A DNA stretch of 64,000 bases from an uncultured Clostridia bacterium (GCA_947165085.1 CAMUZA010000003.1:1-64000), one strand, 5' to 3'; counted from the first letter of the stretch, positions 1 to 64,000 are shown. The notes: generated from the sequence alone by a model not told the origin. Numbers and translations: made by a program.

Positions 1-1
1 T

Positions 2-586
2 CCCTACATAGGGGTGCTTCTTTTGTGCTGTCTGCACAATCTGGGGCTGTTCAATACTGCTACAGACCTTGTAATAACATTAGTTTATGCAATTGCTGCA
101 CTGTTGTTAGACAACAAGTTGTTATTGTGTATGTTCTATTGTATTTCTTTTGGGCTTTTGCTTTTCTTTAATCTTTTTTGGCGAGAGAAAGTTCATCAGA
201 AAATTCTATATCCAAAAGGAATATCGATACAAAATATTGCTCAAGATCATTCGAGTGCCATACTTAGAACACAGATCGTACCTAAAATCAGAGCAATCTA
301 TGATTGCCACTCAAAAAGAGATGCCTTTTTGAGTTATAGCGACTATCTTCAATGGGATTCGGCGGCACGTATGTTTTCTTCTTGGTTTAGCAACAGTTAT
401 ATTAAGGACTATTATGAAAAGCAAGTTATCATTGAACCCATTATAGCGGAAGTCAATTTAGTTGCAAATACACTCCTTGAGCTATGTAAAAGAAACAATT
501 ATCAAGATCTAGCCCAAAGTCTTGCTTTGAACGATGCCACGGAGTTAACGGACAGACTAATACAGATTGCTAATGATACGTTGTAG
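2..586 (+). CDS. hypothetical membrane protein, possibly 5'-truncated by the window edge
   Basis: The frame is open to the first bases of the window, so the true start may lie upstream; the first internal start is GTG at 14, with no visible ribosome site. The N-terminal 60 residues hold about two or three hydrophobic segments (LVITLVYAIAALLL, then FGLLLFFNLFW), followed by a soluble, charged domain of about 120 residues. I do not recognise the family. It is AT-rich compared with the core genome and lies upstream of the integration module, so it is probably cargo of the element. Function unknown. Confidence 0.45.
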   Translation, partial: PYIGVLLLCCLHNLGLFNTATDLVITLVYAIAALLLDNKLLLCMFYCISFGLLLFFNLFWREKVHQKILYPKGISIQNIAQDHSSAILRTQIVPKIRAIYDCHSKRDAFLSYSDYLQWDSAARMFSSWFSNSYIKDYYEKQVIIEPIIAEVNLVANTLLELCKRNNYQDLAQSLALNDATELTDRLIQIANDTL

Positions 587-1127
587 TGCTTTTGGGCAGA
601 AAGGTTACTGCGCGTCATTTCTGAGAAATAACAACATAATTGACAATTAGCCGAGAGCACTATGTGGCAGTAAAACTACCAATGCTGCCAAACAGGAAAG
701 CGCTGAATAGTCAAAAAACTTGTTTCTATTCAGCTTGGATAAATATACATAATAGAATATATCACCAAGTAAGTATTAATTATTTTCAAAAGCAAAGATT
801 ACAAACGCAACCCACATAAATGGTGGCAGCGAACCCGTTTCAAAAAATGTTGTTCGTTTTCTGCAATATAACACGGCCATCGCAATAAACAGACATTGCG
901 AAATGATATTTTTTTCGATTGCGGCTTTCCCTAAGTCTATTATTCAGCGATGCACAAGCTGTCAATAACTTGAAATGCCAGAAGGCAAAGCGTTTGCCAT
1001 TGTGAGTCTGGAATAATTCTGTACACAAAAAGTATTCGGCAAGCTCAATATAAGCACAAAAAAACTAATACTGTCAGAACATTATAGCGAGTAGGCGGAG
1101 CCGGCCTGAACAGCCGGGACTGCCCGT
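587..1127. other. AT-rich gene-free stretch
   Basis: No open frame here has a ribosome site or a recognisable product; the only sizeable one, on the minus strand at 840-1028, has no family resemblance. I see no RNA gene. It probably belongs to the integrated element. Confidence 0.5.
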
Positions 1128-1184
1128 GCACCGTATGATGGACAAGCATAGGTAACTATGCTCTGTTGTCATACGGTGCTTTTT
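1128..1184 (+). terminator. hairpin with long capped stem, probable terminator
   Basis: GCACCGTATGA (1128-1138) pairs perfectly with TCATACGGTGC (1169-1179) and is followed by TTTTT. The loop itself contains the inner palindrome GCATAggtaacTATGC, so the structure is a two-tier hairpin. Confidence 0.6.
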
Positions 1185-1217
1185 ACACTCTGCCCATCAT
1201 ACGATGCTATAATCAGG

Positions 1218-1247
1218 CTCCTTCCGTCTCGCGCGGAAGGAGTTTTT
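1218..1247 (+). terminator. rho-independent terminator upstream of the sigma-like gene
   Basis: CTCCTTCCG (1218-1226) pairs with CGGAAGGAG (1234-1242) over a 7-base loop and is followed by TTTTT. It insulates the sigma-like gene from upstream transcription. Confidence 0.7.
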
Positions 1248-1345
1248 CTTATGCGCAGAATCTGGCGCTGTGACATTGCGGCATATCCGTAATCTCCGTT
1301 TTTTGACTTTTCGAAAAAACAAAAAACACAAAGGAGATTACAGAT

Positions 1346-1798
1346 ATGAACGCACAGCCCATCCGCTCATCTGCCAAGAACGCTGAGCAAAACAGAACGT
1401 TCAAATACGAATTTGTCACCGGCGAAACCTCCAAAGTCGAGGCATCCGAAGAAATTGCGGCATTCCTCGCAGAATGTGACCGTGAGGAACACGCGCAGGA
1501 AATGGCTATCAGCAGACATACATATTCGTTGGACGCCATTCTTTTTGAAGGTTTGGAATACAGCAACGGGGAAACGCCGGAAACCGACCTGCTATCGGAG
1601 TTGGAGCAAAGTTGTATTTCCGAGGCGTTTTCCTGCTTGACAGAAACACAGAAACGGCGGCTTTTGGCGTTGGCTTCCGGTTGCTCCATCAGAGAGATCG
1701 CCCGAAGCGAAAACGCCGCTTTCGGCACCGTATATAACAGCATTTCCTTTGCTCGGAAAAAGTTTTTGAAAAAATATCAAAATTTTTTCAAAAAATAG
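1346..1798 (+). CDS. sigma-70-like regulator of an integrative element
   Basis: A 150-residue protein whose C-terminal third reads as a sigma region 4 helix-turn-helix: SCLTETQKRRLLALASG followed by CSIREIARSENAAFGTVYNSI and a basic tail. Regions 1-3 are absent, so it is a short sigma-like factor of the kind found in integrative elements of Clostridia rather than a housekeeping sigma factor. The start at ATG 1346 is set by AAAGGAG at 1340-1346 upstream region (sequence aaaggagattacagatatg). It is the first gene of a module that continues with a small ORF, a PemK/MazF protein, an excisionase and an integrase, and could control their expression (inference). Confidence 0.7.
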   Translation: MNAQPIRSSAKNAEQNRTFKYEFVTGETSKVEASEEIAAFLAECDREEHAQEMAISRHTYSLDAILFEGLEYSNGETPETDLLSELEQSCISEAFSCLTETQKRRLLALASGCSIREIARSENAAFGTVYNSISFARKKFLKKYQNFFKK

Positions 1799-1867
1799 GC
1801 GATCAAAACACCACTTTTTTGTGCGTATAGTGAGAGGATCATTTTTCCTCTCGCTGCACTTTGAAAA

Positions 1868-2029
1868 ATGAATACGCATTTCATCAAGTACTTTACTTCC
1901 GATGAAGCGCGAAAGCGTGAGCCACGACAGTCGGGTGCGCGACGACCTTCCCAGACGGGAAGCGAGCGGAAGAACCTGCTGCAGGTGCCGGATTGCTACC
2001 GGGACGGCGATGACAGTCAGAAGAAATAA
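1868..2029 (+). CDS. small basic protein (53 aa), unknown
   Basis: A 53-codon frame starts at ATG 1868 (MNTHFIKYFTSDEARKRE) and ends at TAA 2027-2029. It is rich in Arg, Lys, Ser and Gln with no hydrophobic segment, so a nucleic-acid-binding role is possible but unproven. No convincing Shine-Dalgarno lies directly in front; GAGAGG occurs 30 bases upstream. Its support is position only, between the sigma-like gene and the PemK/MazF gene. Confidence 0.35.
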   Translation: MNTHFIKYFTSDEARKREPRQSGARRPSQTGSERKNLLQVPDCYRDGDDSQKK

Positions 2030-2238
2030 TGATACTCCTGCCTTGAACGCGTCACAGCATTGGGCAGCTCGGTCCGAACGACGGAGGGGTGCGATTCCCG
2101 TGTGCGATCAGCAAATCGCAGCTTGATGATTTCCCGCTTCACAGGGGCGTCGAGGGCAAATGTGTGAAAGCCATAAAACAACAACGCAGACCGCCACACC
2201 GCGGTCTGCTTACATAAATCAGTGAGAGGAAGATCAAC
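2030..2238 (+). other. intergenic region with hairpins and a tRNA T-arm-like segment
   Basis: About 210 bases without a supported gene. GCAGACCG (2186-2193) pairs with CGGTCTGC (2202-2209), an 8-bp stem without a T-tract. The segment 2061-2099 has a D-arm-like TGGGCAGCTCGGT and a T-arm-like GGGGTGCGATTCCC but no room for an anticodon arm, so it is not a working tRNA. GAGAGGA at 2224-2230 serves the downstream TTG start. Confidence 0.4.
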
Positions 2239-2805
2239 TTGAAACAAACAGAAAAGAAGATTCGCCGCGGCGATCTTTACTACGTCAATTTCGGCTATAA
2301 CATTGGCTCCGTCCAGAACTTTATTCGCCCCGGCATCGTAATCCAAAACAACAAGGGCAACGCCTCATCGCCGACCGTGATCGTCGCAGCCATCACCAGC
2401 GAAATCAAAAAGGCAAACCTGCCGGTTCACGCATATATCGGCAAGAAGTTTGGCCTCGAAAAACCGTCTATGGCGCTTCTGGAACAGGTTAAGACCATAG
2501 ATAAGCAGGCGCTTGGCGACTACATCGGACACGTATCACCGGAGCGTATGCGAAGCATTGATCGCGCCGCCGCTTACAGTATCGGGCTGCGGAAGATCCG
2601 CGCAAAAGCAACCGGCAAGCCCGATTTGCAATTATGCCTTTGCCCCGTCTGTGCCCAGCAGTTCATTACTTCTCCCGTTCACGTCATCCGGCGTGCCGAT
2701 CCTCTGCAGATGGAAAAGGATGATTGCGACTACTGCCGCGTCAGACGCGGCTTTGATTTTAACATCTATCTTCGCCACAAGAAGCTCGGCGACGACAAAT
2801 ACTGA
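2239..2805 (+). CDS. PemK/MazF-family toxin-like protein with C-terminal Cys-rich extension
   Basis: The first 120 residues match the PemK/MazF endoribonuclease fold: RRGDLYYVNFGYNIGS at the N-terminus, then RPGIVIQNNKGN, SSPTVIVAAITSEIKK and the MALLEQVKTIDKQAL strand typical of the family. After about residue 130 there is an unusual extension with CLCPVCAQQF and CDYCRVRRGFDF, two CxxC pairs that could bind zinc. MazF enzymes cleave mRNA at short motifs; no antitoxin gene precedes it, so it may be a regulator or an addiction component of the element rather than a classical pair. The TTG start at 2239 is preceded by GAGAGGA with 8-base spacing. At 188 aa it is longer than usual MazF (about 110 aa). 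Confidence 0.8.
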   Translation: MKQTEKKIRRGDLYYVNFGYNIGSVQNFIRPGIVIQNNKGNASSPTVIVAAITSEIKKANLPVHAYIGKKFGLEKPSMALLEQVKTIDKQALGDYIGHVSPERMRSIDRAAAYSIGLRKIRAKATGKPDLQLCLCPVCAQQFITSPVHVIRRADPLQMEKDDCDYCRVRRGFDFNIYLRHKKLGDDKY

Positions 2806-2847
2806 ATACTATAACAATTACTGCTCTGCGAGTTGGGAGAGGGGAAA

Positions 2848-3075
2848 GTGAATAGAAACAATAACGAAGTCCTATCTGCGCAAACAGCGTATGGACTCTT
2901 TTTTAATGAATACCCGGATGTGGTGGATGTCATCCAGCTCGGTCAGATGCTTGGGGGCGTCAGCACAAAAACCTGCTATGAACTGCTGTCAAGCGGACAG
3001 ATCAAGGCTATGAAGATTGGCAGAGCATATAGAATCCCGAAGATCAACGTGATGAAATACCTGAAGATTGTTTGA
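2848..3075 (+). CDS. excisionase-type helix-turn-helix protein
   Basis: A 75-residue protein with the MerR/excisionase-like HTH seen next to tyrosine integrases: VIQLGQMLGGVSTKTCYELL, SGQIKAMKIGRAYRIPKINV. In related elements this protein bends DNA at the attachment site and tips integrase toward excision. I place the start at GTG 2848 because GGAGAGGGG (2836-2844) lies just upstream; a TTG at 2833 would put that site inside the gene. It ends 86 bases before the integrase start. Confidence 0.8.
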   Translation: MNRNNNEVLSAQTAYGLFFNEYPDVVDVIQLGQMLGGVSTKTCYELLSSGQIKAMKIGRAYRIPKINVMKYLKIV

Positions 3076-3161
3076 GGCATCCGCCGCATCCTCGCCAAAA
3101 TGGGGCAGCTGTTGTATGATGAAACTGCCCATAAAAATACTGCGAATAGGAGGTTTGACTT

Positions 3162-4364
3162 ATGGCTATGGTAGCGGGGCACTTGCGAGAAGTAAAGGGA
3201 TACTATCATATCGTATTAAGCTATGTGGATTCCGATGGGAAACGCAAGACGCCATCAAAATCAACAGGGCTACCCGTAAAGGGAAACAAGAAAAGGGCAG
3301 AGGCGATGCTGACTGCCGCAAAAGAAAAGAAGGAACAGGAACTTGCACAGAAAGAGCATTTGACGAAAACGCAGAATAGTAACAATTCGGGCGAGATCTC
3401 TATTGCTCAATATTTGAGTGATTGGCTTTCTATGATGAAGGGATGCGTTGAACAATCGACCTATGGCGGTTATTCAAGAAATATCAAGAACATCATCCTT
3501 CCTTATTATAATGAGCGCTTTCCGGGTTTGAAACTGTGCGATGTGACGCCGAAGCATTTGCAAGACTTTTACTCGTATGTGATCAATGAGCGAAAATCAA
3601 CAGCAAATACTGCAATACACTATCACGCCAATATACGCAAAGCTTTGCAACATGCGTACCGGACCGGGATGATTCCATCCAATCCGGCGGATCGTATTCA
3701 GCGGCCGAAGATACTGCCGTTTACCGGCGGGTTTTATTCTGCAACCGAAGCAGAACGATTACTGGCGGCGGTAAAGGGAGATCCGCTTGAGTTCGGTGTG
3801 ATAATGGCGCTGTATTATGGGCTGCGCCGGAGTGAGGTGGTTGGACTGAAATGGAGCGCAGTTGATTTTGAAAACAAGCGCGTCAGCATCAATCATGTAG
3901 TCACCGTCGCAGACATTGACGGAAAGAGCGTTATGATTGCAAAGGACCGGACAAAGACAAAATCAAGCACAAGGACTATGCCGCTTATTCCAAGAGTAGA
4001 AGAATATTTGCTCCGTTTGAAAGAGAAGCAAGCGCAGAACCGGAAACTGTGTGGGAAAAGTTATTGTACCGATTATTTGGATTACATCTATGTCAACGAG
4101 ATAGGAGAGTTGGTGAAACCGGATTATCTTTCAGCGCACTTCCGTGCGCTGCTGGAAAAGAACAATCTGCGCCAAATCCGCTTTCACGATCTTCGGCATA
4201 GCTGTGCATCACTCCTTCTTTCCAATGGCATTTCGATGAAGCAGATACAGGAATGGCTCGGTCATAGCAATTACTCCACGACGGCAAATATCTATGCGCA
4301 TCTGGACAGCAAATCAAAGGAAGTATCTGCAGAAACGATCTCAAAGCTGTTCTCCAACGCATAA
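3162..4364 (+). CDS. int: tyrosine site-specific recombinase (integrase) of an integrative element
   Basis: A 400-residue phage-type integrase. The N-terminus (about residues 1-60) is an arm-binding domain of the AP2-like type, residues about 80-165 form the SAM-like core-binding domain (ISIAQYLSDWLSMM onward), and the catalytic domain follows. Visible catalytic residues are Arg222 in GLRRSE, His342 and Arg345 in HDLRHS, His368 in WLGHSN and nucleophile Tyr378 in NIYAHL, so the enzyme looks intact. Start ATG 3162 has AGGAGG at 3148-3153. It sits last in the module and is followed within 30 bases by a terminator and a tRNA-Leu, the usual arrangement for an element integrated at a tRNA. Confidence 0.93.
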   Translation: MAMVAGHLREVKGYYHIVLSYVDSDGKRKTPSKSTGLPVKGNKKRAEAMLTAAKEKKEQELAQKEHLTKTQNSNNSGEISIAQYLSDWLSMMKGCVEQSTYGGYSRNIKNIILPYYNERFPGLKLCDVTPKHLQDFYSYVINERKSTANTAIHYHANIRKALQHAYRTGMIPSNPADRIQRPKILPFTGGFYSATEAERLLAAVKGDPLEFGVIMALYYGLRRSEVVGLKWSAVDFENKRVSINHVVTVADIDGKSVMIAKDRTKTKSSTRTMPLIPRVEEYLLRLKEKQAQNRKLCGKSYCTDYLDYIYVNEIGELVKPDYLSAHFRALLEKNNLRQIRFHDLRHSCASLLLSNGISMKQIQEWLGHSNYSTTANIYAHLDSKSKEVSAETISKLFSNA

Positions 4365-4365
4365 A

Positions 4366-4391
4366 AAATGAGGCACAAAAGTGCCTCATTT
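4366..4391. terminator. bidirectional terminator between integrase and tRNA-Leu
   Basis: AAATGAGGCAC (4366-4376) pairs with GTGCCTCATTT (4381-4391) over an AAAA loop. Flanking A and T runs allow it to end the integrase transcript on the plus strand and the tRNA transcript on the minus strand. Confidence 0.8.
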
Positions 4392-4393
4392 GG

Positions 4394-4474
4394 TGCCGCT
4401 GACCGGACTCGAACCGGTACTCCAAAGGAACGTGATTTTAAGTCACGGGTGTCTACCTATTCCACCACAGCGGC
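4394..4474 (-). tRNA. tRNA-Leu (anticodon UAA)
   Basis: Reading the minus strand, the acceptor GCCGCTG pairs with CAGCGGC, the anticodon arm is CGTGA-CTTAAAA-TCACG giving UAA, a long class II variable arm follows (TTCCTTTGGAGTA), and the T arm is CCGGTTCGAGTCCGG. The discriminator is A; CCA is not encoded. It lies immediately beside the integrase, so it may be the element's own intact copy or the reconstituted chromosomal gene. Confidence 0.95.
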
Positions 4475-4508
4475 GTAGATATAAAATTATGAAAACACTC
4501 TCCGGAAA

Positions 4509-4532
4509 TCGGAGGTAACTTCGGAGGTAACT
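4509..4532. repeat. two tandem 12-bp direct repeats near the attachment site
   Basis: TCGGAGGTAACT occurs twice back to back (4509-4520 and 4521-4532). Short direct repeats flanking the core of an att site are typical integrase arm-binding sites; that role is inferred from position between the two tRNA-Leu copies. Confidence 0.6.
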
Positions 4533-4614
4533 GCTTCAAAACTCAAAAAACTGCGATGTGAAAAGCATTGAAGAATCAAGGGTTCCGTTGCTCCACACAA
4601 AAAAACGCACTGCG

Positions 4615-4655
4615 GATTTTAAGTCCCTTGTGTCTGCCTATTCCACCACAGCGGC
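4615..4655 (-). pseudogene. 5'-half tRNA-Leu fragment, probable attachment-site remnant
   Basis: The minus strand reads as the acceptor, D arm and anticodon loop of a tRNA-Leu (GCCGCTGTGGTGGAATAGGC... to ACTTAAAATC) and then stops resembling a tRNA; no T arm or 3' acceptor strand follows. It differs from the intact tRNA-Leu 4474-4394 mainly in the anticodon stem and shares the 11 bases GATTTTAAGTC with it. A crossover in the anticodon region during integration would leave exactly such a half gene. Confidence 0.75.
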
Positions 4656-4786
4656 TTTTGCTCCCGTATTTTAACATCTGCAGCGCCGTCCGTCAAGTGG
4701 CGGATGGCTTTTTTCACAAAAATGCGCGATGATTTTTGACAAAACAAACAATTTTGGCAGTGATCTTCCATTCGTTATAGTTTTAC

Positions 4787-4815
4787 TTGCATAAAGCGGC
4801 GCAATCTTGTATAAT
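4787..4815 (+). promoter_or_regulatory. sigma-A promoter of the nucleoside salvage cluster
   Basis: TTGCAT (4787-4792), 17-base spacer, TATAAT (4810-4815), 35 bases before the tdk start codon. Confidence 0.8.
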
Positions 4816-4849
4816 AAGTAGGCAACAAACATACAATGGGGGTTTATCC

Positions 4850-5446
4850 GTGGCAAAACTCTATTTCAAATATGGGGCGATGGGCTCTTCAAAAACGGCG
4901 CAGGCGCTGATCACAAAATACAACTATGAGGAGAACGATCTGCGCGTATGGCTGCTCAAGCCGGTGACCGATCAGCGCGACGGTCTGTGCACGATCCGCT
5001 CCCGCATCGGTCTGGAAGCGGAGGCTGAGACGATCGCGCCGCAGCAGAATGTATATGAAATATTCGCATCACGTCGGGATGCGGACGTCGTCATCGTCGA
5101 CGAATGCCAGTTTCTCACGCCGGAGCAGATCGACCAGCTGCGCAAGATCGTGGACGATTTCAGCATTCCCGTCCTGTGCTTCGGTCTGCGAACGGACTTT
5201 TTGACCAAGGCGTTCCCGGGCAGCGCCCGCCTTTTGGAGATCGCGGACAATATCGAGGAGATCAAGACGATCTGCGACTGCGGCGCGAAGGCGACCGTCA
5301 CGGCGCGTATCGATGGCAACGGTTACGTCGTGACGCACGGCGATCAGGTTTTCCTCGGCGGCAACGATGCGTACATCGCCATGTGTCACCGCTGCTACAT
5401 CAAGAGCATCGAAGAGCACCGGGTCGTCAAGCTGCACACACACTGA
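4850..5446 (+). CDS. tdk: thymidine kinase
   Basis: Phosphorylates thymidine and deoxyuridine with ATP in pyrimidine salvage (cytosol). The 198-residue protein has the type II TK layout: P-loop GAMGSSKT near residues 9-16, the Walker-B-like DECQF near residue 86, the lasso-region sequence GNDAYIAMCHRCY and a zinc site made of CDCG and CHRC pairs. Start is GTG 4850 with GGGGG at 4838-4842; the ATG further upstream in frame lies before the promoter and is rejected. It opens a run of nucleoside genes (deoD 14 bases downstream), so thymidine salvage is co-expressed with nucleoside phosphorolysis. Confidence 0.93.
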   Translation: MAKLYFKYGAMGSSKTAQALITKYNYEENDLRVWLLKPVTDQRDGLCTIRSRIGLEAEAETIAPQQNVYEIFASRRDADVVIVDECQFLTPEQIDQLRKIVDDFSIPVLCFGLRTDFLTKAFPGSARLLEIADNIEEIKTICDCGAKATVTARIDGNGYVVTHGDQVFLGGNDAYIAMCHRCYIKSIEEHRVVKLHTH

Positions 5447-5460
5447 AAGGGGAGGACTGC

Positions 5461-6201
5461 ATGAAATACCCGACCCCGCACATCAACGCCGCGCCGGAGG
5501 ATTTCGGTCAGACCGTCCTGATGCCCGGTGATCCGCTCCGCTCGAAGTACATCGCGGAGAACTTTTTGGAGGATCCGCGCCTGGTCAACAACGTCCGCGG
5601 CGTGCAGGGCTATACCGGCACGTACAAGGGCGTGAAGGTTTCCGTCATGGCGTCCGGCATGGGCATTCCGTCCATCAGTCTTTATGCGCATGAACTTTAT
5701 CACGCCTTCGGCGTGCAGAACATTATGCGCATCGGTTCTGCCGGCTCCATGCAGGAGGATATCAAGCTGCGCGACATCGTGATCGCGCAGGGCGCCTGCA
5801 CGGATTCCAATTTTGAAAAGAACTTCCACCTGACCGGCAAGTTTGCGCCGATCGCGTCGTTTGAAATGCTCCGCAAGTCGGTCGACGCCTGCGAGGCGCT
5901 CGGCGCGGTCTACCACGTCGGCAACGTCTTCACGAGCGATATATTTTATAATGATGAGGACGGGCTTCCCGAAATTATGAAAATGGTGCCTGCGTGGCAG
6001 AAAATGGGCGTCATGGCTGCCGAGATGGAGGCGGCCGGTCTGTACCTGACGGCTGCCAGAGCCGGAAAGAACGCGCTGTGCATCTGCACGATCTCCGATC
6101 AGATCCTGACCGGAGAGGGACTGACGAGTGAAGAACGGCAGACCTCTTTCCGCGAGATGATGCAGGTCGCGCTGGAAACGGCGGTCAAGCTGGAGAAGTA
6201 A
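5461..6201 (+). CDS. deoD: purine-nucleoside phosphorylase, DeoD type
   Basis: Cleaves purine (deoxy)nucleosides with phosphate to the base and (deoxy)ribose 1-phosphate. The 246-residue protein carries the hexameric DeoD signatures: TPHINA at the N-terminus, MPGDPLRSKYIAE, MRIGSAGSMQ, the MAAEMEAAGLY active-site segment and the SDQILTGE loop holding the catalytic aspartate. AAGGGGAGGAC sets the ATG 5461 start. It follows tdk by 14 bases and precedes phosphopentomutase, which uses its sugar-phosphate product. Confidence 0.95.
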   Translation: MKYPTPHINAAPEDFGQTVLMPGDPLRSKYIAENFLEDPRLVNNVRGVQGYTGTYKGVKVSVMASGMGIPSISLYAHELYHAFGVQNIMRIGSAGSMQEDIKLRDIVIAQGACTDSNFEKNFHLTGKFAPIASFEMLRKSVDACEALGAVYHVGNVFTSDIFYNDEDGLPEIMKMVPAWQKMGVMAAEMEAAGLYLTAARAGKNALCICTISDQILTGEGLTSEERQTSFREMMQVALETAVKLEK

Positions 6202-6241
6202 CTTCGTATTAAATTTTTCTGAAAAGGAGAATAACATAACC

Positions 6242-7408
6242 ATGAAACGCGTATTTTTGTTTGTACTCGATTCCTGCGGCTGCGGCGAAATGCCGGATGC
6301 GGCGAAGTTCGGCGACTACGGCGTCAACACGCTCAAGAGCTGCTCCACCTCCGACAAGCTGCACATTCCGAACCTGCTCTCCTACGGCCTCGGCAATATT
6401 GACAACGTCGATTACCTGCCGGGTACGGACGCGCCGAAGGGCGCCGTCTGCCGTCTGCAGGAGCGGTCCATGGGCAAGGACACGACGATCGGACACTGGG
6501 AGATCGCCGGCATCGTCTCACCCGATCCGCTGCCCACCTATCCCAACGGCTTCCCCGAGGAGATTCTGAAGCCCTTCCGCGAGGCGACCGGACGCGGCGT
6601 GCTGGCAAACGGTCCGTGGTCGGGTACCGAAGTCATCGACAAGTACGGCGAAGAGCACATGAAGACCGGCGACCTGATCGTCTACACCTCCGCGGACTCC
6701 GTCTTCCAGATCGCCGCGCATGAAGACATCGTTCCGCCGGAACAGCTTTACGAATACTGCCGCATCGCAAGAAAACTGCTGGTTGGCAAGCACGGCGTCG
6801 GCCGTGTCATCGCCCGCCCGTTCATCGGCAATCCGACCGACGGCTTCAAGCGCACCTCCAACCGCCACGACTTCTCCCTTGAGCCGCCCGCAGAGACCAT
6901 GCTCGACGCGATCAAGGGCGCGGGTCTCGACATGCTGGCTGTCGGCAAAATCTTCGATATTTTCGCCGGCCGCGGTACGACGGAGCACGTCTATACCAAG
7001 GGCAATACCGACGGCATGAACAAGACGATGGAATACGCCGCGCGCGACTTCCACGGCCTTTGCTTCATCAACCTCGTCGATTTTGACATGCTTTACGGCC
7101 ATCGCCGCAACATCGACGGCTACGCCGCCGCGCTGACGGAGTTTGACGGGTGGTTCAAGGACTTCATGGAGAAGATGGGCGAGGACGATATCGTGATGAT
7201 CACCGCCGACCACGGCTGCGATCCGGCGTATACCGCGACGACCGACCATACCCGCGAATACGTTCCGCTGCTGATCGCAGGCAAGAAGGTCAAGCCGGTC
7301 AACCTCGGCACCCGCCTCGGCTTCTGCGACATCGCCGCGACGATCACGGAGCTGCTGGGCGTCGACTACAAGACCCCGGGCAACAGCTTCGCGAAAGAGA
7401 TCGTTTAA
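6242..7408 (+). CDS. deoB: phosphopentomutase
   Basis: Interconverts (deoxy)ribose 1-phosphate and 5-phosphate, linking nucleoside breakdown to the pentose phosphate pathway. The 388-residue protein shows the alkaline-phosphatase-superfamily metal motifs: VLDSCGCGEMPDA at the N-terminus, MGKDTTIGHWEI with the phosphorylated threonine, the cap-domain region, then LVDFDMLYGHRRN and ITADHGCDP with metal-binding Asp and His. Length matches the family (about 390). AAAAGGAGAA precedes ATG 6242. It lies between deoD and cdd in the same direction, a standard catabolic order. Confidence 0.96.
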   Translation: MKRVFLFVLDSCGCGEMPDAAKFGDYGVNTLKSCSTSDKLHIPNLLSYGLGNIDNVDYLPGTDAPKGAVCRLQERSMGKDTTIGHWEIAGIVSPDPLPTYPNGFPEEILKPFREATGRGVLANGPWSGTEVIDKYGEEHMKTGDLIVYTSADSVFQIAAHEDIVPPEQLYEYCRIARKLLVGKHGVGRVIARPFIGNPTDGFKRTSNRHDFSLEPPAETMLDAIKGAGLDMLAVGKIFDIFAGRGTTEHVYTKGNTDGMNKTMEYAARDFHGLCFINLVDFDMLYGHRRNIDGYAAALTEFDGWFKDFMEKMGEDDIVMITADHGCDPAYTATTDHTREYVPLLIAGKKVKPVNLGTRLGFCDIAATITELLGVDYKTPGNSFAKEIV

Positions 7409-7445
7409 AATTTAGGGCATATCCCGTGAAAAAGGAGAGAATGCT

Positions 7446-7859
7446 ATGACACCGTTGGAACTGGTCAATCTGGCAATTGAGGCGCGTGAGCACGCCTACA
7501 TCCCGTATTCCGGCTTTGCGGTCGGCGCCGCGCTGCTGACGAAGGACGGCAAGGTCTATCAGGGCTGCAACATTGAGAACTCCGCGTTCGGTCCGACCAA
7601 CTGCGCCGAACGCACCGCATTCTTCACCGCGGTCTACAAGGGCGAGCGCGATTTTGAGGCGATCGCGATCGTCGGCGGCAAGGGCGGGGAGCCGATCTCG
7701 GAGCTTTGCGCGCCCTGCGGCGTGTGCCGGCAGGTCATGGCGGAATTCTGCGAAAGCGACTTCAAAATCTACTTGAGCAAGGGCGACGGCGTCGTCGTAA
7801 CGAAGACACTGGCAGAATTGCTGCCATTGAGCTTCACAAAAGCGGATTTGGAGCACTGA
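7446..7859 (+). CDS. cdd: cytidine deaminase
   Basis: Deaminates cytidine and deoxycytidine to uridine and deoxyuridine. The 137-residue, tetramer-type enzyme has the zinc and proton-relay motifs NCAERTA (Cys zinc ligand and catalytic Glu) and PCGVCRQ (two Cys ligands), plus the substrate loop YSGFAVGAAL. AAAAGGAGAG precedes ATG 7446. It is the last enzyme gene before the nucleoside-binding lipoprotein. Confidence 0.96.
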   Translation: MTPLELVNLAIEAREHAYIPYSGFAVGAALLTKDGKVYQGCNIENSAFGPTNCAERTAFFTAVYKGERDFEAIAIVGGKGGEPISELCAPCGVCRQVMAEFCESDFKIYLSKGDGVVVTKTLAELLPLSFTKADLEH

Positions 7860-7928
7860 TTTTGGTCATTTTTAACAAATATTTAACAACATCTTGATTT
7901 TTGCGCCGATTTGTGCAAGAATATGTTA

Positions 7929-7970
7929 TGCGGTTAAACCGCAAATTTAATTCTTGCGGTATATCCGCAA
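7929..7970. promoter_or_regulatory. twin palindromes, candidate operators of the nucleoside transporter
   Basis: Two dyads share GCGG/CCGC arms: TGCGGTTAAACCGCA (7929-7943) and TTGCGGTATATCCGCAA (7954-7970). Their centres are 26 bases apart, and they end 24 bases before the lipoprotein start codon. The spacing and similarity suggest a dimeric repressor or activator binding twice; the protein is not identified. Confidence 0.5.
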
Positions 7971-7994
7971 ACAAAAACTATTGGAGGTAAGAAA

Positions 7995-9119
7995 ATGAAG
8001 AAACTTGTTGCTCTTCTGCTCGCCCTTGCGATGGTAGCCTGCCTGTTCGTGGGCTGCGGCGGCGATGCAGAGAAACCCGAAGACGCTAGTGGCGCGACTG
8101 CCGATCCTAACGTCGAAATCGACACCAGCATGAAGGTTGCATTTGTTACCGACGTCGGCAACATTGACGACCACTCCTTCAACCAGTACACCTATGAAGG
8201 TCTGACCACCTTCGGCGGCCTCTACGGCATTGACACTACGTACTACAAGCCGTCTGAAGACACCGATCAGGCTCGTATCGATGCCATCAACCAGGCGATC
8301 AATGACGGCTACAAGACCATCCTGATGGCTGGCTTCCTGTTTGGCCCGGCTTGCTACGCTTGCGCGAAGGAACACGCAGACGTGAACTTCCTGGCACTCG
8401 ACGTCAGCGAATTCGACCTCGGCCTTGCGGAAGGCGAAGCAGTTCCTGAAAATGTTTCCTTGATTATTTACAAGGAAGAGCAGGCTGGCTATCTGGCTGG
8501 CTATGCAGCTGTTAAGGCTGGCTACACCAAGCTCGGCTACTGCGGCGGCATGGCGGTTCCCGCTGTCGTTCGTTACGGCTACGGCTTCGTGCAGGGCGCT
8601 GACGCTGCTGCTAAGGAAGACGGTGCTGATGTTAGCATTAAGTACTGGTACTCCGGCGTTTTTGCTCCGAACGACGAGATCAAGACCAAGATGGACTCCT
8701 GGTATGTTGAGGGCACGGAAGTTGTCTTCGCATGCGGCGGTGCTATCTATCAGTCCGTCGTTGCCGCTGCTGAAGCGAACGAGGCTCTTGTGATCGGTGT
8801 CGACGTTGACCAGAGCAACATCTCTGACACTATCATCACTTCTGCTATGAAGGCTCTGTCCAACTCCGTCATTCGTGCCCTGACTGCTTGCGGCACCAAT
8901 GGTTGGAAGTGGCCGGCAGAGTATGCAGGTAAGTGCCAGTCCCTCGGCGCTGCTGAGGATTGCGTGGGTCTGCCCATGGCAACCAGCAAGCTGGGCGCGT
9001 TCGATCAGGCTGCCTATGATACGCTGTTCAAAGCGATCGCGGATGGCTCTGTCACCATCAACAATTCTTCTGATGCGGAAGCGCATCCCGAAGTTTCCAT
9101 CACTGTTGATTGGCAGTAA
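7995..9119 (+). CDS. BMP-family nucleoside-binding lipoprotein of an ABC importer
   Basis: The 374-residue protein starts with a lipoprotein signal (MKKLVALLLALAMVACLF, lipobox LFVGC), a short spacer rich in Asp/Glu/Ala, and then a BMP/PnrA-type periplasmic-binding fold: KVAFVTDVGNIDDHSFNQ, the EQAGYLAGYAAVKAG segment and CGGMAVPAVVRYGYGF. In relatives (PnrA of Treponema, NupN/YufN of Bacillus) this protein captures purine or general nucleosides at the cell surface. TTGGAGG gives ATG 7995. It lies between the salvage enzymes and the matching ATPase and permeases, although a strong terminator follows it. Confidence 0.92.
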   Translation: MKKLVALLLALAMVACLFVGCGGDAEKPEDASGATADPNVEIDTSMKVAFVTDVGNIDDHSFNQYTYEGLTTFGGLYGIDTTYYKPSEDTDQARIDAINQAINDGYKTILMAGFLFGPACYACAKEHADVNFLALDVSEFDLGLAEGEAVPENVSLIIYKEEQAGYLAGYAAVKAGYTKLGYCGGMAVPAVVRYGYGFVQGADAAAKEDGADVSIKYWYSGVFAPNDEIKTKMDSWYVEGTEVVFACGGAIYQSVVAAAEANEALVIGVDVDQSNISDTIITSAMKALSNSVIRALTACGTNGWKWPAEYAGKCQSLGAAEDCVGLPMATSKLGAFDQAAYDTLFKAIADGSVTINNSSDAEAHPEVSITVDWQ

Positions 9120-9130
9120 TCTCTAACTCA

Positions 9131-9160
9131 AAAGTGGCATCTTCGGATGCCACTTTTTTT
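9131..9160 (+). terminator. rho-independent terminator after the binding lipoprotein
   Basis: AAGTGGCATC (9132-9141) and GATGCCACTT (9146-9155) form a perfect 10-bp stem over a TTCG tetraloop, followed by TTTTT. It probably sets the binding protein in excess over the ABC subunits. Confidence 0.92.
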
Positions 9161-9309
9161 ATTTCTCTATGCTATGGCGGACATTGTGCTTGTATTTCAT
9201 GAATTTAACAAGGTATATCGAACACTTCATCATGAAGCTGCGTTTTGTGGATTACGACGAGAATCTCAAATTATGAGAAATATTTTTATAAATATTGCAT
9301 ACTTTTTTC

Positions 9310-9338
9310 TTGCTTTTATTACATTGATACGATATAAT
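9310..9338 (+). promoter_or_regulatory. sigma-A promoter of the ABC ATPase and permease genes
   Basis: TTGCTT (9310-9315), 17-base spacer, TATAAT (9333-9338), 48 bases before the ATPase start. It restarts transcription after the terminator at 9131-9160. Confidence 0.75.
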
Positions 9339-9385
9339 GTAAATAGCTTTTTGCGTTACTACAAGCAGAAAAGGAGTGAAAGGGT

Positions 9386-10957
9386 ATGGCCGAAAGCGAT
9401 CTTGCCAATGCGAAACTGCCCGACCAGGAAGATTATGCTATTGAGATGCTCAATATTACAAAGAAATTCCCGGGCATTATCGCAAACGACAATATTACTT
9501 TGCAGCTAAAACGAGGAGAAATTCACGCGTTACTTGGTGAAAACGGTGCAGGCAAATCAACGCTGATGAGCGTTCTGTTTGGCCTGTACCAGCCTGAAGA
9601 GGGTATTATCAAAAAGGACGGGAAAGTCGTTCAGGTTCGCAACCCGAACGATGCGACCGCACTCCATATCGGCATGGTGCATCAGCACTTCAAGCTGGTC
9701 GAGTGTTTTACTGTTTTGGATAATATCATTCTCGGCGTTGAAACAACGAAGATGGGTGTTCTTCAAAAGGCAGAGACCAGAAAGAAAGTCATGGCACTTT
9801 CCGAAAAGTATGGTCTGAGAATTGACCCGGACGCAAAGATCGAGGATATTTCCGTCGGCATGCAGCAGCGCGTCGAAATCCTGAAGATGCTCTACCGAGA
9901 CAATGAGATTCTGATTTTTGACGAGCCGACCGCCGTTTTGACTCCGCAGGAAATTGATGAGCTGATGGAGATCATGCGCAACTTTAAGGCTGAGGGCAAG
10001 TCCATCCTCTTCATTTCCCATAAGCTCTCAGAAATTATGGCGGTTTCCGACCGCTGCACAGTCTTGCGCAAAGGCAAGTATATCGGCACAGTCAACACTT
10101 GCGATACGACCGTCGAAGAGCTTTCTTCCATGATGGTCGGTCGATCGGTGCAGATGAAGGTCGAAAAAGAAGATGCAAAGCCCACGGATGTTGTTCTGGA
10201 GGTGGAAGGGGTTACCGTTCCTTCCAAGATTCACAAGAACAACGCAGTACAGAATGTTTCTTTCAAGGTCCGCCGCGGAGAGATCGTTTGTCTCGCAGGC
10301 ATTGAGGGCAATGGTCAGACACAGTTCATCCACGCATTGACCGGTCTCGATTCAGTCTCCTCCGGTAAAATCACCATGTGCGGACAAGACATCACGCACG
10401 CAAGCATTCGGAAGCGTTCTGAGCTTGGCATGAGCCATATCCCGGAAGACCGTCATAAGCACGGATTGATTCTGGATTTTTCCTTAGAGCAGAATCTTGT
10501 GCTGCAGCGTTTCAGGGATCCTGAATTCCAGAAAGCAGGCTTTATCAATTTTGGCGCTGTCAGAAAGTATGCGGAAAAGCTGATTGATAAGTTTGATATT
10601 CGTTCCGGTCAGGGTCCTATCACGACTGCGCGTGCGATGTCCGGCGGCAACCAGCAGAAGGCGATCGTCGCGCGAGAAATTGATAAGGGGCCGGAGCTTC
10701 TGGTCGCTGTTCAACCGACGCGCGGACTGGATGTTGGCGCAATCGAATACATTCACAAGCAGATCGTTGCAGAGCGCGATCGTGGCGTAGCGGTACTGCT
10801 GGTTTCTTTGGAGCTTGACGAGGTTATGGATCTGCCTGACCGCATCCTTGTTATGTATGAAGGCGAAATCGTTGGTGAGTTTGATCCGAAACAGGTCACT
10901 GTGGAAGAACTCGGTCTTTATATGGCCGGCGCAAAAAGAATGGAGGTGGCAGAATGA
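9386..10957 (+). CDS. nucleoside ABC transporter, double ATPase subunit
   Basis: A 523-residue protein with two fused ABC cassettes, as in sugar and nucleoside (CUT2/BMP) importers. Cassette 1: Walker [10 protein letters not shown], signature-like [11 protein letters not shown], Walker [13 protein letters not shown]. Cassette 2: degenerate Walker [10 protein letters not shown], signature [14 protein letters not shown] and [12 protein letters not shown] in place of a canonical Walker B. The degenerate second site is normal for this family. AAAAGGAG gives ATG 9386. The stop overlaps the next start by four bases (ATGA at 10954), so translation is coupled to the first permease. Confidence 0.95.
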
Positions 10958-12021
10958 GTCGGTTGAAATCCAACCCTGGATTCATTAGCATTTTAGCATC
11001 GCTTGCTTCGATTGTCATTGGCCTGCTGTTTGGCTTTATTTTGCTGCTTGTTTTGAATGCCAAGAATGCGCCTGCCGGTATGGCAAATATGCTGACGAAC
11101 GGCATTAAGGACATGGGCAACGTGCTTTACAACGCGATCCCGCTGATCATGGTTGGCCTTTCAGTCGCATTTGCTTTTAAGGTCGGCTGCTTTAACATCG
11201 GCGCTTCCGGTCAGTACACCATGGGCGCGGTATTTGCACTGTTTTGCGCGCTGAAATGGCAGCTTCCGTGGTATGTCTGTCTGCTTGCCGCAATTCTCGG
11301 CGGTGCTGTCTGGGGTATGTTCCCCGGCTTGTTTAAGTCACTGTTCAACGTGAATGAGGTCATTACTTCGATCATGATGAACTGGATCGGAATGAACGTC
11401 TCCGTCCTCTGGGTCTCCAACTTCAGCCAGATGTTGGCACCGAACCCGGACCGTACGATGGCGCTGGATGCTGGCAACCCAAGCGCAATTCTTCCCAAGG
11501 CCGGTTTAGATAGCCTCTACAGTTACCTCAATATCGGCATTATTATTGCAGTTATTGTTGCTGTCATTATGTGGGTTATCATCGCCAAAACGACCTTTGG
11601 TTATGAACTGCGTGCGTGCGGTCTGAACAAGAATGGCGCGATCTATGCCGGTATCAACGCGAAGCGTAACGTTGTTCTCTCCATGGTGATCGCCGGTGCA
11701 CTTGCCGGTCTCGGCGGTGGCTTGTACTACCTTACCGGCGGCGGTCAGTTCAAATTGGAAAAAGAGATACTCCCGATGGGCTTCAATGGTATTTCTGTTG
11801 CACTGCTTGCGAACTCTCACCCGATCGGATGTATTTTCAGCGCGATCTTTATCAGCTACTTGAAGCTGGGTGGTATCGCGATGCAGTCGCAAGGGTATGC
11901 AACGGAGGCAACCGATATTGTCACCGCTGTTATCATCTACCTGGCGGCGTTCAGCTTGCTCCTGAGGCTTACCATTATCAAGTTTTTCGGCAAAGAAAAG
12001 AAGGAGGTGGCAAAACAATGA
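10954..12021 (+). CDS. nucleoside ABC transporter permease 1
   Basis: A 355-residue membrane protein of the BPD_transp_2 (branched-chain/sugar/nucleoside permease) type with about eight to ten hydrophobic segments. Family landmarks are VGLSVAFAFKVGCFNIGASGQ and GYELRACGLNKNGAIYAGIN, the latter coupling helix contacting the ATPase. It overlaps the ATPase stop and its own stop overlaps the next permease start (ATGA at 12018), so the three subunits are translationally coupled. Counterpart of NupP/YufP of Bacillus. Confidence 0.93.
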   Translation: MSRLKSNPGFISILASLASIVIGLLFGFILLLVLNAKNAPAGMANMLTNGIKDMGNVLYNAIPLIMVGLSVAFAFKVGCFNIGASGQYTMGAVFALFCALKWQLPWYVCLLAAILGGAVWGMFPGLFKSLFNVNEVITSIMMNWIGMNVSVLWVSNFSQMLAPNPDRTMALDAGNPSAILPKAGLDSLYSYLNIGIIIAVIVAVIMWVIIAKTTFGYELRACGLNKNGAIYAGINAKRNVVLSMVIAGALAGLGGGLYYLTGGGQFKLEKEILPMGFNGISVALLANSHPIGCIFSAIFISYLKLGGIAMQSQGYATEATDIVTAVIIYLAAFSLLLRLTIIKFFGKEKKEVAKQ

Positions 12022-13019
12022 CAGCACCTGCTTGGGGTAGTATTATTAACTTGACGATTGCTTTTGCCGTTCCGCTTCTGCTGGTCGCCTTGGGCGGTAT
12101 GTATTCCGAGCGTTCCGGCATCATTAACATTGCACTTGACGGTATTATGATCATCGGTGCCTTAGTAAGTTGCCTGGTGCTTCGTGCAATGAGCAATGCC
12201 GGTTGGGGAAAAACGCTGCTGAGCAGCCAGTTTGGATTGCTGATTGCAGTGGTAGTTGCAGGCGTAAGCGGCATGGTTTTCTCCTTGCTTCTGGCATTTG
12301 CTGCAATAAATCTAAAGGCTGACCAGACAATCGGCGGCACTGCGCTGAACATCTTTGCACCTGCTTTCAGCGTGGTTATCGCATGGGCTGTCCAAGGTAA
12401 AGGTTTGACGGATATCGAGATTCCGAAGTGGGCGACTCTTGGCTACAAGGATCTGGGTATTTCCGGCGACGTGAAAGCGGATTTCCTGCCCAACTTGTTT
12501 AAATCGTTCCATATTACGGTTCCCATTGCGATTATTCTTTTGGCAGTTGCATGGTTTGTCTTGTACCGGACTCGCTTTGGATTGCGGCTGCGCGCTTGCG
12601 GCGAGCATCCGCAGGCTGCCGACTCTGTTGGTATCAATGTTTACAGAATGCGCTATTCCGGCGTTATGATTTCCGGTTTCCTCGGCGGCGTCGGCGGTTT
12701 GGCGTATGTCCTCGTTGCTGGCACTTCCTTTGGTGGTGACGTTGCCGGCTATGGCTTCCTTGCACTTGCTGTTATGATCTTCGGCAACTGGAATCCCGGT
12801 CGTATCTTGTTCAGTGCGCTGTTCTTTGCGCTCTTCAAGGTGGTTGCAACGCAGCATGCGCTCTTCCCGTTCCTGCCGAATTTCAAGGGCTTGAAAGAAG
12901 TTTCCTGCCTCTACAACTTGATTCCGTACATTTTCACCCTCGTGCTGCTGATTTTCACTTCCAAGAAGTCTCGTGCCCCGAAGGCAGAAGGTATCCCTTA
13001 CGACAAGGGAATGCGATAA
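12018..13019 (+). CDS. nucleoside ABC transporter permease 2
   Basis: A 333-residue second permease of the same family, partner of the preceding one. It shows LGGMYSERSGIINIALDGIM near the N-terminus and the coupling segment FGLRLRACGEHPQAADSVGIN. The start at ATG 12018 is preferred over upstream in-frame ATGs because AAGGAGGTGG (12001-12010) lies just upstream and it overlaps the previous stop. Counterpart of NupQ/YufQ. Confidence 0.93.
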   Translation: MTAPAWGSIINLTIAFAVPLLLVALGGMYSERSGIINIALDGIMIIGALVSCLVLRAMSNAGWGKTLLSSQFGLLIAVVVAGVSGMVFSLLLAFAAINLKADQTIGGTALNIFAPAFSVVIAWAVQGKGLTDIEIPKWATLGYKDLGISGDVKADFLPNLFKSFHITVPIAIILLAVAWFVLYRTRFGLRLRACGEHPQAADSVGINVYRMRYSGVMISGFLGGVGGLAYVLVAGTSFGGDVAGYGFLALAVMIFGNWNPGRILFSALFFALFKVVATQHALFPFLPNFKGLKEVSCLYNLIPYIFTLVLLIFTSKKSRAPKAEGIPYDKGMR

Positions 13020-13032
13020 ACTCAATTACAGC

Positions 13033-13064
13033 ATTGTCCTATCCCCGCTTGGGGATAGGACAAT
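13033..13064. terminator. perfect 14-bp hairpin after the transporter genes
   Basis: ATTGTCCTATCCCC (13033-13046) and its complement (13051-13064) close a GCTT loop. There is no T-tract, so it may be a weak terminator or an RNA 3'-end stabiliser before udk. Confidence 0.55.
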
Positions 13065-13204
13065 GACTGTTCATAGGAAAAATACAAACATAGGACCTGC
13101 GAAATTGCGCGGAAAAGAAGCCGGCGCATAGCCATAATGCGCCGGAAACCTGCAAGAAAGACTTTATACCATAAAAAAGACCTACCCCATACGGAGGATA
13201 TAAA

Positions 13205-13825
13205 ATGTCTAAAATTATTGTCATCGGCATTGCAGGCGGCTCCGGCAGCGGCAAGACGACCCTGATGAAAAATCTGATTGCACGCTTTCAGGACGACGTA
13301 ACTGTACTCAGCCATGATAATTACTACCGCCCCTACGAGGAGCTCAGCATTGAGGAGAGAAAGAAGGTCAACTACGACCATCCTGATGCTTTCGATACGG
13401 AAATGATGATCGAGCATCTGCGCCTGCTCAAAGCGGGGCAGGCGATTGATTGCCCGATTTATGACTATACGACCTATTCGCGCTGCAAGGAAACGACCCG
13501 CATCGAGCCGCGAAAGGTCATTTTGGTCGAAGGAATTCTGATTTTTGAGAATAAAGTGCTTTGCTCTCAGATGGATATCAAGATCTTCGTCGATACGGAC
13601 GCGGACGTGCGCCTGATCCGCAGGATTCGCCGCGACGTCGCAAAACGCGGCAGAAGTCTGGAATCCGTTCTGAATCAGTACCTTGCAACGGTCAAACCTA
13701 TGCACGAGCAGTTTGTCGAACCCAGCAAGAAGAACGCGGACGTCGTTGTTCTCGAGGGCGGCAAGAATCTGGTTGCGCTGGAAATGATCATCGACCGCAT
13801 TCAGCGGCATATCGACATGGAATAA
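13205..13825 (+). CDS. udk: uridine kinase
   Basis: Phosphorylates uridine and cytidine to the monophosphates in pyrimidine salvage. The 206-residue protein has the P-loop GIAGGSGSGKTTL at the N-terminus, LSHDNYYRPYEELS, the nucleoside-binding YDHPDAFD segment and the PIYDYTTYSR and ARG-rich lid IRRIRRDVAKRGRS. Length matches the family. CGGAGGATATAAAATG gives the start at 13205. Position after the nucleoside importer indicates immediate trapping of imported uridine and cytidine. Confidence 0.95.
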   Translation: MSKIIVIGIAGGSGSGKTTLMKNLIARFQDDVTVLSHDNYYRPYEELSIEERKKVNYDHPDAFDTEMMIEHLRLLKAGQAIDCPIYDYTTYSRCKETTRIEPRKVILVEGILIFENKVLCSQMDIKIFVDTDADVRLIRRIRRDVAKRGRSLESVLNQYLATVKPMHEQFVEPSKKNADVVVLEGGKNLVALEMIIDRIQRHIDME

Positions 13826-13838
13826 TGGTTTGCAGCAT

Positions 13839-14070
13839 AAAAGGGGTCAGGCTCTACAAGCCTGACCCCTTTTGAGCGTGTCAAAAAAGTCTTTTTGACA
13901 CGCTCGTGCGGATTTTCAAACTTAAAATCAGTTTGAAAATCCTGCTTGATTGAACGTGAAAGACAACCCTGACGGTTTTCTTTCACACTTTCTTTCCTTC
14001 CGAAGTACCCGCGCTCCGCGTTTTTTGACAGTCTGAAAAGGGGTCAGGCTCTACAAGCCTGACCCCTTTT
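13839..14070. repeat. cluster of palindromes bounded by two identical 35-bp hairpins
   Basis: The same 35-base palindrome (AAAAGGGGTCAGGCT-CTACA-complement) stands at 13839-13873 and 14036-14070. Between them are a perfect 14-bp hairpin (13874-13887 with 13892-13905), a perfect 12-bp hairpin (13911-13922 with 13930-13941) and a 13-bp hairpin with one mismatch (13956-13986). The outer copies have T-runs on both strands and serve as terminators for udk (plus) and the rhomboid-like gene (minus). Confidence 0.85.
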
Positions 14071-14075
14071 ATCGT

Positions 14076-14987
14076 CTATTGCACATGCGTGTGATTGTTG
14101 ATGTGGTCGATACAGTAGCAGAAGTAACCGGCACATTTAGAGCAATAGCGGAATTCGAGATCCGGACAGTCCGTATCCGTCCTGCCGCATACCGTACATT
14201 TGTGACGGTACGGGCGCTGGCCGGAGGGACCGCGGTAGTTGTTTGCCCAGTTCGGATTGGGCGTTGCTCTCGGCTCCGGAGCGGGTCTTCTCGGCGGCTG
14301 CTGATACGTGCGGCGGGGGACAAAGAGGTTTTTCACATTCCGCCCGAAGAAGAGAAAATAGTTCATCAATGCGATCAACGGCGCAGTGCCGTATACGACC
14401 AGAGCAATCCAGAAGCCATAGGTGTAAGCGGTTTGGCTTCTTGTGACCGCCAAAACGATTTCCAGCGCGGTCAGGGCAAGATCGACCAACGCCATCCAGC
14501 GCATTTTGATCGGAATGATCATGAACAGGTATACTCTCTGTTCCGGGATCAGCGTTGCGACGGCAAGGAACAGCGACACATTGATATAGGACGCGGAAAT
14601 ATAGATTGGGAATAAAAAGACGTACAGCAGGATTCCTGCGAGATCTGTCAGCAGCAGTCCGCAGAAATAGTAGAGATTGAACTTCAGCGTCCCCCAAGTA
14701 TTCTCCAGGATCTTGCCGATCCAGTAGTAGAAATACAGTGCGAGGAGCATGAATATCGGGTTGGAATAGCCCAGAAGAAATGTGAACGGATAGCTGAACA
14801 GACGCCAGACCTGACCGGAGAGGATGCTCGCGGCATCGAATCTCAAAAGCGCCGGAACGTTGCCGTTGAATAAGGAAATCACGAAGACAACCAGGCTGCC
14901 GATACCGATGTACAGCATGAGATTCGGAATGCCCTTGTTGCGGTTTCGGAACAGGAAGCGGTTTGCGTTGCGTTTCAGATTGCTCAT
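14076..14987 (-). CDS. rhomboid-fold membrane protein, probably catalytically inactive, with C-terminal zinc-ribbon
   Basis: A 303-residue protein with about six transmembrane helices resembling the rhomboid/Derlin fold: GQVWRLFSYPFTFLLG in loop 1, ENTWGTLKF in the position of the rhomboid E-x-x-W-G turn. The rhomboid catalytic Ser (GxSG) and His are not seen; the matching stretch is SYINVSLFLAVA. I therefore infer a pseudoprotease. After the membrane part comes a Pro/Arg-rich linker and a C-terminal CTVCGRTDTDCP...CSKC...CYC segment that could bind zinc. AAAGGAGGAAG precedes the start. It is divergent from ahcY and ends at a hairpin terminator. Confidence 0.65.
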   Translation of the reverse strand: MSNLKRNANRFLFRNRNKGIPNLMLYIGIGSLVVFVISLFNGNVPALLRFDAASILSGQVWRLFSYPFTFLLGYSNPIFMLLALYFYYWIGKILENTWGTLKFNLYYFCGLLLTDLAGILLYVFLFPIYISASYINVSLFLAVATLIPEQRVYLFMIIPIKMRWMALVDLALTALEIVLAVTRSQTAYTYGFWIALVVYGTAPLIALMNYFLFFGRNVKNLFVPRRTYQQPPRRPAPEPRATPNPNWANNYRGPSGQRPYRHKCTVCGRTDTDCPDLEFRYCSKCAGYFCYCIDHINNHTHVQ

Positions 14988-15070
14988 AGTCTTCCTCCTT
15001 TGGGAATGCTCCTATTGTAACGGATTTTCCTGCGCTTGTCTATAAACTTTCTTTGAATTTTGTCTGAAGA

Positions 15071-15099
15071 TTGAAAAAAGGCGCTTGCTATGCTATGAT
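15071..15099 (+). promoter_or_regulatory. sigma-A promoter of ahcY
   Basis: TTGAAA (15071-15076), 17-base spacer, TATGAT (15094-15099), 28 bases before the ahcY start. Confidence 0.75.
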
Positions 15100-15126
15100 A
15101 AAAAGAGATAATTTGGAGGTAATGTC

Positions 15127-16371
15127 ATGAGCCACGTCAGAAATACGTCCCTCGCCGCCTACGGCAGAATGAAAATTGAGTGGGTGCGCGATTTTATGCC
15201 CGCGCTGGTCGCGATCCGCGAGAGGTTTGAGCGGGAAAAGCCCTTTGCGGGCAAGAAGATCACCATTTCCATCCACATGGAGGCAAAGACCGCATTTTTG
15301 GCGCTCTGCCTTGCCGCGGGCGGCGCAGAGGTTCACGCGACCGGCTGCAATCCTTTGTCCACACAGGACGACGTTGCCGCGGGACTGGCGTCCATGGGCG
15401 TTGCAACCTACGCGATGCACGGCGTAGACGCGGAAGAGTACCGTCAGCTCCTGGTCGAAGCGTTGTCCTGCCACCCCGATCTGATTATTGACGACGGCGG
15501 CGACCTTTTAGACCTCCTGAGCGGAGAATATGCGCATCTGGGCGACAACATCATCGGCGGCGCGGAGGAGACGACCACCGGCATCCACCGGCTGTACGCC
15601 CGCGAGAAAGAGGGACTGCTGCCCTTCCCGATGATGAACGTCAACGACGCCAAGTGCAAGCACTACTATGATAACAAGTACGGCACCGGCCAGTCCGTCT
15701 GGGACGCGATCATGCACACGACCAACCTGTTGGTCGCGGGAAAAACCGTCGTGATCGCGGGCTACGGCTACTGCGGACGCGGCGTTGCGATGCGCGCAAG
15801 GGGCATGGGAGCGAACGTGATCGTCACGGAAATCGACCCCATCAAAGCATTGGAAGCGTCGATGGACGGCTGCCGCGTCATGCCGATGGACGAGGCCGCG
15901 CCGCAGGGCGATATCTTCATCACGATGACCGGCTGCCGCGACGTGATCACCCGCCGCCATTTTGAAGTCATGAAGAACAACGCCTTCCTCTCCAACGCCG
16001 GCCACTTCAACGTGGAGGTCAACGGCGAGGAACTGGAAGAAATGGCGGTGCGCGTCTTCAAGCGCCGCAACGACATCGTTGGCTACGAGCTGCCCGACGG
16101 CAGAGTGCTGAATCTGCTCGCGGAAGGGCGACTGGTCAACCTCGCCTCCGGCAACGGTCATCCGGCGGAGATCATGGACACGAGCTTCGCCGTGCAGGCG
16201 CTCTCGCTGGAGTACATGCTCAAGCACGGCGCGGCGATGGAAAAGCGGGTCTACGAGGTGCCGCGCGAGATCGACGACGCGGTCTCCCGCCTCAAGCTCG
16301 ACGGCGCAGGCTTTAAGATTGACGTCCTCACGCCCGAACAGGAGGCGTACCTCTCCGGCTGGAAAGTGTAA
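15127..16371 (+). CDS. ahcY: adenosylhomocysteinase (SAH hydrolase)
   Basis: NAD-dependent hydrolysis of S-adenosylhomocysteine to adenosine and homocysteine, which relieves product inhibition of methyltransferases. The 414-residue protein is the shorter bacterial/archaeal form. Visible landmarks: HMEAKTAFLALCL, TGCNPLSTQDDVAAGL, IIDDGGDLL, GGAEETTTGIHRLYA, the NAD-binding GYGYCGRGVAMRARGMGA and SNAGHFNVEV. The C-terminus ends PEQEAYLSGWKV rather than the YRY end of long forms. ATTTGGAGGTAATGTC sets the start at ATG 15127. Adenosine released here can feed the neighbouring nucleoside genes. Monocistronic with its own promoter. Confidence 0.93.
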   Translation: MSHVRNTSLAAYGRMKIEWVRDFMPALVAIRERFEREKPFAGKKITISIHMEAKTAFLALCLAAGGAEVHATGCNPLSTQDDVAAGLASMGVATYAMHGVDAEEYRQLLVEALSCHPDLIIDDGGDLLDLLSGEYAHLGDNIIGGAEETTTGIHRLYAREKEGLLPFPMMNVNDAKCKHYYDNKYGTGQSVWDAIMHTTNLLVAGKTVVIAGYGYCGRGVAMRARGMGANVIVTEIDPIKALEASMDGCRVMPMDEAAPQGDIFITMTGCRDVITRRHFEVMKNNAFLSNAGHFNVEVNGEELEEMAVRVFKRRNDIVGYELPDGRVLNLLAEGRLVNLASGNGHPAEIMDTSFAVQALSLEYMLKHGAAMEKRVYEVPREIDDAVSRLKLDGAGFKIDVLTPEQEAYLSGWKV

Positions 16372-16508
16372 GGCGGCCGGAAACTGTTGTAGTATAACGA
16401 AAAGGGGGGAATCATGCGGCCATTCAAAAAGAGAATCCTGTTGAGAACTTGTTTGAAGTTTTGCAGCAATACCTTTACCATTGAATTTCAGTAGGAGGAT
16501 AATTGTCC
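16372..16508 (+). other. left border of the Rhs-cassette array with fragmentary frames
   Basis: A 26-codon frame starts at ATG 16414 (MRPFKKRILL) after AAGGGGGG; in another frame a start-less C-terminal-like peptide (HAAIQKENPVENLFEVLQQ, ending at 16466) can be read. Neither is convincing alone; the second could be the tail of a lost toxin whose immunity gene follows. Confidence 0.25.
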
Positions 16509-16991
16509 ATGAGAATTCTAAGGCGCAGTTCGGAAATAATGATTGCATTTCTTCTGATTCTTTGCTTATCTGCCTGCAATCTCGAAAAAGGAGCATCAGT
16601 ATCCGATGCTCCTGATACAATGATGCGTGATAATTCGGGAGACGATACTGAGAAAAGCGATGATGTAATAATTCAAGAATTGATTGAAGCAGAGTTTCTA
16701 AAAAATGGGTATACAGACGCCAAACGCTTGGCTTCTACATATTATTGCAGTTATTTGCGTGGCCTTTTGGCCTCCGAAGATGCCGACGGAAATGATATAG
16801 AAACGGTAAGGATCGCAGATTTTCCGGAAGACTTAGAAAGCAAATCAGCTTCTGTTAATTATGCAGTCGTGCTGATTTGCAAAGACGGTACGCAGTATAC
16901 TATTGCGATTACTGATCCGGGTACGCTGTCCGGAGAGGAAGCATTATACAAAAATGGAGAGCAAGTATATCAACAATGGCTGATTCGATAA
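16509..16991 (+). CDS. small lipoprotein, probable orphan immunity protein
   Basis: A 160-residue secreted lipoprotein: MRILRRSSEIMIAFLLILC followed by lipobox LSAC, an acidic linker, and an alpha/beta domain of about 110 residues that I do not recognise. GTAGGAGGA at 16491-16498 supports ATG 16509 (an in-frame TTG at 16503 would be only 4 bases away). It has the same size and architecture as the lipoproteins that follow each toxin cassette in 17-30 kb, but no Rhs-core cassette precedes it. I infer an immunity gene whose toxin was lost. Confidence 0.55.
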   Translation: MRILRRSSEIMIAFLLILCLSACNLEKGASVSDAPDTMMRDNSGDDTEKSDDVIIQELIEAEFLKNGYTDAKRLASTYYCSYLRGLLASEDADGNDIETVRIADFPEDLESKSASVNYAVVLICKDGTQYTIAITDPGTLSGEEALYKNGEQVYQQWLIR

Positions 16992-17083
16992 TCATTCAAA
17001 GTTCAATCAGGCGGCGTTCTTTGACTGAGTATACCTTTTAGTTTACACGGGCAGTCCATAAGTCAGATTAATATTCCTCATCA

Positions 17084-17107
17084 AGGAATCAGGGAAACCT
17101 GACTCCT
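17084..17107. repeat. cassette-boundary hairpin, unit 1
   Basis: AGGAATCAGG-GAAA-CCTGACTCCT, a 10-bp stem with one wobble, the diverged first member of the hairpin family found before most cassettes. Confidence 0.6.
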
Positions 17108-17216
17108 GCAGGACACTAAGTATTGACAAATGGAGCAGACAGAACTGCCTAACTGTGCTTGGAATCTGTCTAATTTGGTCATAAACACGCCTGTTTATTG
17201 CTGCTGCAGGTACTAA

Positions 17217-17912
17217 TATAAGGCAGAAACGGGATGGTATTACCTCCAGAGCCGGTATTATGATCCTGTCATCCATCGCTTCATCAATGCAGATAACCTT
17301 GCGTCTACCGGTCAAGGTATTCTCGGCTGCAATTTATTTGCGTACTGTTTGAACAATCCGGTGTTTGCCAGAGATAACACAGGTAGAGCACGCGAAGAAA
17401 TTATAATTGACATCCTTGAATGGTTATTTAACACATTTAATGAAGCGGTTCAAGAAGTGGGTCCCTATTGTGGGGTTGCGTTCTGTTTTATCCTTTTTGG
17501 AGGACTGATAGACGCTTTATCTGATGGCTATTCAGTGCCTGTTGTGCCCGCTGGTACTATTCCGATCTCCGCTTCGGATTATCTCGAAAGTGAGGTAGAA
17601 CCTGTTGAAGTAGCGGTTAACTCAACAGCAATCACCAACTATCAACCAGTTCTTTTCCCTGAAAATCCCGCAGCTTTTCATCCACTTGGATTAGTAATGG
17701 TAGATAGACCTGGAACAGATAATGGACGCATTATTACATGGATGGATCCGCTTTCAAATACTGCTCAGTTTCGTTGGGATGAAAATTCAAATTTCCCTAA
17801 TGGTCCTCATTATCATGTTCTGGTTAAGGGAATGGGGATAGAAAAACTGCACTTTTATGCCGGAGATGCAGTGCCTGAACCTGCTGCATCAATATACTTT
17901 CCATTAAGATAA
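17217..17912 (+). CDS. Rhs-core C-terminal cassette 1 (5'-truncated), toxin tip ending in an HxH motif
   Basis: The frame opens directly after a TAA at 17214-17216 and encodes the end of the Rhs-associated core (TGWYYLQSRYYDPVIHRFIN, then ASTGQGILGCNLFAYCLNNP) without a start codon or ribosome site; the first possible start is TTG 17349. After the NNP junction comes a unique domain of about 185 residues: an N-terminal hydrophobic stretch (CGVAFCFILFGGLIDAL), a middle part, and a C-terminal FRWDENSNFPNGPHYHVLV. The closely spaced histidines could be catalytic, as in small RNase toxins, but I cannot assign a family. The following gene 17928-18338 is its likely immunity partner. Probably silent unless recombined onto a complete Rhs gene. 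Confidence 0.75.
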   Translation, partial: YKAETGWYYLQSRYYDPVIHRFINADNLASTGQGILGCNLFAYCLNNPVFARDNTGRAREEIIIDILEWLFNTFNEAVQEVGPYCGVAFCFILFGGLIDALSDGYSVPVVPAGTIPISASDYLESEVEPVEVAVNSTAITNYQPVLFPENPAAFHPLGLVMVDRPGTDNGRIITWMDPLSNTAQFRWDENSNFPNGPHYHVLVKGMGIEKLHFYAGDAVPEPAASIYFPLR

Positions 17913-17927
17913 TTAGGAGACAAGGCA

Positions 17928-18338
17928 ATGCCAGTATTTACCAAGAAAAACGAAAGAGAACTGCATGAGTTTCTTTATAATATTTGCGCGATCCATGATG
18001 CGGATATAGAGAGCATACTATACGATTACAAAAGCAACTGCCTGAAGCTCACTGCCTATAATGTACTTTATAAGACGGGCATTGTTTTTGCGTTCCATGA
18101 TGTCAAAACGATTCTTGCTACTGCGGGGAATGAGATAGGAGACCGCGAAGCGATTGTGGGTCTGATAGCGCATAAGGACACTTCAGATCTTTTGAAGTAT
18201 CTCGCGGAGTGCACTTTTGATCCTGATGCGTCTCTCTATTTTCTGATGGAAACCTTTTCCGGAGATCTACTGCATATTGTATCCCAATCTGTTGCTATCG
18301 AAGTATCGCCTGACGCGCCTGCAGCATCAGATAGATAA
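17928..18338 (+). CDS. probable immunity protein of cassette 1 (cytosolic)
   Basis: A 136-residue soluble acidic protein with no signal peptide, starting at ATG 17928 after TTAGGAGAC (17913-17921). It begins 16 bases after the cassette 1 stop. The segment IHDADIESILYDYKSNCLKL is of a kind I associate with small polymorphic-toxin immunity proteins, but no family is claimed. A cytosolic immunity protein would match a toxin acting inside the cell, such as a nuclease. Confidence 0.6.
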   Translation: MPVFTKKNERELHEFLYNICAIHDADIESILYDYKSNCLKLTAYNVLYKTGIVFAFHDVKTILATAGNEIGDREAIVGLIAHKDTSDLLKYLAECTFDPDASLYFLMETFSGDLLHIVSQSVAIEVSPDAPAASDR

Positions 18339-18345
18339 GAAGACA

Positions 18346-18407
18346 CAGGGGACGGTTCCTTGTGCAAGCCGCAAAGCTTAATTATGGAGGCAGGGAAACC
18401 TGCCTCC
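18346..18407. repeat. cassette-boundary block, unit 2
   Basis: Holds the short motif CAGGGGACGGTTC (about 18347-18359) and the hairpin GGAGGCAGG-GAAA-CCTGCCTCC (18386-18407). About 140 bases of conserved but untranslated DNA follow before the Rhs-core segment. Confidence 0.75.
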
Positions 18408-18542
18408 GAAAGTGCGCCGAAATCTTGGCGTTGGTCGGTGAAATAGCTCGCATTGTTGAACTGCAAGCGCACGGTTCAACTGCACACAAAACCGCTCAAA
18501 TATAGCCGCAAAACGCTCCATTTTTGCCGTTGCAGGTACTAA

Positions 18543-19250
18543 CACAAGACAGAAATGGGATGGTATTACCTCCAGAGCCGCTATTACGACCTGGTTATCC
18601 ATCGTTTCATCAACGCCGACAGCTATGCCACAACCAATGCCGCCAACGCCATTTCCTGCAATATGTTTGTATATTGCAGCAACTGTCCTACCAAGTACAC
18701 GGATTCAAGCGGCCACGCAGCAAATCCGATCTACGGAGTCAGTGCAGTCTGCGATAATGGTAGCCGTCTATCTGTTACCATTTACCGCACAGAACTTGAA
18801 GCTGCAGCGGCATTTGCATCGAAGTATTACATGCTTACAAGGCGTTACTCACGAGAGTATGCTGCGTTGATTTATAATGCTTCCTATGCCGGAGGAACTT
18901 GGTATTATTGTGGGCGCGCTACTGTTGGCACCAGAGATAGCGTATCATTTCCCTATGAGGGCGATGGCGTAGATAGAAAACTGCAAGCAACTAGTCAAGC
19001 AATTGCTGTGGTGCATATGCACCCAGATATGCTCCATGTCGATTCGACCAGTTTTTCTAGCGCGGATATTAGTGCATTAGACAAGTATTTGCCAAGTGGG
19101 AATATGTATTTAGCCACGCTCCATTGTGAGATTTATATGTTTGACCGAGAAAAGAGGTCACATGATGGCCTTTTTATGTGCACCTATATTCCAAACGGAT
19201 TATCCGGGTTCTTTTCTGAATATAAGGCGAAAGTTGATTATCTTCAATAA
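18543..19250 (+). CDS. Rhs-core C-terminal cassette 2, JAB/DUF4329-like metallopeptidase tip
   Basis: Opens after TAA 18540-18542. Here the usual ACG of the core is ATG (18555), so MGWYYLQSRYYD could in principle initiate, but no ribosome site is present. The junction (SNCPTKYTDSSGH) is followed by a domain whose centre reads YYCGRATVGTRDSVSF, then AVVHMHPDMLHVDS, TSFSSADISALD. HxHP followed by SxxD is the JAMM/JAB zinc-peptidase pattern found in DUF4329-type Rhs tips; an upstream Glu would complete the site. Those domains are known from comparative studies of polymorphic toxins as peptidase effectors. The lipoprotein 19267-19722 follows by 16 bases. Confidence 0.75.
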   Translation, partial: HKTEMGWYYLQSRYYDLVIHRFINADSYATTNAANAISCNMFVYCSNCPTKYTDSSGHAANPIYGVSAVCDNGSRLSVTIYRTELEAAAAFASKYYMLTRRYSREYAALIYNASYAGGTWYYCGRATVGTRDSVSFPYEGDGVDRKLQATSQAIAVVHMHPDMLHVDSTSFSSADISALDKYLPSGNMYLATLHCEIYMFDREKRSHDGLFMCTYIPNGLSGFFSEYKAKVDYLQ

Positions 19251-19266
19251 CAGGAGGGGAACAAAA

Positions 19267-19722
19267 GTGAAACAATCTCTGAAGGATGTGCTCTCTATCC
19301 TTTTGGCGACAATGATTGTCAGCGGCCTGATCGGCTGTTCCGGCGGGAATGACCTTTATCGCAACAATGTGCCCGTCGAATGGATGGACAGCGACTATGT
19401 GCCGGAATATATCTATTTAGATAATGATTGGCTGCAGCAGAAAAGCATATCTGCAGCAGAGGGACTTGACCTGCAAAAAACGGACGACTTCTTCGCCTAT
19501 CTGGACATACTCGATCCGATCCTGCTGCGGTACTTTGTGCAAGACCATGAAATCACAAATATCTTGCACTACAGCAACGGGATCTGGGCGGTTCGTTATG
19601 CACTGCCGGAAGATGAAATCGTCCTTGGCTATGACGTAACAATCTACTATATCGACGAGACAAGCGGCGAGATCCGCAATTATGAATGTTGGTCAAGAGG
19701 TGGAACGAAACCTTGGGAGTAG
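19267..19722 (+). CDS. lipoprotein, probable immunity protein of cassette 2
   Basis: A 151-residue lipoprotein. The start is GTG 19267, chosen because AGGAGGGG (19252-19259) lies 7 bases upstream and the signal peptide MKQSLKDVLSILLATMIVSG with lipobox LIGC begins there; the longer frame from 19126 lies inside the toxin. The mature part is acidic and unrecognised. Surface anchoring suggests that it blocks the partner before or during entry, or acts outside the membrane. Confidence 0.6.
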   Translation: MKQSLKDVLSILLATMIVSGLIGCSGGNDLYRNNVPVEWMDSDYVPEYIYLDNDWLQQKSISAAEGLDLQKTDDFFAYLDILDPILLRYFVQDHEITNILHYSNGIWAVRYALPEDEIVLGYDVTIYYIDETSGEIRNYECWSRGGTKPWE

Positions 19723-19790
19723 AGCGCGTAATAATAACTGAGTACGATATTGCCGCAGAACTGCTCTTGGTTTGGCATCGCAGCTACTAA

Positions 19791-20456
19791 CATACACCAG
19801 AAACGGGATGGTATTACCTTCAGAGCCGCTATTACGACCCTGTCATCCATCGTTTCATCAATGCAGATACATACGCCAGCACCGGGCAGGGCGTTCTGGG
19901 CTGTAACATGTTTGCGTACTGCAACAATACCCCCGTCTGTCTTACTGATGAGCTGGGCGAATCATCTATATATGTTACCGTTGCGGAAGATCAAGCAAAC
20001 ATTTACGGGTATTATTATATAATCAGTGTTTCGGTTTCCGTAAAAGCAGAAGATGTCAAAGTCAATGATTATACTCCCTGCTCTGTAAGCATAGGTAGCA
20101 ATCAAATCGATATAGCGTATGAAGGCAATTATGTCCAATACTCTTTTGGCATAGATGAAAACAACATATTTGCTGGTGTAGGCTGTGTGTTTGATAAGAC
20201 TGCATATTCGCTAAACGGTCCAGTGCTTGGCCATCGTGATTTGTTGACTTTCTCATTTGAAAAAGAAGTGGCCGATGGAATCGTTCTTGAAGTAGATATT
20301 TCAATCACTCCGCTTAACAAAGGCATATCATATTCCGCGTTGAACCGCGCTGCACCGGCGCTTGCATCAATTGGCGCTGCAGGACTTGCTTTTGCTGGCG
20401 GTTCAAGGTTTCGCTGCGGCGGCAGATTGATTGTTCCCTGCTACCTGATATATTAA
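19791..20456 (+). CDS. Rhs-core C-terminal cassette 3, tip with hydrophobic C-terminus
   Basis: Opens after TAA 19788-19790 and encodes TGWYYLQSRYYDPVIHRFIN, ASTGQGVLGCNMFAYCNNTP, then LTDELGESS at the junction. The tip of about 180 residues is rich in beta-strand-like, alternating segments (IYVTVAEDQANIYGYYYIIS) and ends with RAAPALASIGAAGLAFAGGS, a Gly/Ala-rich helix that could insert in a membrane. No start codon or ribosome site serves the core. Two membrane proteins follow instead of a lipoprotein, which fits a membrane-active toxin (inference). Family not recognised. Confidence 0.65.
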   Translation, partial: HTPETGWYYLQSRYYDPVIHRFINADTYASTGQGVLGCNMFAYCNNTPVCLTDELGESSIYVTVAEDQANIYGYYYIISVSVSVKAEDVKVNDYTPCSVSIGSNQIDIAYEGNYVQYSFGIDENNIFAGVGCVFDKTAYSLNGPVLGHRDLLTFSFEKEVADGIVLEVDISITPLNKGISYSALNRAAPALASIGAAGLAFAGGSRFRCGGRLIVPCYLIY

Positions 20457-20475
20457 GTATAATGGAGGATTCGCT

Positions 20476-21543
20476 ATGCCGATTGAACAGGAATTCAGAA
20501 TAGACAAAAAGCATCGCCGCGCCTTTCGCGACATTTGTACCTCGCTGCTTTTCTATATTATAACGCTGGGCAGCAGCGTGTTTGGACTGTTTATGGCTTA
20601 CGTGGCGGAGCATCCAATTATTTCATTGGGTTGCTGCCTTGCTTCTTTAGCACCGTGCATCTTTGCGATCGTTGACTTGATCCGAATTGCAAGAATTGGA
20701 ATGAAAAAAAGCGTATTTCGGTATTCATTCAACGAAACAGAGGCCGTTCGCTATACGCAAGACGGGAAGAAAACCGTGTTTCCGTACTTGACGATGACTG
20801 TGGTGCAGGAAAGCGAGAGCTTTCTCAAACTTGCATCAAAAAAGTACGCTGCCATTTTGAAAAAGGACGAACTGACGCCGGAGACACTGAACGAAGCCTG
20901 CGCAGCGATTAAGGCGGCAAATCCGAAGATCAGGTGGCAGAACGTTCGTGGCAGAAATCTGACCTGCACAATTCTTACAGCGATTATAACGGCTGCAGTA
21001 CTTGTGTACAGCATGTTCTGCGTGCTTCCGATTGCGGACGGTTTTGCCTCTGCCCCGCCTCCTGACGTTGCCGCTGTTAAGCATTATACGGAAACCTATT
21101 CGATTGGCACAGAGGGTTGCTGGAGCTCTCAAAAGTACGAAAGCAAAGACGGCAGAGAGGCGCTGCTGTATGTCGGCAATGATCTTCATGCAGATTGCCC
21201 GACAGAGTTGTATTATCTGTCTTTCTCAAATAGGGATTGGCATATTCGCGGGCTTTCCGCTTCGGAAATCTTACTGGAATTCCAAACGGACACAGCTCGT
21301 GTTCGTGTGATACAGATCGATACATATACTCTTTTGGAAGTCCGCTGTGCTGAAGATTTGGAGTGCCGAACGGAAGCGTTGTATCCACAGCGTTGGTGGG
21401 TCATACAGGATTGCAAGGATGGCGTGTTTGATAAGATCAAAACGCGAGAATGCCCGAATGGCATTCAAGAGGATTCAGTACTCTATCTGGGCGATGAAGC
21501 TTATCCCATCGGAGAGATGCTTGCCGAAGAGCAACAACGGTAA
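20476..21543 (+). CDS. membrane protein, candidate immunity protein of cassette 3 (copy a)
   Basis: A 355-residue protein with two N-terminal transmembrane helices (SLLFYIITLGSSVFGLFMAY and IISLGCCLASLAPCIFAIVD), a cytosolic domain of about 100 residues of the YcxB-like kind (YSFNETEAVRYTQDGKKTVF), a third helix (TCTILTAIITAAVLVYSMFC) and a C-terminal domain of about 170 residues. ATGGAGGATTCGCT precedes ATG 20476. It shares its layout with the next gene, suggesting an old duplication. Confidence 0.55.
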   Translation: MPIEQEFRIDKKHRRAFRDICTSLLFYIITLGSSVFGLFMAYVAEHPIISLGCCLASLAPCIFAIVDLIRIARIGMKKSVFRYSFNETEAVRYTQDGKKTVFPYLTMTVVQESESFLKLASKKYAAILKKDELTPETLNEACAAIKAANPKIRWQNVRGRNLTCTILTAIITAAVLVYSMFCVLPIADGFASAPPPDVAAVKHYTETYSIGTEGCWSSQKYESKDGREALLYVGNDLHADCPTELYYLSFSNRDWHIRGLSASEILLEFQTDTARVRVIQIDTYTLLEVRCAEDLECRTEALYPQRWWVIQDCKDGVFDKIKTRECPNGIQEDSVLYLGDEAYPIGEMLAEEQQR

Positions 21544-21600
21544 CTGCGAAACGAATCAACCCACATTCATATAATCGGGGAAACATAGGGGGGACTGATC

Positions 21601-22644
21601 ATGTATACATGTCACACAAAAAGCGACAAGGCGTTTGCCAAGTCAATCCATAAGCTGCGGCTGAAAATTGACCGCTCGATCCGGTACGTTTGGTGCGCGG
21701 CGCTGCCGCTCGCGTTATATCTGCTCGGCCTGTGCATTCTGGGGCGCTTCTATCTGATCCTGCCGTTCGCCGCTTTGCTTTTGGCGGCATCGTGCTTGAA
21801 CATCATTAAGATCGTCAAAATGAATCGAAACGACGCCGAGGAGCGAAATCGCGACACCGTTTTCTCGGAAAGCGGGATCGAACATACCGTTTTGGAAAGC
21901 GGAGCACAGTACCGCTATTCGTATGATCAGATCACTGCAGCGGCATTTTCGGACGAAGCTGCACTCTTGTATTGCGATAACAGCCTGATTGCGATTTCCG
22001 CGCAAGGCGTAGAAGACGGGAAATATCCGGAGCTCAGAGCGTTTCTGGAGAAGTTGACAGCCGAGCGAGCGCGGCAATATAAACGGAAAAATCTTCTGTT
22101 TGCGCTGCCGCTCGCGGCGGTCTTGCTGGCCGTTGCCACGATTTGCTCCATTACGTTTTTCAAGTCGAATACTCCTCCTATTATTGAAGCGGAACGCTCC
22201 GATATGGGTGCAGGATATGCGGTGCGCGAGTATGTGCTGCAAGTGGAGCACGCGCAAGAGACACCCATTTTCGGTTATATCTGCTACTATTCCGAAGACG
22301 GTGTTGCGGTCGTTTATATGAGCAGCAGTCTTCCCGATACGCCGCTGTATTATGCAAGTTACGTAACAGGCGGCTGGCAGGTCAAACGGCTGCCTGCGCC
22401 GTGCAAAACAACAGAGCTGGAGAGCGGAGAGACAATCTACACATATCAAACGGACATCGGCACATTCGTGGAAGTGCGGAATTGTTCGAGGAGAATACTG
22501 ATCGAAGAAACGCCGCAAGATACGGCGAAGGCGAATTATCAACCGCAAACGGGGTATGGCCACTTTTTCCGCGTTCCCGATGATTCGGAATACTGCCTCA
22601 CGGTATCGGGGCAGGCGCTTACGGCAGACCAGCTTTGTCCATAA
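21601..22644 (+). CDS. membrane protein, candidate immunity protein of cassette 3 (copy b)
   Basis: A 347-residue protein with the same plan as 20476-21543: two N-terminal helices (VWCAALPLALYLLGLCILG, FYLILPFAALLLAASCLNII), a YcxB-like cytosolic part (VFSESGIEHTVLESGAQYRY), a third helix (NLLFALPLAAVLLAVATICS) and an outer domain (YASYVTGGWQVKRL). GGGGGACTGATC precedes ATG 21601. Sequence identity to its neighbour is low but the segment order is the same. It may be an immunity gene left from another cassette. Confidence 0.55.
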   Translation: MYTCHTKSDKAFAKSIHKLRLKIDRSIRYVWCAALPLALYLLGLCILGRFYLILPFAALLLAASCLNIIKIVKMNRNDAEERNRDTVFSESGIEHTVLESGAQYRYSYDQITAAAFSDEAALLYCDNSLIAISAQGVEDGKYPELRAFLEKLTAERARQYKRKNLLFALPLAAVLLAVATICSITFFKSNTPPIIEAERSDMGAGYAVREYVLQVEHAQETPIFGYICYYSEDGVAVVYMSSSLPDTPLYYASYVTGGWQVKRLPAPCKTTELESGETIYTYQTDIGTFVEVRNCSRRILIEETPQDTAKANYQPQTGYGHFFRVPDDSEYCLTVSGQALTADQLCP

Positions 22645-22662
22645 ACTATCAGGATAAACGAT

Positions 22663-22720
22663 CAGGGGACGGTTCTGTGATTGATTGAACGATACAAGGA
22701 TGCAGGATTCCCTGCCTCCT
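22663..22720. repeat. cassette-boundary block, unit 4
   Basis: CAGGGGACGGTTCTGTGA (22663-22680) is followed by the imperfect hairpin AGGATGCAGG-ATTC-CCTGCCTCCT (22697-22720). The toxin-tip frame begins only 3 bases later. Confidence 0.65.
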
Positions 22721-22722
22721 AA

Positions 22723-23141
22723 AAGCCAAACGATCATGCGACGGTATCCTTCAGCCGTAATGGTACGTCCTTGTATTTTTCTATAACCGACAAAGAACTT
22801 GGCTGCAGAGATTATTCGGTGAATAGCGTTTTCTGTCCATCCGCCCAAAATTATGGAACGATCCGAAATCAGGATCAAACAACTTCTAGCATATATTTCG
22901 GCGTTTTTGAAGCGGGGTTCTCTGTCAGCCAAGATATTGATGATTATTTGTCTTTTTCAGCATCAGTTAGTATACCAACATAGCTGCTTATAGAAATGCA
23001 GCACGAGCATTTACGGGATTTATAGGCTACCCCTCCATAGGCACCGGAAACAGCGCTGCTTTTTCCAGTAGTGGCGCCCCGTATTTGATGTTCACAATCG
23101 GAGGCAATGTGTTTACTAGAATCTCTTATATGCTTGTCTAG
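22723..23141 (+). pseudogene. cassette 4: toxin tip without Rhs core, frameshifted
   Basis: Immediately after the boundary hairpin a frame opens (HATVSFSRNGTSLYFSITDK...) and stops at TAG 22981-22983. The reading continues in another frame (AAYRNAARAFTGFIGYPSIG to ISYMLV, stop 23139-23141) with similar small-residue-rich composition, so a single frameshift near 22975 is likely. The roughly 170-bp Rhs-core segment present in the other seven cassettes is absent. The downstream membrane-anchored gene is the likely immunity partner. I read this as a decayed cassette. Confidence 0.55.
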
Positions 23142-23162
23142 GTTCTTAATCGGAGGCGTAAA

Positions 23163-23834
23163 ATGAAGAAGTTTTTACTATGGGTTGGGATTACATGTTC
23201 CGCGTTGCTGCTGGTAGCTGCAGTTTTCCTCTTTGTAAAGTATCAGAATTTGCGCAATGATAAGAATTATACTCCCATATCTTTTTCAGATTTTGTATAT
23301 AATGCGTTCGCTGATCATCCGGGTGGTGCTGTTTCGAAGTATATAAGAACCGTATCCGAGGAGTCGCTGGATGATAACCTGATACTGCGTAAGGCAGAAG
23401 TGATCTGCGAACATGAACGGCGAATAGTATACTATATCGGAATTGATTCTTTTTTGGGTCGATACTATAAATGTATAGATACCGACTACGATTATTGTTT
23501 TCATGCATTAAATCTTCGCAGTATTGACACAGATGGAAAAAACCCGGAGTATCTGTGTTTTACGTTGCAGTTGCCTGACCATACAGTTATTCTTGCTGTC
23601 AGTCGATACCCGCTCAAGGATTCCTACCAAGGTGCTGCAACATTATGCTTTGAGCCTGACAAGAGACATTTAGTTGACAATATGGACGGCGATGCACTGC
23701 TTCAGTTTTTCGTTCTTCCCCGAGTAGAAGAGCTGCCTGACAGTTATCTTTTGAGCTGCGACTATTTTTCCATTACAAAAAGTGATATTCTAAAATGGAT
23801 CGACAAAAGCCCGAGCACTCCTTCATGGAAATGA
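23163..23834 (+). CDS. membrane-anchored protein, probable immunity protein of cassette 4
   Basis: A 223-residue protein with one N-terminal transmembrane anchor (FLLWVGITCSALLLVAAVFLF) and an outer domain of about 190 residues with several aromatic and Cys residues. No lipobox. TCGGAGGCGT precedes ATG 23163. It follows the broken cassette 4 tip and precedes cassette 5. Family unknown; the role is inferred from position. Confidence 0.5.
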   Translation: MKKFLLWVGITCSALLLVAAVFLFVKYQNLRNDKNYTPISFSDFVYNAFADHPGGAVSKYIRTVSEESLDDNLILRKAEVICEHERRIVYYIGIDSFLGRYYKCIDTDYDYCFHALNLRSIDTDGKNPEYLCFTLQLPDHTVILAVSRYPLKDSYQGAATLCFEPDKRHLVDNMDGDALLQFFVLPRVEELPDSYLLSCDYFSITKSDILKWIDKSPSTPSWK

Positions 23835-23847
23835 GAGCGGGAGCAAT

Positions 23848-23904
23848 CTGAGGACGGCTCTGCGATTGACACAACTATACAAGGAGGCGGGACAACCTGC
23901 CTCC
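23848..23904. repeat. cassette-boundary block, unit 5
   Basis: CTGAGGACGGCTCTGCGATTG (motif start 23848) followed by the hairpin GGAGGCGGG-ACAA-CCTGCCTCC (23883-23904, one G-T wobble). Confidence 0.7.
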
Positions 23905-23971
23905 GAAAGGCAAGAAAGTGGCTCGTTGTTGCCGCTGAGAATTGCTCAATTTATGGCATCGCAGCTACTAA

Positions 23972-24679
23972 CATACACCAGAAACGGGATGGTATTACCT
24001 CCAGAGCCGTTATTACGACCCGGTAATTCATCGCTTTATCAATGCGGACGCCTACGCAACGACAGACACAGCCAACGCCATTTCCTGCAATATGTTTGCA
24101 TATTGCAACAACAGTCCTAGCAAGTACATGGATTCAAGCGGGCACGCAGCAAATCCAATCTATGGAGTCACTGCAGTCTGCGACGGTGGAACGTCAGGGC
24201 ATGCTGATGCTTCTACTGGGAACAATGTTGTACTGAGAGATGTAACAGATGAGATAAACAGTGCTCTTCGTGAAGAAATCCTTGCTATTTGGTATTGCGA
24301 TCAAGAGTTCCTAAAAAGGGACGATGAACGAGACGAGTTCGTCTTGTTATTGAGCTTTTATTTTAGGGTCAACGACGGTTGCCCGTGGGATATAAAACTT
24401 GAAAAACCATGGAGGGAAACTATTGGCACCCAATTTCCGGGAAGAGGCGTGGAAGTAATCTATAACGGAATAATAATGACACCAGAAGACCTTGGAAATT
24501 ACACTTACGGGTGCCTCGGGTGCATGTATGGCTTTGACTTGGGGACATTGTACTTGGGTTCGGAATATGCCGCAGGTTTTCCTGAAGAAGGAACAACTGC
24601 TTGGGATAACGAACACTTGCGAGATCGATTATTTATTGATCTCGGCTACTATAATGGCATCAGATGGGCTTTCCAATAA
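23972..24679 (+). CDS. Rhs-core C-terminal cassette 5, toxin-44-like tip
   Basis: Opens after TAA 23969-23971; encodes TGWYYLQSRYYDPVIHRFIN, ATTDTANAISCNMFAYCNNS and the junction SKYMDSSGH. The tip reads RDVTDEINSALREEI, then NDGCPWDIKLEKPW, VIYNGIIMTPEDLGNYTYG and GFDLGTLYLGSEYAAG. The WDIK and EDLGN-x-x-YG motifs followed by a G-rich helix resemble the Bacterial toxin 44 family, predicted RNases in Rhs and related proteins; assignment is from memory of motifs. Cassette 7 carries a homologous tip. The lipoprotein 24704-25201 follows. Confidence 0.75.
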   Translation, partial: HTPETGWYYLQSRYYDPVIHRFINADAYATTDTANAISCNMFAYCNNSPSKYMDSSGHAANPIYGVTAVCDGGTSGHADASTGNNVVLRDVTDEINSALREEILAIWYCDQEFLKRDDERDEFVLLLSFYFRVNDGCPWDIKLEKPWRETIGTQFPGRGVEVIYNGIIMTPEDLGNYTYGCLGCMYGFDLGTLYLGSEYAAGFPEEGTTAWDNEHLRDRLFIDLGYYNGIRWAFQ

Positions 24680-24703
24680 TCTGTTTAGGGGGCGTACACA
24701 CAT

Positions 24704-25201
24704 ATGAATCTAAGAATAAAGCGAATCTTGATATGCTTATTGGCTATCTTCATAATCATTATGCTCGTTGGATGCTATGTAATTGGGGAGCCTGGTGTAG
24801 AGATAGCAGAAAAGCATTTGAAACACGATAAGGCCGACCTACAGCATATTATTGAGTGGATGCAGGATACAGAGTATGAATATGTTGCTTTTGAGCGTGG
24901 CGATGAGTTTATGTTAGGAAATGTCGAATCGCTTCCTATTCCAGAAGAGATCCGTTCGGCCGTAGAACACTTGCTTAATCACAGAGGATACCGGTTAATC
25001 AGCATGAACAGAAAGCAAAACACGATCCGCTTTCAGTATTGGTCGAGCATACATGACCAGAGCTGCGGGATCGCATTTGTGATCGATGAAAACGGATCGC
25101 CTGATGTGGATTACATGACGCTGAGTGAGCCGCTGTCTGTGAACGGCTGGTATTACTACTATGTAGATGTAAACGAATGGCGCGTTCAAAACGCGCGATG
25201 A
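24704..25201 (+). CDS. lipoprotein, probable immunity protein of cassette 5
   Basis: A 165-residue lipoprotein: MNLRIKRILICLLAIFIII with lipobox LVGC, then a domain ending LISMNRKQNTIRFQYW, CGIAFVIDENGSP and GWYYYYVDVNEWRVQ. The C-terminal half is clearly homologous to the lipoprotein of cassette 7 (27595-28110), which accompanies a homologous toxin tip. That co-variation is the best evidence for toxin/immunity pairing in the array. TTAGGGGGCG precedes ATG 24704. Confidence 0.7.
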   Translation: MNLRIKRILICLLAIFIIIMLVGCYVIGEPGVEIAEKHLKHDKADLQHIIEWMQDTEYEYVAFERGDEFMLGNVESLPIPEEIRSAVEHLLNHRGYRLISMNRKQNTIRFQYWSSIHDQSCGIAFVIDENGSPDVDYMTLSEPLSVNGWYYYYVDVNEWRVQNAR

Positions 25202-25363
25202 ATCACTGCGCTGCGCTCAACTGTCAGACCGGTGACCTGCCGAAATACAGGAAGTCAACTAAAGGCAACATACGGGACGACTCCCTGTGTCAAAACGACG
25301 AGAAGGCAGAGCGGCACATTATTGTCGCCGAATTGCTCCATTTTTAGGCATTGCAGGTACTAA

Positions 25364-26115
25364 CACAACACAGAAACGGGATGGTATTACCTCCGGAGCC
25401 GCTATTACGACCCGGTTATCCATCGCTTTATCAATGCTGATTGCCTTGCAAGTACCGGTCAAGGCCTCCTCGGTTGCAATATGTTTGCGTACTGTGGAAA
25501 TAATCCCGTTCGTAGATGCGATGCTGCTGGATTATGGTGGGGCGAAGACGCCTGGGAGTGGTTTTGCGGTAAGGTCGATGATGCTTGTGATTGGCTTTGT
25601 GACGCAGCCGAAGATGTTGGTGAATTCTTTGGAGACATCGGAGAAGGAATTGCTTCTGCGGGCAAGGCCGCTTACGACTTCATTACAAACGAAGATGAAA
25701 CTGTTGTATTAGAAGCCTCTCTGTTCGCTTTTATAAAGGACGGCTGTGCGTTAAGCTGCCTATTGGTACTGATGCATTCTCTTTTGGCATCATTTTCTTA
25801 GGAAATGAGGTGAACACTCGTTCGGATGCTATAGCAACTGTTCAGCATGAATTTGGGCATACGTTACAGTTTGCTGAGTATGGAATTTTGGGCTACACTG
25901 CATTTGTTGCGATTCCTTCAATAATAGGATACAGTCAAGACAAAAATGGCACACTGGGGTGCTATTATTATGATCAACCTTGGGAAAGACAAGCAGATTT
26001 ATATGGCGGCGTTACTCGTTCACGCCATTCGGCAACAAGCGCTGCATACGCCGCAGCATATACGCAATGTACGGTAGTAATTAGTAGATTGTTGGAGATT
26101 ATCCTGCCATATTAA
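25364..26115 (+). pseudogene. Rhs-core C-terminal cassette 6, zincin-like (HEFGH) tip split by a frameshift
   Basis: Opens after TAA 25361-25363; encodes TGWYYLRSRYYDPVIHRFIN, ASTGQGLLGCNMFAYCGNNP and junction RRCDAAGLWWGEDAW. This frame ends at TAG 25799-25801. From about 25727 (gcttttataaag) the adjacent frame continues coherently: FYKGRLCVKLPIGTDAFSFG, then ATVQHEFGHTLQFAEYG and YYDQPWERQADLYGGV, ending at 26115. HEFGH plus the downstream E-R-Q-A-D is the zincin metallopeptidase pattern. One inserted or lost base in a short T/A run explains the break. Lipoprotein 26138-26584 follows. Confidence 0.75.
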
Positions 26116-26137
26116 TGCGTTGGGAAGGAAAGGTTAA

Positions 26138-26584
26138 ATGAAAAATGTAAAAAATGTCGTTATTGTTCTCTCGCTGTTATTTGTTTTTTTGCTGGCTGGT
26201 TGCTCTTTGTTTTTTCAAGAACCTATTGAATTCAAGTTATATCAAAATGAGGAGCAAATAACGGAAATATCCCGTGTTTTCGTAGCGGAAGATGAAGCAT
26301 TGAGCAAGTCAAGCGTTGATGTCAAGGAAACTATATACGGCGAACAGCTTGTGCCAACCTTTAGAGCACTGCGCGAGATGCAATGCAAGGAGCCTCCATT
26401 TGAACCGCTCGATACTCCATATGGAGAATGCTTTATGATCAAATACGCAGATGGTAGTTTTCAACTGCTGTCCGAATGCCGTAATGATTACTTCGATAAA
26501 GAGTATCACGGCCAAGGATATCAATCATTAGACTTCAATGATGAAGAGTTCGATTCTTTATGGAATAAGGGCTTTGGAGATTAA
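26138..26584 (+). CDS. lipoprotein, probable immunity protein of cassette 6
   Basis: A 148-residue lipoprotein: MKNVKNVVIVLSLLFVFLL with lipobox LAGC, then an acidic domain with a Glu-rich N-terminal half and a C-terminal YADGSFQLLSECRNDYFDKE region. GGGAAGGAAAGG precedes ATG 26138. It begins 22 bases after the cassette 6 tip. Family unknown. Confidence 0.6.
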   Translation: MKNVKNVVIVLSLLFVFLLAGCSLFFQEPIEFKLYQNEEQITEISRVFVAEDEALSKSSVDVKETIYGEQLVPTFRALREMQCKEPPFEPLDTPYGECFMIKYADGSFQLLSECRNDYFDKEYHGQGYQSLDFNDEEFDSLWNKGFGD

Positions 26585-26647
26585 TCAAATCAATCAGAGA
26601 CAATCGGAAAGTAGGCCTCCGCGTATTAGCAACGAACAGGGAACAAT

Positions 26648-26747
26648 CAGAGGACGGTTCTGCGATTGATAGGGATTATTTGCCAACACAGATTCTCTGT
26701 GTATTGGATTAGTGACTCTATTGAGGAGGCAGGGAAACCTGCCTCCT
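26648..26747. repeat. cassette-boundary block, unit 7
   Basis: CAGAGGACGGTTCTGCGATTG (from 26648) followed by the perfect hairpin AGGAGGCAGG-GAAA-CCTGCCTCCT (26724-26747). Confidence 0.75.
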
Positions 26748-26856
26748 GCAACAAAAGGCATGCGCAAATTGGCCTTTGAGTGAAGCGTTTTTGCTGTTCT
26801 GAAAATGGCTTGGTTATAGCTGAAAAACCTCTCTAATATGGCGTCACAGCTACTAA

Positions 26857-27590
26857 CATAAACCAGAAACGGGATGGTATTACCTCCAGAGCCGCTATTA
26901 CGACCCTGTCATCCACCGTTTCATCAACGGTGATGGCTTTGCATCCACTGGTCAAGGGATCCTCGGATACAACATGTTCGCGTATGTGCGAATAACCCTG
27001 TCAATTGCTCCGACCAATCCGGTTGCAGACCGATTTGGGAGCGCAACTATGGCAATGGCGTAATAGCATATACCGATACCGGGACAAGGACAGCGACAGT
27101 AACTAACGATGGCGGTGGTGGACGAACTGATGAACGGATCAGAGACGTTACTGACGAGGTGGATGCAGCTCTAAAAAGCGCTATGTGGGACGGGTTTATT
27201 GTTAATTGGTTTTGCGGAGACTGTGCCTTATTAGCAATATCGAAACTAATAATGTTCCGAGACATAGTAGATGATGGCAAAGAGTGGGATATAAAGCGCA
27301 AAGAAGTTTGGGAAGAGACTATAGGGACAGGTTTTCCAGGCGAGAATGTAGTTGTTTTATATCACGGCGCAAGATTAACGCCTGAAGACTTAGGTAATGT
27401 TACCTATGGAGTAATCGGCAGGTCATATGGATTTGACATTTATACCTTATTGATTGGGTCGTATGTAGCTGCTGGGCTTCCCGGAGATGGGCCAAGACTT
27501 GAAAACGAATTGACATGTGACCAGCCTTGCATTTGTTTTGGATACGAAGATATCTTTCCGTTACTGTATGAACAATACTATGGAGGTTGA
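26857..27590 (+). pseudogene. Rhs-core C-terminal cassette 7, second toxin-44-like tip, frameshifted in the core
   Basis: Opens after TAA 26854-26856 with TGWYYLQSRYYDPVIHRFIN and ASTGQGILGYNMFAY, then runs out of frame at about 26985, where one T is missing relative to the other copies (cgtatgtgcg for cgtattgtgcg). The adjacent frame restores CANNPVNCSDQSGC and continues to 27590: RDVTDEVDAALKSAM, GKEWDIKRKEVW, LYHGARLTPEDLGNVTYG, GFDIYTLLIGSYVAAG. This is homologous to cassette 5 throughout the tip. The stop at 27588-27590 is 4 bases from the immunity start. Confidence 0.75.
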
Positions 27591-27594
27591 CAGA

Positions 27595-28110
27595 ATGGAG
27601 CAATCACAAAAAGCAATAATCCTTGTATCTGTATTATTCATATTTGCTCTCGTATTTGTGATTTGCTGTTTTTCGGGTTGCAGCACAGAGCCGCCGGCAA
27701 TGAATCAAGTTGAGAAACTTTTTTTGAAATATGAATCTGATTTTTGTACTGTCTCAATGTTTCTGACGAGTCTTCCGGCCGAAACGGCGCATATCAGCAA
27801 AGACAACGGTGAGATCTATATTGATCGCACGGATCAGATAATAGAAGATCCGTCAATCATAGATAGTCTTCAGCATCTTTGGAAAGCCGGATGCAGTAGC
27901 ATCTATATGAATCGAGCGAATAACTCCATCAGCTTTGTCCTTTGGAGAACAGGACTGGTCGGGGATGCCAGCGCGGGATTGCTCTATGCGATCGATACAG
28001 ATGAAGACAACCTCCCCACAACGCAGTTTTTAACGGAATTACAGCCAATGCAAACAAACGCATGGTACTATTATGTTGCCGATTATGAAGAGTGGCGCAT
28101 TGATCGATAA
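27595..28110 (+). CDS. lipoprotein, probable immunity protein of cassette 7
   Basis: A 171-residue lipoprotein: MEQSQKAIILVSVLFIFALV and lipobox FSGC, then a domain ending SIYMNRANNSISFVLW, AGLLYAIDTDEDN and AWYYYVADYEEWRID. These match the C-terminal half of the cassette 5 lipoprotein. ATG 27595 is chosen over upstream in-frame starts because TGGAGG (27581-27586) lies in the end of the toxin frame. Confidence 0.7.
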   Translation: MEQSQKAIILVSVLFIFALVFVICCFSGCSTEPPAMNQVEKLFLKYESDFCTVSMFLTSLPAETAHISKDNGEIYIDRTDQIIEDPSIIDSLQHLWKAGCSSIYMNRANNSISFVLWRTGLVGDASAGLLYAIDTDEDNLPTTQFLTELQPMQTNAWYYYVADYEEWRIDR

Positions 28111-28214
28111 AACCAGTTTCTGCTGCCACAACAAACGATTATGAGTCGGCTCCATGATCGGCCAGACCTTTTGGTGACAAAGAGAGTATTTCTGTCAGAT
28201 CAATGTTTTAAAAC

Positions 28215-28238
28215 AGGAGGCAGGGTAACCTGCCTCCT
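28215..28238. repeat. cassette-boundary hairpin, unit 8
   Basis: AGGAGGCAGG-GTAA-CCTGCCTCCT, perfect 10-bp stem. The 130 bases after it align with those after the unit 2 hairpin (shared ctcgcattgttgaa, gcaaaa-gctcc, gcagg/c-tactaac). Confidence 0.75.
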
Positions 28239-28371
28239 ATAGAGTGCCGAATTCTTACCGTTAGCTGGTGAAAAACTCGCATTGTTGAATAGCAAACGCA
28301 TGTTTCAACTGCTTATAAAGCAGCTAAATATGGTTGCAAAAATGCTCCGTTTTTGGCACTGCAGCTACTAA

Positions 28372-29049
28372 CATACACCAGAAACGGGATGGTATTACCT
28401 CCAGAGCCGCTATTACGACCCGGTTATCCATCGGTTTATCAACGCCGACGCTTTCGCTAGCACCGATTCCAAGGACGTCCTTTCCTGTAATATGTATGCA
28501 TATTGCGGAAACAATCCGGTTGTTCTTGTCGATCCAACGGGTGAGTTTGGATGGTTTACCTTCGCCGCAGCTGTAATTGGTGCGGTTGTTGGTGCAGCAA
28601 CTCAAATCGTAACTAACATTGCAACGGGAGAAGATTGGTATAAGGGTGTGGCTGGTGCAGCCGTTGGTGGGGCGGTATATAATGTTGTAGCTGTAACAAC
28701 AGGAAACTTGGTTGCAGCGTCTGCTGCGAGCTCGGCCGCAGAATCTATAACAAACGAAGTAATATCCTACGTATCTGGAGAGAAAGAGCTAACTGCTGAA
28801 AATGTTGCTGGATCGTTGGTTAACGTGGCAGCCAATGTTGCGACCAATACAGCAATTACCGCTGGTGCAGGCAAATTAGCGGAAAGTGTAGTGAAGATAA
28901 ACAGTGGGTGGTTTAAGCCTCAAAAGTTTATAAGTAGCTTTACCGGAAAATATGCTCAACGGATTTGGAAACAGACCGCTGTTCAGGGAGGTGCCATCTG
29001 CCTTGTCAAAAGTGCTCAAAAATGGGTGCAAACTGCCTTCGCACAGTGA
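28372..29049 (+). CDS. Rhs-core C-terminal cassette 8, Ala/Gly-rich pre-toxin region and short tip
   Basis: Opens after TAA 28369-28371; TGWYYLQSRYYDPVIHRFIN, SCNMYAYCGNNP and a textbook junction VVLVDPTGEFG. It continues with a long small-residue-rich region (AAAVIGAVVGAATQIVTNIA, GVAGAAVGGAVYNVVAVTTG) of the sort that precedes toxins in Rhs/WapA proteins and may cross membranes, and ends in GWFKPQKFISSFTGKYAQRI plus about 30 residues. The frame is intact but lacks any start codon with a ribosome site. A membrane protein gene overlaps or follows directly. Confidence 0.75.
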   Translation, partial: HTPETGWYYLQSRYYDPVIHRFINADAFASTDSKDVLSCNMYAYCGNNPVVLVDPTGEFGWFTFAAAVIGAVVGAATQIVTNIATGEDWYKGVAGAAVGGAVYNVVAVTTGNLVAASAASSAAESITNEVISYVSGEKELTAENVAGSLVNVAANVATNTAITAGAGKLAESVVKINSGWFKPQKFISSFTGKYAQRIWKQTAVQGGAICLVKSAQKWVQTAFAQ

Positions 29050-29083
29050 TTCGCAAGAATTGCACTCTGCCCAAATCAAGAAA

Positions 29084-29734
29084 ATGTATATCACATCAGT
29101 ATTGTGGTCCGCGTTGATTGTATTTGTGGTTTTTAGTGCAGTAATTGGTCTTGTCTCTTTTATACTGACGGAGTGGATTCCAGCGGTGGTTTTCTCCTTA
29201 CTGTTTCTCGCTGCTATTGCCGCGTTGCTGCTCATCCGCGGTTACTTCCAAAGTCATGCTGTGTACCGTATGCATCGATTTGAATGCAAAGACGGAAACA
29301 TTGAACGGCTTGTCTCGCACTTTTCTGCCAAACAGTATTCTATTGATTATTACGAAGGAAAGGCACAACGATACGGCATTTACTGCACAGTCAGCATCGT
29401 TCAGATGGAGTACTTTGGAGAAGGCAGTTTCAAAGAGTTACGGTCGAAAATGAAAGGAGCTTCGTGTGACCGCAAAAAGACTGTCGGCCTGTTTACTGGA
29501 GGAAAGTACGCAAAAATCTGTTTTATTGTTTGCCACGGCATAACTGAGAAAGCACTTATAAAAATCGCTGAAAACGCGAGGAAAAACCTTAACAGAACGG
29601 AATGCTTGTTTTATGCTGTTCTTTCTCTTGAAGAAGCGTCCTTATATGTTCCAGTTATTTATGACGGTTTGGAGCATCTTCAAGTCAAGCGGTATGCTAC
29701 ATTCTGCGATATGGTGACTGAAGCGGTGATGTGA
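29084..29734 (+). CDS. two-helix membrane protein, probable immunity protein of cassette 8
   Basis: A protein of about 216 residues with two N-terminal transmembrane helices (VLWSALIVFVVFSAVIGLVS, IPAVVFSLLFLAAIAALLLI) and a cytosolic domain of about 150 residues with several Cys. The start is uncertain: ATG 29084 has only a weak purine stretch upstream, TTG 29060 and an ATG at 28952 inside the toxin frame are alternatives. A membrane immunity protein fits the hydrophobic cassette 8 tip. Confidence 0.5.
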   Translation: MYITSVLWSALIVFVVFSAVIGLVSFILTEWIPAVVFSLLFLAAIAALLLIRGYFQSHAVYRMHRFECKDGNIERLVSHFSAKQYSIDYYEGKAQRYGIYCTVSIVQMEYFGEGSFKELRSKMKGASCDRKKTVGLFTGGKYAKICFIVCHGITEKALIKIAENARKNLNRTECLFYAVLSLEEASLYVPVIYDGLEHLQVKRYATFCDMVTEAVM

Positions 29735-29820
29735 TTCAAATACAAGCTCTGCGAGCTTTACAGGATTGAGCAATATTAGGAAATGCGACAATTGATATAC
29801 TATACAAAGGAGGAAAGAAA

Positions 29821-30018
29821 TTGGTAATTCTCTATAATGATGTAAGTGACTGCATTTTTGCTGAAAAAGGATGGGTTCATCCAAGAAACAGCGAGGAAGA
29901 GGTTTCGTATGAAAAAGGCTGTTACCCTCGAGCAAGATGCAGGATTCAAGATGGTTGGTGTAACGCAGAAGCAGACGCAGAAGAGTGTCCTTGGCGTGCA
30001 AAAGCATTGAAAGGTTAG
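29821..30018 (+). CDS. small ORF (65 aa), unknown
   Basis: TTG 29821 is preceded by AAAGGAGG with good spacing and gives a 65-residue Cys-containing peptide (LYNDVSDCIFAEKGWVHPRN). A nested ATG at 29909 with GAGGAAGAGG in front would give a 33-residue basic peptide in another frame (MKKAVTLEQDAGFKMVGVTQ), ending 30010. Only one is likely real. Possibly debris of a toxin or immunity gene at the array's right border. Confidence 0.35.
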   Translation: MVILYNDVSDCIFAEKGWVHPRNSEEEVSYEKGCYPRARCRIQDGWCNAEADAEECPWRAKALKG

Positions 30019-30023
30019 GAATA

Positions 30024-30455
30024 ATGGAGACATTTAAACGCATTTTATCGGAAGTGCATTCACGCATACCGTCAACGTGTTCTGGTTATCACTTAACAGC
30101 TATCAAAAGTAGTACAGCCGGTGGCTATTGCCACAAAAACGGTGCCACAGAATGCAATCAAGTTTTCTTCTTTTCTGAATTGGCGCCAAATAACAATCCG
30201 CCGTACGAAGTAAAGCCCATTTTAGGAATACAGTATGCAAGTTTTCAGAACGGCTTCAATATAGCAATAGCAAAAGTGTTATGCGCTCCTGGTATAACTT
30301 ATTGTACAGAAGAGATCGCCAAGTATTGCAACGGAACTCTGACGCTTTCGCCGCTGGAAGATGGAGATTATGTAGAAGTATATGAAAATGAAAGTGACTA
30401 CATTTCTAAAATAGCAGATCATATACTTAAAGCGTTCAAAACGATGGTAAAATAG
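30024..30455 (+). CDS. hypothetical protein at the right border of the cassette array
   Basis: A 143-residue soluble protein (METFKRILSEVHSRI at the start, then NQVFFFSELAPNNN and a C-terminal ADHILKAFKTMVK). No signal peptide or known motif. AGG immediately before ATG 30024 is a weak ribosome site. By size and place it could be an orphan cytosolic immunity protein; no toxin tip precedes it. Confidence 0.45.
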   Translation: METFKRILSEVHSRIPSTCSGYHLTAIKSSTAGGYCHKNGATECNQVFFFSELAPNNNPPYEVKPILGIQYASFQNGFNIAIAKVLCAPGITYCTEEIAKYCNGTLTLSPLEDGDYVEVYENESDYISKIADHILKAFKTMVK

Positions 30456-30624
30456 ACTGCCTTTTTTCGTCTGCACGGCCGAAGAACGGCTTTTCCATGG
30501 TGCGTATGAAATAACTGATTTTGAGCAAATTTATCGATAGTTGAATGCAATGAGCAGCACCATGTGTTAACAAAAGTATTCCAACAACTGTCGAGCACAA
30601 AAAAGGCCCCACTCGCTGACAAGC

Positions 30625-30670
30625 AAACTCCTTTGCAGTATGATAGAAACATCATACTGCAAAGGAGTTT
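30625..30670 (+). promoter_or_regulatory. perfect 20-bp hairpin covering the recombinase ribosome site
   Basis: AAACTCCTTTGCAGTATGAT (30625-30644) and its complement (30651-30670) enclose a 6-base loop. The right arm contains AAAGGAG (30661-30667), the ribosome site for ATG 30675, so the structure would occlude translation; it also ends in a T-run and could terminate transcription. Confidence 0.75.
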
Positions 30671-30674
30671 TTCT

Positions 30675-30791
30675 ATGGAACAAACATATCGGGTGGGCGT
30701 TTACTGCCGCCTGTCAAAGAACGACGACAATCCGGGAGAGAGTACAAGCATTGAGACACAACGGTCCATCGTTATTGATTACTGTGGGTAA
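30675..30791 (+). pseudogene. N-terminal fragment of a large serine recombinase
   Basis: MEQTYRVGVYCRLSKNDDNP followed by GESTSIETQRSIVIDYCG and a stop after 38 residues. This is the start of the resolvase/invertase domain; YCRLSK contains the nucleophile serine. Intact members are about 500-550 residues, so more than 90 percent is gone. It has a good ribosome site inside a hairpin. It is a scar of a second mobile element bordering the cassette array. Confidence 0.8.
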
Positions 30792-31065
30792 TGTCAAGTA
30801 TTATGCGCAAATTTGTTTGCAGAAACTGATAGCAACGAAGCAATCCTGATATAATCGGGAGGGCGGGAGCCCTCTTGTCATCCACACAGTGGGCCGGGAG
30901 ATCGGGGTCAAGGACGGCGAAGCCGCATGCTTGTCCTTGACGCCGTTCTTCCGGACTGCTATGATCAGCCAACCATAAGCGGCTGCTCCAGCGCATCCAA
31001 ATGTTTCATATTCATATATTTGTTGTTGCCCCATACGCGCCGTTGCGAGGAGCGAAGCGACGCAC
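30792..31065. other. gene-free stretch after the recombinase fragment
   Basis: No supported frame on either strand. A minus-strand reading near 31020-30950 gives a short start-less peptide (NKYMNMKHLDALEQPLMVG) that may be the end of a decayed gene. A small GC hairpin lies around 31041-31062. Confidence 0.35.
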
Positions 31066-31094
31066 TTGACATACGCATGGTATTTCCTTATAAT
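31066..31094 (+). promoter_or_regulatory. consensus sigma-A promoter of lipoprotein paralog 1
   Basis: TTGACA (31066-31071), 17-base spacer, TATAAT (31089-31094): a full consensus promoter 53 bases before the start codon. Confidence 0.9.
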
Positions 31095-31146
31095 ATGGCA
31101 TAAGGGAGCAATTCCGGAAACAGGTATCAGAAAGGAAAATGAAACC

Positions 31147-31926
31147 ATGAAAACGATCAGCAGGCTCCTTGCGATCCTTTTGGTTTTGGCGATGGTTTTC
31201 ACTTTGGTCGCCTGCGGCGACTCCAAGAAGGATAAGGACAAGGACGACAAGGACGACAGCTCCAAATCCGAAGTCGACGACAGGGACGACATCAAAGACG
31301 ACGATAAGGACGACAAGGACGACGACAAGGATCCTACCGCGGCGGAACCGACGGAGGAGCCGACGGAGCCAGCAGAAAGGGACGATATCGTCGGCACATG
31401 GGAGGGCGAACTCGTATTCCTGAAGGTACTGGACGCGCAGGATACCTTCCTCAAGGATCCCAATGCGGAGTATTACAGGAGAGTCCTCGAAGGCGTATCC
31501 GTGACGATGGTCGTCGACTTCAAAGCGGACGATACGTTCACGATGCTCGTTGACGAGGATTCCATCCAGAATTCCATCGCGATGATCAAGAAAGGCTTTG
31601 CGGAAGTCCTGCCCGACTTGTTTGCGGCGCAGGGCATGAGTCCGGAACAGTTTGAAGACTATCTGACCTCAATGAATATGACTGTAGACGAGCTGGTGGA
31701 TCGGATGTTCGACGCCCAAAAGCTGGTTGACCAGATGAAACCGCCCGAGACGAAAAACGGCACCTACACCTATGAGGACGGCGAACTGACCATGACCGAC
31801 GATGCCGGAAAGGCGCGCGTCTGGACCGTAGCGCTCGACGGCGACACGCTGACGCTGATCAGCATCGAAGAAAGCGGCAACAGCATACCTTCGGGAATCC
31901 TTCCCATTGTTTTTGCCAGAAAATAA
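31147..31926 (+). CDS. lipoprotein paralog 1 of five, acidic linker
   Basis: A 259-residue lipoprotein: signal MKTISRLLAILLVLAMVFTL, lipobox LVAC, then a highly charged Lys/Asp/Ser linker of about 35 residues and a Glu/Pro/Thr part, followed by a domain of about 190 residues starting DDIVGTWEGELVF. Repeated family features are a helix with TFTMLVDEDS, the FEDYLTSMNMTVDELVD loop, and a C-terminal beta unit GTYTYEDGELTMTDDAG ... LDGDTLTLISIE ... ILPIVFAR. The fold suggests a small beta-barrel or lipocalin-like binding domain; function unknown. AGAAAGGAAA precedes ATG 31147; the longer frame from 31066 would include the promoter. Confidence 0.7.
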   Translation: MKTISRLLAILLVLAMVFTLVACGDSKKDKDKDDKDDSSKSEVDDRDDIKDDDKDDKDDDKDPTAAEPTEEPTEPAERDDIVGTWEGELVFLKVLDAQDTFLKDPNAEYYRRVLEGVSVTMVVDFKADDTFTMLVDEDSIQNSIAMIKKGFAEVLPDLFAAQGMSPEQFEDYLTSMNMTVDELVDRMFDAQKLVDQMKPPETKNGTYTYEDGELTMTDDAGKARVWTVALDGDTLTLISIEESGNSIPSGILPIVFARK

Positions 31927-31934
31927 CAGCAATT

Positions 31935-31959
31935 ACGGAGCAGGCGCCGCCTGCTCCGT
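31935..31959 (+). terminator. terminator hairpin after paralog 1
   Basis: ACGGAGCAGGC-GCC-GCCTGCTCCGT, 11-bp perfect stem. The same GGAGCAGGC stem recurs after every member of the family. Confidence 0.8.
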
Positions 31960-32018
31960 TTGCATGCTTGCAGACTGAGAGATTTCCTGCCGATATTTCT
32001 CAGGGCGGCAGAATTCTC

Positions 32019-32046
32019 TTGACTTTTCCGAAAAACGTTCTATAAT
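32019..32046 (+). promoter_or_regulatory. sigma-A promoter of lipoprotein paralog 2
   Basis: TTGACT (32019-32024), 16-base spacer, TATAAT (32041-32046). Confidence 0.8.
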
Positions 32047-32091
32047 GTGGCGTGGAAGCGATTCCAAATGAATAGAAAGGAAAATGAAACA

Positions 32092-32853
32092 ATGAAAACA
32101 ATCAGCAAACTTCTTGTGATTCTTCTGACGCTTGCGCTGGTTTTCTCGCTGGTCGCTTGCGGCGACGCGGAAGACCCCAAGAACGAATCCGAGACGGACA
32201 ACGCGGAGACCGAATCCGCGGAAAGCACCTCCGAGGCTACGGAGGAAACCGAAGCGACCGAAGCGACCGAAGCGACGGACGCCACCGAAGCGACCGAAGA
32301 GGTCACTGAGGAGCTCCTCGGCGCGTGGCACTGCACGATGGACTTCAGCAAGGTCATGGATGCCATGAAGGAGTCCGGCGCGGACGAGGCTGAAATCGCA
32401 ATGTCGGAAAAGCTCTATGCGGGCATTTCCGAGGCTGTCTACACCATTGACCTCAAGGAAGACGGCACCTTCACCATGTCCATTGACGAGGAGACCGTCA
32501 CAAAACTCGCAGAGAACATGGCGGAAGTCCTTCCCGATCTGCTCGCAGGCATGAGCGGTATGACCCGCGAAGACTATGAGGCATATCTGGAGGGAGCAGG
32601 CATGACCATGGACGACGTCCTTGCTCAGTTAGGCGACGCGTTCAGCGTGGAAAACCTGACGAAGAGCATGACGGGAGTCAATGGCGGCACCTACACCTAC
32701 GAGGACGGCAAGCTGACCCTTACCAATGAAACCGGCGAGTCGATCGTTTTCACCGTGGAGCTCGGCGAGGACGAACTGACCGTCACGGCAGTCGAAGCCG
32801 AGGAAACGAATCCGTTCCCGGAGGAACTCCTCCCCCTCGTCTTTGTCAGATAA
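32092..32853 (+). CDS. lipoprotein paralog 2 of five, Glu-Ala-Thr repeat linker
   Basis: A 253-residue lipoprotein: MKTISKLLVILLTLALVFSL, lipobox LVAC, a linker built of Glu-Ala-Thr repeats (EATEATEATDATEATEEV), then the family domain ELLGAWHCTMDFSKVMDAM ... TFTMSIDEETVTKLAENM ... MTREDYEAYLEGAGMTMDDV ... GTYTYEDGKLTLTNETG ... ELLPLVFVR. The linker differs completely from that of paralog 1 while the domain is conserved. AGAAAGG precedes ATG 32092. Confidence 0.7.
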   Translation: MKTISKLLVILLTLALVFSLVACGDAEDPKNESETDNAETESAESTSEATEETEATEATEATDATEATEEVTEELLGAWHCTMDFSKVMDAMKESGADEAEIAMSEKLYAGISEAVYTIDLKEDGTFTMSIDEETVTKLAENMAEVLPDLLAGMSGMTREDYEAYLEGAGMTMDDVLAQLGDAFSVENLTKSMTGVNGGTYTYEDGKLTLTNETGESIVFTVELGEDELTVTAVEAEETNPFPEELLPLVFVR

Positions 32854-32883
32854 GACAACAGAAGAACCTATCAAACCAAAAAA

Positions 32884-32912
32884 ACGGAGCAGGCGTCGCC
32901 TGCTCCGTTTTT
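32884..32912 (+). terminator. terminator after paralog 2
   Basis: ACGGAGCAGGC-GTC-GCCTGCTCCGT (32884-32908) followed by TTTT. Confidence 0.88.
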
Positions 32913-32927
32913 CCGTACATGCTTCGC

Positions 32928-32956
32928 TTGACTTGCCTGCGGGTTTTCGTTATAAT
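32928..32956 (+). promoter_or_regulatory. sigma-A promoter of lipoprotein paralog 3
   Basis: TTGACT (32928-32933), 17-base spacer, TATAAT (32951-32956). Confidence 0.82.
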
Positions 32957-33002
32957 GAAGGCAAGGAAGATATTTGAATTATCAAGAAAGGGATCCGGAA
33001 TC

Positions 33003-34250
33003 ATGAAAAAGACATTCAGACTGTTTGCCATCCTTTTGGCGCTTGCGATGCTGTTCTCTATGACTGCCTGCGGAGAAGACGGCGCCGCTTCCGAGCAGCG
33101 CGAAAAGCGCGCCTATGACAATTCGGAAACTGCCCTTGTGACCGAGGCGACCGAAGCGACCGAGAATTCCAGCGAAGCGACGGAAGAGCGCAAAGCGCCC
33201 GAGGAAATCGTCGGCGCGTGGAAGTACGACGTGGACATGGAAAAGCTCCTGAAATTGATGTGGGAAATGGACGACGGGCGTGAAGAACAGTCGGGCATGG
33301 AAGAAATCATGACTGAGCTGTATGACGGCTTGTTCATGACCGTGGTGCTGGATCTTAAGGAGGACGGAACCTACGAGTTTGCGATCGGCGCGGATTCTCT
33401 GAAGGAAATCGCCGCAACGATTTCAGAGCGCTTGCCTGCAGTCTTTCCAGAGCTTTTCGCCGCCATGACCGGCATGACCCGCGAGGAGCTTGAGGCGCAG
33501 CTGGCGGAAAGCGGCATGACCATGGATGACGTGCTTGCTCAGTTCAGCGACGTGTTCAGCGCGGAGACGATCATCAAGAGCATGGAGACCGAAACCAGAA
33601 CGGGAGACTACTCCTACGAAGAGGGAGCTCTGATCATTACCAATGCCGACGGAAAGCAAACCAAGATCATAGTGGAAGTCAGCGGTGATACGCTGACGAT
33701 TTCGCAGATCGAGGGGAAAGAGGACGATATCCCGGAGGGAATCCTGCCTGTCGTTTTCGTTCGATTCATCCCCGAAGAGATTGAGCTGAACCCGGCGCCC
33801 GAAGCGATGCTCGGCGCGTGGAAGTACACCATGAGATTAGATGAGATCTTAAAGGCGGGCGGTATCCCGGAAAGCGCGGAAGAAATCCTTCAGCTTTACG
33901 AAGGCGTTTCCGTGGTGATGATCATGGAGCTCAACGCAGACAATACCTACAGAACTTTTACGGACGCGGATTCCATGGCTGCCGCCGCTGAAAAGATCAA
34001 AGAGAACGTGGACAAATATTATCCCGAGGAAGCCGATGATTATGATGCGGTAGACATGCTCCACAGCTTCAAATCGGAGTTCAACGACGTTTATACCTAT
34101 CAGGACGGAAAGCTGGTATTCTACTTAGGAAGATACAGTTCGATGACCTGGAGCGTAGAACTCAGCGGCGATGAGCTGAGAGTCACCGACGTCGAAGGGG
34201 AAATCGACAGTACGCCGAAGGAGCTATTCCCGATTGTGCTCACCAGATAA
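33003..34250 (+). CDS. lipoprotein paralog 3 of five, with the domain duplicated internally
   Basis: A 415-residue lipoprotein: MKKTFRLFAILLALAMLFSM, lipobox MTAC, a short Ala/Thr/Glu linker, a full family domain (EEIVGAWKYDVDMEKLLKLM to ILPVVFVR, about residues 70-255), and then a second, shorter copy (AMLGAWKYTMRLDEILKAGG to LFPIVLTR). The second copy lacks the MTREELEAQL loop. The MTREELEAQLAESGMTMDDV segment is nearly identical to that of paralog 4. AAGGGATCCGGAATC precedes ATG 33003. Confidence 0.7.
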   Translation: MKKTFRLFAILLALAMLFSMTACGEDGAASEQREKRAYDNSETALVTEATEATENSSEATEERKAPEEIVGAWKYDVDMEKLLKLMWEMDDGREEQSGMEEIMTELYDGLFMTVVLDLKEDGTYEFAIGADSLKEIAATISERLPAVFPELFAAMTGMTREELEAQLAESGMTMDDVLAQFSDVFSAETIIKSMETETRTGDYSYEEGALIITNADGKQTKIIVEVSGDTLTISQIEGKEDDIPEGILPVVFVRFIPEEIELNPAPEAMLGAWKYTMRLDEILKAGGIPESAEEILQLYEGVSVVMIMELNADNTYRTFTDADSMAAAAEKIKENVDKYYPEEADDYDAVDMLHSFKSEFNDVYTYQDGKLVFYLGRYSSMTWSVELSGDELRVTDVEGEIDSTPKELFPIVLTR

Positions 34251-34259
34251 GGCAAAAGT

Positions 34260-34392
34260 ACCGGAGCAGGCTGCGCCTGCTCCGGTTCGAAAGAAAGTAT
34301 CAGAAAGGAAAATGAACCATGAAAACAATCAGCAAGCTCCTTGCGATCCTGCTGGTCCTTGCTCTGATCTTCTCCCTCGTCGCCTGCGGCGA
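34260..34392. repeat. 133-bp perfect direct repeat, copy A
   Basis: From ACCGGAGCAGGC through the start and signal peptide of paralog 4 to GCCTGCGGCGA, identical to 35105-35237. It includes the terminator hairpin 34260-34286 (ACCGGAGCAGGC-TGC-GCCTGCTCCGGT). Confidence 0.92.
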
Positions 34393-35095
34393 AGCCAAGA
34401 AGTCCGAGGACAAGGAGACCGAATCTATTGAGGAGACCTCTGCGGCTACGGAGGAGATCACAGAGACGACGGAAGCGCCGACCGAGGAGACGGAGCTTGC
34501 CTCAAAAGACGACATCGTCGGCGTGTGGAAGTACGAGATGGAGTTCGCAGCTGCACTGGAGCAGATGCAGAAACAGAATCAGGACCCCGCCGGGGCGGGA
34601 GACACGGAAAAAGCGGAAAACACGATGATGTACCATTTGCTGTCCGGGCTTTTCTCGGATATGTCCGTCACGTTGGTTTTGGAGCTCGGAGAGGACGGCA
34701 CCTATACGGCAAACATTGATAAGAGTGCGAGAGAAGAAATCAATACCAGAGTGCAGGAGCGTCTGCCCGAGCTTCTTCCCGAGATGATCAGCTCCATAAC
34801 CGGTATGACCCGCGAGGAGCTTGAGGCGCAGCTGGCAGGAAGCGACATGACCATGGACGACATGATCGACCAGTACATGAAGGAGTTTAATACAGACGAA
34901 TTGTTTAATCTGCCGGATGCCCTGGAAACCGGCACCTACGTCTGCGAGGACGGTAAGCTGGTGCTGACCAGCAAGGACGGCAAAGAGTCAGTTATGAAGA
35001 TAGAGCTCAGCGGCGATACGCTCTCGATCATCGAAATTGAGGGAGCGGAAGGCGACGCCCCGGAGGGTCTCTTCCCGCTCGTCTTCACCAGATAA
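34319..35095 (+). CDS. lipoprotein paralog 4 of five
   Basis: A 258-residue lipoprotein: MKTISKLLAILLVLALIFSL, lipobox LVAC, a Glu/Thr/Ala linker, then DDIVGVWKYEMEFAAALEQM ... MTREELEAQLAGSDMTMDDM ... GTYVCEDGKLVLTSKDG ... LFPLVFTR. No promoter separates it from the terminator after paralog 3, so expression must come from read-through. AGAAAGGAAA precedes ATG 34319. Its first 24 codons are identical in DNA to those of paralog 5. Confidence 0.7.
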   Translation: MKTISKLLAILLVLALIFSLVACGEAKKSEDKETESIEETSAATEEITETTEAPTEETELASKDDIVGVWKYEMEFAAALEQMQKQNQDPAGAGDTEKAENTMMYHLLSGLFSDMSVTLVLELGEDGTYTANIDKSAREEINTRVQERLPELLPEMISSITGMTREELEAQLAGSDMTMDDMIDQYMKEFNTDELFNLPDALETGTYVCEDGKLVLTSKDGKESVMKIELSGDTLSIIEIEGAEGDAPEGLFPLVFTR

Positions 35096-35104
35096 GGAAA
35101 AAGG

Positions 35105-35237
35105 ACCGGAGCAGGCTGCGCCTGCTCCGGTTCGAAAGAAAGTATCAGAAAGGAAAATGAACCATGAAAACAATCAGCAAGCTCCTTGCGATCCTGCTGG
35201 TCCTTGCTCTGATCTTCTCCCTCGTCGCCTGCGGCGA
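35105..35237. repeat. 133-bp perfect direct repeat, copy B
   Basis: Identical to 34260-34392, offset 845 bases; contains the terminator hairpin after paralog 4 (35105-35131) and the 5' end of paralog 5. A recent duplication or gene conversion. Confidence 0.92.
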
Positions 35238-35967
35238 TTCCAAGAAGTCCAAGAACAGGGACGACGACAAGGACGACAGCTCCAAGTCCGAAGTCGAAGA
35301 GGACGACGATGAAGACGATGAGGAAGACGACACCGAAGAGGAGACAACGGAAGCTGAGCCGGACCCGACCGAACCCAGCGAAGCGCCTGCCTCTGTCGTC
35401 GGCACCTGGAAGTATGGTTTTGACGTCACCAAGTTCATAGGGGCGATGGCTGAAAAGGACGAGGAGAATCTCTCGGAGAGCTTTATCAGTTTTATGACGA
35501 AGATGTTTGAAGGCGAAACCTTTGTGCTGGTGATGGATCTCGGGGAAGACAATACGTTTGTGATGAGCATTGATGAGGAGGAGATGCAGAAGACCCTTGA
35601 GAGCGTCAAGGCGCGCTCGGCCGAGTACGCGCCGGAATTGCTCGCCTACGTCTGCGAGATAAGCGGCACGACCGTGGAGGAGTTTGAAGCGCTCATGACC
35701 TCGCAGGGTATCACCATGGATGACTTTGCTGCAATGGTGAGCGCCCAGATCGACGTGGAACAGCTGCTGAAACAGATGACCGAGAAAATGACGGACAACA
35801 AGGGAACGTATCTTTTTGAGAACGGCGAACTGAACGTCACGATGGAAGATGGAGAACAGATCACCTACATGGTGGAGCTTGACAGCGATACGCTGACGAT
35901 TCTCGACGCTGTGGGCGCCAATGTCGATATTCCGGAGGAACTCCTCCCCTGGATTTTTACCAAATAA
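35164..35967 (+). CDS. lipoprotein paralog 5 of five, acidic linker
   Basis: A 267-residue lipoprotein with the same signal peptide as paralog 4 and then a charged Asp/Glu/Lys linker resembling paralog 1. The domain runs from VVGTWKYGFDVTKFIGAM through TFVMSIDEEEMQKTLES and VEEFEALMTSQGITMDDFAA to GTYLFENGELNVTMEDG and LLPWIFTK. So a paralog-4-like 5' end is joined to a more paralog-1-like body, a mosaic. AGAAAGGAAA precedes ATG 35164; no promoter is visible in front. Confidence 0.7.
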   Translation: MKTISKLLAILLVLALIFSLVACGDSKKSKNRDDDKDDSSKSEVEEDDDEDDEEDDTEEETTEAEPDPTEPSEAPASVVGTWKYGFDVTKFIGAMAEKDEENLSESFISFMTKMFEGETFVLVMDLGEDNTFVMSIDEEEMQKTLESVKARSAEYAPELLAYVCEISGTTVEEFEALMTSQGITMDDFAAMVSAQIDVEQLLKQMTEKMTDNKGTYLFENGELNVTMEDGEQITYMVELDSDTLTILDAVGANVDIPEELLPWIFTK

Positions 35968-35990
35968 GACGCAGAGACTTCTGAGGAAGA

Positions 35991-36021
35991 CAACCGGAGC
36001 GGGCGCAGCCTGCTCCGGTTG
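35991..36021 (+). terminator. terminator-like hairpin after paralog 5
   Basis: CAACCGGAGCGGGC-GCA-GCCTGCTCCGGTTG, 14-bp stem with one wobble; the last of the GGAGCAGGC-type hairpins. Confidence 0.75.
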
Positions 36022-36085
36022 TCTGTTTCCTGTCATACAGCATTGCGCAGCCTGCGTGCCACGCCGCGGGGAGGCGACAGGGATA

Positions 36086-36114
36086 TTGACAGATTGCCGA
36101 ACATGCCGTAGAAT
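36086..36114 (+). promoter_or_regulatory. sigma-A promoter of the flavodiiron protein gene
   Basis: TTGACA (36086-36091), 17-base spacer, TAGAAT (36109-36114). Confidence 0.78.
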
Positions 36115-36154
36115 ATTACCAATACCAATAGTAATTGTTAAGGAGCAGAACAGC

Positions 36155-37945
36155 ATGAACATTACCAACGATATTCGTTACGTCGGCGTCAACGACCACA
36201 AGATCGACCTGTTTGAGGGGCAGTACGTCGTGCCGAACGGCATGGCGTACAATTCCTACGTGATCCTCGACGAGAAGATCGCCGTCATGGACACGGTGGA
36301 TCGGAACTTCACCCACGAATGGCTGGACAACCTCTCCGCCGTCCTCGGCGAGCGCAAGCCGGACTATCTGATCGTCCAGCACATGGAGCCGGATCACAGC
36401 GCGAACATCGTGCAATTTATGAATACGTATCCCGACGCCGTCGTCGTCGCCTCGGACAAGGCGTTCAAAATGATGCGCAACTTCTTCGGCACGGAGTTCG
36501 AGGAAAGAAGACAGATCGTCGGCGAGGGCGACGCCCTTGCGCTCGGCAGGCATACGCTGACCTTCCTGACCGCGCCGATGGTGCATTGGCCGGAGGTCAT
36601 CGTGACCTACGACGCGCTGGACAAGGTGCTCTTCTCCGCTGACGGCTTCGGCAAGTTCGGCGCACTGGACGCGGACGAGGACTGGGCGTGCGAGGCGCGC
36701 CGGTACTACTTCGGCATCGTCGGCAAGTACGGCGCGCAGGTGCAGGCGCTGCTGAAGAAGGCGGCCGGTCTGGATATTCAGAAGATCTGCCCGCTGCACG
36801 GTCCGGTGCTGACGGAAAACCTCGGCTACTATCTCAACCTCTACAACATCTGGTCTTCCTACGGCGTGGAGAGCGAGGGCATCGTGATCGCCTACACCTC
36901 CGTTTACGGCAATACGAAGAAGGCGGTAGAGCTGCTGGCGGAGAAGCTGAAATCCTACGGCTGCCCGAAGGTCGCCGTGACCGACCTTGCCCGCGACGAT
37001 ATGGCGGAGGCGGTCGAGGACGCCTTCCGCTACGGAAAGATCGTCCTTGCGACCACGACCTACAACGCGGATATCTTCCCGTTCATGCGCGAGTTCCTCC
37101 AGCACCTTGTCGAACGCGGTTTCAAGAACAAAACCGTCGGTCTGATCGAGAACGGCTCCTGGGCGCCGCTGGCGGCAAAGACGATGCAGAAAATGCTGGA
37201 GCCGTGCAAAAACCTCACCTTCACCGACACGACCGTTAAGCTGATGTCCGCCATGAACGACGAGAGCAAGGCGGAGATCGACGCGCTTGCCAAGGAGCTG
37301 ACGCGGGACTATGTCGCGCAGAACGGCGATACCGCCGATAAGAACGACATGACCGCTCTGTTTAAGATCGGCTACGGTCTTTACGTTCTGACCTCCAACG
37401 ACGGCAAGAAGGATAACGGTATGATCATCAACACCGTTTCGCAGGTCACGAACGCGCCGAACCGCATCGCTGTGTGCATCAACAAGCAGAACTATTCGTA
37501 CCACGTTGTCAGGCAGACCGGCATTATGAACATCAACTGCCTGTCCACCGACGCTCCGTTCTCCGTGTTTGAAGCCTTCGGCTTCCGCAGCGGCAGAACG
37601 GCGGATAAGTTCGAGGGCATGAAGCTCCTGCGCTCGGACAACGGGCTTGCGTTCCTTCCGCAGTACATCAATGCGGTGCTGTCTTTGAAGGTCGAGCAGT
37701 ATGTCGACCTTGACACCCACGGCATGTTCATCTGCTCGGTCACGGAGGCGCGTGTGATGTCCGACCGCGAAACGATGACCTACACCTACTATCAGCAGAA
37801 CGTCAAGCCGAAGCCCCAGACCGAGGGCAAGAAGGGCTACGTCTGCAAGGTCTGCGGCTACGTCTACGAGGGCGATACCCTGCCGGACGACTACGTCTGC
37901 CCGCTGTGCAAGCACGGCGCGTCCGACTTCGAGCCGATTCAGTAA
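36155..37945 (+). CDS. four-domain flavodiiron protein (diiron/flavodoxin/flavin-reductase/rubredoxin)
   Basis: A 596-residue cytosolic reductase for O2 or NO. Domains in order: metallo-beta-lactamase-like diiron domain (residues 1 to about 250) with ligands in HMEPDHSAN and later conserved His; flavodoxin (about 255-395) with the FMN loop YTSVYGNTKKA; a flavin-reductase-like domain (about 420-545; DMTALFKIGYGLYVLTSNDG, NQYSYHV-type segment); and a C-terminal rubredoxin, YVCKVCGYVYEGDTLPDDYV then CPLC. The last two domains let NAD(P)H electrons pass through flavin and rubredoxin to the diiron site without separate partners. AAGGAG at 36140-36145 supports ATG 36155; the longer frame from 35921 overlaps the promoter. 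Confidence 0.93.
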   Translation: MNITNDIRYVGVNDHKIDLFEGQYVVPNGMAYNSYVILDEKIAVMDTVDRNFTHEWLDNLSAVLGERKPDYLIVQHMEPDHSANIVQFMNTYPDAVVVASDKAFKMMRNFFGTEFEERRQIVGEGDALALGRHTLTFLTAPMVHWPEVIVTYDALDKVLFSADGFGKFGALDADEDWACEARRYYFGIVGKYGAQVQALLKKAAGLDIQKICPLHGPVLTENLGYYLNLYNIWSSYGVESEGIVIAYTSVYGNTKKAVELLAEKLKSYGCPKVAVTDLARDDMAEAVEDAFRYGKIVLATTTYNADIFPFMREFLQHLVERGFKNKTVGLIENGSWAPLAAKTMQKMLEPCKNLTFTDTTVKLMSAMNDESKAEIDALAKELTRDYVAQNGDTADKNDMTALFKIGYGLYVLTSNDGKKDNGMIINTVSQVTNAPNRIAVCINKQNYSYHVVRQTGIMNINCLSTDAPFSVFEAFGFRSGRTADKFEGMKLLRSDNGLAFLPQYINAVLSLKVEQYVDLDTHGMFICSVTEARVMSDRETMTYTYYQQNVKPKPQTEGKKGYVCKVCGYVYEGDTLPDDYVCPLCKHGASDFEPIQ

Positions 37946-37952
37946 CTGCATA

Positions 37953-37988
37953 AAAAGCCGCCGCGCCCGACAAGGTGCGGCGGCTTTT
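37953..37988. terminator. bidirectional terminator between convergent genes
   Basis: AAAAGCCGCCGC (37953-37964) and GCGGCGGCTTTT (37977-37988) over a 12-base loop, with A/T runs on both sides. Confidence 0.9.
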
Positions 37989-37995
37989 CTGCGCC

Positions 37996-39135
37996 TTACA
38001 GCAGCAAAAGCTGAAGCAGAACGACAATGGCGAAGAAGCAGAGAGAGATCTTCTCAAAAACAAGCAGGAATCTTTTGCCCTGACCGGGATACTCGCGGGT
38101 ATAGAGCCGCAGATTGATGACGGAGGCAAGCGAGCCGATGACCGAGACCAGCCCGGCGGTGTCCAGACCGTAGATCAGCGGCTTGAGCGTTGTCGTGAAC
38201 GGCCAGAGGACGATGGCGGCGGGTACGTTGGAGATGATCTGGCTGACGCCGATGCTCCACCAGTACTCGTTGTCTGCAACGGCGTTTTTCAGGAAATCCG
38301 CAATGGTTTGATTCGCGGCGATAGACGAGGAGAAGATGAAGAAACACAGGAAGGTCAGAAGCAGGACGTAATCGACACGCAGGAAGACCCTGCGGTCAAA
38401 GATCAGAAGTGCGACAATGACGAATGCGGTCACATAGTACCAATAGGGCGTGCGCGTAACGATACAGGCGATGATAATTGCGAACAGAACGAGGTAGACG
38501 ATGCGTCGGACTCTGCCCTCCGGCTTCCACGCCTCCGGCTCGAAGCAGGTCTCCGCAGCGGGTTGCCTGAGATCTTTGCGGAAGAGGAAGAGGAGGAACA
38601 GGGAGATCAGCACGGCGCTGCCCAGCCAGAGCGGCAGCATCATCCAAAGGAAGGAGCCGGTATCCATGCCGCTGTTGGAGAACAGATAGAGATTCTGCGG
38701 ACTGCCGAACGGGGTCAGCAGGCTGCCGCGGATCGCCGCAATGTTTTCCATCGTCAAAATGGGGAGAATGTACTGCTCCTTGCCGTATTCACGGAACAGA
38801 AGCATGGTCAGCGGCACAAAGATGATGAGGGAGACGTCGTTCGTGACGAACATCGACGAGAAGAACACGCCGAAGACGAGAAAAAAGCTCACGCCGAGCA
38901 GTGACCGGATCGAGCCGACGGCGCGGATGACAGGCCGGAACAGGTTTTCATGCTTGAAACCGTCCAGAACGCTCAGAAGCATAAAGAGCGTCGCAAGGGT
39001 CTTCCAGTCGATCTTTTCCAGAAGCTCCCTGCGCGGCGGCGTGATGAATAGCGCGGCGACCGCCGCTAAGACGGCGGCGACGAGCATCGGCTCTTTTTTC
39101 AGAAAAGAGAGAACGGACTTCAATACCTTTTTCAT
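37996..39135 (-). CDS. anion permease of the SLC13/ArsB-CitM (ion transporter) superfamily
   Basis: A 379-residue membrane protein with about 10-11 helices. Recognisable features of the ion-transporter superfamily are WKTLATLFMLLSVLDGFKHE near residue 45, VTNDVSLIIFVPLTM, the GSLLTPFGSPQNLYLFS hairpin and the second-half ISNVPAAIVLWPF hairpin, each carrying the N/P substrate-site signature. The substrate (dicarboxylate, sulfate, arsenite or Na+) cannot be told. I start at ATG 39135 because CAGGAG precedes it; an upstream in-frame start at 39165 would include that site. Confidence 0.8.
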   Translation of the reverse strand: MKKVLKSVLSFLKKEPMLVAAVLAAVAALFITPPRRELLEKIDWKTLATLFMLLSVLDGFKHENLFRPVIRAVGSIRSLLGVSFFLVFGVFFSSMFVTNDVSLIIFVPLTMLLFREYGKEQYILPILTMENIAAIRGSLLTPFGSPQNLYLFSNSGMDTGSFLWMMLPLWLGSAVLISLFLLFLFRKDLRQPAAETCFEPEAWKPEGRVRRIVYLVLFAIIIACIVTRTPYWYYVTAFVIVALLIFDRRVFLRVDYVLLLTFLCFFIFSSSIAANQTIADFLKNAVADNEYWWSIGVSQIISNVPAAIVLWPFTTTLKPLIYGLDTAGLVSVIGSLASVINLRLYTREYPGQGKRFLLVFEKISLCFFAIVVLLQLLLL

Positions 39136-39284
39136 GGCGCGCTCCTGAAAGGGACTTTTCCCCATTATACAATAAACCTGCGCGTTTTGCCACTGCTGTT
39201 TGTGCAGAAAACCATGAGATTTTCTCTTTCTTTTCTGCCGGAAATGAGGTATAATAATCCTAATCTGTAATTTGAGGATAAAAT

Positions 39285-40115
39285 ATGAAACGAATTGTCA
39301 GTATTCAGGATTTTTCCTGTATCGGAAAATGCTCGCAGAGCATCGCGCTGCCGGTCTTGTCGGCGATGGGACTGGAATGTGCCGCGCTGCCGACGGTGCT
39401 GCTTTCCTCGCACACGGCGTTCGACGGCTTCGTCAGCCGCGAGCTGACCGACAGCATCGCGCCGATCACCGAGCATTGGAAAATACTGGGCATCCGCTTT
39501 GACACGATCTATACCGGCTATCTCGGCTCGGCGGAGCAGATCGCGCAGGTGGAGCATATCATCAAGACCTTCGGCACGGACGACAATCTGGTCTTCGTCG
39601 ATCCGGTCATGGCGGATCACGGCAGACTGTACGCGGGATTCGGGCCGGACTTTCCGGAAGCCATGAAGACCCTCTGCCGCCTTGCAGACGTGATCACGCC
39701 GAACGTGACGGAAGCGTGCCTGCTGACAGGGGAGACCTACCGCGAGCGGCATGACGATGCATTTTTGCGTGCTCTGATGGAAAAGCTGCTTGCACTCGGC
39801 GCGAAAACCGCCATCGTGACGGGCATTCGCATGGACGAGACGCAGATGGGCGTGGCGGCGATGGACCGGGCGGGGAAGCTCTCTCTGCACAACACGGAGT
39901 ACATCCCGTCCGTTTTTTACGGCACGGGCGACCTCTTCGCCTCGACCTGCGCCGGCGCGCTGACGCTCGGACTGCCCGCGGAGGAAGCAATCGCGCTTGC
40001 GGCGGACTACGTCGTTCAGACCATCCGCGTGACCGTGCAGGATGCGGACGCCCGCTGGTACGGCGTCGATTTTGAACAGACGCTGCCGTATCTGATGAAA
40101 CGGCTTGGGAAATAG
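39285..40115 (+). CDS. pyridoxal/pyridoxine kinase (PfkB-like family)
   Basis: Phosphorylates pyridoxal, pyridoxine or pyridoxamine with ATP for PLP salvage. The 276-residue protein shows ISVQDFSC-type start (VSIQDFSCIGKCSQSIALPV), the FVDPVMADHGRLY metal/substrate motif, DVITPNVTEACLLTG and the anion-hole end YIPSVFYGTGDLFASTCAGA containing GTGD. Length matches PdxY/PdxK. TTTGAGGAT precedes ATG 39285, and TATAAT lies at 39250-39255. It faces away from the anion permease; downstream YfhO genes may be co-transcribed. Confidence 0.9.
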   Translation: MKRIVSIQDFSCIGKCSQSIALPVLSAMGLECAALPTVLLSSHTAFDGFVSRELTDSIAPITEHWKILGIRFDTIYTGYLGSAEQIAQVEHIIKTFGTDDNLVFVDPVMADHGRLYAGFGPDFPEAMKTLCRLADVITPNVTEACLLTGETYRERHDDAFLRALMEKLLALGAKTAIVTGIRMDETQMGVAAMDRAGKLSLHNTEYIPSVFYGTGDLFASTCAGALTLGLPAEEAIALAADYVVQTIRVTVQDADARWYGVDFEQTLPYLMKRLGK

Positions 40116-40157
40116 CGGCTTATTGTTTGATGATTATTCACTTGAGGAGAAACCGGA

Positions 40158-43073
40158 ATGAAAAAATCTCCGACAAAAAAGAGAAATAACGCTGCACCAA
40201 ACAGGAAGAACAGCGCGGCGGCAAATCAGAAAAGCGACGCACAGGGCGTCACATGGGAGGAGTCTCCGCTGATGAAGCAGCGCGGCGATCTCCGTCCGCT
40301 CCTGCTTTCGTTCCTGCTGCCGTTTGCGGCGGCATGCGTCATCCTTGCCTTTACGGGTCTTTCCCCGTTCGGCGACAAAACGCTGCTTGCATGGGACGGC
40401 TGGAAGCAGTATTATCCGTTCTTCAAGGGCTTCCGCGAGAAGCTGCTCTCGGGCGGTTCTCTGCAGTACACGTGGGACGTCGGCATGGGCACGGGGTATT
40501 CGTCTCTCTTTGCCTACTATCTGGCAAGCCCGCTGAACTGGCTGTGCGTTCTGGTCCCGTCCTCCCTGCTGCCGCATTTCTTCGCCCTCCTGTCCGTTGT
40601 AAAGATCGCCTGCGCGGGACTGTTCTTCGCACTCTTCCTGCGCGTCGTCTACCGCCGGAACGACTGGTCCATCGCGCTCTTTGGACTGACGTATGCGTTC
40701 TGCGCATGGGTGTGCGGCTACTACTGGAACAATATCTGGCTGGACACGTTCGCGCTTCTGCCGCTTTTGATCGCCGGTACGGTCAGCCTGCTGCGCGACG
40801 GAAGATTCCGCCTCTATATCATCGCGCTGGCGCTTTCGCTCTGGTGCAACTACTATCTGTCCTATTTCAGTTGTATTTTCGTGCTGCTGTCGTTCATTGT
40901 CTACTGCATCGTCTGCTGGAAGGGGTTCAAGAATTTCCTGCGGCGCTTCCTGCGCATCGGCGTATGCACGCTCCTTGGCTTCGGACTGGCGGCGGTGCTG
41001 CTGATCCCGACGCTCAAGGCGATGATGAACACCTATTCCACTGTCGGAACGGAATTTGAACCGTGGGCGATGAATTTCGCGCCCGGCGTCAGCGGCACCG
41101 TTCCGGAAGGGCAGAGTCTGCTCGGCTTCCTGTTCAAAGTGACGCTGCCCGGCCTGTGGAGCGCGTCGAAGCAGATTCTGACCAATCTGATGCCGGCGCC
41201 GTCTGTGAACGACATTTATCCCGCGGGTCTGCCGAACATCTACTGCGGCTTTTCCACGGTGGTTTTAGCGATCTATTTCTGCTGCTGCGGCAAGATCCGT
41301 CTGCGCGAAAAGCTCTGCAATGTTTTCCTGCTCATCTTCCTGCTGCTCGGCTTTGTCTTCCGCAAGCTGGATTATCTCTGGCACGGCTTCCATTTCCCGA
41401 ACGGACTGCCGTACCGCTTCAGCCATCTGTTCAGCTTCGTCACGATCTGCATGGCGTACCGCGCCTTCACGCTGATGGACAGCTTCAAAAGGTGGTATCT
41501 GGCGATCATCGTACCGGTCGCCGGTCTGCTGATCTGGAACGCGTGGGGCGCGGAAAGCCTCACGACTGCCTCCGTGATTGCGGCGATCGCCGTACTTGGC
41601 GCGATGGTGACCGCCTTCCTGCTCTTCCGAAAGAGCAGAACGTGCCGCGCTGCCGCGGCGTGGATCGTGACGGTGGTGATCGCTGCCGAGATGATCTCCT
41701 GCTTTGCCATCGGCATGAACAAGGCGCCGCTCCAGCAGCTCTCCGTTTATCCGCAGGATAACGAAGCGATACAGAGCCTGCTTGATCGGGCGGAGAAGGC
41801 AAGGAAAACGGATGACGACGACGGCTTCGCGCGCACGGAAGTAACGCTTACGCAGCTCAATGACGCGCGCAACAACGGCGCGCTCTACGGGTACCGCGGC
41901 GTTTCCACGTTCGCCTCGTCCGCCAACGTCAATTTCTGCCGCTTTTCTCCTGCGCTGGGCATCTCTGCGCTGCCGTCCATGAACTGGTACGTCTACAACG
42001 AGTCCACGCCGGTTTCCAATACGCTCTGCAGCGTGAAGTATCTGCTCGACCGCGAAGGGGAGTACCGCGATCCGCGCAGCAACACCCTGATCAAGACGGA
42101 GGGCAATACCAATCTTCTGCGAAACGAGTATTATATCTCCGCCGGCTTTATGGCGGACGCCGATTTGTCTGATTTTTCCGTGGAGGCAGAATCGGACAAT
42201 CCGATCAGCGACCAGAACGGGCTGTTCAAGCTCGCGACCGGCGTGCATGAGGACGTTTACGATCCGATGCCGTGCGAGAATATGATCGCATGGACGCAGG
42301 GCAGTACGATCGAGCCTTACTTTAACACGACGGACCGCTACTTCCGCTACAGCAGCGGCGCGGAAAAATCCACCTTCAGCGTCTACTTCCGCGCGGACAG
42401 GGACGGCTTGTACTGCGCGTCAACGCGATTCCAGAACAATACGGTCTACGTCTATCTCAACGGGCAATTCGCATTTGACCGCTATGCTACGTCGCGCGGC
42501 ATGTTCAGCCTCGGCAGGCTGTCGGCGGGTGATGAGATCCAACTCGTCTATTTCGTTGAACCCGGCCGGAGCGGCTGGTTCGTGGCGGACGTCGCGCGTA
42601 TGGACGATGAGGCGTTCCAACGTGGCTATGACATGCTTGCCGACGAACCGTGGAAGCTGACCGAGGTGTCAGACACAGAGCTTTCCGGCACGGTGAGCGC
42701 GCTGCGCGACGGTCTGTTCTATACTTCGATCCCCTATGAGCCCGGCTGGACTGCGGAGGTGGACGGCAAAGCGGTGGAGCTTGCGCCGACGTTCGACCCG
42801 TCCGCCGAGACGTTGAAGCTGACGGACGCAGTGATCGCCTTCCCGCTCAGCGAGGGCGCGCATGAGATCACCCTCCGCTACCGGACGCCGGGCTTGACTG
42901 CCGGCATCCTGATCTCCGCGGCTTCACTGCTGATCTTCTGCGCGCTGATTCTCCTGCGCCGCAAAGATAACGCGATTTTCCCCGATCCGCCGAATTCCCA
43001 AAAGGCAGGCATCCGAAAAAGAATCAAAAACCGGCTATCCCGCTTCGGCAAGCATGAGGAGGTGGAGAGTTGA
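40158..43073 (+). CDS. YfhO-family giant membrane protein, copy 1
   Basis: A 971-residue protein: a Lys/Asn-rich cytosolic tail of about 45 residues, about 12-13 transmembrane helices up to residue about 520, a large extracytoplasmic domain, a final helix (AGILISAASLLIFCALILL) and a basic tail. YfhO hallmarks are DGWKQYYPFF in the first outer loop, LQYTWDVGMGTGYSS, WNNIWLDTFALLPLL and the C-terminal LFYTSIPYEPGWTAEVDGK. YfhO proteins have a GT-C-like fold and are linked to glycosylation of cell-wall polymers (lipoteichoic acid in relatives). TTGAGGAGAAACC precedes ATG 40158. Its stop overlaps the start of copy 2. Confidence 0.88.
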   Translation: MKKSPTKKRNNAAPNRKNSAAANQKSDAQGVTWEESPLMKQRGDLRPLLLSFLLPFAAACVILAFTGLSPFGDKTLLAWDGWKQYYPFFKGFREKLLSGGSLQYTWDVGMGTGYSSLFAYYLASPLNWLCVLVPSSLLPHFFALLSVVKIACAGLFFALFLRVVYRRNDWSIALFGLTYAFCAWVCGYYWNNIWLDTFALLPLLIAGTVSLLRDGRFRLYIIALALSLWCNYYLSYFSCIFVLLSFIVYCIVCWKGFKNFLRRFLRIGVCTLLGFGLAAVLLIPTLKAMMNTYSTVGTEFEPWAMNFAPGVSGTVPEGQSLLGFLFKVTLPGLWSASKQILTNLMPAPSVNDIYPAGLPNIYCGFSTVVLAIYFCCCGKIRLREKLCNVFLLIFLLLGFVFRKLDYLWHGFHFPNGLPYRFSHLFSFVTICMAYRAFTLMDSFKRWYLAIIVPVAGLLIWNAWGAESLTTASVIAAIAVLGAMVTAFLLFRKSRTCRAAAAWIVTVVIAAEMISCFAIGMNKAPLQQLSVYPQDNEAIQSLLDRAEKARKTDDDDGFARTEVTLTQLNDARNNGALYGYRGVSTFASSANVNFCRFSPALGISALPSMNWYVYNESTPVSNTLCSVKYLLDREGEYRDPRSNTLIKTEGNTNLLRNEYYISAGFMADADLSDFSVEAESDNPISDQNGLFKLATGVHEDVYDPMPCENMIAWTQGSTIEPYFNTTDRYFRYSSGAEKSTFSVYFRADRDGLYCASTRFQNNTVYVYLNGQFAFDRYATSRGMFSLGRLSAGDEIQLVYFVEPGRSGWFVADVARMDDEAFQRGYDMLADEPWKLTEVSDTELSGTVSALRDGLFYTSIPYEPGWTAEVDGKAVELAPTFDPSAETLKLTDAVIAFPLSEGAHEITLRYRTPGLTAGILISAASLLIFCALILLRRKDNAIFPDPPNSQKAGIRKRIKNRLSRFGKHEEVES

Positions 43074-46003
43074 AAGATTCCACGTCAAGAAAGAACAAAA
43101 CTGCCCCAAAGAAAAATGACGCGAAGCAAAACAAGAAACATGACGCGCAGACCAAAAAGGAGGACGCCTCTCCGCTGAAAAAGAAAAAGCGCGCGGAACG
43201 TCTGCCTTTGCTGCTGGCGTTCGCAATGCCGTTTGTGATCGTCTGCGTCGTCTTCTGCGTCCGCGGGGTGTATCCGTTCGGCGATAACATGATCCTGGCG
43301 CATGACGGATGGCACCAGTATTATCCGTTTTTCTCCGCGTTCCGCGAAAAGCTGCTTTCCGGCGGCTCTCTGCAGTATACCTGGAACGTCGGCATGGGAA
43401 CGGGCTACACCTCGCTCTTTGCCTACTATCTGGCAAGTCCCTTAAACTGGCTGTGCGTTCTGGTGCCTGCCTCCCTCCTGAAGGAGTTCTTCGCCCTGCT
43501 GACTGCGATCAAGATCGGCGCCGCGGGACTCTTCATGGCGCTGTTCCTCCGCATCGTCTACCGCAGGAAAGACTATTCCATCGCGTTCTTCGGACTGATG
43601 TATGCCTTCTGCGCCTGGGTCTGCGGCTACTACTGGAACAATATCTGGCTGGATACCTTTGCGCTCCTGCCGCTTCTGGTCGCGGGGACGGTGTGCCTGC
43701 TGCGCGACGGGAAGTTCCGGCTCTATATCGCAGCGCTGGCGCTCTCGCTCTGGTGCAACTACTATATCGCGTACTTCTGCTGCATCTTTGTTTTGCTGAC
43801 CTTTATCGTCTACTGCATCGTCTGCTGGAAGGGCTGGAAGAATTTCCTGCGGCGATTCCTGCGCATCGGCGTGTGTACGCTCATCGGCGTCGCGCTTGCC
43901 GCCACGCTGCTGATCCCGACGCTCAAGGCGATGGAGATCACCAATTCCGCCAAAAGCAAGGACGTTCAGGTTTTCGGACTGAATATCGCAAAAGGCGTCA
44001 ACGGCGCCGTTCCGGAGGGGAAGAGTACGCTGAGCTTCCTGCTGGAAGAGACGATCCCCGGAATCTGGGATGCGTCGAAGCAGATCCTCACCAATCTGAT
44101 GCCGATCCCCGACGTGACCAAGATGGAGGGGCTGCCAAACGTCTACTGCGGCTTCTCAACGCTGATCCTGGCGATCTGCTTCTGCTGCTTCCGCAAGATC
44201 AAACTGCGCGAAAGGATCTGCTGCGTCGCGCTGCTTCTGTTCCTGTTCCTGAGCTTCATTTCCCGCTATCTCGACTATATCTGGCACGGCTTCCATTTCC
44301 CGAATATGCTGCCGTACCGCTTCAGCTTCCTGTTCAGCTTCCTTACGATCTGCATGGCCTACCGCGCCTTCATGCTGATGGACAGCTTCAAAAAGTGGTA
44401 TCTGGCGATCATCGTTCCGATCGCCGGACTGCTGATCTGGAACGCCTGGGGCGCGGAGAATATTGCGACCAAATCCCTGGTCGCGGGGATTGTCGTGCTT
44501 GCGGCTATGATCGCCTTCTTCCTGATCTACGGCAGGAAACCGTGGCGTCGCACCGTGGCGCTGATCCTTCTGGCGACGACCGTTTCCACGGAAATGATCT
44601 TCTGCTTCTGCTTCGGCGTGAACAAGGTCTCGTTTACCTCGCGCAGCACCTATCCGACGGACGGCGAAGCGGTCCAGATCCTGCTCGAAAAGTCCAGAGA
44701 ACTGGAAAAGGGAAAGACGACCTTCTGGCGCACGGAGACGACCAATACCAACACGCTCAACGACGGCGCACTCAACAATTACAACGGCGTGACGATCTTC
44801 ACTTCGTCCGCGAACGTCAATTTCAACCGCTTTTCCCGCTCCCTCGGCACCTCTTCCTGGCCGGGCAGCAACCGTTTCCTCTATTATGAGTCTTCGCCGT
44901 TCGTCAATACGATGTGCGGCATCAAGTATCTGCTCGACCGCGACGGTCAGTACCGCGACACGCGCTACAACGAGCTGATCGCAACGGAGGGCGGCACGAA
45001 CCTTCTGCGCAACAAGTATTTCATCTCCCTCGGCTTTATGACCGACGCGAATCTGCAGAATTTCGTCGCAGATGAGCAGAAATACAACCCGATCTGGGAG
45101 CAGAACGAGATGTTCGCCATGGCGACCGGCATACAGGAGCCGCTCTACGTTCCGGTGCAGTATTCGGAGCTGCGCCACTCGGACGAGAACGTTACGCTGG
45201 AGGGAGGCGGCACGACCGGCACGCAGTACTCTTTCAACTGCACCGCCGCTGCGGGACGCTCCAGCCTCAGCGTGATCTATAAGGCGGATACAGACGGTCT
45301 TTACTGCGCGACGACGCATTTCAGAAATGTCTCGGCGGTGTCTGTGTATCACAACGGCGAGTACCTCTTTGACCGCAATATCAAGGCGCGCAGCATGTTC
45401 AGCCTCGGCTGGTTTGCAAAGGACGATGAGATCATGCTGGTCTATTTCGTGGACGCAGGCGAATCCGGCACGTTCTCCCTGGACGTCGAAAAGATGGACG
45501 ATAATGCGTTCTGCCGCGGCTATGACGAACTGAAGCGGGACGCATGGAAGCTGACCGAGGTGTCCGATACGAAGCTATCCGGCTTCATTTCAGCGCGTCG
45601 CGACGGACTGTTCTATACCTCGATCCCGTATGAGCCGGGCTGGACCGCAACGGTGGACGGTGAAGCGGTGGAGCTCGCGCCGACCTTCGATCCCTCCAAC
45701 CCGTCTGTCAAGCTGACGGACGCGGTGATCTGCTTCCCGCTCAGCAAGGGAACGCATACGATCACCCTGCGCTATACTGCGCCGGGTCTGCTGCCCGGCT
45801 GCCTGATTACCGCAGCGGCGGTGATTGCCTTCGCAGTGCTAATCTTCCTGCGCCGGAAGGATTACATGATCTTCCCGGACCGGAAACCGGAGGAGTCTGC
45901 ACCTGCGGAGGAAGCGCTGCAGATGAATGAGCAGCCCGGCGCCGGACAGCTCAGCGAAGAAGAATACCAGAAACGGCGCTTTGACGTCATTCAGGACCTA
46001 TGA
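43070..46003 (+). CDS. YfhO-family giant membrane protein, copy 2
   Basis: A 977-residue paralog with the same layout as copy 1 and long stretches of near identity (CAWVCGYYWNNIWLDTFALL; IPYEPGWTA-VDG). Start is TTG 43070, whose last two bases overlap the copy 1 stop; GAGGAGGTGGAG lies just upstream, so the two are translationally coupled. The outer domain has diverged more than the membrane part, and the C-terminal tail is acidic (EESAPAEEALQ) where copy 1 is basic. The pair may form a heteromeric glycosyltransferase or handle two acceptors (inference). Confidence 0.88.
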   Translation: MKDSTSRKNKTAPKKNDAKQNKKHDAQTKKEDASPLKKKKRAERLPLLLAFAMPFVIVCVVFCVRGVYPFGDNMILAHDGWHQYYPFFSAFREKLLSGGSLQYTWNVGMGTGYTSLFAYYLASPLNWLCVLVPASLLKEFFALLTAIKIGAAGLFMALFLRIVYRRKDYSIAFFGLMYAFCAWVCGYYWNNIWLDTFALLPLLVAGTVCLLRDGKFRLYIAALALSLWCNYYIAYFCCIFVLLTFIVYCIVCWKGWKNFLRRFLRIGVCTLIGVALAATLLIPTLKAMEITNSAKSKDVQVFGLNIAKGVNGAVPEGKSTLSFLLEETIPGIWDASKQILTNLMPIPDVTKMEGLPNVYCGFSTLILAICFCCFRKIKLRERICCVALLLFLFLSFISRYLDYIWHGFHFPNMLPYRFSFLFSFLTICMAYRAFMLMDSFKKWYLAIIVPIAGLLIWNAWGAENIATKSLVAGIVVLAAMIAFFLIYGRKPWRRTVALILLATTVSTEMIFCFCFGVNKVSFTSRSTYPTDGEAVQILLEKSRELEKGKTTFWRTETTNTNTLNDGALNNYNGVTIFTSSANVNFNRFSRSLGTSSWPGSNRFLYYESSPFVNTMCGIKYLLDRDGQYRDTRYNELIATEGGTNLLRNKYFISLGFMTDANLQNFVADEQKYNPIWEQNEMFAMATGIQEPLYVPVQYSELRHSDENVTLEGGGTTGTQYSFNCTAAAGRSSLSVIYKADTDGLYCATTHFRNVSAVSVYHNGEYLFDRNIKARSMFSLGWFAKDDEIMLVYFVDAGESGTFSLDVEKMDDNAFCRGYDELKRDAWKLTEVSDTKLSGFISARRDGLFYTSIPYEPGWTATVDGEAVELAPTFDPSNPSVKLTDAVICFPLSKGTHTITLRYTAPGLLPGCLITAAAVIAFAVLIFLRRKDYMIFPDRKPEESAPAEEALQMNEQPGAGQLSEEEYQKRRFDVIQDL

Positions 46004-46011
46004 TACAGAAA

Positions 46012-46039
46012 AAGAGCAACGGGGAAACCCGTTGCTCTT
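46012..46039. terminator. bidirectional terminator between convergent genes
   Basis: AAGAGCAACGGG (46012-46023), loop GAAA, CCCGTTGCTCTT (46028-46039). Confidence 0.88.
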
Positions 46040-46051
46040 GCTGTCTCTGTA

Positions 46052-46915
46052 TTAAACGTGGATCGGCGCCTTGCTCGTGACGGAGTATTCCGTCACGTTG
46101 CGCACCGTTTCGCCGTCGATCTGCAGGGCGGTCGGACGGTCGAACTTGACCGTGATTTCGTGACCGGTCAGCGTTTTGGTCATCTCGGTGTGCTTGACGT
46201 GCTCGCCCTTGAAAATGGACGGGAAGACGATCAGCGTCTTGAGCTTGCCGGAACCGTACATCACGGATACCGTGACCGTGCGCTCGGCGTTCAGGCGGTC
46301 CTGCCTGGGAGCGATCATCATGCCGCCGCCGTAGAAGCGGCCGTTCATCGTCGGCGCGAGCCAGACCTTCCGGAACTTGTACTCTTTTCCGTCTACGGTA
46401 ACAATCGCGTTGGCGGGTTTGAAGTGGAACAGAAGCCCCTTGATCGCGATCGAAGTATAATTGACGGGCTTGTCCGACTTCGCGCGCTGCTTGTCACCTG
46501 CCTCGCAGCAGTAGCCGTCGATGCCGTAGCCGATGCCGTTAAGGAAACGGCAGGTCCTGCCTTTGACCGTGACGGTCGGCAGATCGCGGAGGTATTTCTT
46601 GATGGAGAAGGGCGGCTCGCCGACCTTTTTGCCCAGATCGTTCAGAAAATCGTTGCCCGTGCCGACGGCGTAATAGAGAATGTCGTTTGGAACGTCCATT
46701 CCATCCGTCTCGTTCACGAAGCGGTTGATCGTTCCGTCGCCGCCGGTCAGGATCACGCCGTCGTCGGGGGCGATCGAACGCAGGAACGCTGCGTAGCCGT
46801 CGAGCTTTGTCACGTCATGGAACTTGAGCTCGGCGTTTTCCATTTTCAGCTTCTTCGCCGCTTCCGCGCCTGCGCCGTTGCCGGCAAGCGGATTGAACAG
46901 AACGTGATAGGTCAT
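46052..46915 (-). CDS. diacylglycerol-kinase-family lipid kinase
   Basis: A 287-residue DAGK-catalytic-domain protein (DgkB/YegS type) that phosphorylates a lipid such as diacylglycerol in the cytosol or at the inner membrane face. Visible motifs: LFNPLAGNGAGAEAA at the N-terminus, the nucleotide-binding VILTGGDGTINRFVNE, YAVGTGNDFLNDLG, FLNGIGYGIDGYCCE and the C-terminal TALQIDGE. AAGGAAGGTAC precedes the start at 46915. It is convergent with the YfhO pair; DAG kinases recycle the diacylglycerol that lipoteichoic acid synthesis releases, so a functional link is possible. Confidence 0.9.
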   Translation of the reverse strand: MTYHVLFNPLAGNGAGAEAAKKLKMENAELKFHDVTKLDGYAAFLRSIAPDDGVILTGGDGTINRFVNETDGMDVPNDILYYAVGTGNDFLNDLGKKVGEPPFSIKKYLRDLPTVTVKGRTCRFLNGIGYGIDGYCCEAGDKQRAKSDKPVNYTSIAIKGLLFHFKPANAIVTVDGKEYKFRKVWLAPTMNGRFYGGGMMIAPRQDRLNAERTVTVSVMYGSGKLKTLIVFPSIFKGEHVKHTEMTKTLTGHEITVKFDRPTALQIDGETVRNVTEYSVTSKAPIHV

Positions 46916-46986
46916 TTTATGTACCTTCCTTATTTGTTTTTTTCTATTATATACCCTGTCGCATTATGTCGCAACAGTTTTTTTCG

Positions 46987-47015
46987 TTGACAGGGGACGA
47001 ACATACCGCTATACT
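46987..47015 (+). promoter_or_regulatory. sigma-A promoter of the 5-formyl-THF cyclo-ligase gene
   Basis: TTGACA (46987-46992), 17-base spacer, TATACT (47010-47015). It drives a leader of about 165 bases that contains the repeat 47029-47145. Confidence 0.75.
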
Positions 47016-47028
47016 GTCGTTAATAGAT

Positions 47029-47145
47029 GCCTCCCTCCTGAGGGAGGCGGCGCGGCGTCAGCCGTGTCGGAGGGAGCAAGCACGCAGCTTTATGAAACTC
47101 CCTCAGTCAGCGTCGCTGACAGCTCCCTCGGAGAGAGCCAAGCGC
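47029..47145. repeat. palindrome-rich dispersed repeat in an mRNA leader
   Basis: GCCTCCCTC-CT-GAGGGAGGC (47029-47048), GTCAGC-GTC-GCTGAC (47106-47120) and alternating CTCCCTC/GAGGGAG segments. Repeats of this wording are common in gut Clostridia genomes (recollection). It occupies most of the gap between the promoter and the next gene. Confidence 0.6.
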
Positions 47146-47183
47146 CTCCTGCGGAACGAGTACAGAACAGAAGAGGAATGAAC

Positions 47184-47717
47184 ATGGACAAGGAGACCCT
47201 TCGTCGGGAAATGAGAAGCATACGGCAGACGATGCGCGAGGAGGAAATCGCCGCAGCGTCGGACAGGCTGGCAGGGCGGCTCTTTGCCCATCCGCTCTAC
47301 CGCGCGGCGAAAACGCTCTACGTTTACCTGAGCGCAAATCAGGAGGTGCGGACGGATGAAATCATCCGGCAGGCGAGGAAGGACGGCAAGCTTGTCGCCG
47401 CGCCGAAGGTCTGCGGCAGCGAGCTGCGCTTTTTCTGGCTCAACGAAAGCACAACGCTTCAAACGGGCAGCTTCGGCATTCTGGAACCGGTGAACGGACA
47501 GGAGGCGGACGATCCGACCGCGCTTGTCCTGCTGCCCGGTCTGGCGTTCGACCGCTCGGGTCGTCGCCTCGGCTACGGCGGCGGCTACTATGACCGCTTT
47601 CTCGCTCGGGAAACAGAGCATCCGACCCTCGCGCTGTGCTATGGTTTCCAGCTTGTTGACGAACTTCCCGCCGAGCCGCACGACGTTACCGCCGGCGCGG
47701 TACTGGTCGCCGAATAA
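47184..47717 (+). CDS. 5-formyltetrahydrofolate cyclo-ligase
   Basis: Converts 5-formyl-THF to 5,10-methenyl-THF with ATP, returning a storage or inhibitory folate to one-carbon metabolism. The 177-residue protein has KETLRREMRSIRQTM, VYLSANQEVRTDEII, the ATP/folate site LVLLPGLAFDRSGRRLGYGG and GYYDRFL. Length fits the family. I choose ATG 47184 because AGAGGA (47172-47177) has 6-base spacing to it; ATG 47178 would have none, and the longer frame from 47064 passes through the repeat. Confidence 0.92.
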   Translation: MDKETLRREMRSIRQTMREEEIAAASDRLAGRLFAHPLYRAAKTLYVYLSANQEVRTDEIIRQARKDGKLVAAPKVCGSELRFFWLNESTTLQTGSFGILEPVNGQEADDPTALVLLPGLAFDRSGRRLGYGGGYYDRFLARETEHPTLALCYGFQLVDELPAEPHDVTAGAVLVAE

Positions 47718-47723
47718 AAAGAC

Positions 47724-47778
47724 TTGACAAAATTGGTTTATTGGAGTAAACTACAAATGCGGTTTATTCTGATAAACC
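47724..47778 (+). promoter_or_regulatory. BlaI-type promoter with two dyad operators
   Basis: TTGACA (47724-47729), 17-base spacer, TAAACT (47747-47752). Dyad 1, GTTTA-ttggag-TAAAC (47736-47751), overlaps the spacer and -10; dyad 2, GGTTTAT-tctg-ATAAACC (47761-47778), lies just downstream. The arrangement predicts autorepression by the BlaI-like protein. Confidence 0.8.
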
Positions 47779-47804
47779 AATTTTGCGTTACGGAGGACTG
47801 CTTT

Positions 47805-48176
47805 ATGGGTGATTTCGAGCTTGGCGCGGTGCAGGAGCGGTTTGCCGACCTCGTGTGGGCGCATGAACCCGTCGGATCGGGCGAATTGGTCAAAATATGC
47901 GAACGAGAACTGAACTGGAAGAAGCCGACCACCTACACGGTGCTGCGGAAGCTCTGTGAAAAGGGTCTTCTGCAGAACGAGAAGGGGATCGTGACCTCGC
48001 GGATTTCGCGCGATGAATTCTATTCGGCAAAGAGCGAGCAGGTCGTTTCGGAGTCGTTCGAGGGATCTCTGCCTGCCTTTGTCGCGGCGTTTATTTCGCG
48101 CAAGCATTTGTCCTCGCAGGAGGCGGACGAAATCCAACGCATGATCGATGCCTTCCGAAAGGAGGGAACGCCGTGA
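47805..48176 (+). CDS. BlaI/MecI/CopY-family repressor
   Basis: A 123-residue winged-helix repressor: residues 1-75 carry LGAVQERFADLVWAHEPVGS and the recognition region WKKPTTYTVLRKLCEKGLLQ, with the wing VTSRISRDEFY; the C-terminal helices (SFEGSLPAFVAAFISRKHLS) would dimerise. In this family the paired BlaR1 protease triggers cleavage or release of the repressor. GGAGG at 47792-47796 supports ATG 47805; an in-frame TTG at 47724 lies in the -35 box and is rejected. The stop overlaps the sensor start (GTGA at 48173). Confidence 0.92.
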   Translation: MGDFELGAVQERFADLVWAHEPVGSGELVKICERELNWKKPTTYTVLRKLCEKGLLQNEKGIVTSRISRDEFYSAKSEQVVSESFEGSLPAFVAAFISRKHLSSQEADEIQRMIDAFRKEGTP

Positions 48177-50923
48177 GCGCAGTCTTTCTCAAGCTCCTGA
48201 ACATGAGCATTACGGCGAGCTGGCTGATCCTTGCGGTGCTGGCTGCGCGGCTGCTGTTGAAGAAAGCGCCGAGGTGGATCGTCTGCCTGCTGTGGGGGCT
48301 TGCCGCGCTGCGTCTGCTGATCCCATTTTCCCTGCAGAGCGTCTTCAGCGTGGTGCCGAGCGCGGAAACGGTTCCCGTGGATATTGCCGTTTCGCCCCAA
48401 CCGGCGATCCATACCGGCTTCACCATTGTGAATCATACGGTCAATCCGATCCTTACGGAGACCTTTGCGCCGGATCCTACGGCAAGCGTAAATCCGCTGC
48501 AGACTGTCGTTTTCGTCGCGTCCGTCGTCTGGGCGGTCGGCGCGTCGATCCTGCTCCTTTACGCGCTGATCAGCTTTTTGCGGCTGCGGAAAACCGTTGC
48601 CGCGCGTGTGCCGATTGCAGAGCGCGTCTTTGCCTGCGACGAGGTCAAAACGCCGTTCATTCTCGGCGTGATTCGTCCGAAAATCTACGTTCCGTCCGCT
48701 ATGGGCGGGGAGACGCTGGATTGCGTGCTCCGCCACGAAGAAGCGCATCTGAAACGGCGCGATCACTGGTGGAAGCCGCTCGGGTTTCTTCTTCTGAGCC
48801 TCTATTGGTTCAATCCGCTCTGCTGGGTCGCCTATATCCTGCTCTGCCGCGATATCGAAACGGCGTGCGACGAAAAAGTCATCCGGGACATGGATCGCGA
48901 GAGCGTGGCGGCGTATTCGCAGGCGCTTCTGGACTGCGGCTTCCAAAGAAAAACAATAACCGCCTGTCCGCTTGCCTTCGGGGAGGTCGGCGTGAAGCAG
49001 CGCGTCAAAGGGATCCTGAATTACAAAAAGCCCGCGTTCTGGATCATTTTGATCGCTCTCGTCGTCTGCGTTGTGCTCGCGGTCTGTCTGCTGACCGACC
49101 CGCGCTCGGACGAACCGCCGACGGAGAGCACAAACGAATCGTCAGCAGAGAGTATGAGCGAATCGCTGCCGGAAGTCCCTTGGAACACCTGCGTGATTCG
49201 TGACCTTCAATATGCTTCCGGAACGTATTTTTGCGTTATCCGTTCTGACGCTACGCTGATATTTGCCGCAACTGATTCGGTTACCTCCATCTCGGCGTTT
49301 CTTGATAACAAAGACCCGCATCTGATCAGAGCGGAAGAGAAAAAACTCACGGCGGAAGAATTCAAGGAATTCACCGCACTGCTGGACGCAATTTACGAAA
49401 ACGGAACGCTCGAGCCTGCGCCGGAGCCGGATGAAAGCCGGCGTACCGGGATTGTCTGTGGCTCGGAATGCAGTTTCTGGTTGGACGGCGCGGAGATTGG
49501 CCCATATAATCTCGTCGCTTATAACGACTATCCTCCCGAAGAATACAGCAAGCTGCTGGACTGGATGCGGGAGCAATACAACAGCGCAGTGTTTTCAAAG
49601 AATGATCAAGCAATGGAAAATGCTGCTCCTGCCGCAGTAAGATGGTTTGATGTCCTGCATGGAGACGACCAATGGAGCGGCACGAAGCAGATCACGATCG
49701 ACGCATATCCGGACACCGTCTTTGAGTGCAATTCCAGTACGGTAACGGCCATCGTCGATCACACGCCCACAGAGCTGCTGAACGGAATGCCGATTCATAG
49801 CGTGTACGTCTGCGATCTGAACGGCGACGGCGCGCCGGAGATCTGCGCCACGGTCAGCTACGGCTCCGGCATGATCGATACAAGGCTCAGGGTGCATGAA
49901 ATGAAGTCGGGCGTTACCTATGTGCTCTCCGCAAGAGGCAAGTTTGATTATTGCCTGAATCTGCGAGACGGCAGCATGATCGTGGAAAAGCGCCGCTATG
50001 GAGCGAACCATGGAATGGGAGAGCTTGTTGCGACCGGCAGACTGACGCTGGAGGAGGACGGCCTGCATCTCATACTTGAGGGAGCGGAAGCGCGTGAAGA
50101 CGTCGACGCGGAACGAGAGCAATATGCCGCGCAGCAATACGCAACAGAGACATTTGTCTATGTTTATCCCGGCTCGAACCCGATCCCGATGCATACCGAC
50201 AACGTGTATTACTGCGATCTGAACGGCGACGGAGTGCCGGAGCGGTGCGAAAACGCTTTGTTTGGCTCCGGTTTTGTGGATGAAAGGATCTGCGTGTATG
50301 ACGGTCAGACCGGCGTTGAGTATGAGTTGTCTGCCCGGGGCGAGTTCGATTATCGGATCAGTCAGCAAATCGGAGAACTACTGATTGTGCAGAAACGCAA
50401 TTACAATGAGCAGGTAGTCATTGAGTTCGGTACGCTGGAGCTGGAGGGAGATGTTTTGCGCTTCGTGCCCATGAATCCGGCTCAAAACATAACGGAACTG
50501 CTCACCCGCATCTATACAGACGACGAGCTGACGGCGATCACTCAGTTTAAGGGAACGCTTTCGGAGCTGGGTCAGAAATACCCGATTGAATGTCTGCGGG
50601 AAGTCGGTTCCGGGAGCATGCTTTATGCCGTTTATCGGAGCGAAAGCAACGTGACGCTGCTCTATTTCGATCGGAACGGGGAGCAGCAGGGAATACCGAA
50701 AAAGTATCACATGGCGCACACGACAGAGGAATTCCAAACGCTGCAAGTCGGCGATACGCTGGACGACGTCAGGGCGTTCGATCCGTACGGCTCCTATCTG
50801 TGGCTGTATACCGGCGTGGAGCTGCCTCTCGTTTCAACACACTGCACGACGGACGGCTATTTGGTTTATATCGTATATAATGAAGACAACGTTGTGACAA
50901 AAATCGGAATCCGCATGATTTAA
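48173..50923 (+). CDS. BlaR1/MecR1-type M56 metalloprotease sensor with a large DLNGDG-repeat outer domain
   Basis: A 916-residue membrane protein. The N-terminal 310 residues form the M56 unit: helices at about 5-27, 36-53 and 108-132, the zinc site LRHEEAHLKRRDHWW near residue 188, and a last helix FWIILIALVVCVVLAVCLL near 290. The outside part of about 600 residues is not a recognisable penicillin-binding domain. It has a Ser/Glu-rich stalk and two repeats near residues 545 and 680 (VYVCDLNGDGAPEICATVSY and VYYCDLNGDGVPERCENALF) with the D-x-N-x-D-G calcium-loop pattern of EF-hand/FG-GAP units, each followed by LSARG-x-FDY. The ligand is therefore probably not a beta-lactam. Confidence 0.85.
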   Translation: MSAVFLKLLNMSITASWLILAVLAARLLLKKAPRWIVCLLWGLAALRLLIPFSLQSVFSVVPSAETVPVDIAVSPQPAIHTGFTIVNHTVNPILTETFAPDPTASVNPLQTVVFVASVVWAVGASILLLYALISFLRLRKTVAARVPIAERVFACDEVKTPFILGVIRPKIYVPSAMGGETLDCVLRHEEAHLKRRDHWWKPLGFLLLSLYWFNPLCWVAYILLCRDIETACDEKVIRDMDRESVAAYSQALLDCGFQRKTITACPLAFGEVGVKQRVKGILNYKKPAFWIILIALVVCVVLAVCLLTDPRSDEPPTESTNESSAESMSESLPEVPWNTCVIRDLQYASGTYFCVIRSDATLIFAATDSVTSISAFLDNKDPHLIRAEEKKLTAEEFKEFTALLDAIYENGTLEPAPEPDESRRTGIVCGSECSFWLDGAEIGPYNLVAYNDYPPEEYSKLLDWMREQYNSAVFSKNDQAMENAAPAAVRWFDVLHGDDQWSGTKQITIDAYPDTVFECNSSTVTAIVDHTPTELLNGMPIHSVYVCDLNGDGAPEICATVSYGSGMIDTRLRVHEMKSGVTYVLSARGKFDYCLNLRDGSMIVEKRRYGANHGMGELVATGRLTLEEDGLHLILEGAEAREDVDAEREQYAAQQYATETFVYVYPGSNPIPMHTDNVYYCDLNGDGVPERCENALFGSGFVDERICVYDGQTGVEYELSARGEFDYRISQQIGELLIVQKRNYNEQVVIEFGTLELEGDVLRFVPMNPAQNITELLTRIYTDDELTAITQFKGTLSELGQKYPIECLREVGSGSMLYAVYRSESNVTLLYFDRNGEQQGIPKKYHMAHTTEEFQTLQVGDTLDDVRAFDPYGSYLWLYTGVELPLVSTHCTTDGYLVYIVYNEDNVVTKIGIRMI

Positions 50924-50944
50924 CGCCGCACCGATGCGGCATAA

Positions 50945-50970
50945 AAAAGGGACGCGCCTGCGTCCCTTTT
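50945..50970. terminator. bidirectional terminator between convergent genes
   Basis: AAAAGGGACGC (50945-50955), loop GCCT, GCGTCCCTTTT (50960-50970). Confidence 0.9.
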
Positions 50971-50979
50971 CTATATCTT

Positions 50980-52104
50980 TTACAGCTTCTTGCCTGCGAG
51001 GTAGACCGCCTTGCGGTTGAGCTCCGCGTCGCAGAGCACGAAGTCTGCGACCTTGCCGTCCGCGATCGAGCCGACCTCGGAAAGGCAGCCGAGCTGACGC
51101 GCGGGGTTGTACGTCGCGGCGCGGATCGCGTCCTCGCGCGGAATGCCGAAGGACACCGCGCGCTGCATGCACTCGTAGAGGTTGGTCGCGGAGCCCGCGA
51201 TCGTGCCGTCCTCCAGACGGGCGATCCCGTCCTTCAGGAAGACCTGCTGCCCGCCAAGCTCATACTCGCCGTCGGGCATGCCGCAGCAGCGTAAGGCGTC
51301 GGAGATCAGCACCATGCGCGCCGCGCCGAACATGCGGAACGCCAGCCGCACCGAGGCGGGGTGAACGTGCTGCCCGTCGGAGATCAGCTCCGCGCTGACC
51401 GTTTCCGCTTCCGCAGCGGCGGCGATCACGCCGGGCTTGCGGTGGTGGATGGAGGGCATGGCGTTATACAGGTGCGTCAGGTGCGTCACGCCGGCGGCGA
51501 CGCCCTTACGCGCGGCGTCGTAGTCCGCGTCGGTGTGGGCGATCGAGACGGTGCAGAGCGATTTTGCCTTGCGGATGAAGTCCTCCGCGCCCTCTAATTC
51601 CGGCGCGACGTCTACGATCCGGACCAGACCGCCACAGCCGTCATAGAGCGCCTTGAACGCTTCAAAATCGGGTTTGCGGAGATATGCGCCGTTTTGCGCG
51701 CCCTTTTTCTTTTCGGAGAAGAAGGGTCCTTCCATCTGGATGCCGCGCAGCGCCGCGCCGTCTTCGGGACGGGCGTCCGCGTAGGCTTTTGCCGCGGCGA
51801 AGGCGGCTGCGAGGGTTTCGTAAGGAAGCGTCATCGACGCGGGCGCGAACGAGGTCACGCCGTTCTTCGCCAGATACTTTGCCATGGCGACTACGCCCTC
51901 TAACTTCCCGTCCGAGAAGTCCGCGCCGGAATTCCCGTGGGTATGCACGTCGATCAGACCGGGAATGACGTAAGCGCCGCCGAGATCGACCGCGTCGGGC
52001 GCAGCGTCGCCGAGGACGCTGCAGAATCTGCCGTTTTCAACGGAAAAACTGCCGCGCTCAAAGCGGAACTGTTCGGTATAGATCCATGCGTTCTTGTAAT
52101 TCAT
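50980..52104 (-). CDS. nagA: N-acetylglucosamine-6-phosphate deacetylase
   Basis: Deacetylates GlcNAc-6-P to glucosamine-6-P in amino-sugar use and cell-wall recycling. The 374-residue amidohydrolase shows VIPGLIDVHTHGNSGADF with the metal-site HTHG, the metal Glu in GIQMEGPFFSEKKKGAQNGA, SIAHTDADYD, THLTHLYNAMPSIHHRKPG, ELISDGQHVHP and the catalytic Asp in VLISDALRCCG. CGGAGGAAATCTTATG fixes the start at 52104; a longer frame to 52287 runs into the neighbouring gene. It is the downstream partner of the kinase fusion, 58 bases away. Confidence 0.94.
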   Translation of the reverse strand: MNYKNAWIYTEQFRFERGSFSVENGRFCSVLGDAAPDAVDLGGAYVIPGLIDVHTHGNSGADFSDGKLEGVVAMAKYLAKNGVTSFAPASMTLPYETLAAAFAAAKAYADARPEDGAALRGIQMEGPFFSEKKKGAQNGAYLRKPDFEAFKALYDGCGGLVRIVDVAPELEGAEDFIRKAKSLCTVSIAHTDADYDAARKGVAAGVTHLTHLYNAMPSIHHRKPGVIAAAAEAETVSAELISDGQHVHPASVRLAFRMFGAARMVLISDALRCCGMPDGEYELGGQQVFLKDGIARLEDGTIAGSATNLYECMQRAVSFGIPREDAIRAATYNPARQLGCLSEVGSIADGKVADFVLCDAELNRKAVYLAGKKL

Positions 52105-52124
52105 AAGATTTCCTCCGTTCAAAG

Positions 52125-52156
52125 AAATGGCATTCCGAAGAATCGAAATGCCATTT
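52125..52156 (-). terminator. hairpin between the kinase fusion and nagA
   Basis: AAATGGCATT (52125-52134) pairs with AATGCCATTT (52147-52156). Short T-run only, so it is likely a partial terminator setting relative expression. Confidence 0.6.
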
Positions 52157-52162
52157 TGTTTG

Positions 52163-54637
52163 TTATTTTCTTGCTTCGGGCAGGCTTGCCGCGGCGACGG
52201 ACTGACCGACGCGGCGAGTCTTCTCGTCCGGCAGCATGACGCGCACTTTTTCGGCAAGCTCCGGATATTCGTCCTGCATGATCGCAAGGCAGCTGTCGAG
52301 CACGATGCTGCCGCCGATGCCGGACATCACACGTCCGAGGACGATCATGTGGTGCACGTCGTAGAAGCGGCAATAGAGCTTCATCGTGTGGGCAAGATAC
52401 GCGCCGATTGACGCGAAAATCTTCCGCGCGCGCTCGTCGCCCTTTTCCACGAGCGCCTGCACCGCCTTGAGCTTTTCGGCGGGGGTCAGGCTCTCGTCGA
52501 GCTCGATTCCCGCCTTCGGCGCGAGCTTGATGACAGCGTCCTGTGAGAAGTACTTGCAGCCGACGCCGATATCGGTCGACCATTCGTCCGCCATCGCGCC
52601 CTCATAAAGATCGACGGGAGCGAAAGCAAGCTCATTGAGCCAGCCGAGGACGTTGCCGTCGGCGTCGACATAGCCGACCGCTTCGCTCGTGCCCATCGCC
52701 ATGCCCATGACGGAGCCGACTTCCATGCCCATCGCGCCGGCGAGGGCAGTCACGTCGCCGTCGTTTGCGACGACGATGGGAACGTCGCCCAGCTCCTTCG
52801 CGGCGCGGTCATAGATCGTCTTGACCAGCTCGCGCTTTTCTCTGGGGACCTTGATGAACAGGGAGGAGACCATCGGGCTGTTGCCGATGAACACGCCGGC
52901 GGAGGAAACGCCGATGCCGTCCACGCGCGGCATTTTGGACGCCGCTGTTTTGAAGGCGGCGACGATGCCGTCGAAGTGATACTGCGGGTCGGATTCCGTC
53001 TTCGGGTGCCAGACAACTTCCTCGGAGTAGACGGTTTTGCCGTCGATGACGGCGGAAACCTTGCGGTCGGAGCCGCCCGCGTCAAAGCCGATGCGGCAGC
53101 CGTCCATGTGACCGCCGATGTGGACGGCGGCCTCGTTCGCCTTAGGGCAGTCTTCCAATTTGCAGTCGATGACTTCAAAGGGAACCTCGTACACGTCCTG
53201 CATGAACTGCACGTCGAATTTGCGTTCGCCCTCAAGAGTGTACGCCTTTTGCAGCCGCTGCGCCAGCGCGCTGTTGCCGCAGATGTAGATGCGGAAGCCG
53301 CCGATCGACCACAGCAGGAACTTCACGTAGCGTTCGACGAAGCGGTAATCCGCCTCGGCAAGCTCAGGCGTGCCGTGGATCTTGGTATGATGCACAGAAA
53401 TCTTGCTCTTGTCGCGCTCGATGGCGATGGCAAGCGGCTGCGACGCACCCTTTTCATAGGCGTCGATCCAGACGCCGAACGGGATGAAATCCTCGTCGAG
53501 GACAGGCATATTTTTGACTTGATAGTCGATGCCCAGATAGTTCAGCGTCGGCTTCTTCGCGTTCGCGGCTTCTTCGCGGACGATCCTCTGCATTTCGTCC
53601 CACTTCTTCTCCATGTCGGCGACCAGCTTGAGCTGCGTGCGGGCACGGACGAGGTTATGATCGGGATAGGCGATCTTGAAATAGCGGTCGCCGTCGAGAT
53701 AGTCCGTCAGGAAGCGGACAGCCAGCTCCAGCGTGATGATCTTCGCGCCGAGCGGAAGAAGCTCCGTCTCTTTCTCGGTCAGACTGGGACAGGCAGTCAG
53801 ATAACCCCGCGTGTAGACGCGGAACAGATCGAGATTCAGCTCCATCTTGTCCAGATCCGGCTCATCCTCGGCGGCGGTCGCCGCGCCGAAACGGATAGAA
53901 TCACCGAAGTCGTACAGGGAAGAGCCGGGCATAACGGTGTCCAGATCAAGCACGCACATCGCCTTGCGGGTCTTCGCATTCAGAAGGACGTTGTTCAGCT
54001 TGGTGTCATTGTGCGTGACGCGGAGGGGCAGCTCGCCGGTCTCCAGAAGATGAACGAGCGTGCCTGCCTCCTGCTCCCGCGCTTCGATGAAGGCGATCTC
54101 GTCTCTGACGGTGATGGCTCTGTGGACGCGGTCGGCATTCAGCGCCTCGCGGAACTGACGGTAGCGGTTGACGGTGTTGTGGAACATGGGAATGGTCTCG
54201 TGCAGGGTCTGCGCAGGGAAATCGCCCAGCAGCTCCTGGAATCTGCCGAACGCGATCGCACTCTCATAGAAATCCTTGTCGGATTCCGGCGCTTCGAGGC
54301 AGATGCCGTCCGCGAATTCGTAGCAGCGCCAGTACTCGTCATCCTCGTCCACGTAGTAGTATGTACCCTCGTCGGAGAGCATGAAGTTCAGCGTTTCGCT
54401 CGGGTCGCTGACGCGGCCGCGCAGATACTCCGTCACAGCGCCGACGTTCTCCATGACCCCCTTCGGGTCGGAAAAGACGTACTTGTTGATGCGCTGCAAA
54501 ATGTAAACGTGCCGATCATCGGTCTGCACGCGATAGGTGCTGTTGATGTGTCCGGAGCCAAATTCACTGATGATAACGGGTGTTCCGCTAATTCGGAAAT
54601 GGGAAACTGCGGTTTCCGGCATCAATTTATTTTTCAA
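52163..54637 (-). CDS. bifunctional sugar kinase: APH/NahK-like N-terminus fused to a ROK kinase
   Basis: A protein of about 824 residues. Residues 1 to about 365 form a phosphotransferase of the APH/choline-kinase fold close to N-acetylhexosamine 1-kinase: VTHNDTKLNNVLLN is the catalytic loop with His-Asn-Asp and CVLDLDTVMPG the metal Asp, with QRINKYVF early on. From about residue 370 to 515 is a linker domain, and the last 310 residues form a ROK kinase: IGFDAGGSDRKVSAVIDG as ATP loop, VVANDGDVTALAGAMG, MAMGTSEAVGY. The ROK zinc motif (CxCGxxGC) is absent. The pair plausibly phosphorylates N-acetylhexosamines at C1 and C6, feeding nagA. GAGAGG with 9-base spacing supports the TTG at 54637; ATG 54646 would abut it. 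Confidence 0.85.
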   Translation of the reverse strand: MKNKLMPETAVSHFRISGTPVIISEFGSGHINSTYRVQTDDRHVYILQRINKYVFSDPKGVMENVGAVTEYLRGRVSDPSETLNFMLSDEGTYYYVDEDDEYWRCYEFADGICLEAPESDKDFYESAIAFGRFQELLGDFPAQTLHETIPMFHNTVNRYRQFREALNADRVHRAITVRDEIAFIEAREQEAGTLVHLLETGELPLRVTHNDTKLNNVLLNAKTRKAMCVLDLDTVMPGSSLYDFGDSIRFGAATAAEDEPDLDKMELNLDLFRVYTRGYLTACPSLTEKETELLPLGAKIITLELAVRFLTDYLDGDRYFKIAYPDHNLVRARTQLKLVADMEKKWDEMQRIVREEAANAKKPTLNYLGIDYQVKNMPVLDEDFIPFGVWIDAYEKGASQPLAIAIERDKSKISVHHTKIHGTPELAEADYRFVERYVKFLLWSIGGFRIYICGNSALAQRLQKAYTLEGERKFDVQFMQDVYEVPFEVIDCKLEDCPKANEAAVHIGGHMDGCRIGFDAGGSDRKVSAVIDGKTVYSEEVVWHPKTESDPQYHFDGIVAAFKTAASKMPRVDGIGVSSAGVFIGNSPMVSSLFIKVPREKRELVKTIYDRAAKELGDVPIVVANDGDVTALAGAMGMEVGSVMGMAMGTSEAVGYVDADGNVLGWLNELAFAPVDLYEGAMADEWSTDIGVGCKYFSQDAVIKLAPKAGIELDESLTPAEKLKAVQALVEKGDERARKIFASIGAYLAHTMKLYCRFYDVHHMIVLGRVMSGIGGSIVLDSCLAIMQDEYPELAEKVRVMLPDEKTRRVGQSVAAASLPEARK

Positions 54638-54804
54638 TGAGATCATCCTCTCAATGGTTTATTCATTCTATGACTGCGGCACCGATCCGGTGCCCCGCGT
54701 ACATTTCGTTCTATTCTACAACACATTTGTCAAAAAAGCAAGCAGATTTTCCATTTTTTGCGGTGCCGCCTTTTGCACGACCATACAATTTTTGCAAGCG
54801 AACA

Positions 54805-54834
54805 AAGTCTCCGGCCCGTGGGAGCCGGAGACTT
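54805..54834 (-). terminator. terminator of the AEC transporter gene
   Basis: AAGTCTCCGGC (54805-54815) pairs with GCCGGAGACTT (54824-54834), directly behind the minus-strand stop. Confidence 0.8.
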
Positions 54835-54837
54835 GTC

Positions 54838-55764
54838 TTATGCGCCGATGATACCGGATTTCAGCAGGATCGTCAGGATCGTGCCCATGACGGCAAAATA
54901 GAGCAAAGTCGACGGAATCAGACAGTCCACCGCCAGCTTTGTGTCCTTGCCGTATTGCTTCGCCCAAAGAACCGCGGTGATCGGCGCGGGACTGCCGAGC
55001 ACGATGGCGAGAATGCAGGCGGTCTTGAACGGAAGCAGGAAATACAGAACGCCGAAGACGATGCATGGCAGAACGAGTACTTTCCACAGGGAATACAAGA
55101 TCGCCGTTTTGCTTTTGACCCACCCGAACAGCCCGTAGCGGCAGATCAGCATGCCGATGAACAGCAGGGCGATCGGAGAGACGGCGGCGGCAAGTCCGTC
55201 GAGCGTATAGGTCAAAAACTCCGGCAGCCGCACGGCAAAAACAGAACACAGAATGCCCGCGGTGACAGCGATCAGATTTGGCGTGAGCAGGACTTTTCTG
55301 ACGATCTCCCTGCGCGCGCCGCCGGAAGAGCCGAGAAAGATCTGATGATGGACGCCCCAGATCAGAAAGTCCACGACAGCGCCGTGGATAAACACGACGG
55401 TCATCTCGCTTTCCGTCAAAAACAGGCTCAGCAGGGGAATGCAGACGAAAGAATTGTTGCCGATACCGCTGAGATAGCGAAGAATGGGGCGCGCGTCGGG
55501 GTTGGTCTTCCGGAACAGCGGAATGGAGACGAAAAACGGCAGCAGACAGAATACCAGCGTGGCGATCACAGTCGGAACGCCGACGCCGATCAGCTCGTCC
55601 ACGTCCGTCTTTGCGAAGTTGAGAAACAGCATCGCGGGGAAGCAGACGTTCAGCAGAAGCGGCGGCAGCACGTCGGTCGCGCTCTCCGGGACAAGCCTGC
55701 TTTTCACGGAAAGATAGCCGATGATGATGACAATCACAAAAAACAGAATACCGTTGAATTGCAT
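54838..55764 (-). CDS. auxin-efflux-carrier (AEC) family transporter
   Basis: A 308-residue membrane protein with about ten helices arranged as a 5+5 repeat. Family marks: LLLNVCFPAMLFLNFAKT in helix 2, GIGNNSFVCIPLLSLFLTES, LPEFLTYTLDGLAAAVSPIA and LVLPCIVFGVLYFLLPF. The AEC family includes malate and other organic-acid exporters or uniporters; the substrate is unknown. I choose ATG 55764 because AGGTGG lies 8 bases upstream, over the GTG at 55776. Single gene with its own terminator. Confidence 0.85.
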   Translation of the reverse strand: MQFNGILFFVIVIIIGYLSVKSRLVPESATDVLPPLLLNVCFPAMLFLNFAKTDVDELIGVGVPTVIATLVFCLLPFFVSIPLFRKTNPDARPILRYLSGIGNNSFVCIPLLSLFLTESEMTVVFIHGAVVDFLIWGVHHQIFLGSSGGARREIVRKVLLTPNLIAVTAGILCSVFAVRLPEFLTYTLDGLAAAVSPIALLFIGMLICRYGLFGWVKSKTAILYSLWKVLVLPCIVFGVLYFLLPFKTACILAIVLGSPAPITAVLWAKQYGKDTKLAVDCLIPSTLLYFAVMGTILTILLKSGIIGA

Positions 55765-55869
55765 AGAAATGACCACCTGTTTGTTTCTTCCTGCCTATCT
55801 TACCGCGCACAGACGGGCAAGTCAAGCATTCTGTGTGCAATGCGCAATTATGAGTCCTCTCCCGTTTAT

Positions 55870-55960
55870 GTCATTGCGAGCCGCGAAGGACATTCCGCGA
55901 AAGTGTCCCACACTGATACGGACAGATTGCCACGCTTGCCTGCGGCAAGCTCGCAATGAC
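55870..55960. repeat. 91-bp element with 11-bp terminal inverted repeats (MITE-like)
   Basis: GTCATTGCGAG at 55870-55880 and its exact complement CTCGCAATGAC at 55950-55960 bound an otherwise non-coding 91-base element. Elements with these ends are widespread in bacterial genomes (recollection). Confidence 0.65.
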
Positions 55961-56049
55961 AAGGATGGGGATTCCGCGAAATTTCAAGGCCAATTCCTGC
56001 ACGAAGATTCTTCCGAATCTCTGCGCCGACAAATTCCCAAATTTTGGTC

Positions 56050-56079
56050 TTGACAAACCGGACGCGATGTGCGTATAAT
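56050..56079 (+). promoter_or_regulatory. sigma-A promoter of the trpB T-box leader
   Basis: TTGACA (56050-56055), 18-base spacer, TATAAT (56074-56079). Confidence 0.88.
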
Positions 56080-56085
56080 ACAGAA

Positions 56086-56336
56086 AACCGCAGATGACGA
56101 GTGAGTATGTCCGCAGCGGAACGCACAGAGAGCCGCCGATGGTGGGAACGCGGCAGGGAAGTACGGGCAGAATGGACGTCGGAGGGCGAGCTGAACTTGC
56201 AGTAGGCGAGACGGAGTGACGCTCCGTTACCAAAGTCAGCGTATGAACGTACGCATAAGTGGGCGCATTGCGCCAAGCCGGGTGGCACCGCAGGAATTCT
56301 ATCCTGTCCCAGCAAACAAACTGGGACAGGATTTTT
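56086..56336 (+). promoter_or_regulatory. T-box riboswitch, tryptophan-specific
   Basis: A leader of about 250 bases with the invariant T-box sequence CCGGGTGGCACCGCA (56278-56292), followed by the terminator ATCCTGTCCCAG-CAAACAAA-CTGGGACAGGAT (56301-56332) and TTTT. Stem I has an AGAGAG motif near 56112. The likely specifier is TGG (Trp) at 56173-56175 in the context gaaTGGacg. Uncharged tRNA-Trp would stabilise the antiterminator and turn on trpB. Confidence 0.92.
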
Positions 56337-56371
56337 GTATCCTCTCCCAAAAACAAGAAAGGAGAAACGCA

Positions 56372-57733
56372 ATGGAAATCCCGTACAAAATCTATCTGGA
56401 AGAATCGGAGATGCCGAAGGCATGGTACAACGTCCGTGCCGACATGAAGAACAAACCCGCCCCGCTGTTGAATCCCGGAACGGGCAAGCCGATGACGCTC
56501 GACGAGCTGTCGCAGGTCTTCTGCCGCGAGCTTGCGCTGCAGGAGCTTGACTGCGACAATGCGTATATCCCCATTCCGCAGGAGATCCGCGACTTCTACA
56601 AGATGTACCGTCCGTCGCCGCTGGTGCGGGCGTACTGTCTGGAAAAGAAGCTCGGCACGCCGGCGCACATCTACTACAAATTTGAGGGCAACAACACCTC
56701 CGGCAGTCATAAGCTGAACTCCGCGATCGCGCAGGCGTACTACGCGAAAAAGCAGGGGCTCAAGGGCGTGACGACCGAGACCGGCGCAGGTCAGTGGGGC
56801 ACGGCGCTTTCCATGGCGTGTTCCTACTTCGGACTGGACTGCCAGGTCTACATGGTCAAGGTCTCCTACGAGCAGAAGCCGTTCCGCCGCGAGGTCATGC
56901 GCACCTACGGCGCGTCGGTCACGCCGTCGCCGTCCATGACGACGGAGATCGGCAGAAAGATCAACGCCGAGTTCCCCGGCACGACCGGCTCCCTCGGCTG
57001 CGCGATCTCCGAGGCGGTCGAGATGGCGCTCAAGCAGGACGGCTATCGCTACGTGCTCGGCAGCGTCCTGTCGCAGGTGCTGCTGCACCAGTCCGTCATC
57101 GGTCTGGAGACCAAGGCGGCAATGGAAAAGTATGGGATCAAGCCCGATATCATCATCGGCTGCGCAGGCGGCGGCTCCAACCTCGGCGGCCTGATCGCGC
57201 CGTTCGTCGGTCAGAAGCTCCGCGGCGAAGCGGATATGCGCATTATCGCGGTTGAGCCGGCGTCCTGTCCGAGCCTGACGCGCGGCAAGTACGCCTACGA
57301 CTTCTGCGATACCGGCATGGTCTGCCCGCTCGCCAAGATGTATACGCTCGGCAGCTCGTTTATCCCATCTGCCAACCACGCGGGCGGTCTGCGCTACCAC
57401 GGCATGAGCAGCATCATCTCGCAGCTCTACGACGACGGCTATATTGAGGCGAAGAGCGTCGAGCAGACGGCAGTCTTCGAGGCGGCGACGGAATTTGCCC
57501 GCGTCGAGGGCATCCTGCCCGCGCCGGAGAGCAGCCATGCCATCCGCGTCGCGATCGACGAGGCGCTCAAGTGCAAGGAGACCGGCGAGGAGAAGAATAT
57601 CGTCTTCGGTCTGACCGGCACGGGCTATTTCGATCTGGTCGCCTATCAGAAGTACAACGACGGCGAGATGCAGGACTATATCCCGACAGACGAGGATATC
57701 GCCAAGAGCCTCGCGCTGCTGCCGATAATCTGA
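56372..57733 (+). CDS. trpB: tryptophan synthase beta-like (TrpB2 type)
   Basis: A 453-residue PLP enzyme that joins indole and serine to tryptophan. It has the long N-terminus of the TrpB2 subgroup (IPYKIYLEESEMPKAWYNVR), the PLP lysine in NNTSGSHKLNSAIAQAYYA, ETGAGQWGTALSMAC, the phosphate loop GCAGGGSNLGGL and the C-terminal FGLTGTGYFDL. No trpA or other trp gene is nearby, consistent with TrpB2 enzymes salvaging free indole. GAAAGGAGAAACGC supports ATG 56372. Expression is controlled by the tryptophan T-box directly upstream. Confidence 0.93.
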   Translation: MEIPYKIYLEESEMPKAWYNVRADMKNKPAPLLNPGTGKPMTLDELSQVFCRELALQELDCDNAYIPIPQEIRDFYKMYRPSPLVRAYCLEKKLGTPAHIYYKFEGNNTSGSHKLNSAIAQAYYAKKQGLKGVTTETGAGQWGTALSMACSYFGLDCQVYMVKVSYEQKPFRREVMRTYGASVTPSPSMTTEIGRKINAEFPGTTGSLGCAISEAVEMALKQDGYRYVLGSVLSQVLLHQSVIGLETKAAMEKYGIKPDIIIGCAGGGSNLGGLIAPFVGQKLRGEADMRIIAVEPASCPSLTRGKYAYDFCDTGMVCPLAKMYTLGSSFIPSANHAGGLRYHGMSSIISQLYDDGYIEAKSVEQTAVFEAATEFARVEGILPAPESSHAIRVAIDEALKCKETGEEKNIVFGLTGTGYFDLVAYQKYNDGEMQDYIPTDEDIAKSLALLPII

Positions 57734-57743
57734 ATCAGCATAA

Positions 57744-57783
57744 AAAATACGGCTGTTGCGTTCGCAACAGCCGTATTTTTTTG
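57744..57783. terminator. bidirectional terminator between trpB and the dehydrogenase
   Basis: AAAATACGGCTGTTGC (57744-57759), loop GTTC, perfect complement (57764-57779), T-runs on both strands. Confidence 0.93.
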
Positions 57784-58815
57784 TTAGAAGCATTTTTCTT
57801 TTCTTTGCTTTCGGCAGTCGTTGATATTCCCGCATTTGTAGCAGACTTCATTGTCGCACACGCCGTCGCGGAAGAATGTGAGAATGTTCTGCACCGTGGT
57901 GTCGGCGATGTTCTGCAGCGCCTCCTGCGTCAAAAACGCCTGATGGGAGGTGAGAATGACGTTCGGCATGGAGATCAGCCGCGCCAGCGTATCATCCTCC
58001 ATGATATGACCGGAGAAATCCTCGAAAAACAAGTCGGATTCCTCCTCATATACGTCCAGACAGGCAGCGCCTACCTTGCGCGCCTTGATGCCCTCAAGGA
58101 GCGCTTCCGCGTCGATCAGCGCACCGCGCGACGTGTTGATGATATAGACGCCCTTTTTCATCTGCGCGATCGCGTCGGCGTTGATCAGGTGCTGGGTGTC
58201 CTCCGTCAGCGGGCAGTGCAGAGAGATGAAGTCGCTGCGCGCGAACAGCTCGGACAGCGGCACGTAGTCGATTCCCGCGTTTTCCGCCGGATACTTGTCG
58301 TAGGCGATCACCTTCATCCCGAAGCCGCGGCAGATGTCGATGAACACCCTGCCGATCTTTCCCGTGCCGATCACGCCGACGGTCTTGCCATGCAGATCGA
58401 CGCCGGTGAGACCGTCCAGACGGAAGTTGAAATCCTTCGTGCGGATATACGCCTTGTGAATGCGGCGGTTGGAGGTCAGGAGCAGCGCCATCGCGTGCTC
58501 CGCGACTGCGTACGGCGAGTAGGCGGGCACGCGGACGACGTGGATTTTTCCAAAGCTGTGCTGCAGATCTACGTTATTGAAGCCGGCACACCGCAGGGCG
58601 ATGAGCCGGATGCCGTAGTCGTACAGCCGGTCGATCACGGCGGCGTTCACCGTGTCGTTGACAAAGACGCAGACCCCGTCAAAGCCTTTTGCCAGCTTTG
58701 CCGTGTCCTCGGTGAGTCTGGTTTCAAAGAACTTGAACGTGACGCCGTGCGCCGCTCCGCTTTGTTCAAAGCAGGGGATATCATAACTTTTGGCGTCAAA
58801 TACAGCAATATTCAT
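57784..58815 (-). CDS. D-lactate dehydrogenase (D-2-hydroxyacid dehydrogenase family)
   Basis: NADH-dependent reduction of pyruvate to D-lactate for fermentative redox balance. The 343-residue protein has MNIAVFDAKSYD, RCAGFNNVDL with the substrate-site Arg/Asn, VPAYSPYAVAEHAM, the nucleotide motif GVIGTGKIGRVFI, NTSRGALIDAEAL, LDVYEEESDLFFED and TSHQAFLTQEAL with the catalytic His, all typical of D-LDH. An unusual Cys-rich C-terminus (NEVCYKCGNINDCRKQRKEK) could bind a metal. It starts 11 bases downstream of the murC stop, so the two are co-transcribed. Confidence 0.92.
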   Translation of the reverse strand: MNIAVFDAKSYDIPCFEQSGAAHGVTFKFFETRLTEDTAKLAKGFDGVCVFVNDTVNAAVIDRLYDYGIRLIALRCAGFNNVDLQHSFGKIHVVRVPAYSPYAVAEHAMALLLTSNRRIHKAYIRTKDFNFRLDGLTGVDLHGKTVGVIGTGKIGRVFIDICRGFGMKVIAYDKYPAENAGIDYVPLSELFARSDFISLHCPLTEDTQHLINADAIAQMKKGVYIINTSRGALIDAEALLEGIKARKVGAACLDVYEEESDLFFEDFSGHIMEDDTLARLISMPNVILTSHQAFLTQEALQNIADTTVQNILTFFRDGVCDNEVCYKCGNINDCRKQRKEKCF

Positions 58816-58826
58816 AGGGCCATTCC

Positions 58827-60188
58827 TTATTTCAGAAGCATTTCTCCGGCCTTGTAGATGTCGCCTGCGCCGACGGTGAGGATGATGTCGCCGTCACGGG
58901 CGATGGATTTCAAATACGCGGCGACCTCCGGCAGGGTCTCAAAGAAGACGGAGCCTTCGATCTTCGCGGCAAGGTCTGCGGAGGAAATGCCGATTTTGTT
59001 GCTTTCCCGCGCTGCGTAGATCTCCGCCAGCACCGCCACGTCCACGCGCCTGAGCTGCTCGACAAAGTCATCGAACAGCGCCTTGGTGCGCGTGTAGGTA
59101 TGCGGCTGGAAGGCGAGGATAATGCGCTGGTAGCCCATGGTCTTGACTGCGTCGATCAGGGATTTCAGCTCGCCAGGGTGGTGGGCGTAATCGTCGTAGA
59201 CCTCCGCACCGTGGTAGGTTCCCTTGTGCTCCATGCGGCGGCCCGCGCCGTAGAATGAGGCCAGTCCGCGGCTGACGGCTTCTCCGTCCACGCTCATGAC
59301 GTAGGCGGCTGCCGCGGCGGCAAGGGCGTTATAGACGTTGTGCCTGCCGTAGACGTTGAGCTGCACATGGCAGTAGAGCTTCCCGAAGCAGATCACGTCG
59401 AACGAGCGCAGGTCCGCAGACAGCTTTTCTGCATGAATGTCGTTTTTCGGGTCGATGCCGAAGGAGATATAGTGGAGGTCTGCGAGGGTGCGAACGGTGT
59501 TCTCATCGTCGCCGTTGGCGATGACGTAGCCCGTGCGCGGCACAAGCCCCGCGAACTTGCGGAACGACCGCTCGACCGCTTCCAGATCCTTGAAATAGTC
59601 CAGATGATCGGCCTCGATGTTGTTGACGATGGCGATCGTCGGGTAGAAATTCAGGAAAGAATCGCAGTATTCACAGCTTTCCATGATGATCGTGTCGCCA
59701 TTTCCGACGCGGTGACCCGCGTGCAGCAGCGGCAGATAGCCGCCTAACATGACGGTCGGGTCGCGCTGCGCCTCCATAAAAATATGCGTAATCATGGAGG
59801 TGGTCGTCGTCTTGCCATGCGTGCCGGATATGCAGATTGCGTTCTTATACTCGCGCATGATCACGCCCCACGCCTGCGCGCGCTCAAAGACCGGAATGCC
59901 CAGCGCGCGGGCGGCGGCGATCTCCGGGTTATCATTATGCGCCGCAGCGGTGCGAATAATACAGTCCGCGCCCTCGATATTTTCCGCGTTGTGACCGATA
60001 TGCACCTCGATCCCCTTGGCGATCAGCTCGTCGGTCGAGACGGAGGAGTTCATGTCAGAGCCGGTCACGGTCATGCCCATGCCGCGTAAGACGAGTCCGA
60101 GCGGACGCATGGAAACGCCGCCGATACCGATCAGATGAATATGCTTTCCGGGCACCAGATAGGCGTCCAGTCGGTTGCGGATTGCCAT
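58827..60188 (-). CDS. murC: UDP-N-acetylmuramate--L-alanine ligase
   Basis: Adds L-alanine to UDP-MurNAc in cytosolic peptidoglycan synthesis. The 453-residue Mur ligase has the UDP-binding HLIGIGGVSMRPLGLVLRGM, the ATP loop CISGTHGKTTTTSMITHIF, the metal/carbamate region EADHLDYFKD, GRHNVYNALAAAAAAY and the C-terminal DDYAHHPGELKSLI and FQPHTYTRTKAL motifs. Length fits the family. AGGAGGCTATTCT sets the start at 60188. The downstream D-lactate dehydrogenase in the same transcript is uncommon. Confidence 0.96.
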   Translation of the reverse strand: MAIRNRLDAYLVPGKHIHLIGIGGVSMRPLGLVLRGMGMTVTGSDMNSSVSTDELIAKGIEVHIGHNAENIEGADCIIRTAAAHNDNPEIAAARALGIPVFERAQAWGVIMREYKNAICISGTHGKTTTTSMITHIFMEAQRDPTVMLGGYLPLLHAGHRVGNGDTIIMESCEYCDSFLNFYPTIAIVNNIEADHLDYFKDLEAVERSFRKFAGLVPRTGYVIANGDDENTVRTLADLHYISFGIDPKNDIHAEKLSADLRSFDVICFGKLYCHVQLNVYGRHNVYNALAAAAAAYVMSVDGEAVSRGLASFYGAGRRMEHKGTYHGAEVYDDYAHHPGELKSLIDAVKTMGYQRIILAFQPHTYTRTKALFDDFVEQLRRVDVAVLAEIYAARESNKIGISSADLAAKIEGSVFFETLPEVAAYLKSIARDGDIILTVGAGDIYKAGEMLLK

Positions 60189-60254
60189 AGAATAGCCTCC
60201 TATGCGAGATTCAACCTATATTATACGATATTGTCAGGCATTTTACAAGGGAAA

Positions 60255-60878
60255 TCATTCCGCGTCGGGAGAAACCGGGCAAAGCTCCTGCGGAAGCGTG
60301 AAGCACAGCGTTCTGCCGTCGGGGTGGGGGAAGGTCAGTCGCCATGCGTAAAGCTGCAGATCGCCGCCGGTCTTCGCGCCGTATCTGCGGTCGCCGCAGA
60401 GCGGAAATCCGCGCGATGCAAACTGCACGCGAATCTGGTGCGTGCGTCCGGTGTGCAGCGTGACGTGGAGCAGGGAAGCTTCTTCTCCGCCGCGCAGCAC
60501 TTCGTAGGAAAGCCGCGCCTCGCGGACGCCGTTTCGCCTGCGCTTGACGACGTAAGTTTTATTCTTCACGCGGTCGTGGTACAATAAGTCCGTCAGCTCG
60601 CTGGACGGCGCGGGCTGCCCTTCGCACACGGCGAGGTATTCCTTGCGCACAGTCTTGCCCATCGCGTCGGACAGGAAAGCGGCGCAAGCGGCGGTTTTCG
60701 CAAAGACCATCAGCCCCGTCGCCTCGCGGTCAAGCCGGTGGACAGGGAATACAGGACAGGGAAGACCGTCCGTGACCGCGGGCTTTCCGGAGGCGTCCTT
60801 CACCGACAGGATACCGCGCGGCTTGACGCAGACGAGTAGCGCGTCGTCTTCATATAAGATCGGGATACTGTCCGCCAT
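60255..60878 (-). CDS. RluA-family pseudouridine synthase
   Basis: Isomerises uridine to pseudouridine in rRNA or tRNA. The 207-residue protein has the catalytic motif PVHRLDREATGLMVFAKT (the Asp after Arg-Leu), RKEYLAVCEG, LHTGRTHQIRVQFASRGFPL and GDRRYG. It is short and lacks an S4 domain, like other single-domain RluA-like enzymes. AAGGAGGCGAGC supports the start at 60878. Target site unknown. Confidence 0.92.
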   Translation of the reverse strand: MADSIPILYEDDALLVCVKPRGILSVKDASGKPAVTDGLPCPVFPVHRLDREATGLMVFAKTAACAAFLSDAMGKTVRKEYLAVCEGQPAPSSELTDLLYHDRVKNKTYVVKRRRNGVREARLSYEVLRGGEEASLLHVTLHTGRTHQIRVQFASRGFPLCGDRRYGAKTGGDLQLYAWRLTFPHPDGRTLCFTLPQELCPVSPDAE

Positions 60879-60936
60879 AGGCTCGCCTCCTTTTTCCCTA
60901 TCATAACGGAGCGCGTTCCAAAATGCAAGAAGCGGC

Positions 60937-60965
60937 TTGTTTTCTAATCGAAAAAATGCTATAAT
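60937..60965 (+). promoter_or_regulatory. sigma-A promoter of the copper ATPase gene
   Basis: TTGTTT (60937-60942), 17-base spacer, TATAAT (60960-60965), 31 bases before the start codon. Confidence 0.78.
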
Positions 60966-60996
60966 TTCAAGGAAATAATCAAACGGGGGTGATCAA

Positions 60997-63378
60997 ATGA
61001 AAGAACGCTACACTGTGACGGGCATGAGCTGCGCCGCCTGCTCTGCCAGAGTGCAGCGGGTGACGGAAAAGCTGGAGGGCGTGAAGTCCTCCGAGGTCAA
61101 CCTGCTTGCCGGCACGATGGAAATCGAATACGACGAAACGCGCCTTTCTCCTGACGACATCATCGCCGCCGTTACCGCGGCGGGCTACGGCGCGGAAAAG
61201 CAGTCGAACACCGTCAAGCGGGAGAACAAGGCGCAGGACGAAGCGCTGCGGGGCATGAAGCTCCGGCTCTTCGTTTCGATTCCGCTTTTGCTGATCCTGA
61301 TGTATTTTTCCATGGGTCACATGATCGGGCTGCCGCTGGCGCACGAACTGCACGGCACACTGACCGGCGCGCTGGTGCAGCTTTCGCTGACGCTGCCGAT
61401 CGTGATCGTCAACCGCACCTATTATATCAAGGGCGTGAAGACCCTCCTGCACGGCGGACCGAACATGGACACACTGATCGCGGTCGGTTCGGGCGCGGCG
61501 CTGGTCTACGGCGTCATCGTGACCGTCCGGCTTGCGCTCGGCAAGAGCGCCGACGATCTCTATTTTGAATCCGCCGCCATGATTCTGACCCTCGTGACCC
61601 TCGGCAAATACTTCGAGACGCGCTCCAAGGGCAAGACCGGCGAGGCGATCACCGCGCTGATGGACCTTTCTCCGCAGACCGCGCTGGTCGAGCGCGGCGG
61701 CGCGTGGGTCGAGGTACCGACTGCGCAGGTGCAGAAGGGCGAGACCGTGCAGGTGCGTCCCGGCGCGAGAATTCCGGTGGACGGCACGGTGCTGGAGGGT
61801 GAGTCCGACGTGGACGAGAGCGCGCTGACAGGCGAGAGCCTGCCCGTGCATAAAATAGCGGGCGACACGCTCGCAGCCGCCACGGTCAATCAGACGGGCG
61901 TTCTGACCTTCCGCGCCGACAAGGTCGGCGAGGATACGACCCTCGCGCAGATGATCCGTCTGGTTGAGGAGGCGGGCAGCTCCAAAGCGCCGATCTCCCG
62001 TCTGGCGGACAAGGTCGCGGGCGTCTTCGTGCCCGTTGTCATCGGCATCGCCCTCGTGACCTTCGCCGTCTGGCTGCTGCTCGGCAAGGAGCTTTCTTTC
62101 GCGCTTTCCGCAGCGATCTCCGTTCTGGTGATCTCCTGCCCGTGCGCGCTCGGACTGGCGACGCCGGTCGCGATCATGGTCGCCACCGGACGCGGCGCGA
62201 AGCTCGGCATTCTGATTCGCTCGGCGGAAGCGCTGGAGACGCTGCACCACGTAGACACCGTTGCGATGGATAAGACCGGCACGCTGACGGAGGGAAAACT
62301 GTTCGTGACCGGGGTGATCGGCGCAGAGCCGGAACGCCTGCTTGCGACCGTCGGCGCGATGGAGCAGTATTCGGAGCATCCGATCGCTGCGGCAGCGGTC
62401 GCGGAGTGCAGGCGTCGCGGATTAACCATACCGACGCCGGAACGCTTTGAGGCGGTTCCGGGCAGAGGCGTGACCTGCCGTTTGGAGGGAAAGGACTGGT
62501 TCTGCGGCAACCGCGCCTATTTAGAGGAAAACGGCGTGAAGATCCCGACAGGGGAGCTTCCTGCAGGAACACTGCTGTTTTGCGGTGCAGAGGACGAATA
62601 CCTCGGGCTGCTCGTCATGGCGGATACGGAAAAAAGGACGGCGAAAACCGCCGTGCAGACGCTTCACAGCATGGGCGTAAAAGTCAAAATGCTGACCGGC
62701 GACAGCCGCGCCGCCGCGCAGTCGATCGCGGACAAACTCGGCATCGACGAGATCAGCGCGGAGATCCTGCCTGCCAACAAGGAAAAGGAAATTGCCGCGC
62801 TGCAGGAGAGCGGCCGCAAGGTCGCCATGGTCGGCGACGGCATCAACGACGCGCCCGCGCTGGTGCGCGCTGACGTCGGCATCGCCATCGGCGCAGGTAC
62901 GGATATCGCCATCGAGGCGGCGGACATCGTGCTGATGCGCAGCGATCCGACCGACGCTGCCGCAGCGATTGCCCTGAGCCGTGCGACGATCCGCAATATC
63001 AAGATGAATCTGTTCTGGGCGTTTTTCTACAACAGCGTCGGAATCCCCGTCGCCGCGCTCGGCCTGCTCAACCCGATGATCGGAGCCGCCGCCATGAGCT
63101 TCAGCTCCGTCTGCGTGGTCACCAACGCCCTGCGTCTGCGCTCATTCCGACCGAAATATCAGACCATCCCGAAAGGAGAAGAAACAATGACGATCCAAAT
63201 CGAAGGCATGATGTGCATGCACTGCAAGGCAGCCGTGGAAAAGGCGCTGCTGGCAGTCGACGGCGTGGAAGCGGTCGAGGTCAGTCTGGAGAACAAATGC
63301 GCGACCGTGACCGGATCCGCCGACCCCGCTGCGCTGCGCAGGGCTGTGATCGATGCCGGCTATCAGGTCATAGACTGA
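60997..63378 (+). CDS. copA: copper-exporting P1B-type ATPase with an extra C-terminal HMA domain
   Basis: Pumps Cu+ out of the cytosol using ATP. The 793-residue protein has an N-terminal HMA domain ([12 protein letters not shown], residues 8-19), eight transmembrane helices, the actuator TGES motif ([11 protein letters not shown]), the ion-site SCPCAL, phosphorylation site [11 protein letters not shown], the HP region ([13 protein letters not shown]), [12 protein letters not shown], and [14 protein letters not shown] in the last helices, as in Cu+ pumps. Unusually, after residue 730 comes a second HMA domain ([20 protein letters not shown]) preceded by an in-frame ribosome site and ATG at 63187. 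GGGGGTGATCAA precedes ATG 60997. Confidence 0.95.
63187..63378 (+). CDS. CopZ-like copper chaperone, possible internal-start product of copA
   Basis: Inside the copA frame, AAAGGAG (63172-63178) with 8-base spacing precedes ATG 63187, giving a 63-residue HMA protein ([20 protein letters not shown]) of exactly CopZ size with the MxCxxC copper site. A ribosome site this good in mid-gene is unlikely by chance. I infer an ancestral separate copZ whose upstream stop codon was lost, so that both a fused and a free chaperone may be made. Confidence 0.7.
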
Positions 63379-63380
63379 AA

Positions 63381-63425
63381 TATCCCCTCTGCATGGCAGA
63401 AATGCGGTGCAGGGGGATGTTTTTT
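63381..63425 (+). terminator. probable terminator after copA
   Basis: ATCCCCTCTGCA and TGCAGGGGGAT arms around 63382 and 63408, slightly imperfect, followed by TTTTTT. Confidence 0.7.
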
Positions 63426-63448
63426 ATCAAAAAAATCAAGATTTCTCT

Positions 63449-63478
63449 TTGACAAATCTTCTGAAAATCTGCTATAAT
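63449..63478 (+). promoter_or_regulatory. sigma-A promoter of the CarD-like gene
   Basis: TTGACA (63449-63454), 18-base spacer, TATAAT (63473-63478), near consensus. Confidence 0.88.
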
Positions 63479-63511
63479 ACAATTATAAATACTACGGAAG
63501 GAGAACGGAAC

Positions 63512-64000
63512 ATGTACCAGGTCGGGGAAACCGTATTCTACGGCACGGAAGGCGTATGCCGTGTGGAAGACATCCGCGAGATGAAGATAAACCGCGAAAC
63601 GGCGGAGTACTACGTCCTGCGTCCGATCTACCGCGAAGGCTCGACCGTTTTCGTTCCGCTCTTGAATGAAGCGCTGGTGTCGCGGATGCGCCCGCTGCTG
63701 ACGAAAAAGCAGATCGAGAAGATGATCGATGAGGTAAACCGTGCTGACGAGGAATGGATCGACGATGCGTCCGAGCGCAAGGCGGCATATCAGCAGACCC
63801 TGCTCAGCGGCAACCGCCGCGATATTCTGTCCATGGTGCGTGTGCTGCATCTGCACCGGCAGGAGCTGCAGAGCGCCGGCAAGCGGCTGCGCACGAACGA
63901 CGAGCAGATGCTCCGCGACGCGGAAAAGCTCCTCGCGGACGAGTTCTCCGTGGTGCTGAACATCAAGCCGCGCGAGGTGGGAGATTATATCCACGCCAAG
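63512..64000 (+). CDS. CarD-like transcriptional regulator, 3' end beyond the window
   Basis: At least 163 residues are visible and no stop occurs before the window ends. The N-terminus is the CarD/TRCF RNA-polymerase-interacting Tudor-like domain (YQVGETVFYGTEGVCRVEDI, then YYVLRPIYREGSTVFVPL), followed by a helical domain (KKQIEKMIDEVNRADEEWID, KAAYQQTLLSGNRRDILSMV). CarD proteins bind the polymerase beta subunit and stabilise open complexes, affecting rRNA and stress promoters. GGAAGGAGAACGGAAC precedes ATG 63512. Confidence 0.9.
   Translation, partial: MYQVGETVFYGTEGVCRVEDIREMKINRETAEYYVLRPIYREGSTVFVPLLNEALVSRMRPLLTKKQIEKMIDEVNRADEEWIDDASERKAAYQQTLLSGNRRDILSMVRVLHLHRQELQSAGKRLRTNDEQMLRDAEKLLADEFSVVLNIKPREVGDYIHAK

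Follow-up and report, generated by a model that had tools for sequence, protein, structure and literature searches.

The operon described here probably encodes a self-contained, autoregulated BlaI-M56 pair in which the receptor consists of two FG-GAP-like calcium-loop domains and two unnamed domains, and not of a transpeptidase. It lies within the window, the stretch of 64,000 nucleotides that was analysed, on contig C3 of a 1.93-Mb Clostridia genome. The BlaI/BlaR1 system is commonly taken for an alarm for beta-lactams; in automatic annotation, such a pair appears as penicillinase repressor and BlaR1. As calcium-loop domains take the place of the penicillin-binding domain, the switch probably senses something other than penicillin, and the stimulus may be a protein acting against the cell wall.

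The first gene (47805–48176, + strand) starts with an ATG at 47805, with GGAGG upstream, and encodes a BlaI/MecI/CopY-type repressor of 123 aa, recognized by a domain scan and by matches to MecI structures (1.5e-05). The match to Penicillinase_R (PF03965) had an E-value of 5.7e-22 and a score of 78.7 bits, compared with a curated cut-off of 22.6. A spacer of 87 bp separates this ATG from the upstream neighbour, a 5-formyltetrahydrofolate cyclo-ligase gene ending at 47717, and the repressor stop codon overlaps the GTG start of the M56 gene at 48173 (GTGA). The sequence-only reading had assigned the system to 47724–50923, a span that is accurate apart from its left edge, since 47724 is the T of the −35 box TTGACA and the gene start is at 47805. 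A terminator-like hairpin (50945–50970, + strand), found by consensus scan only, ends the operon, and downstream of it lies a nagA-like amidohydrolase gene on the opposite strand. The ORF of this gene is overlapped by that of an 827-aa protein (window 52163–54646, − strand) in which an APH-type kinase domain and a weak match of the ROK type were recognized. The family scan gave no beta-lactamase match on the contig, in agreement with the earlier statement that no such gene is nearby; three matches to PF13354 are located elsewhere in the genome. An anti-phage defence role was ruled out, as PADLOC gave no match, and so was a mobile element, as the first DLNGDG domain (see below) had no plasmid match.

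The promoter, TTGACA-17-TAAACT (47724–47752, + strand), was identified by consensus scan and is arranged alike in relatives. Two predicted operator dyads of the form GTTTA-n6-TAAAC were delineated by a genome pattern search, comparison with relatives and shuffling: dyad 1, GTTTATTGGAGTAAAC (47736–47751), which overlaps the −10 box, and dyad 2, GTTTATTCTGATAAAC (47762–47777), which starts 26 bp after the start of dyad 1. When the 87-bp spacer was shuffled (first-order), two same-arm dyads appeared in 0.016% of the shuffles. With a PF03965 repressor and two exact dyads in its own promoter, the predicted autoregulation put forward from the sequence is upheld. Two exact dyads were present in the same place at 29 of 33 distinct loci encoding relatives with the same outer domain, and the dyad arms change together across relatives (GTTTA/TAAAC, GTCTA/TAGAC and TCTA/TAGA types); most of the spacers have a length of 6 or 7. 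A composite promoter-operator pattern was found in 57 of 197 genomes of the order, while the reversed control gave 4 hits. Among the 70 pattern sites read, a BlaI gene lay downstream at 59, together with an M56 gene at 58 of those. C. thermocellum BlaI_0696 and BlaI_1845 bind such repeats, as reported from DAP-seq and gel shift, and the rule stated for them is "two pairs of inverted repeats" (PMC8457756). Given the dyads of the relatives and these binding data, the operator design reads as real and conserved, with experimental precedent.

Four further pattern sites, each with a second dyad, precede genes for three lipoproteins and one single-pass protein. At L142, L158 and L175 (relatives G500, G089 and G091), secreted lipoprotein genes stand behind the same double-dyad promoter, and those of G089 and G091 are candidate regulon members because a BlaI-M56 pair with a similar operator occurs elsewhere in the genome. 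At L158, the lipoprotein gene is followed by a membrane-protein gene that is ABC-permease-like by eye. No operators were found before the genes of free DLNGDG lipoproteins at 11 loci.

A genome-wide search for GTTTA-n6-TAAAC had been proposed as a way to find the regulon; over the 1.93 Mb, the exact matches were the operon's own two dyads only, so the target found is the operon itself. One-mismatch sites occurred at 12 places, and the total of 14 places was lower than the 35 of a reversed-pattern control. A wider regulon built on the one-mismatch sites was ruled out, as their count lay below the control and 8 of the 10 sites read overlap reading frames. Of the remaining two, one is the promoter belonging to the second BlaI pair of the genome, and one is a single imperfect dyad approximately 200 bp before a VanW-like gene. 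A near-palindrome around TTTACATAATTTTATTATGGTAAAC, possibly a dispersed element, was seen in two places that otherwise differ (C35 near 14606 and C36 near 15123). A very small or self-only regulon has precedent in C. thermocellum, where BlaI_0696 controls three operons and BlaI_1845 one (PMC8457756). If the regulon is one operon, it is the receptor that is made on induction; either unrecognised sites control effector genes, or the receptor itself is the response. The lack of a second target in the genome, which leaves the physiological output obscure, counts against the proposed switch.

The second gene (48173–50923, + strand) encodes an M56 membrane metallopeptidase of 916 aa, for which the domain scan gave a Peptidase_M56 (PF05569) match of 8.3e-43 (147 bits, cut-off 31). 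The zinc motif HEEAH (residues 188–192; 48734–48748, + strand), located by motif search and comparison with relatives, is accompanied by ETACDE at residue 229. The last transmembrane helix, placed at about residues 288–308 (49034–49096, + strand) from the sequence and the layout of the relatives, is followed by an outer part of about 600 residues, as had been described along with the translational coupling of the two genes. Searches for relatives divided the outer part into domain A (residues 336–480; 49178–49612, + strand), which has no family and has relatives in the two closest orthologues only, two DLNGDG domains, and a C-terminal domain (residues 769–916; 50477–50920, + strand). The G+C content is 0.59 in the M56 part and drops to about 0.53–0.54 in the outer part.

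A transpeptidase domain (PF00905) was absent from the outer part in the domain scan, although two annotated BlaR1 proteins used as positive controls in the same kind of scan matched it at 1e-45 and 1e-40. The NCBIfam model blaR1_generic gave 81 bits against a cut-off of 400. The only SxxK of the outer part (S502-GTK, in DLNGDG domain 1) is not conserved among relatives. The statement that the outer part holds no beta-lactam domain was thus tested against true BlaR1 proteins and stands, and the transpeptidase fold with a catalytic SxxK that would have contradicted it was not encountered. The same absence extends to the M56 partners picked out by the operator pattern alone: a transpeptidase was present in 0 of 29, some of which are cut by the 3-kb stretch so that a few C termini are unseen. 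The outer domains of these partners were Ig-like, LRR or DUF4825 in some and matched no named domain in the rest. With no transpeptidase in any of the 29, BlaR1-like pairs without a beta-lactam domain are, on these sequences, the rule for this operator class in the order, and an M56 relay of this kind is widespread and not unique to our locus. The second BlaI-M56 pair of the genome (C6:26070–27053; L001, L003:6481–9664) has a TACA/TGTA-like promoter region, and its M56 protein of 856 aa also lacks a transpeptidase domain.

The two DLNGDG copies noticed in the sequence proved to belong to one domain family of about 150 aa, all beta, with an FG-GAP-type calcium loop. Domain 1 (residues 485–640; 49625–50092, + strand), defined from relatives, an alignment and an AlphaFold model, carries the calcium loop at residues 548–556 and a GSG loop at 564–566. 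Domain 2 (residues 645–768; 50105–50476, + strand), defined from relatives and a model, is without the initial portion of the domain, and its calcium loop spans 682–690. Both contain an ELSARG-x-FDY-like run (YVLSARGKFDY and YELSARGEFDY). In an alignment of 37 relatives, D548, D552, G553, P555 and E556 were invariant, and GSG 564–566 was present in 33–36 of the 37; the alignment and the model agree on a 9-residue FG-GAP-type DxNxDGxxE calcium loop in a beta hairpin. Pfam FG-GAP_3 matched the M56 protein (P0001) at 25.0 bits, below the curated cut-off of 26.9, and matched 30 of 37 family members at E<=1. The AlphaFold2 model of domain 1 (pLDDT 93.7, pTM 0.90) is all beta with 13 strands, and its best matches in a PDB fold search were nearly all beta-propellers, partial, with TM 0.25–0.46 and E >=0.003. 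On our reading of this model, the fold would be a short blade stack and not a closed propeller. A viral fold library returned mostly partial propellers and nothing at E<0.001. The fold prediction proposed for the outer part was informative for the DLNGDG domains, whereas for domain A and the C-terminal domain the model was not confident, the whole outer part having a mean pLDDT of 60; fold matches of the whole outer part (TM <=0.17) were set aside.

About 40 M56 proteins read, including a few duplicates from a single locus, carry the DLNGDG domain and keep HExxH; they come from several families of Clostridia. Wherever the upstream sequence suffices, a BlaI gene adjoins the M56-DLNGDG gene, except at L102, where it lies 2 kb upstream. 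The domain also occurs free at about a dozen loci across Clostridia, with a signal peptide or lipobox by eye, and it is sporadic, as it was found in 4 of 398 genomes drawn over the phylum. At L111:1992–6882, three consecutive genes encode products in which a membrane anchor is followed by one or two domains of the DLNGDG type, and the copy at this locus is the nearest to PliI. Domain 1 is also matched by two "Bacteriophage sp." records from human stool, MT838998.1 (L199) and MT840014.1; the former contains a ferritin-like gene besides a BlaI-M56-DLNGDG operon and has the look of a bacterial contig.

The outer modules appear to be swapped on a constant relay. In a sister species (G002), the neighbourhood (YfhO, DAGK, FCL, NagA and kinase genes) and the operators are retained, and the M56 protein is 82% identical up to residue 310, where an unrelated first outer domain begins; identity resumes in domain 2 and the C-terminal domain. 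The sister-species locus L030 is missing domain 1 and keeps domain 2 and the C-terminal domain at 59%. A weak relative of the C-terminal domain is found on a single-pass non-M56 membrane protein in another family of the order (L039:6581–8095), and a DLNGDG-related module on a second protein of this type (L116:1489–2412). These two proteins resemble putative anti-sigma factors, which suggests that sensor modules are common to several signalling chassis.

By analogy with BlaR1/MecI, from which the direction of signalling, the proteolysis and the cut site are inferred, the switch probably works as a BlaR1-type relay with another stimulus, as follows. At rest, a repressor dimer would occupy each dyad, over the −10 box and the start region, and would hold the operon low. 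An outside ligand other than a beta-lactam, more likely a protein or an envelope polymer than a small reactive drug, would bind the outer part, and the last helix would relay the change to the HEEAH metalloprotease. Cleavage of the repressor by this protease, at A95-F96 or close to it, would then induce the operon. This residue pair (in SLPAFVAAF) aligns to the scissile bond of MecI/BlaI; the Asn-Phe bond itself is absent from the repressor, and the Ala-Phe at the aligned place is conserved in the clade. Since Ala and not Asn precedes it, the cut site may differ, and an Ala-Phe cut would be a feature of the clade. In the BlaI proteins of the clade, GSLPAF[VIL]AAF (P0002 residues 87–96) is near-invariant where MecI/BlaI have the cleaved Asn-Phe.

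It is conceivable, although we consider it unlikely, that the DLNGDG domains serve chiefly as a scaffold stabilised by calcium and that the actual sensing is done by domain A or the C-terminal domain. The loss of domain 1 at L030 alongside a domain 2 and C-terminal domain kept at 59%, and the occurrence of a C-terminal-domain relative on the non-M56 protein of L039, are consistent with this. The DLNGDG domain is, however, the outer module common to the approximately 40 M56 proteins, partly by construction because the group was found by searching for it, whereas domains A and C are lineage-restricted.

A somewhat less probable proposal is that the DLNGDG domains bind a peptidoglycan hydrolase (a lysozyme, glycohydrolase or amidase of host or competitor) through the strand 2-3 loop, as PliI, XAC2610 and Tsi1 do, so that the pair would be a lysozyme or hydrolase alarm; the induced receptor, and the free lipoproteins of other species, may also sequester the enzyme. 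Three family members matched Pfam PliI (PF16743) at 6.8e-05, 0.003 and 0.076, all below the cut-off, and an alignment of the family profile with PliI, represented by three sequences, took in the calcium loop, strand 2 and the GSG loop (probability 75, E 2.5e-5). The invariant AGSGxYL of PliI falls on the GSG loop; in Aeromonas PliI, the aligned stretch was counted as S104-G-S-Y107, and S104 recognises the catalytic Glu of lysozyme (PMC10933484). XAC2610 has its calcium loop at 151–159 and its inhibitory loop, with Y170, at 165–173 (PMC10933484), the same spacing as 548–556 and 562–570 here, and the three inhibitors have a common beta-propeller topology (PMC10933484). The occurrence of the domain in lipoproteins fits the proposal, and RsiV demonstrates that a receptor-proteolysis route for lysozyme does exist in Firmicutes (PMC4183432). 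Nevertheless, the PliI similarity spans 26 columns only, a generic FG-GAP lipoprotein aligned with a nearly equal score (probability 20, E 1e-3), the equivalent of PliI Tyr107 is not retained in the family, PliI and XAC2610 were absent from the top 50 fold matches of domain 1, and the exact operator stands before no other gene of the genome. On account of the short stretch, the FG-GAP score and the loss of Tyr107, we give this proposal a low rank and do not file the domain as PliI. Of the specific leads on the ligand it is the best. Membership in the PliI family itself was ruled out, as the DLNGDG domain of the window was unmatched and the best member reached 23 bits against 27. A BlaR1-type relay with a PliI/XAC2610-like hydrolase-binding domain in gut Clostridia, whose receptor, once induced, would double as the protective product (sense and sequester), is a shade less probable again; it would explain both the one-operon regulon and the free lipoprotein versions.

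That beta-lactams are still sensed through an unrecognised active site is very improbable. The partner families are those of BlaI/BlaR1, the authors of the C. thermocellum study (PMC8457756) assumed that the response is to beta-lactams, and domain 1 contains an SxxK (S502-GTK) and a KSG (578), but Ser502 is not conserved, PF00905 is absent where the controls reached 1e-40 or better, and the model is all beta with no PBP among the fold matches shown. That the pair is a CopY-like switch for copper or another metal is equally improbable, as the weak CopY_TcrY match of the repressor (37 bits, cut-off 122) and the metal-type loop of the outer domain are set against a repressor end without the cysteine-rich CopY tail, an operator that differs from TACAnnTGTA and an operon without a copper gene.

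The preferred reading remains a BlaI-M56 switch with an outer receptor for a stimulus other than penicillin. The 29 of 29 partners without a beta-lactam domain, with their varied outer modules, point to M56 as a general receptor chassis; the operator class supplies a clean promoter pattern for finding members, and the DLNGDG family a concrete, testable ligand class.

Compared with BlaI/BlaR1 and MecI/MecR1 of staphylococci and bacilli, the pair has in common a Penicillinase_R repressor beside an M56 protease with HExxH and an outer C-terminal part, and autoregulation by dyads, here predicted from the sequence. It differs in lacking the transpeptidase or class-D-like sensor, in an outer part about twice as long, in an operon without beta-lactamase, in the operator GTTTA-n6-TAAAC and in Ala for Asn before the inferred cut. 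The C. thermocellum systems of BlaI_0696 and BlaI_1845 likewise have two inverted-repeat pairs before the repressor operon, tiny regulons and a BlaR1-type partner (PMC8457756), whereas their repeats are of the GTCTAT type and the half-site here is GTTTA, the operon here has no further genes, and their authors inferred beta-lactam sensing. PliI (PF16743) and XAC2610 (PMC10933484) resemble the DLNGDG domains in a calcium loop followed, at nearly equal distance, by a conserved strand 2-3 loop, and these inhibitors and Tsi1 also occur in secreted or lipoprotein forms; the similarity lies in the loop and hairpin only, and the domain here forms part of a signalling protease. RsiV, a lysozyme receptor and anti-sigma factor (PMC4183432), is a possible functional parallel in which an outer receptor is tied to regulated proteolysis of a regulator; its receptor domain and protease route differ, and we draw the parallel without a claim of homology.
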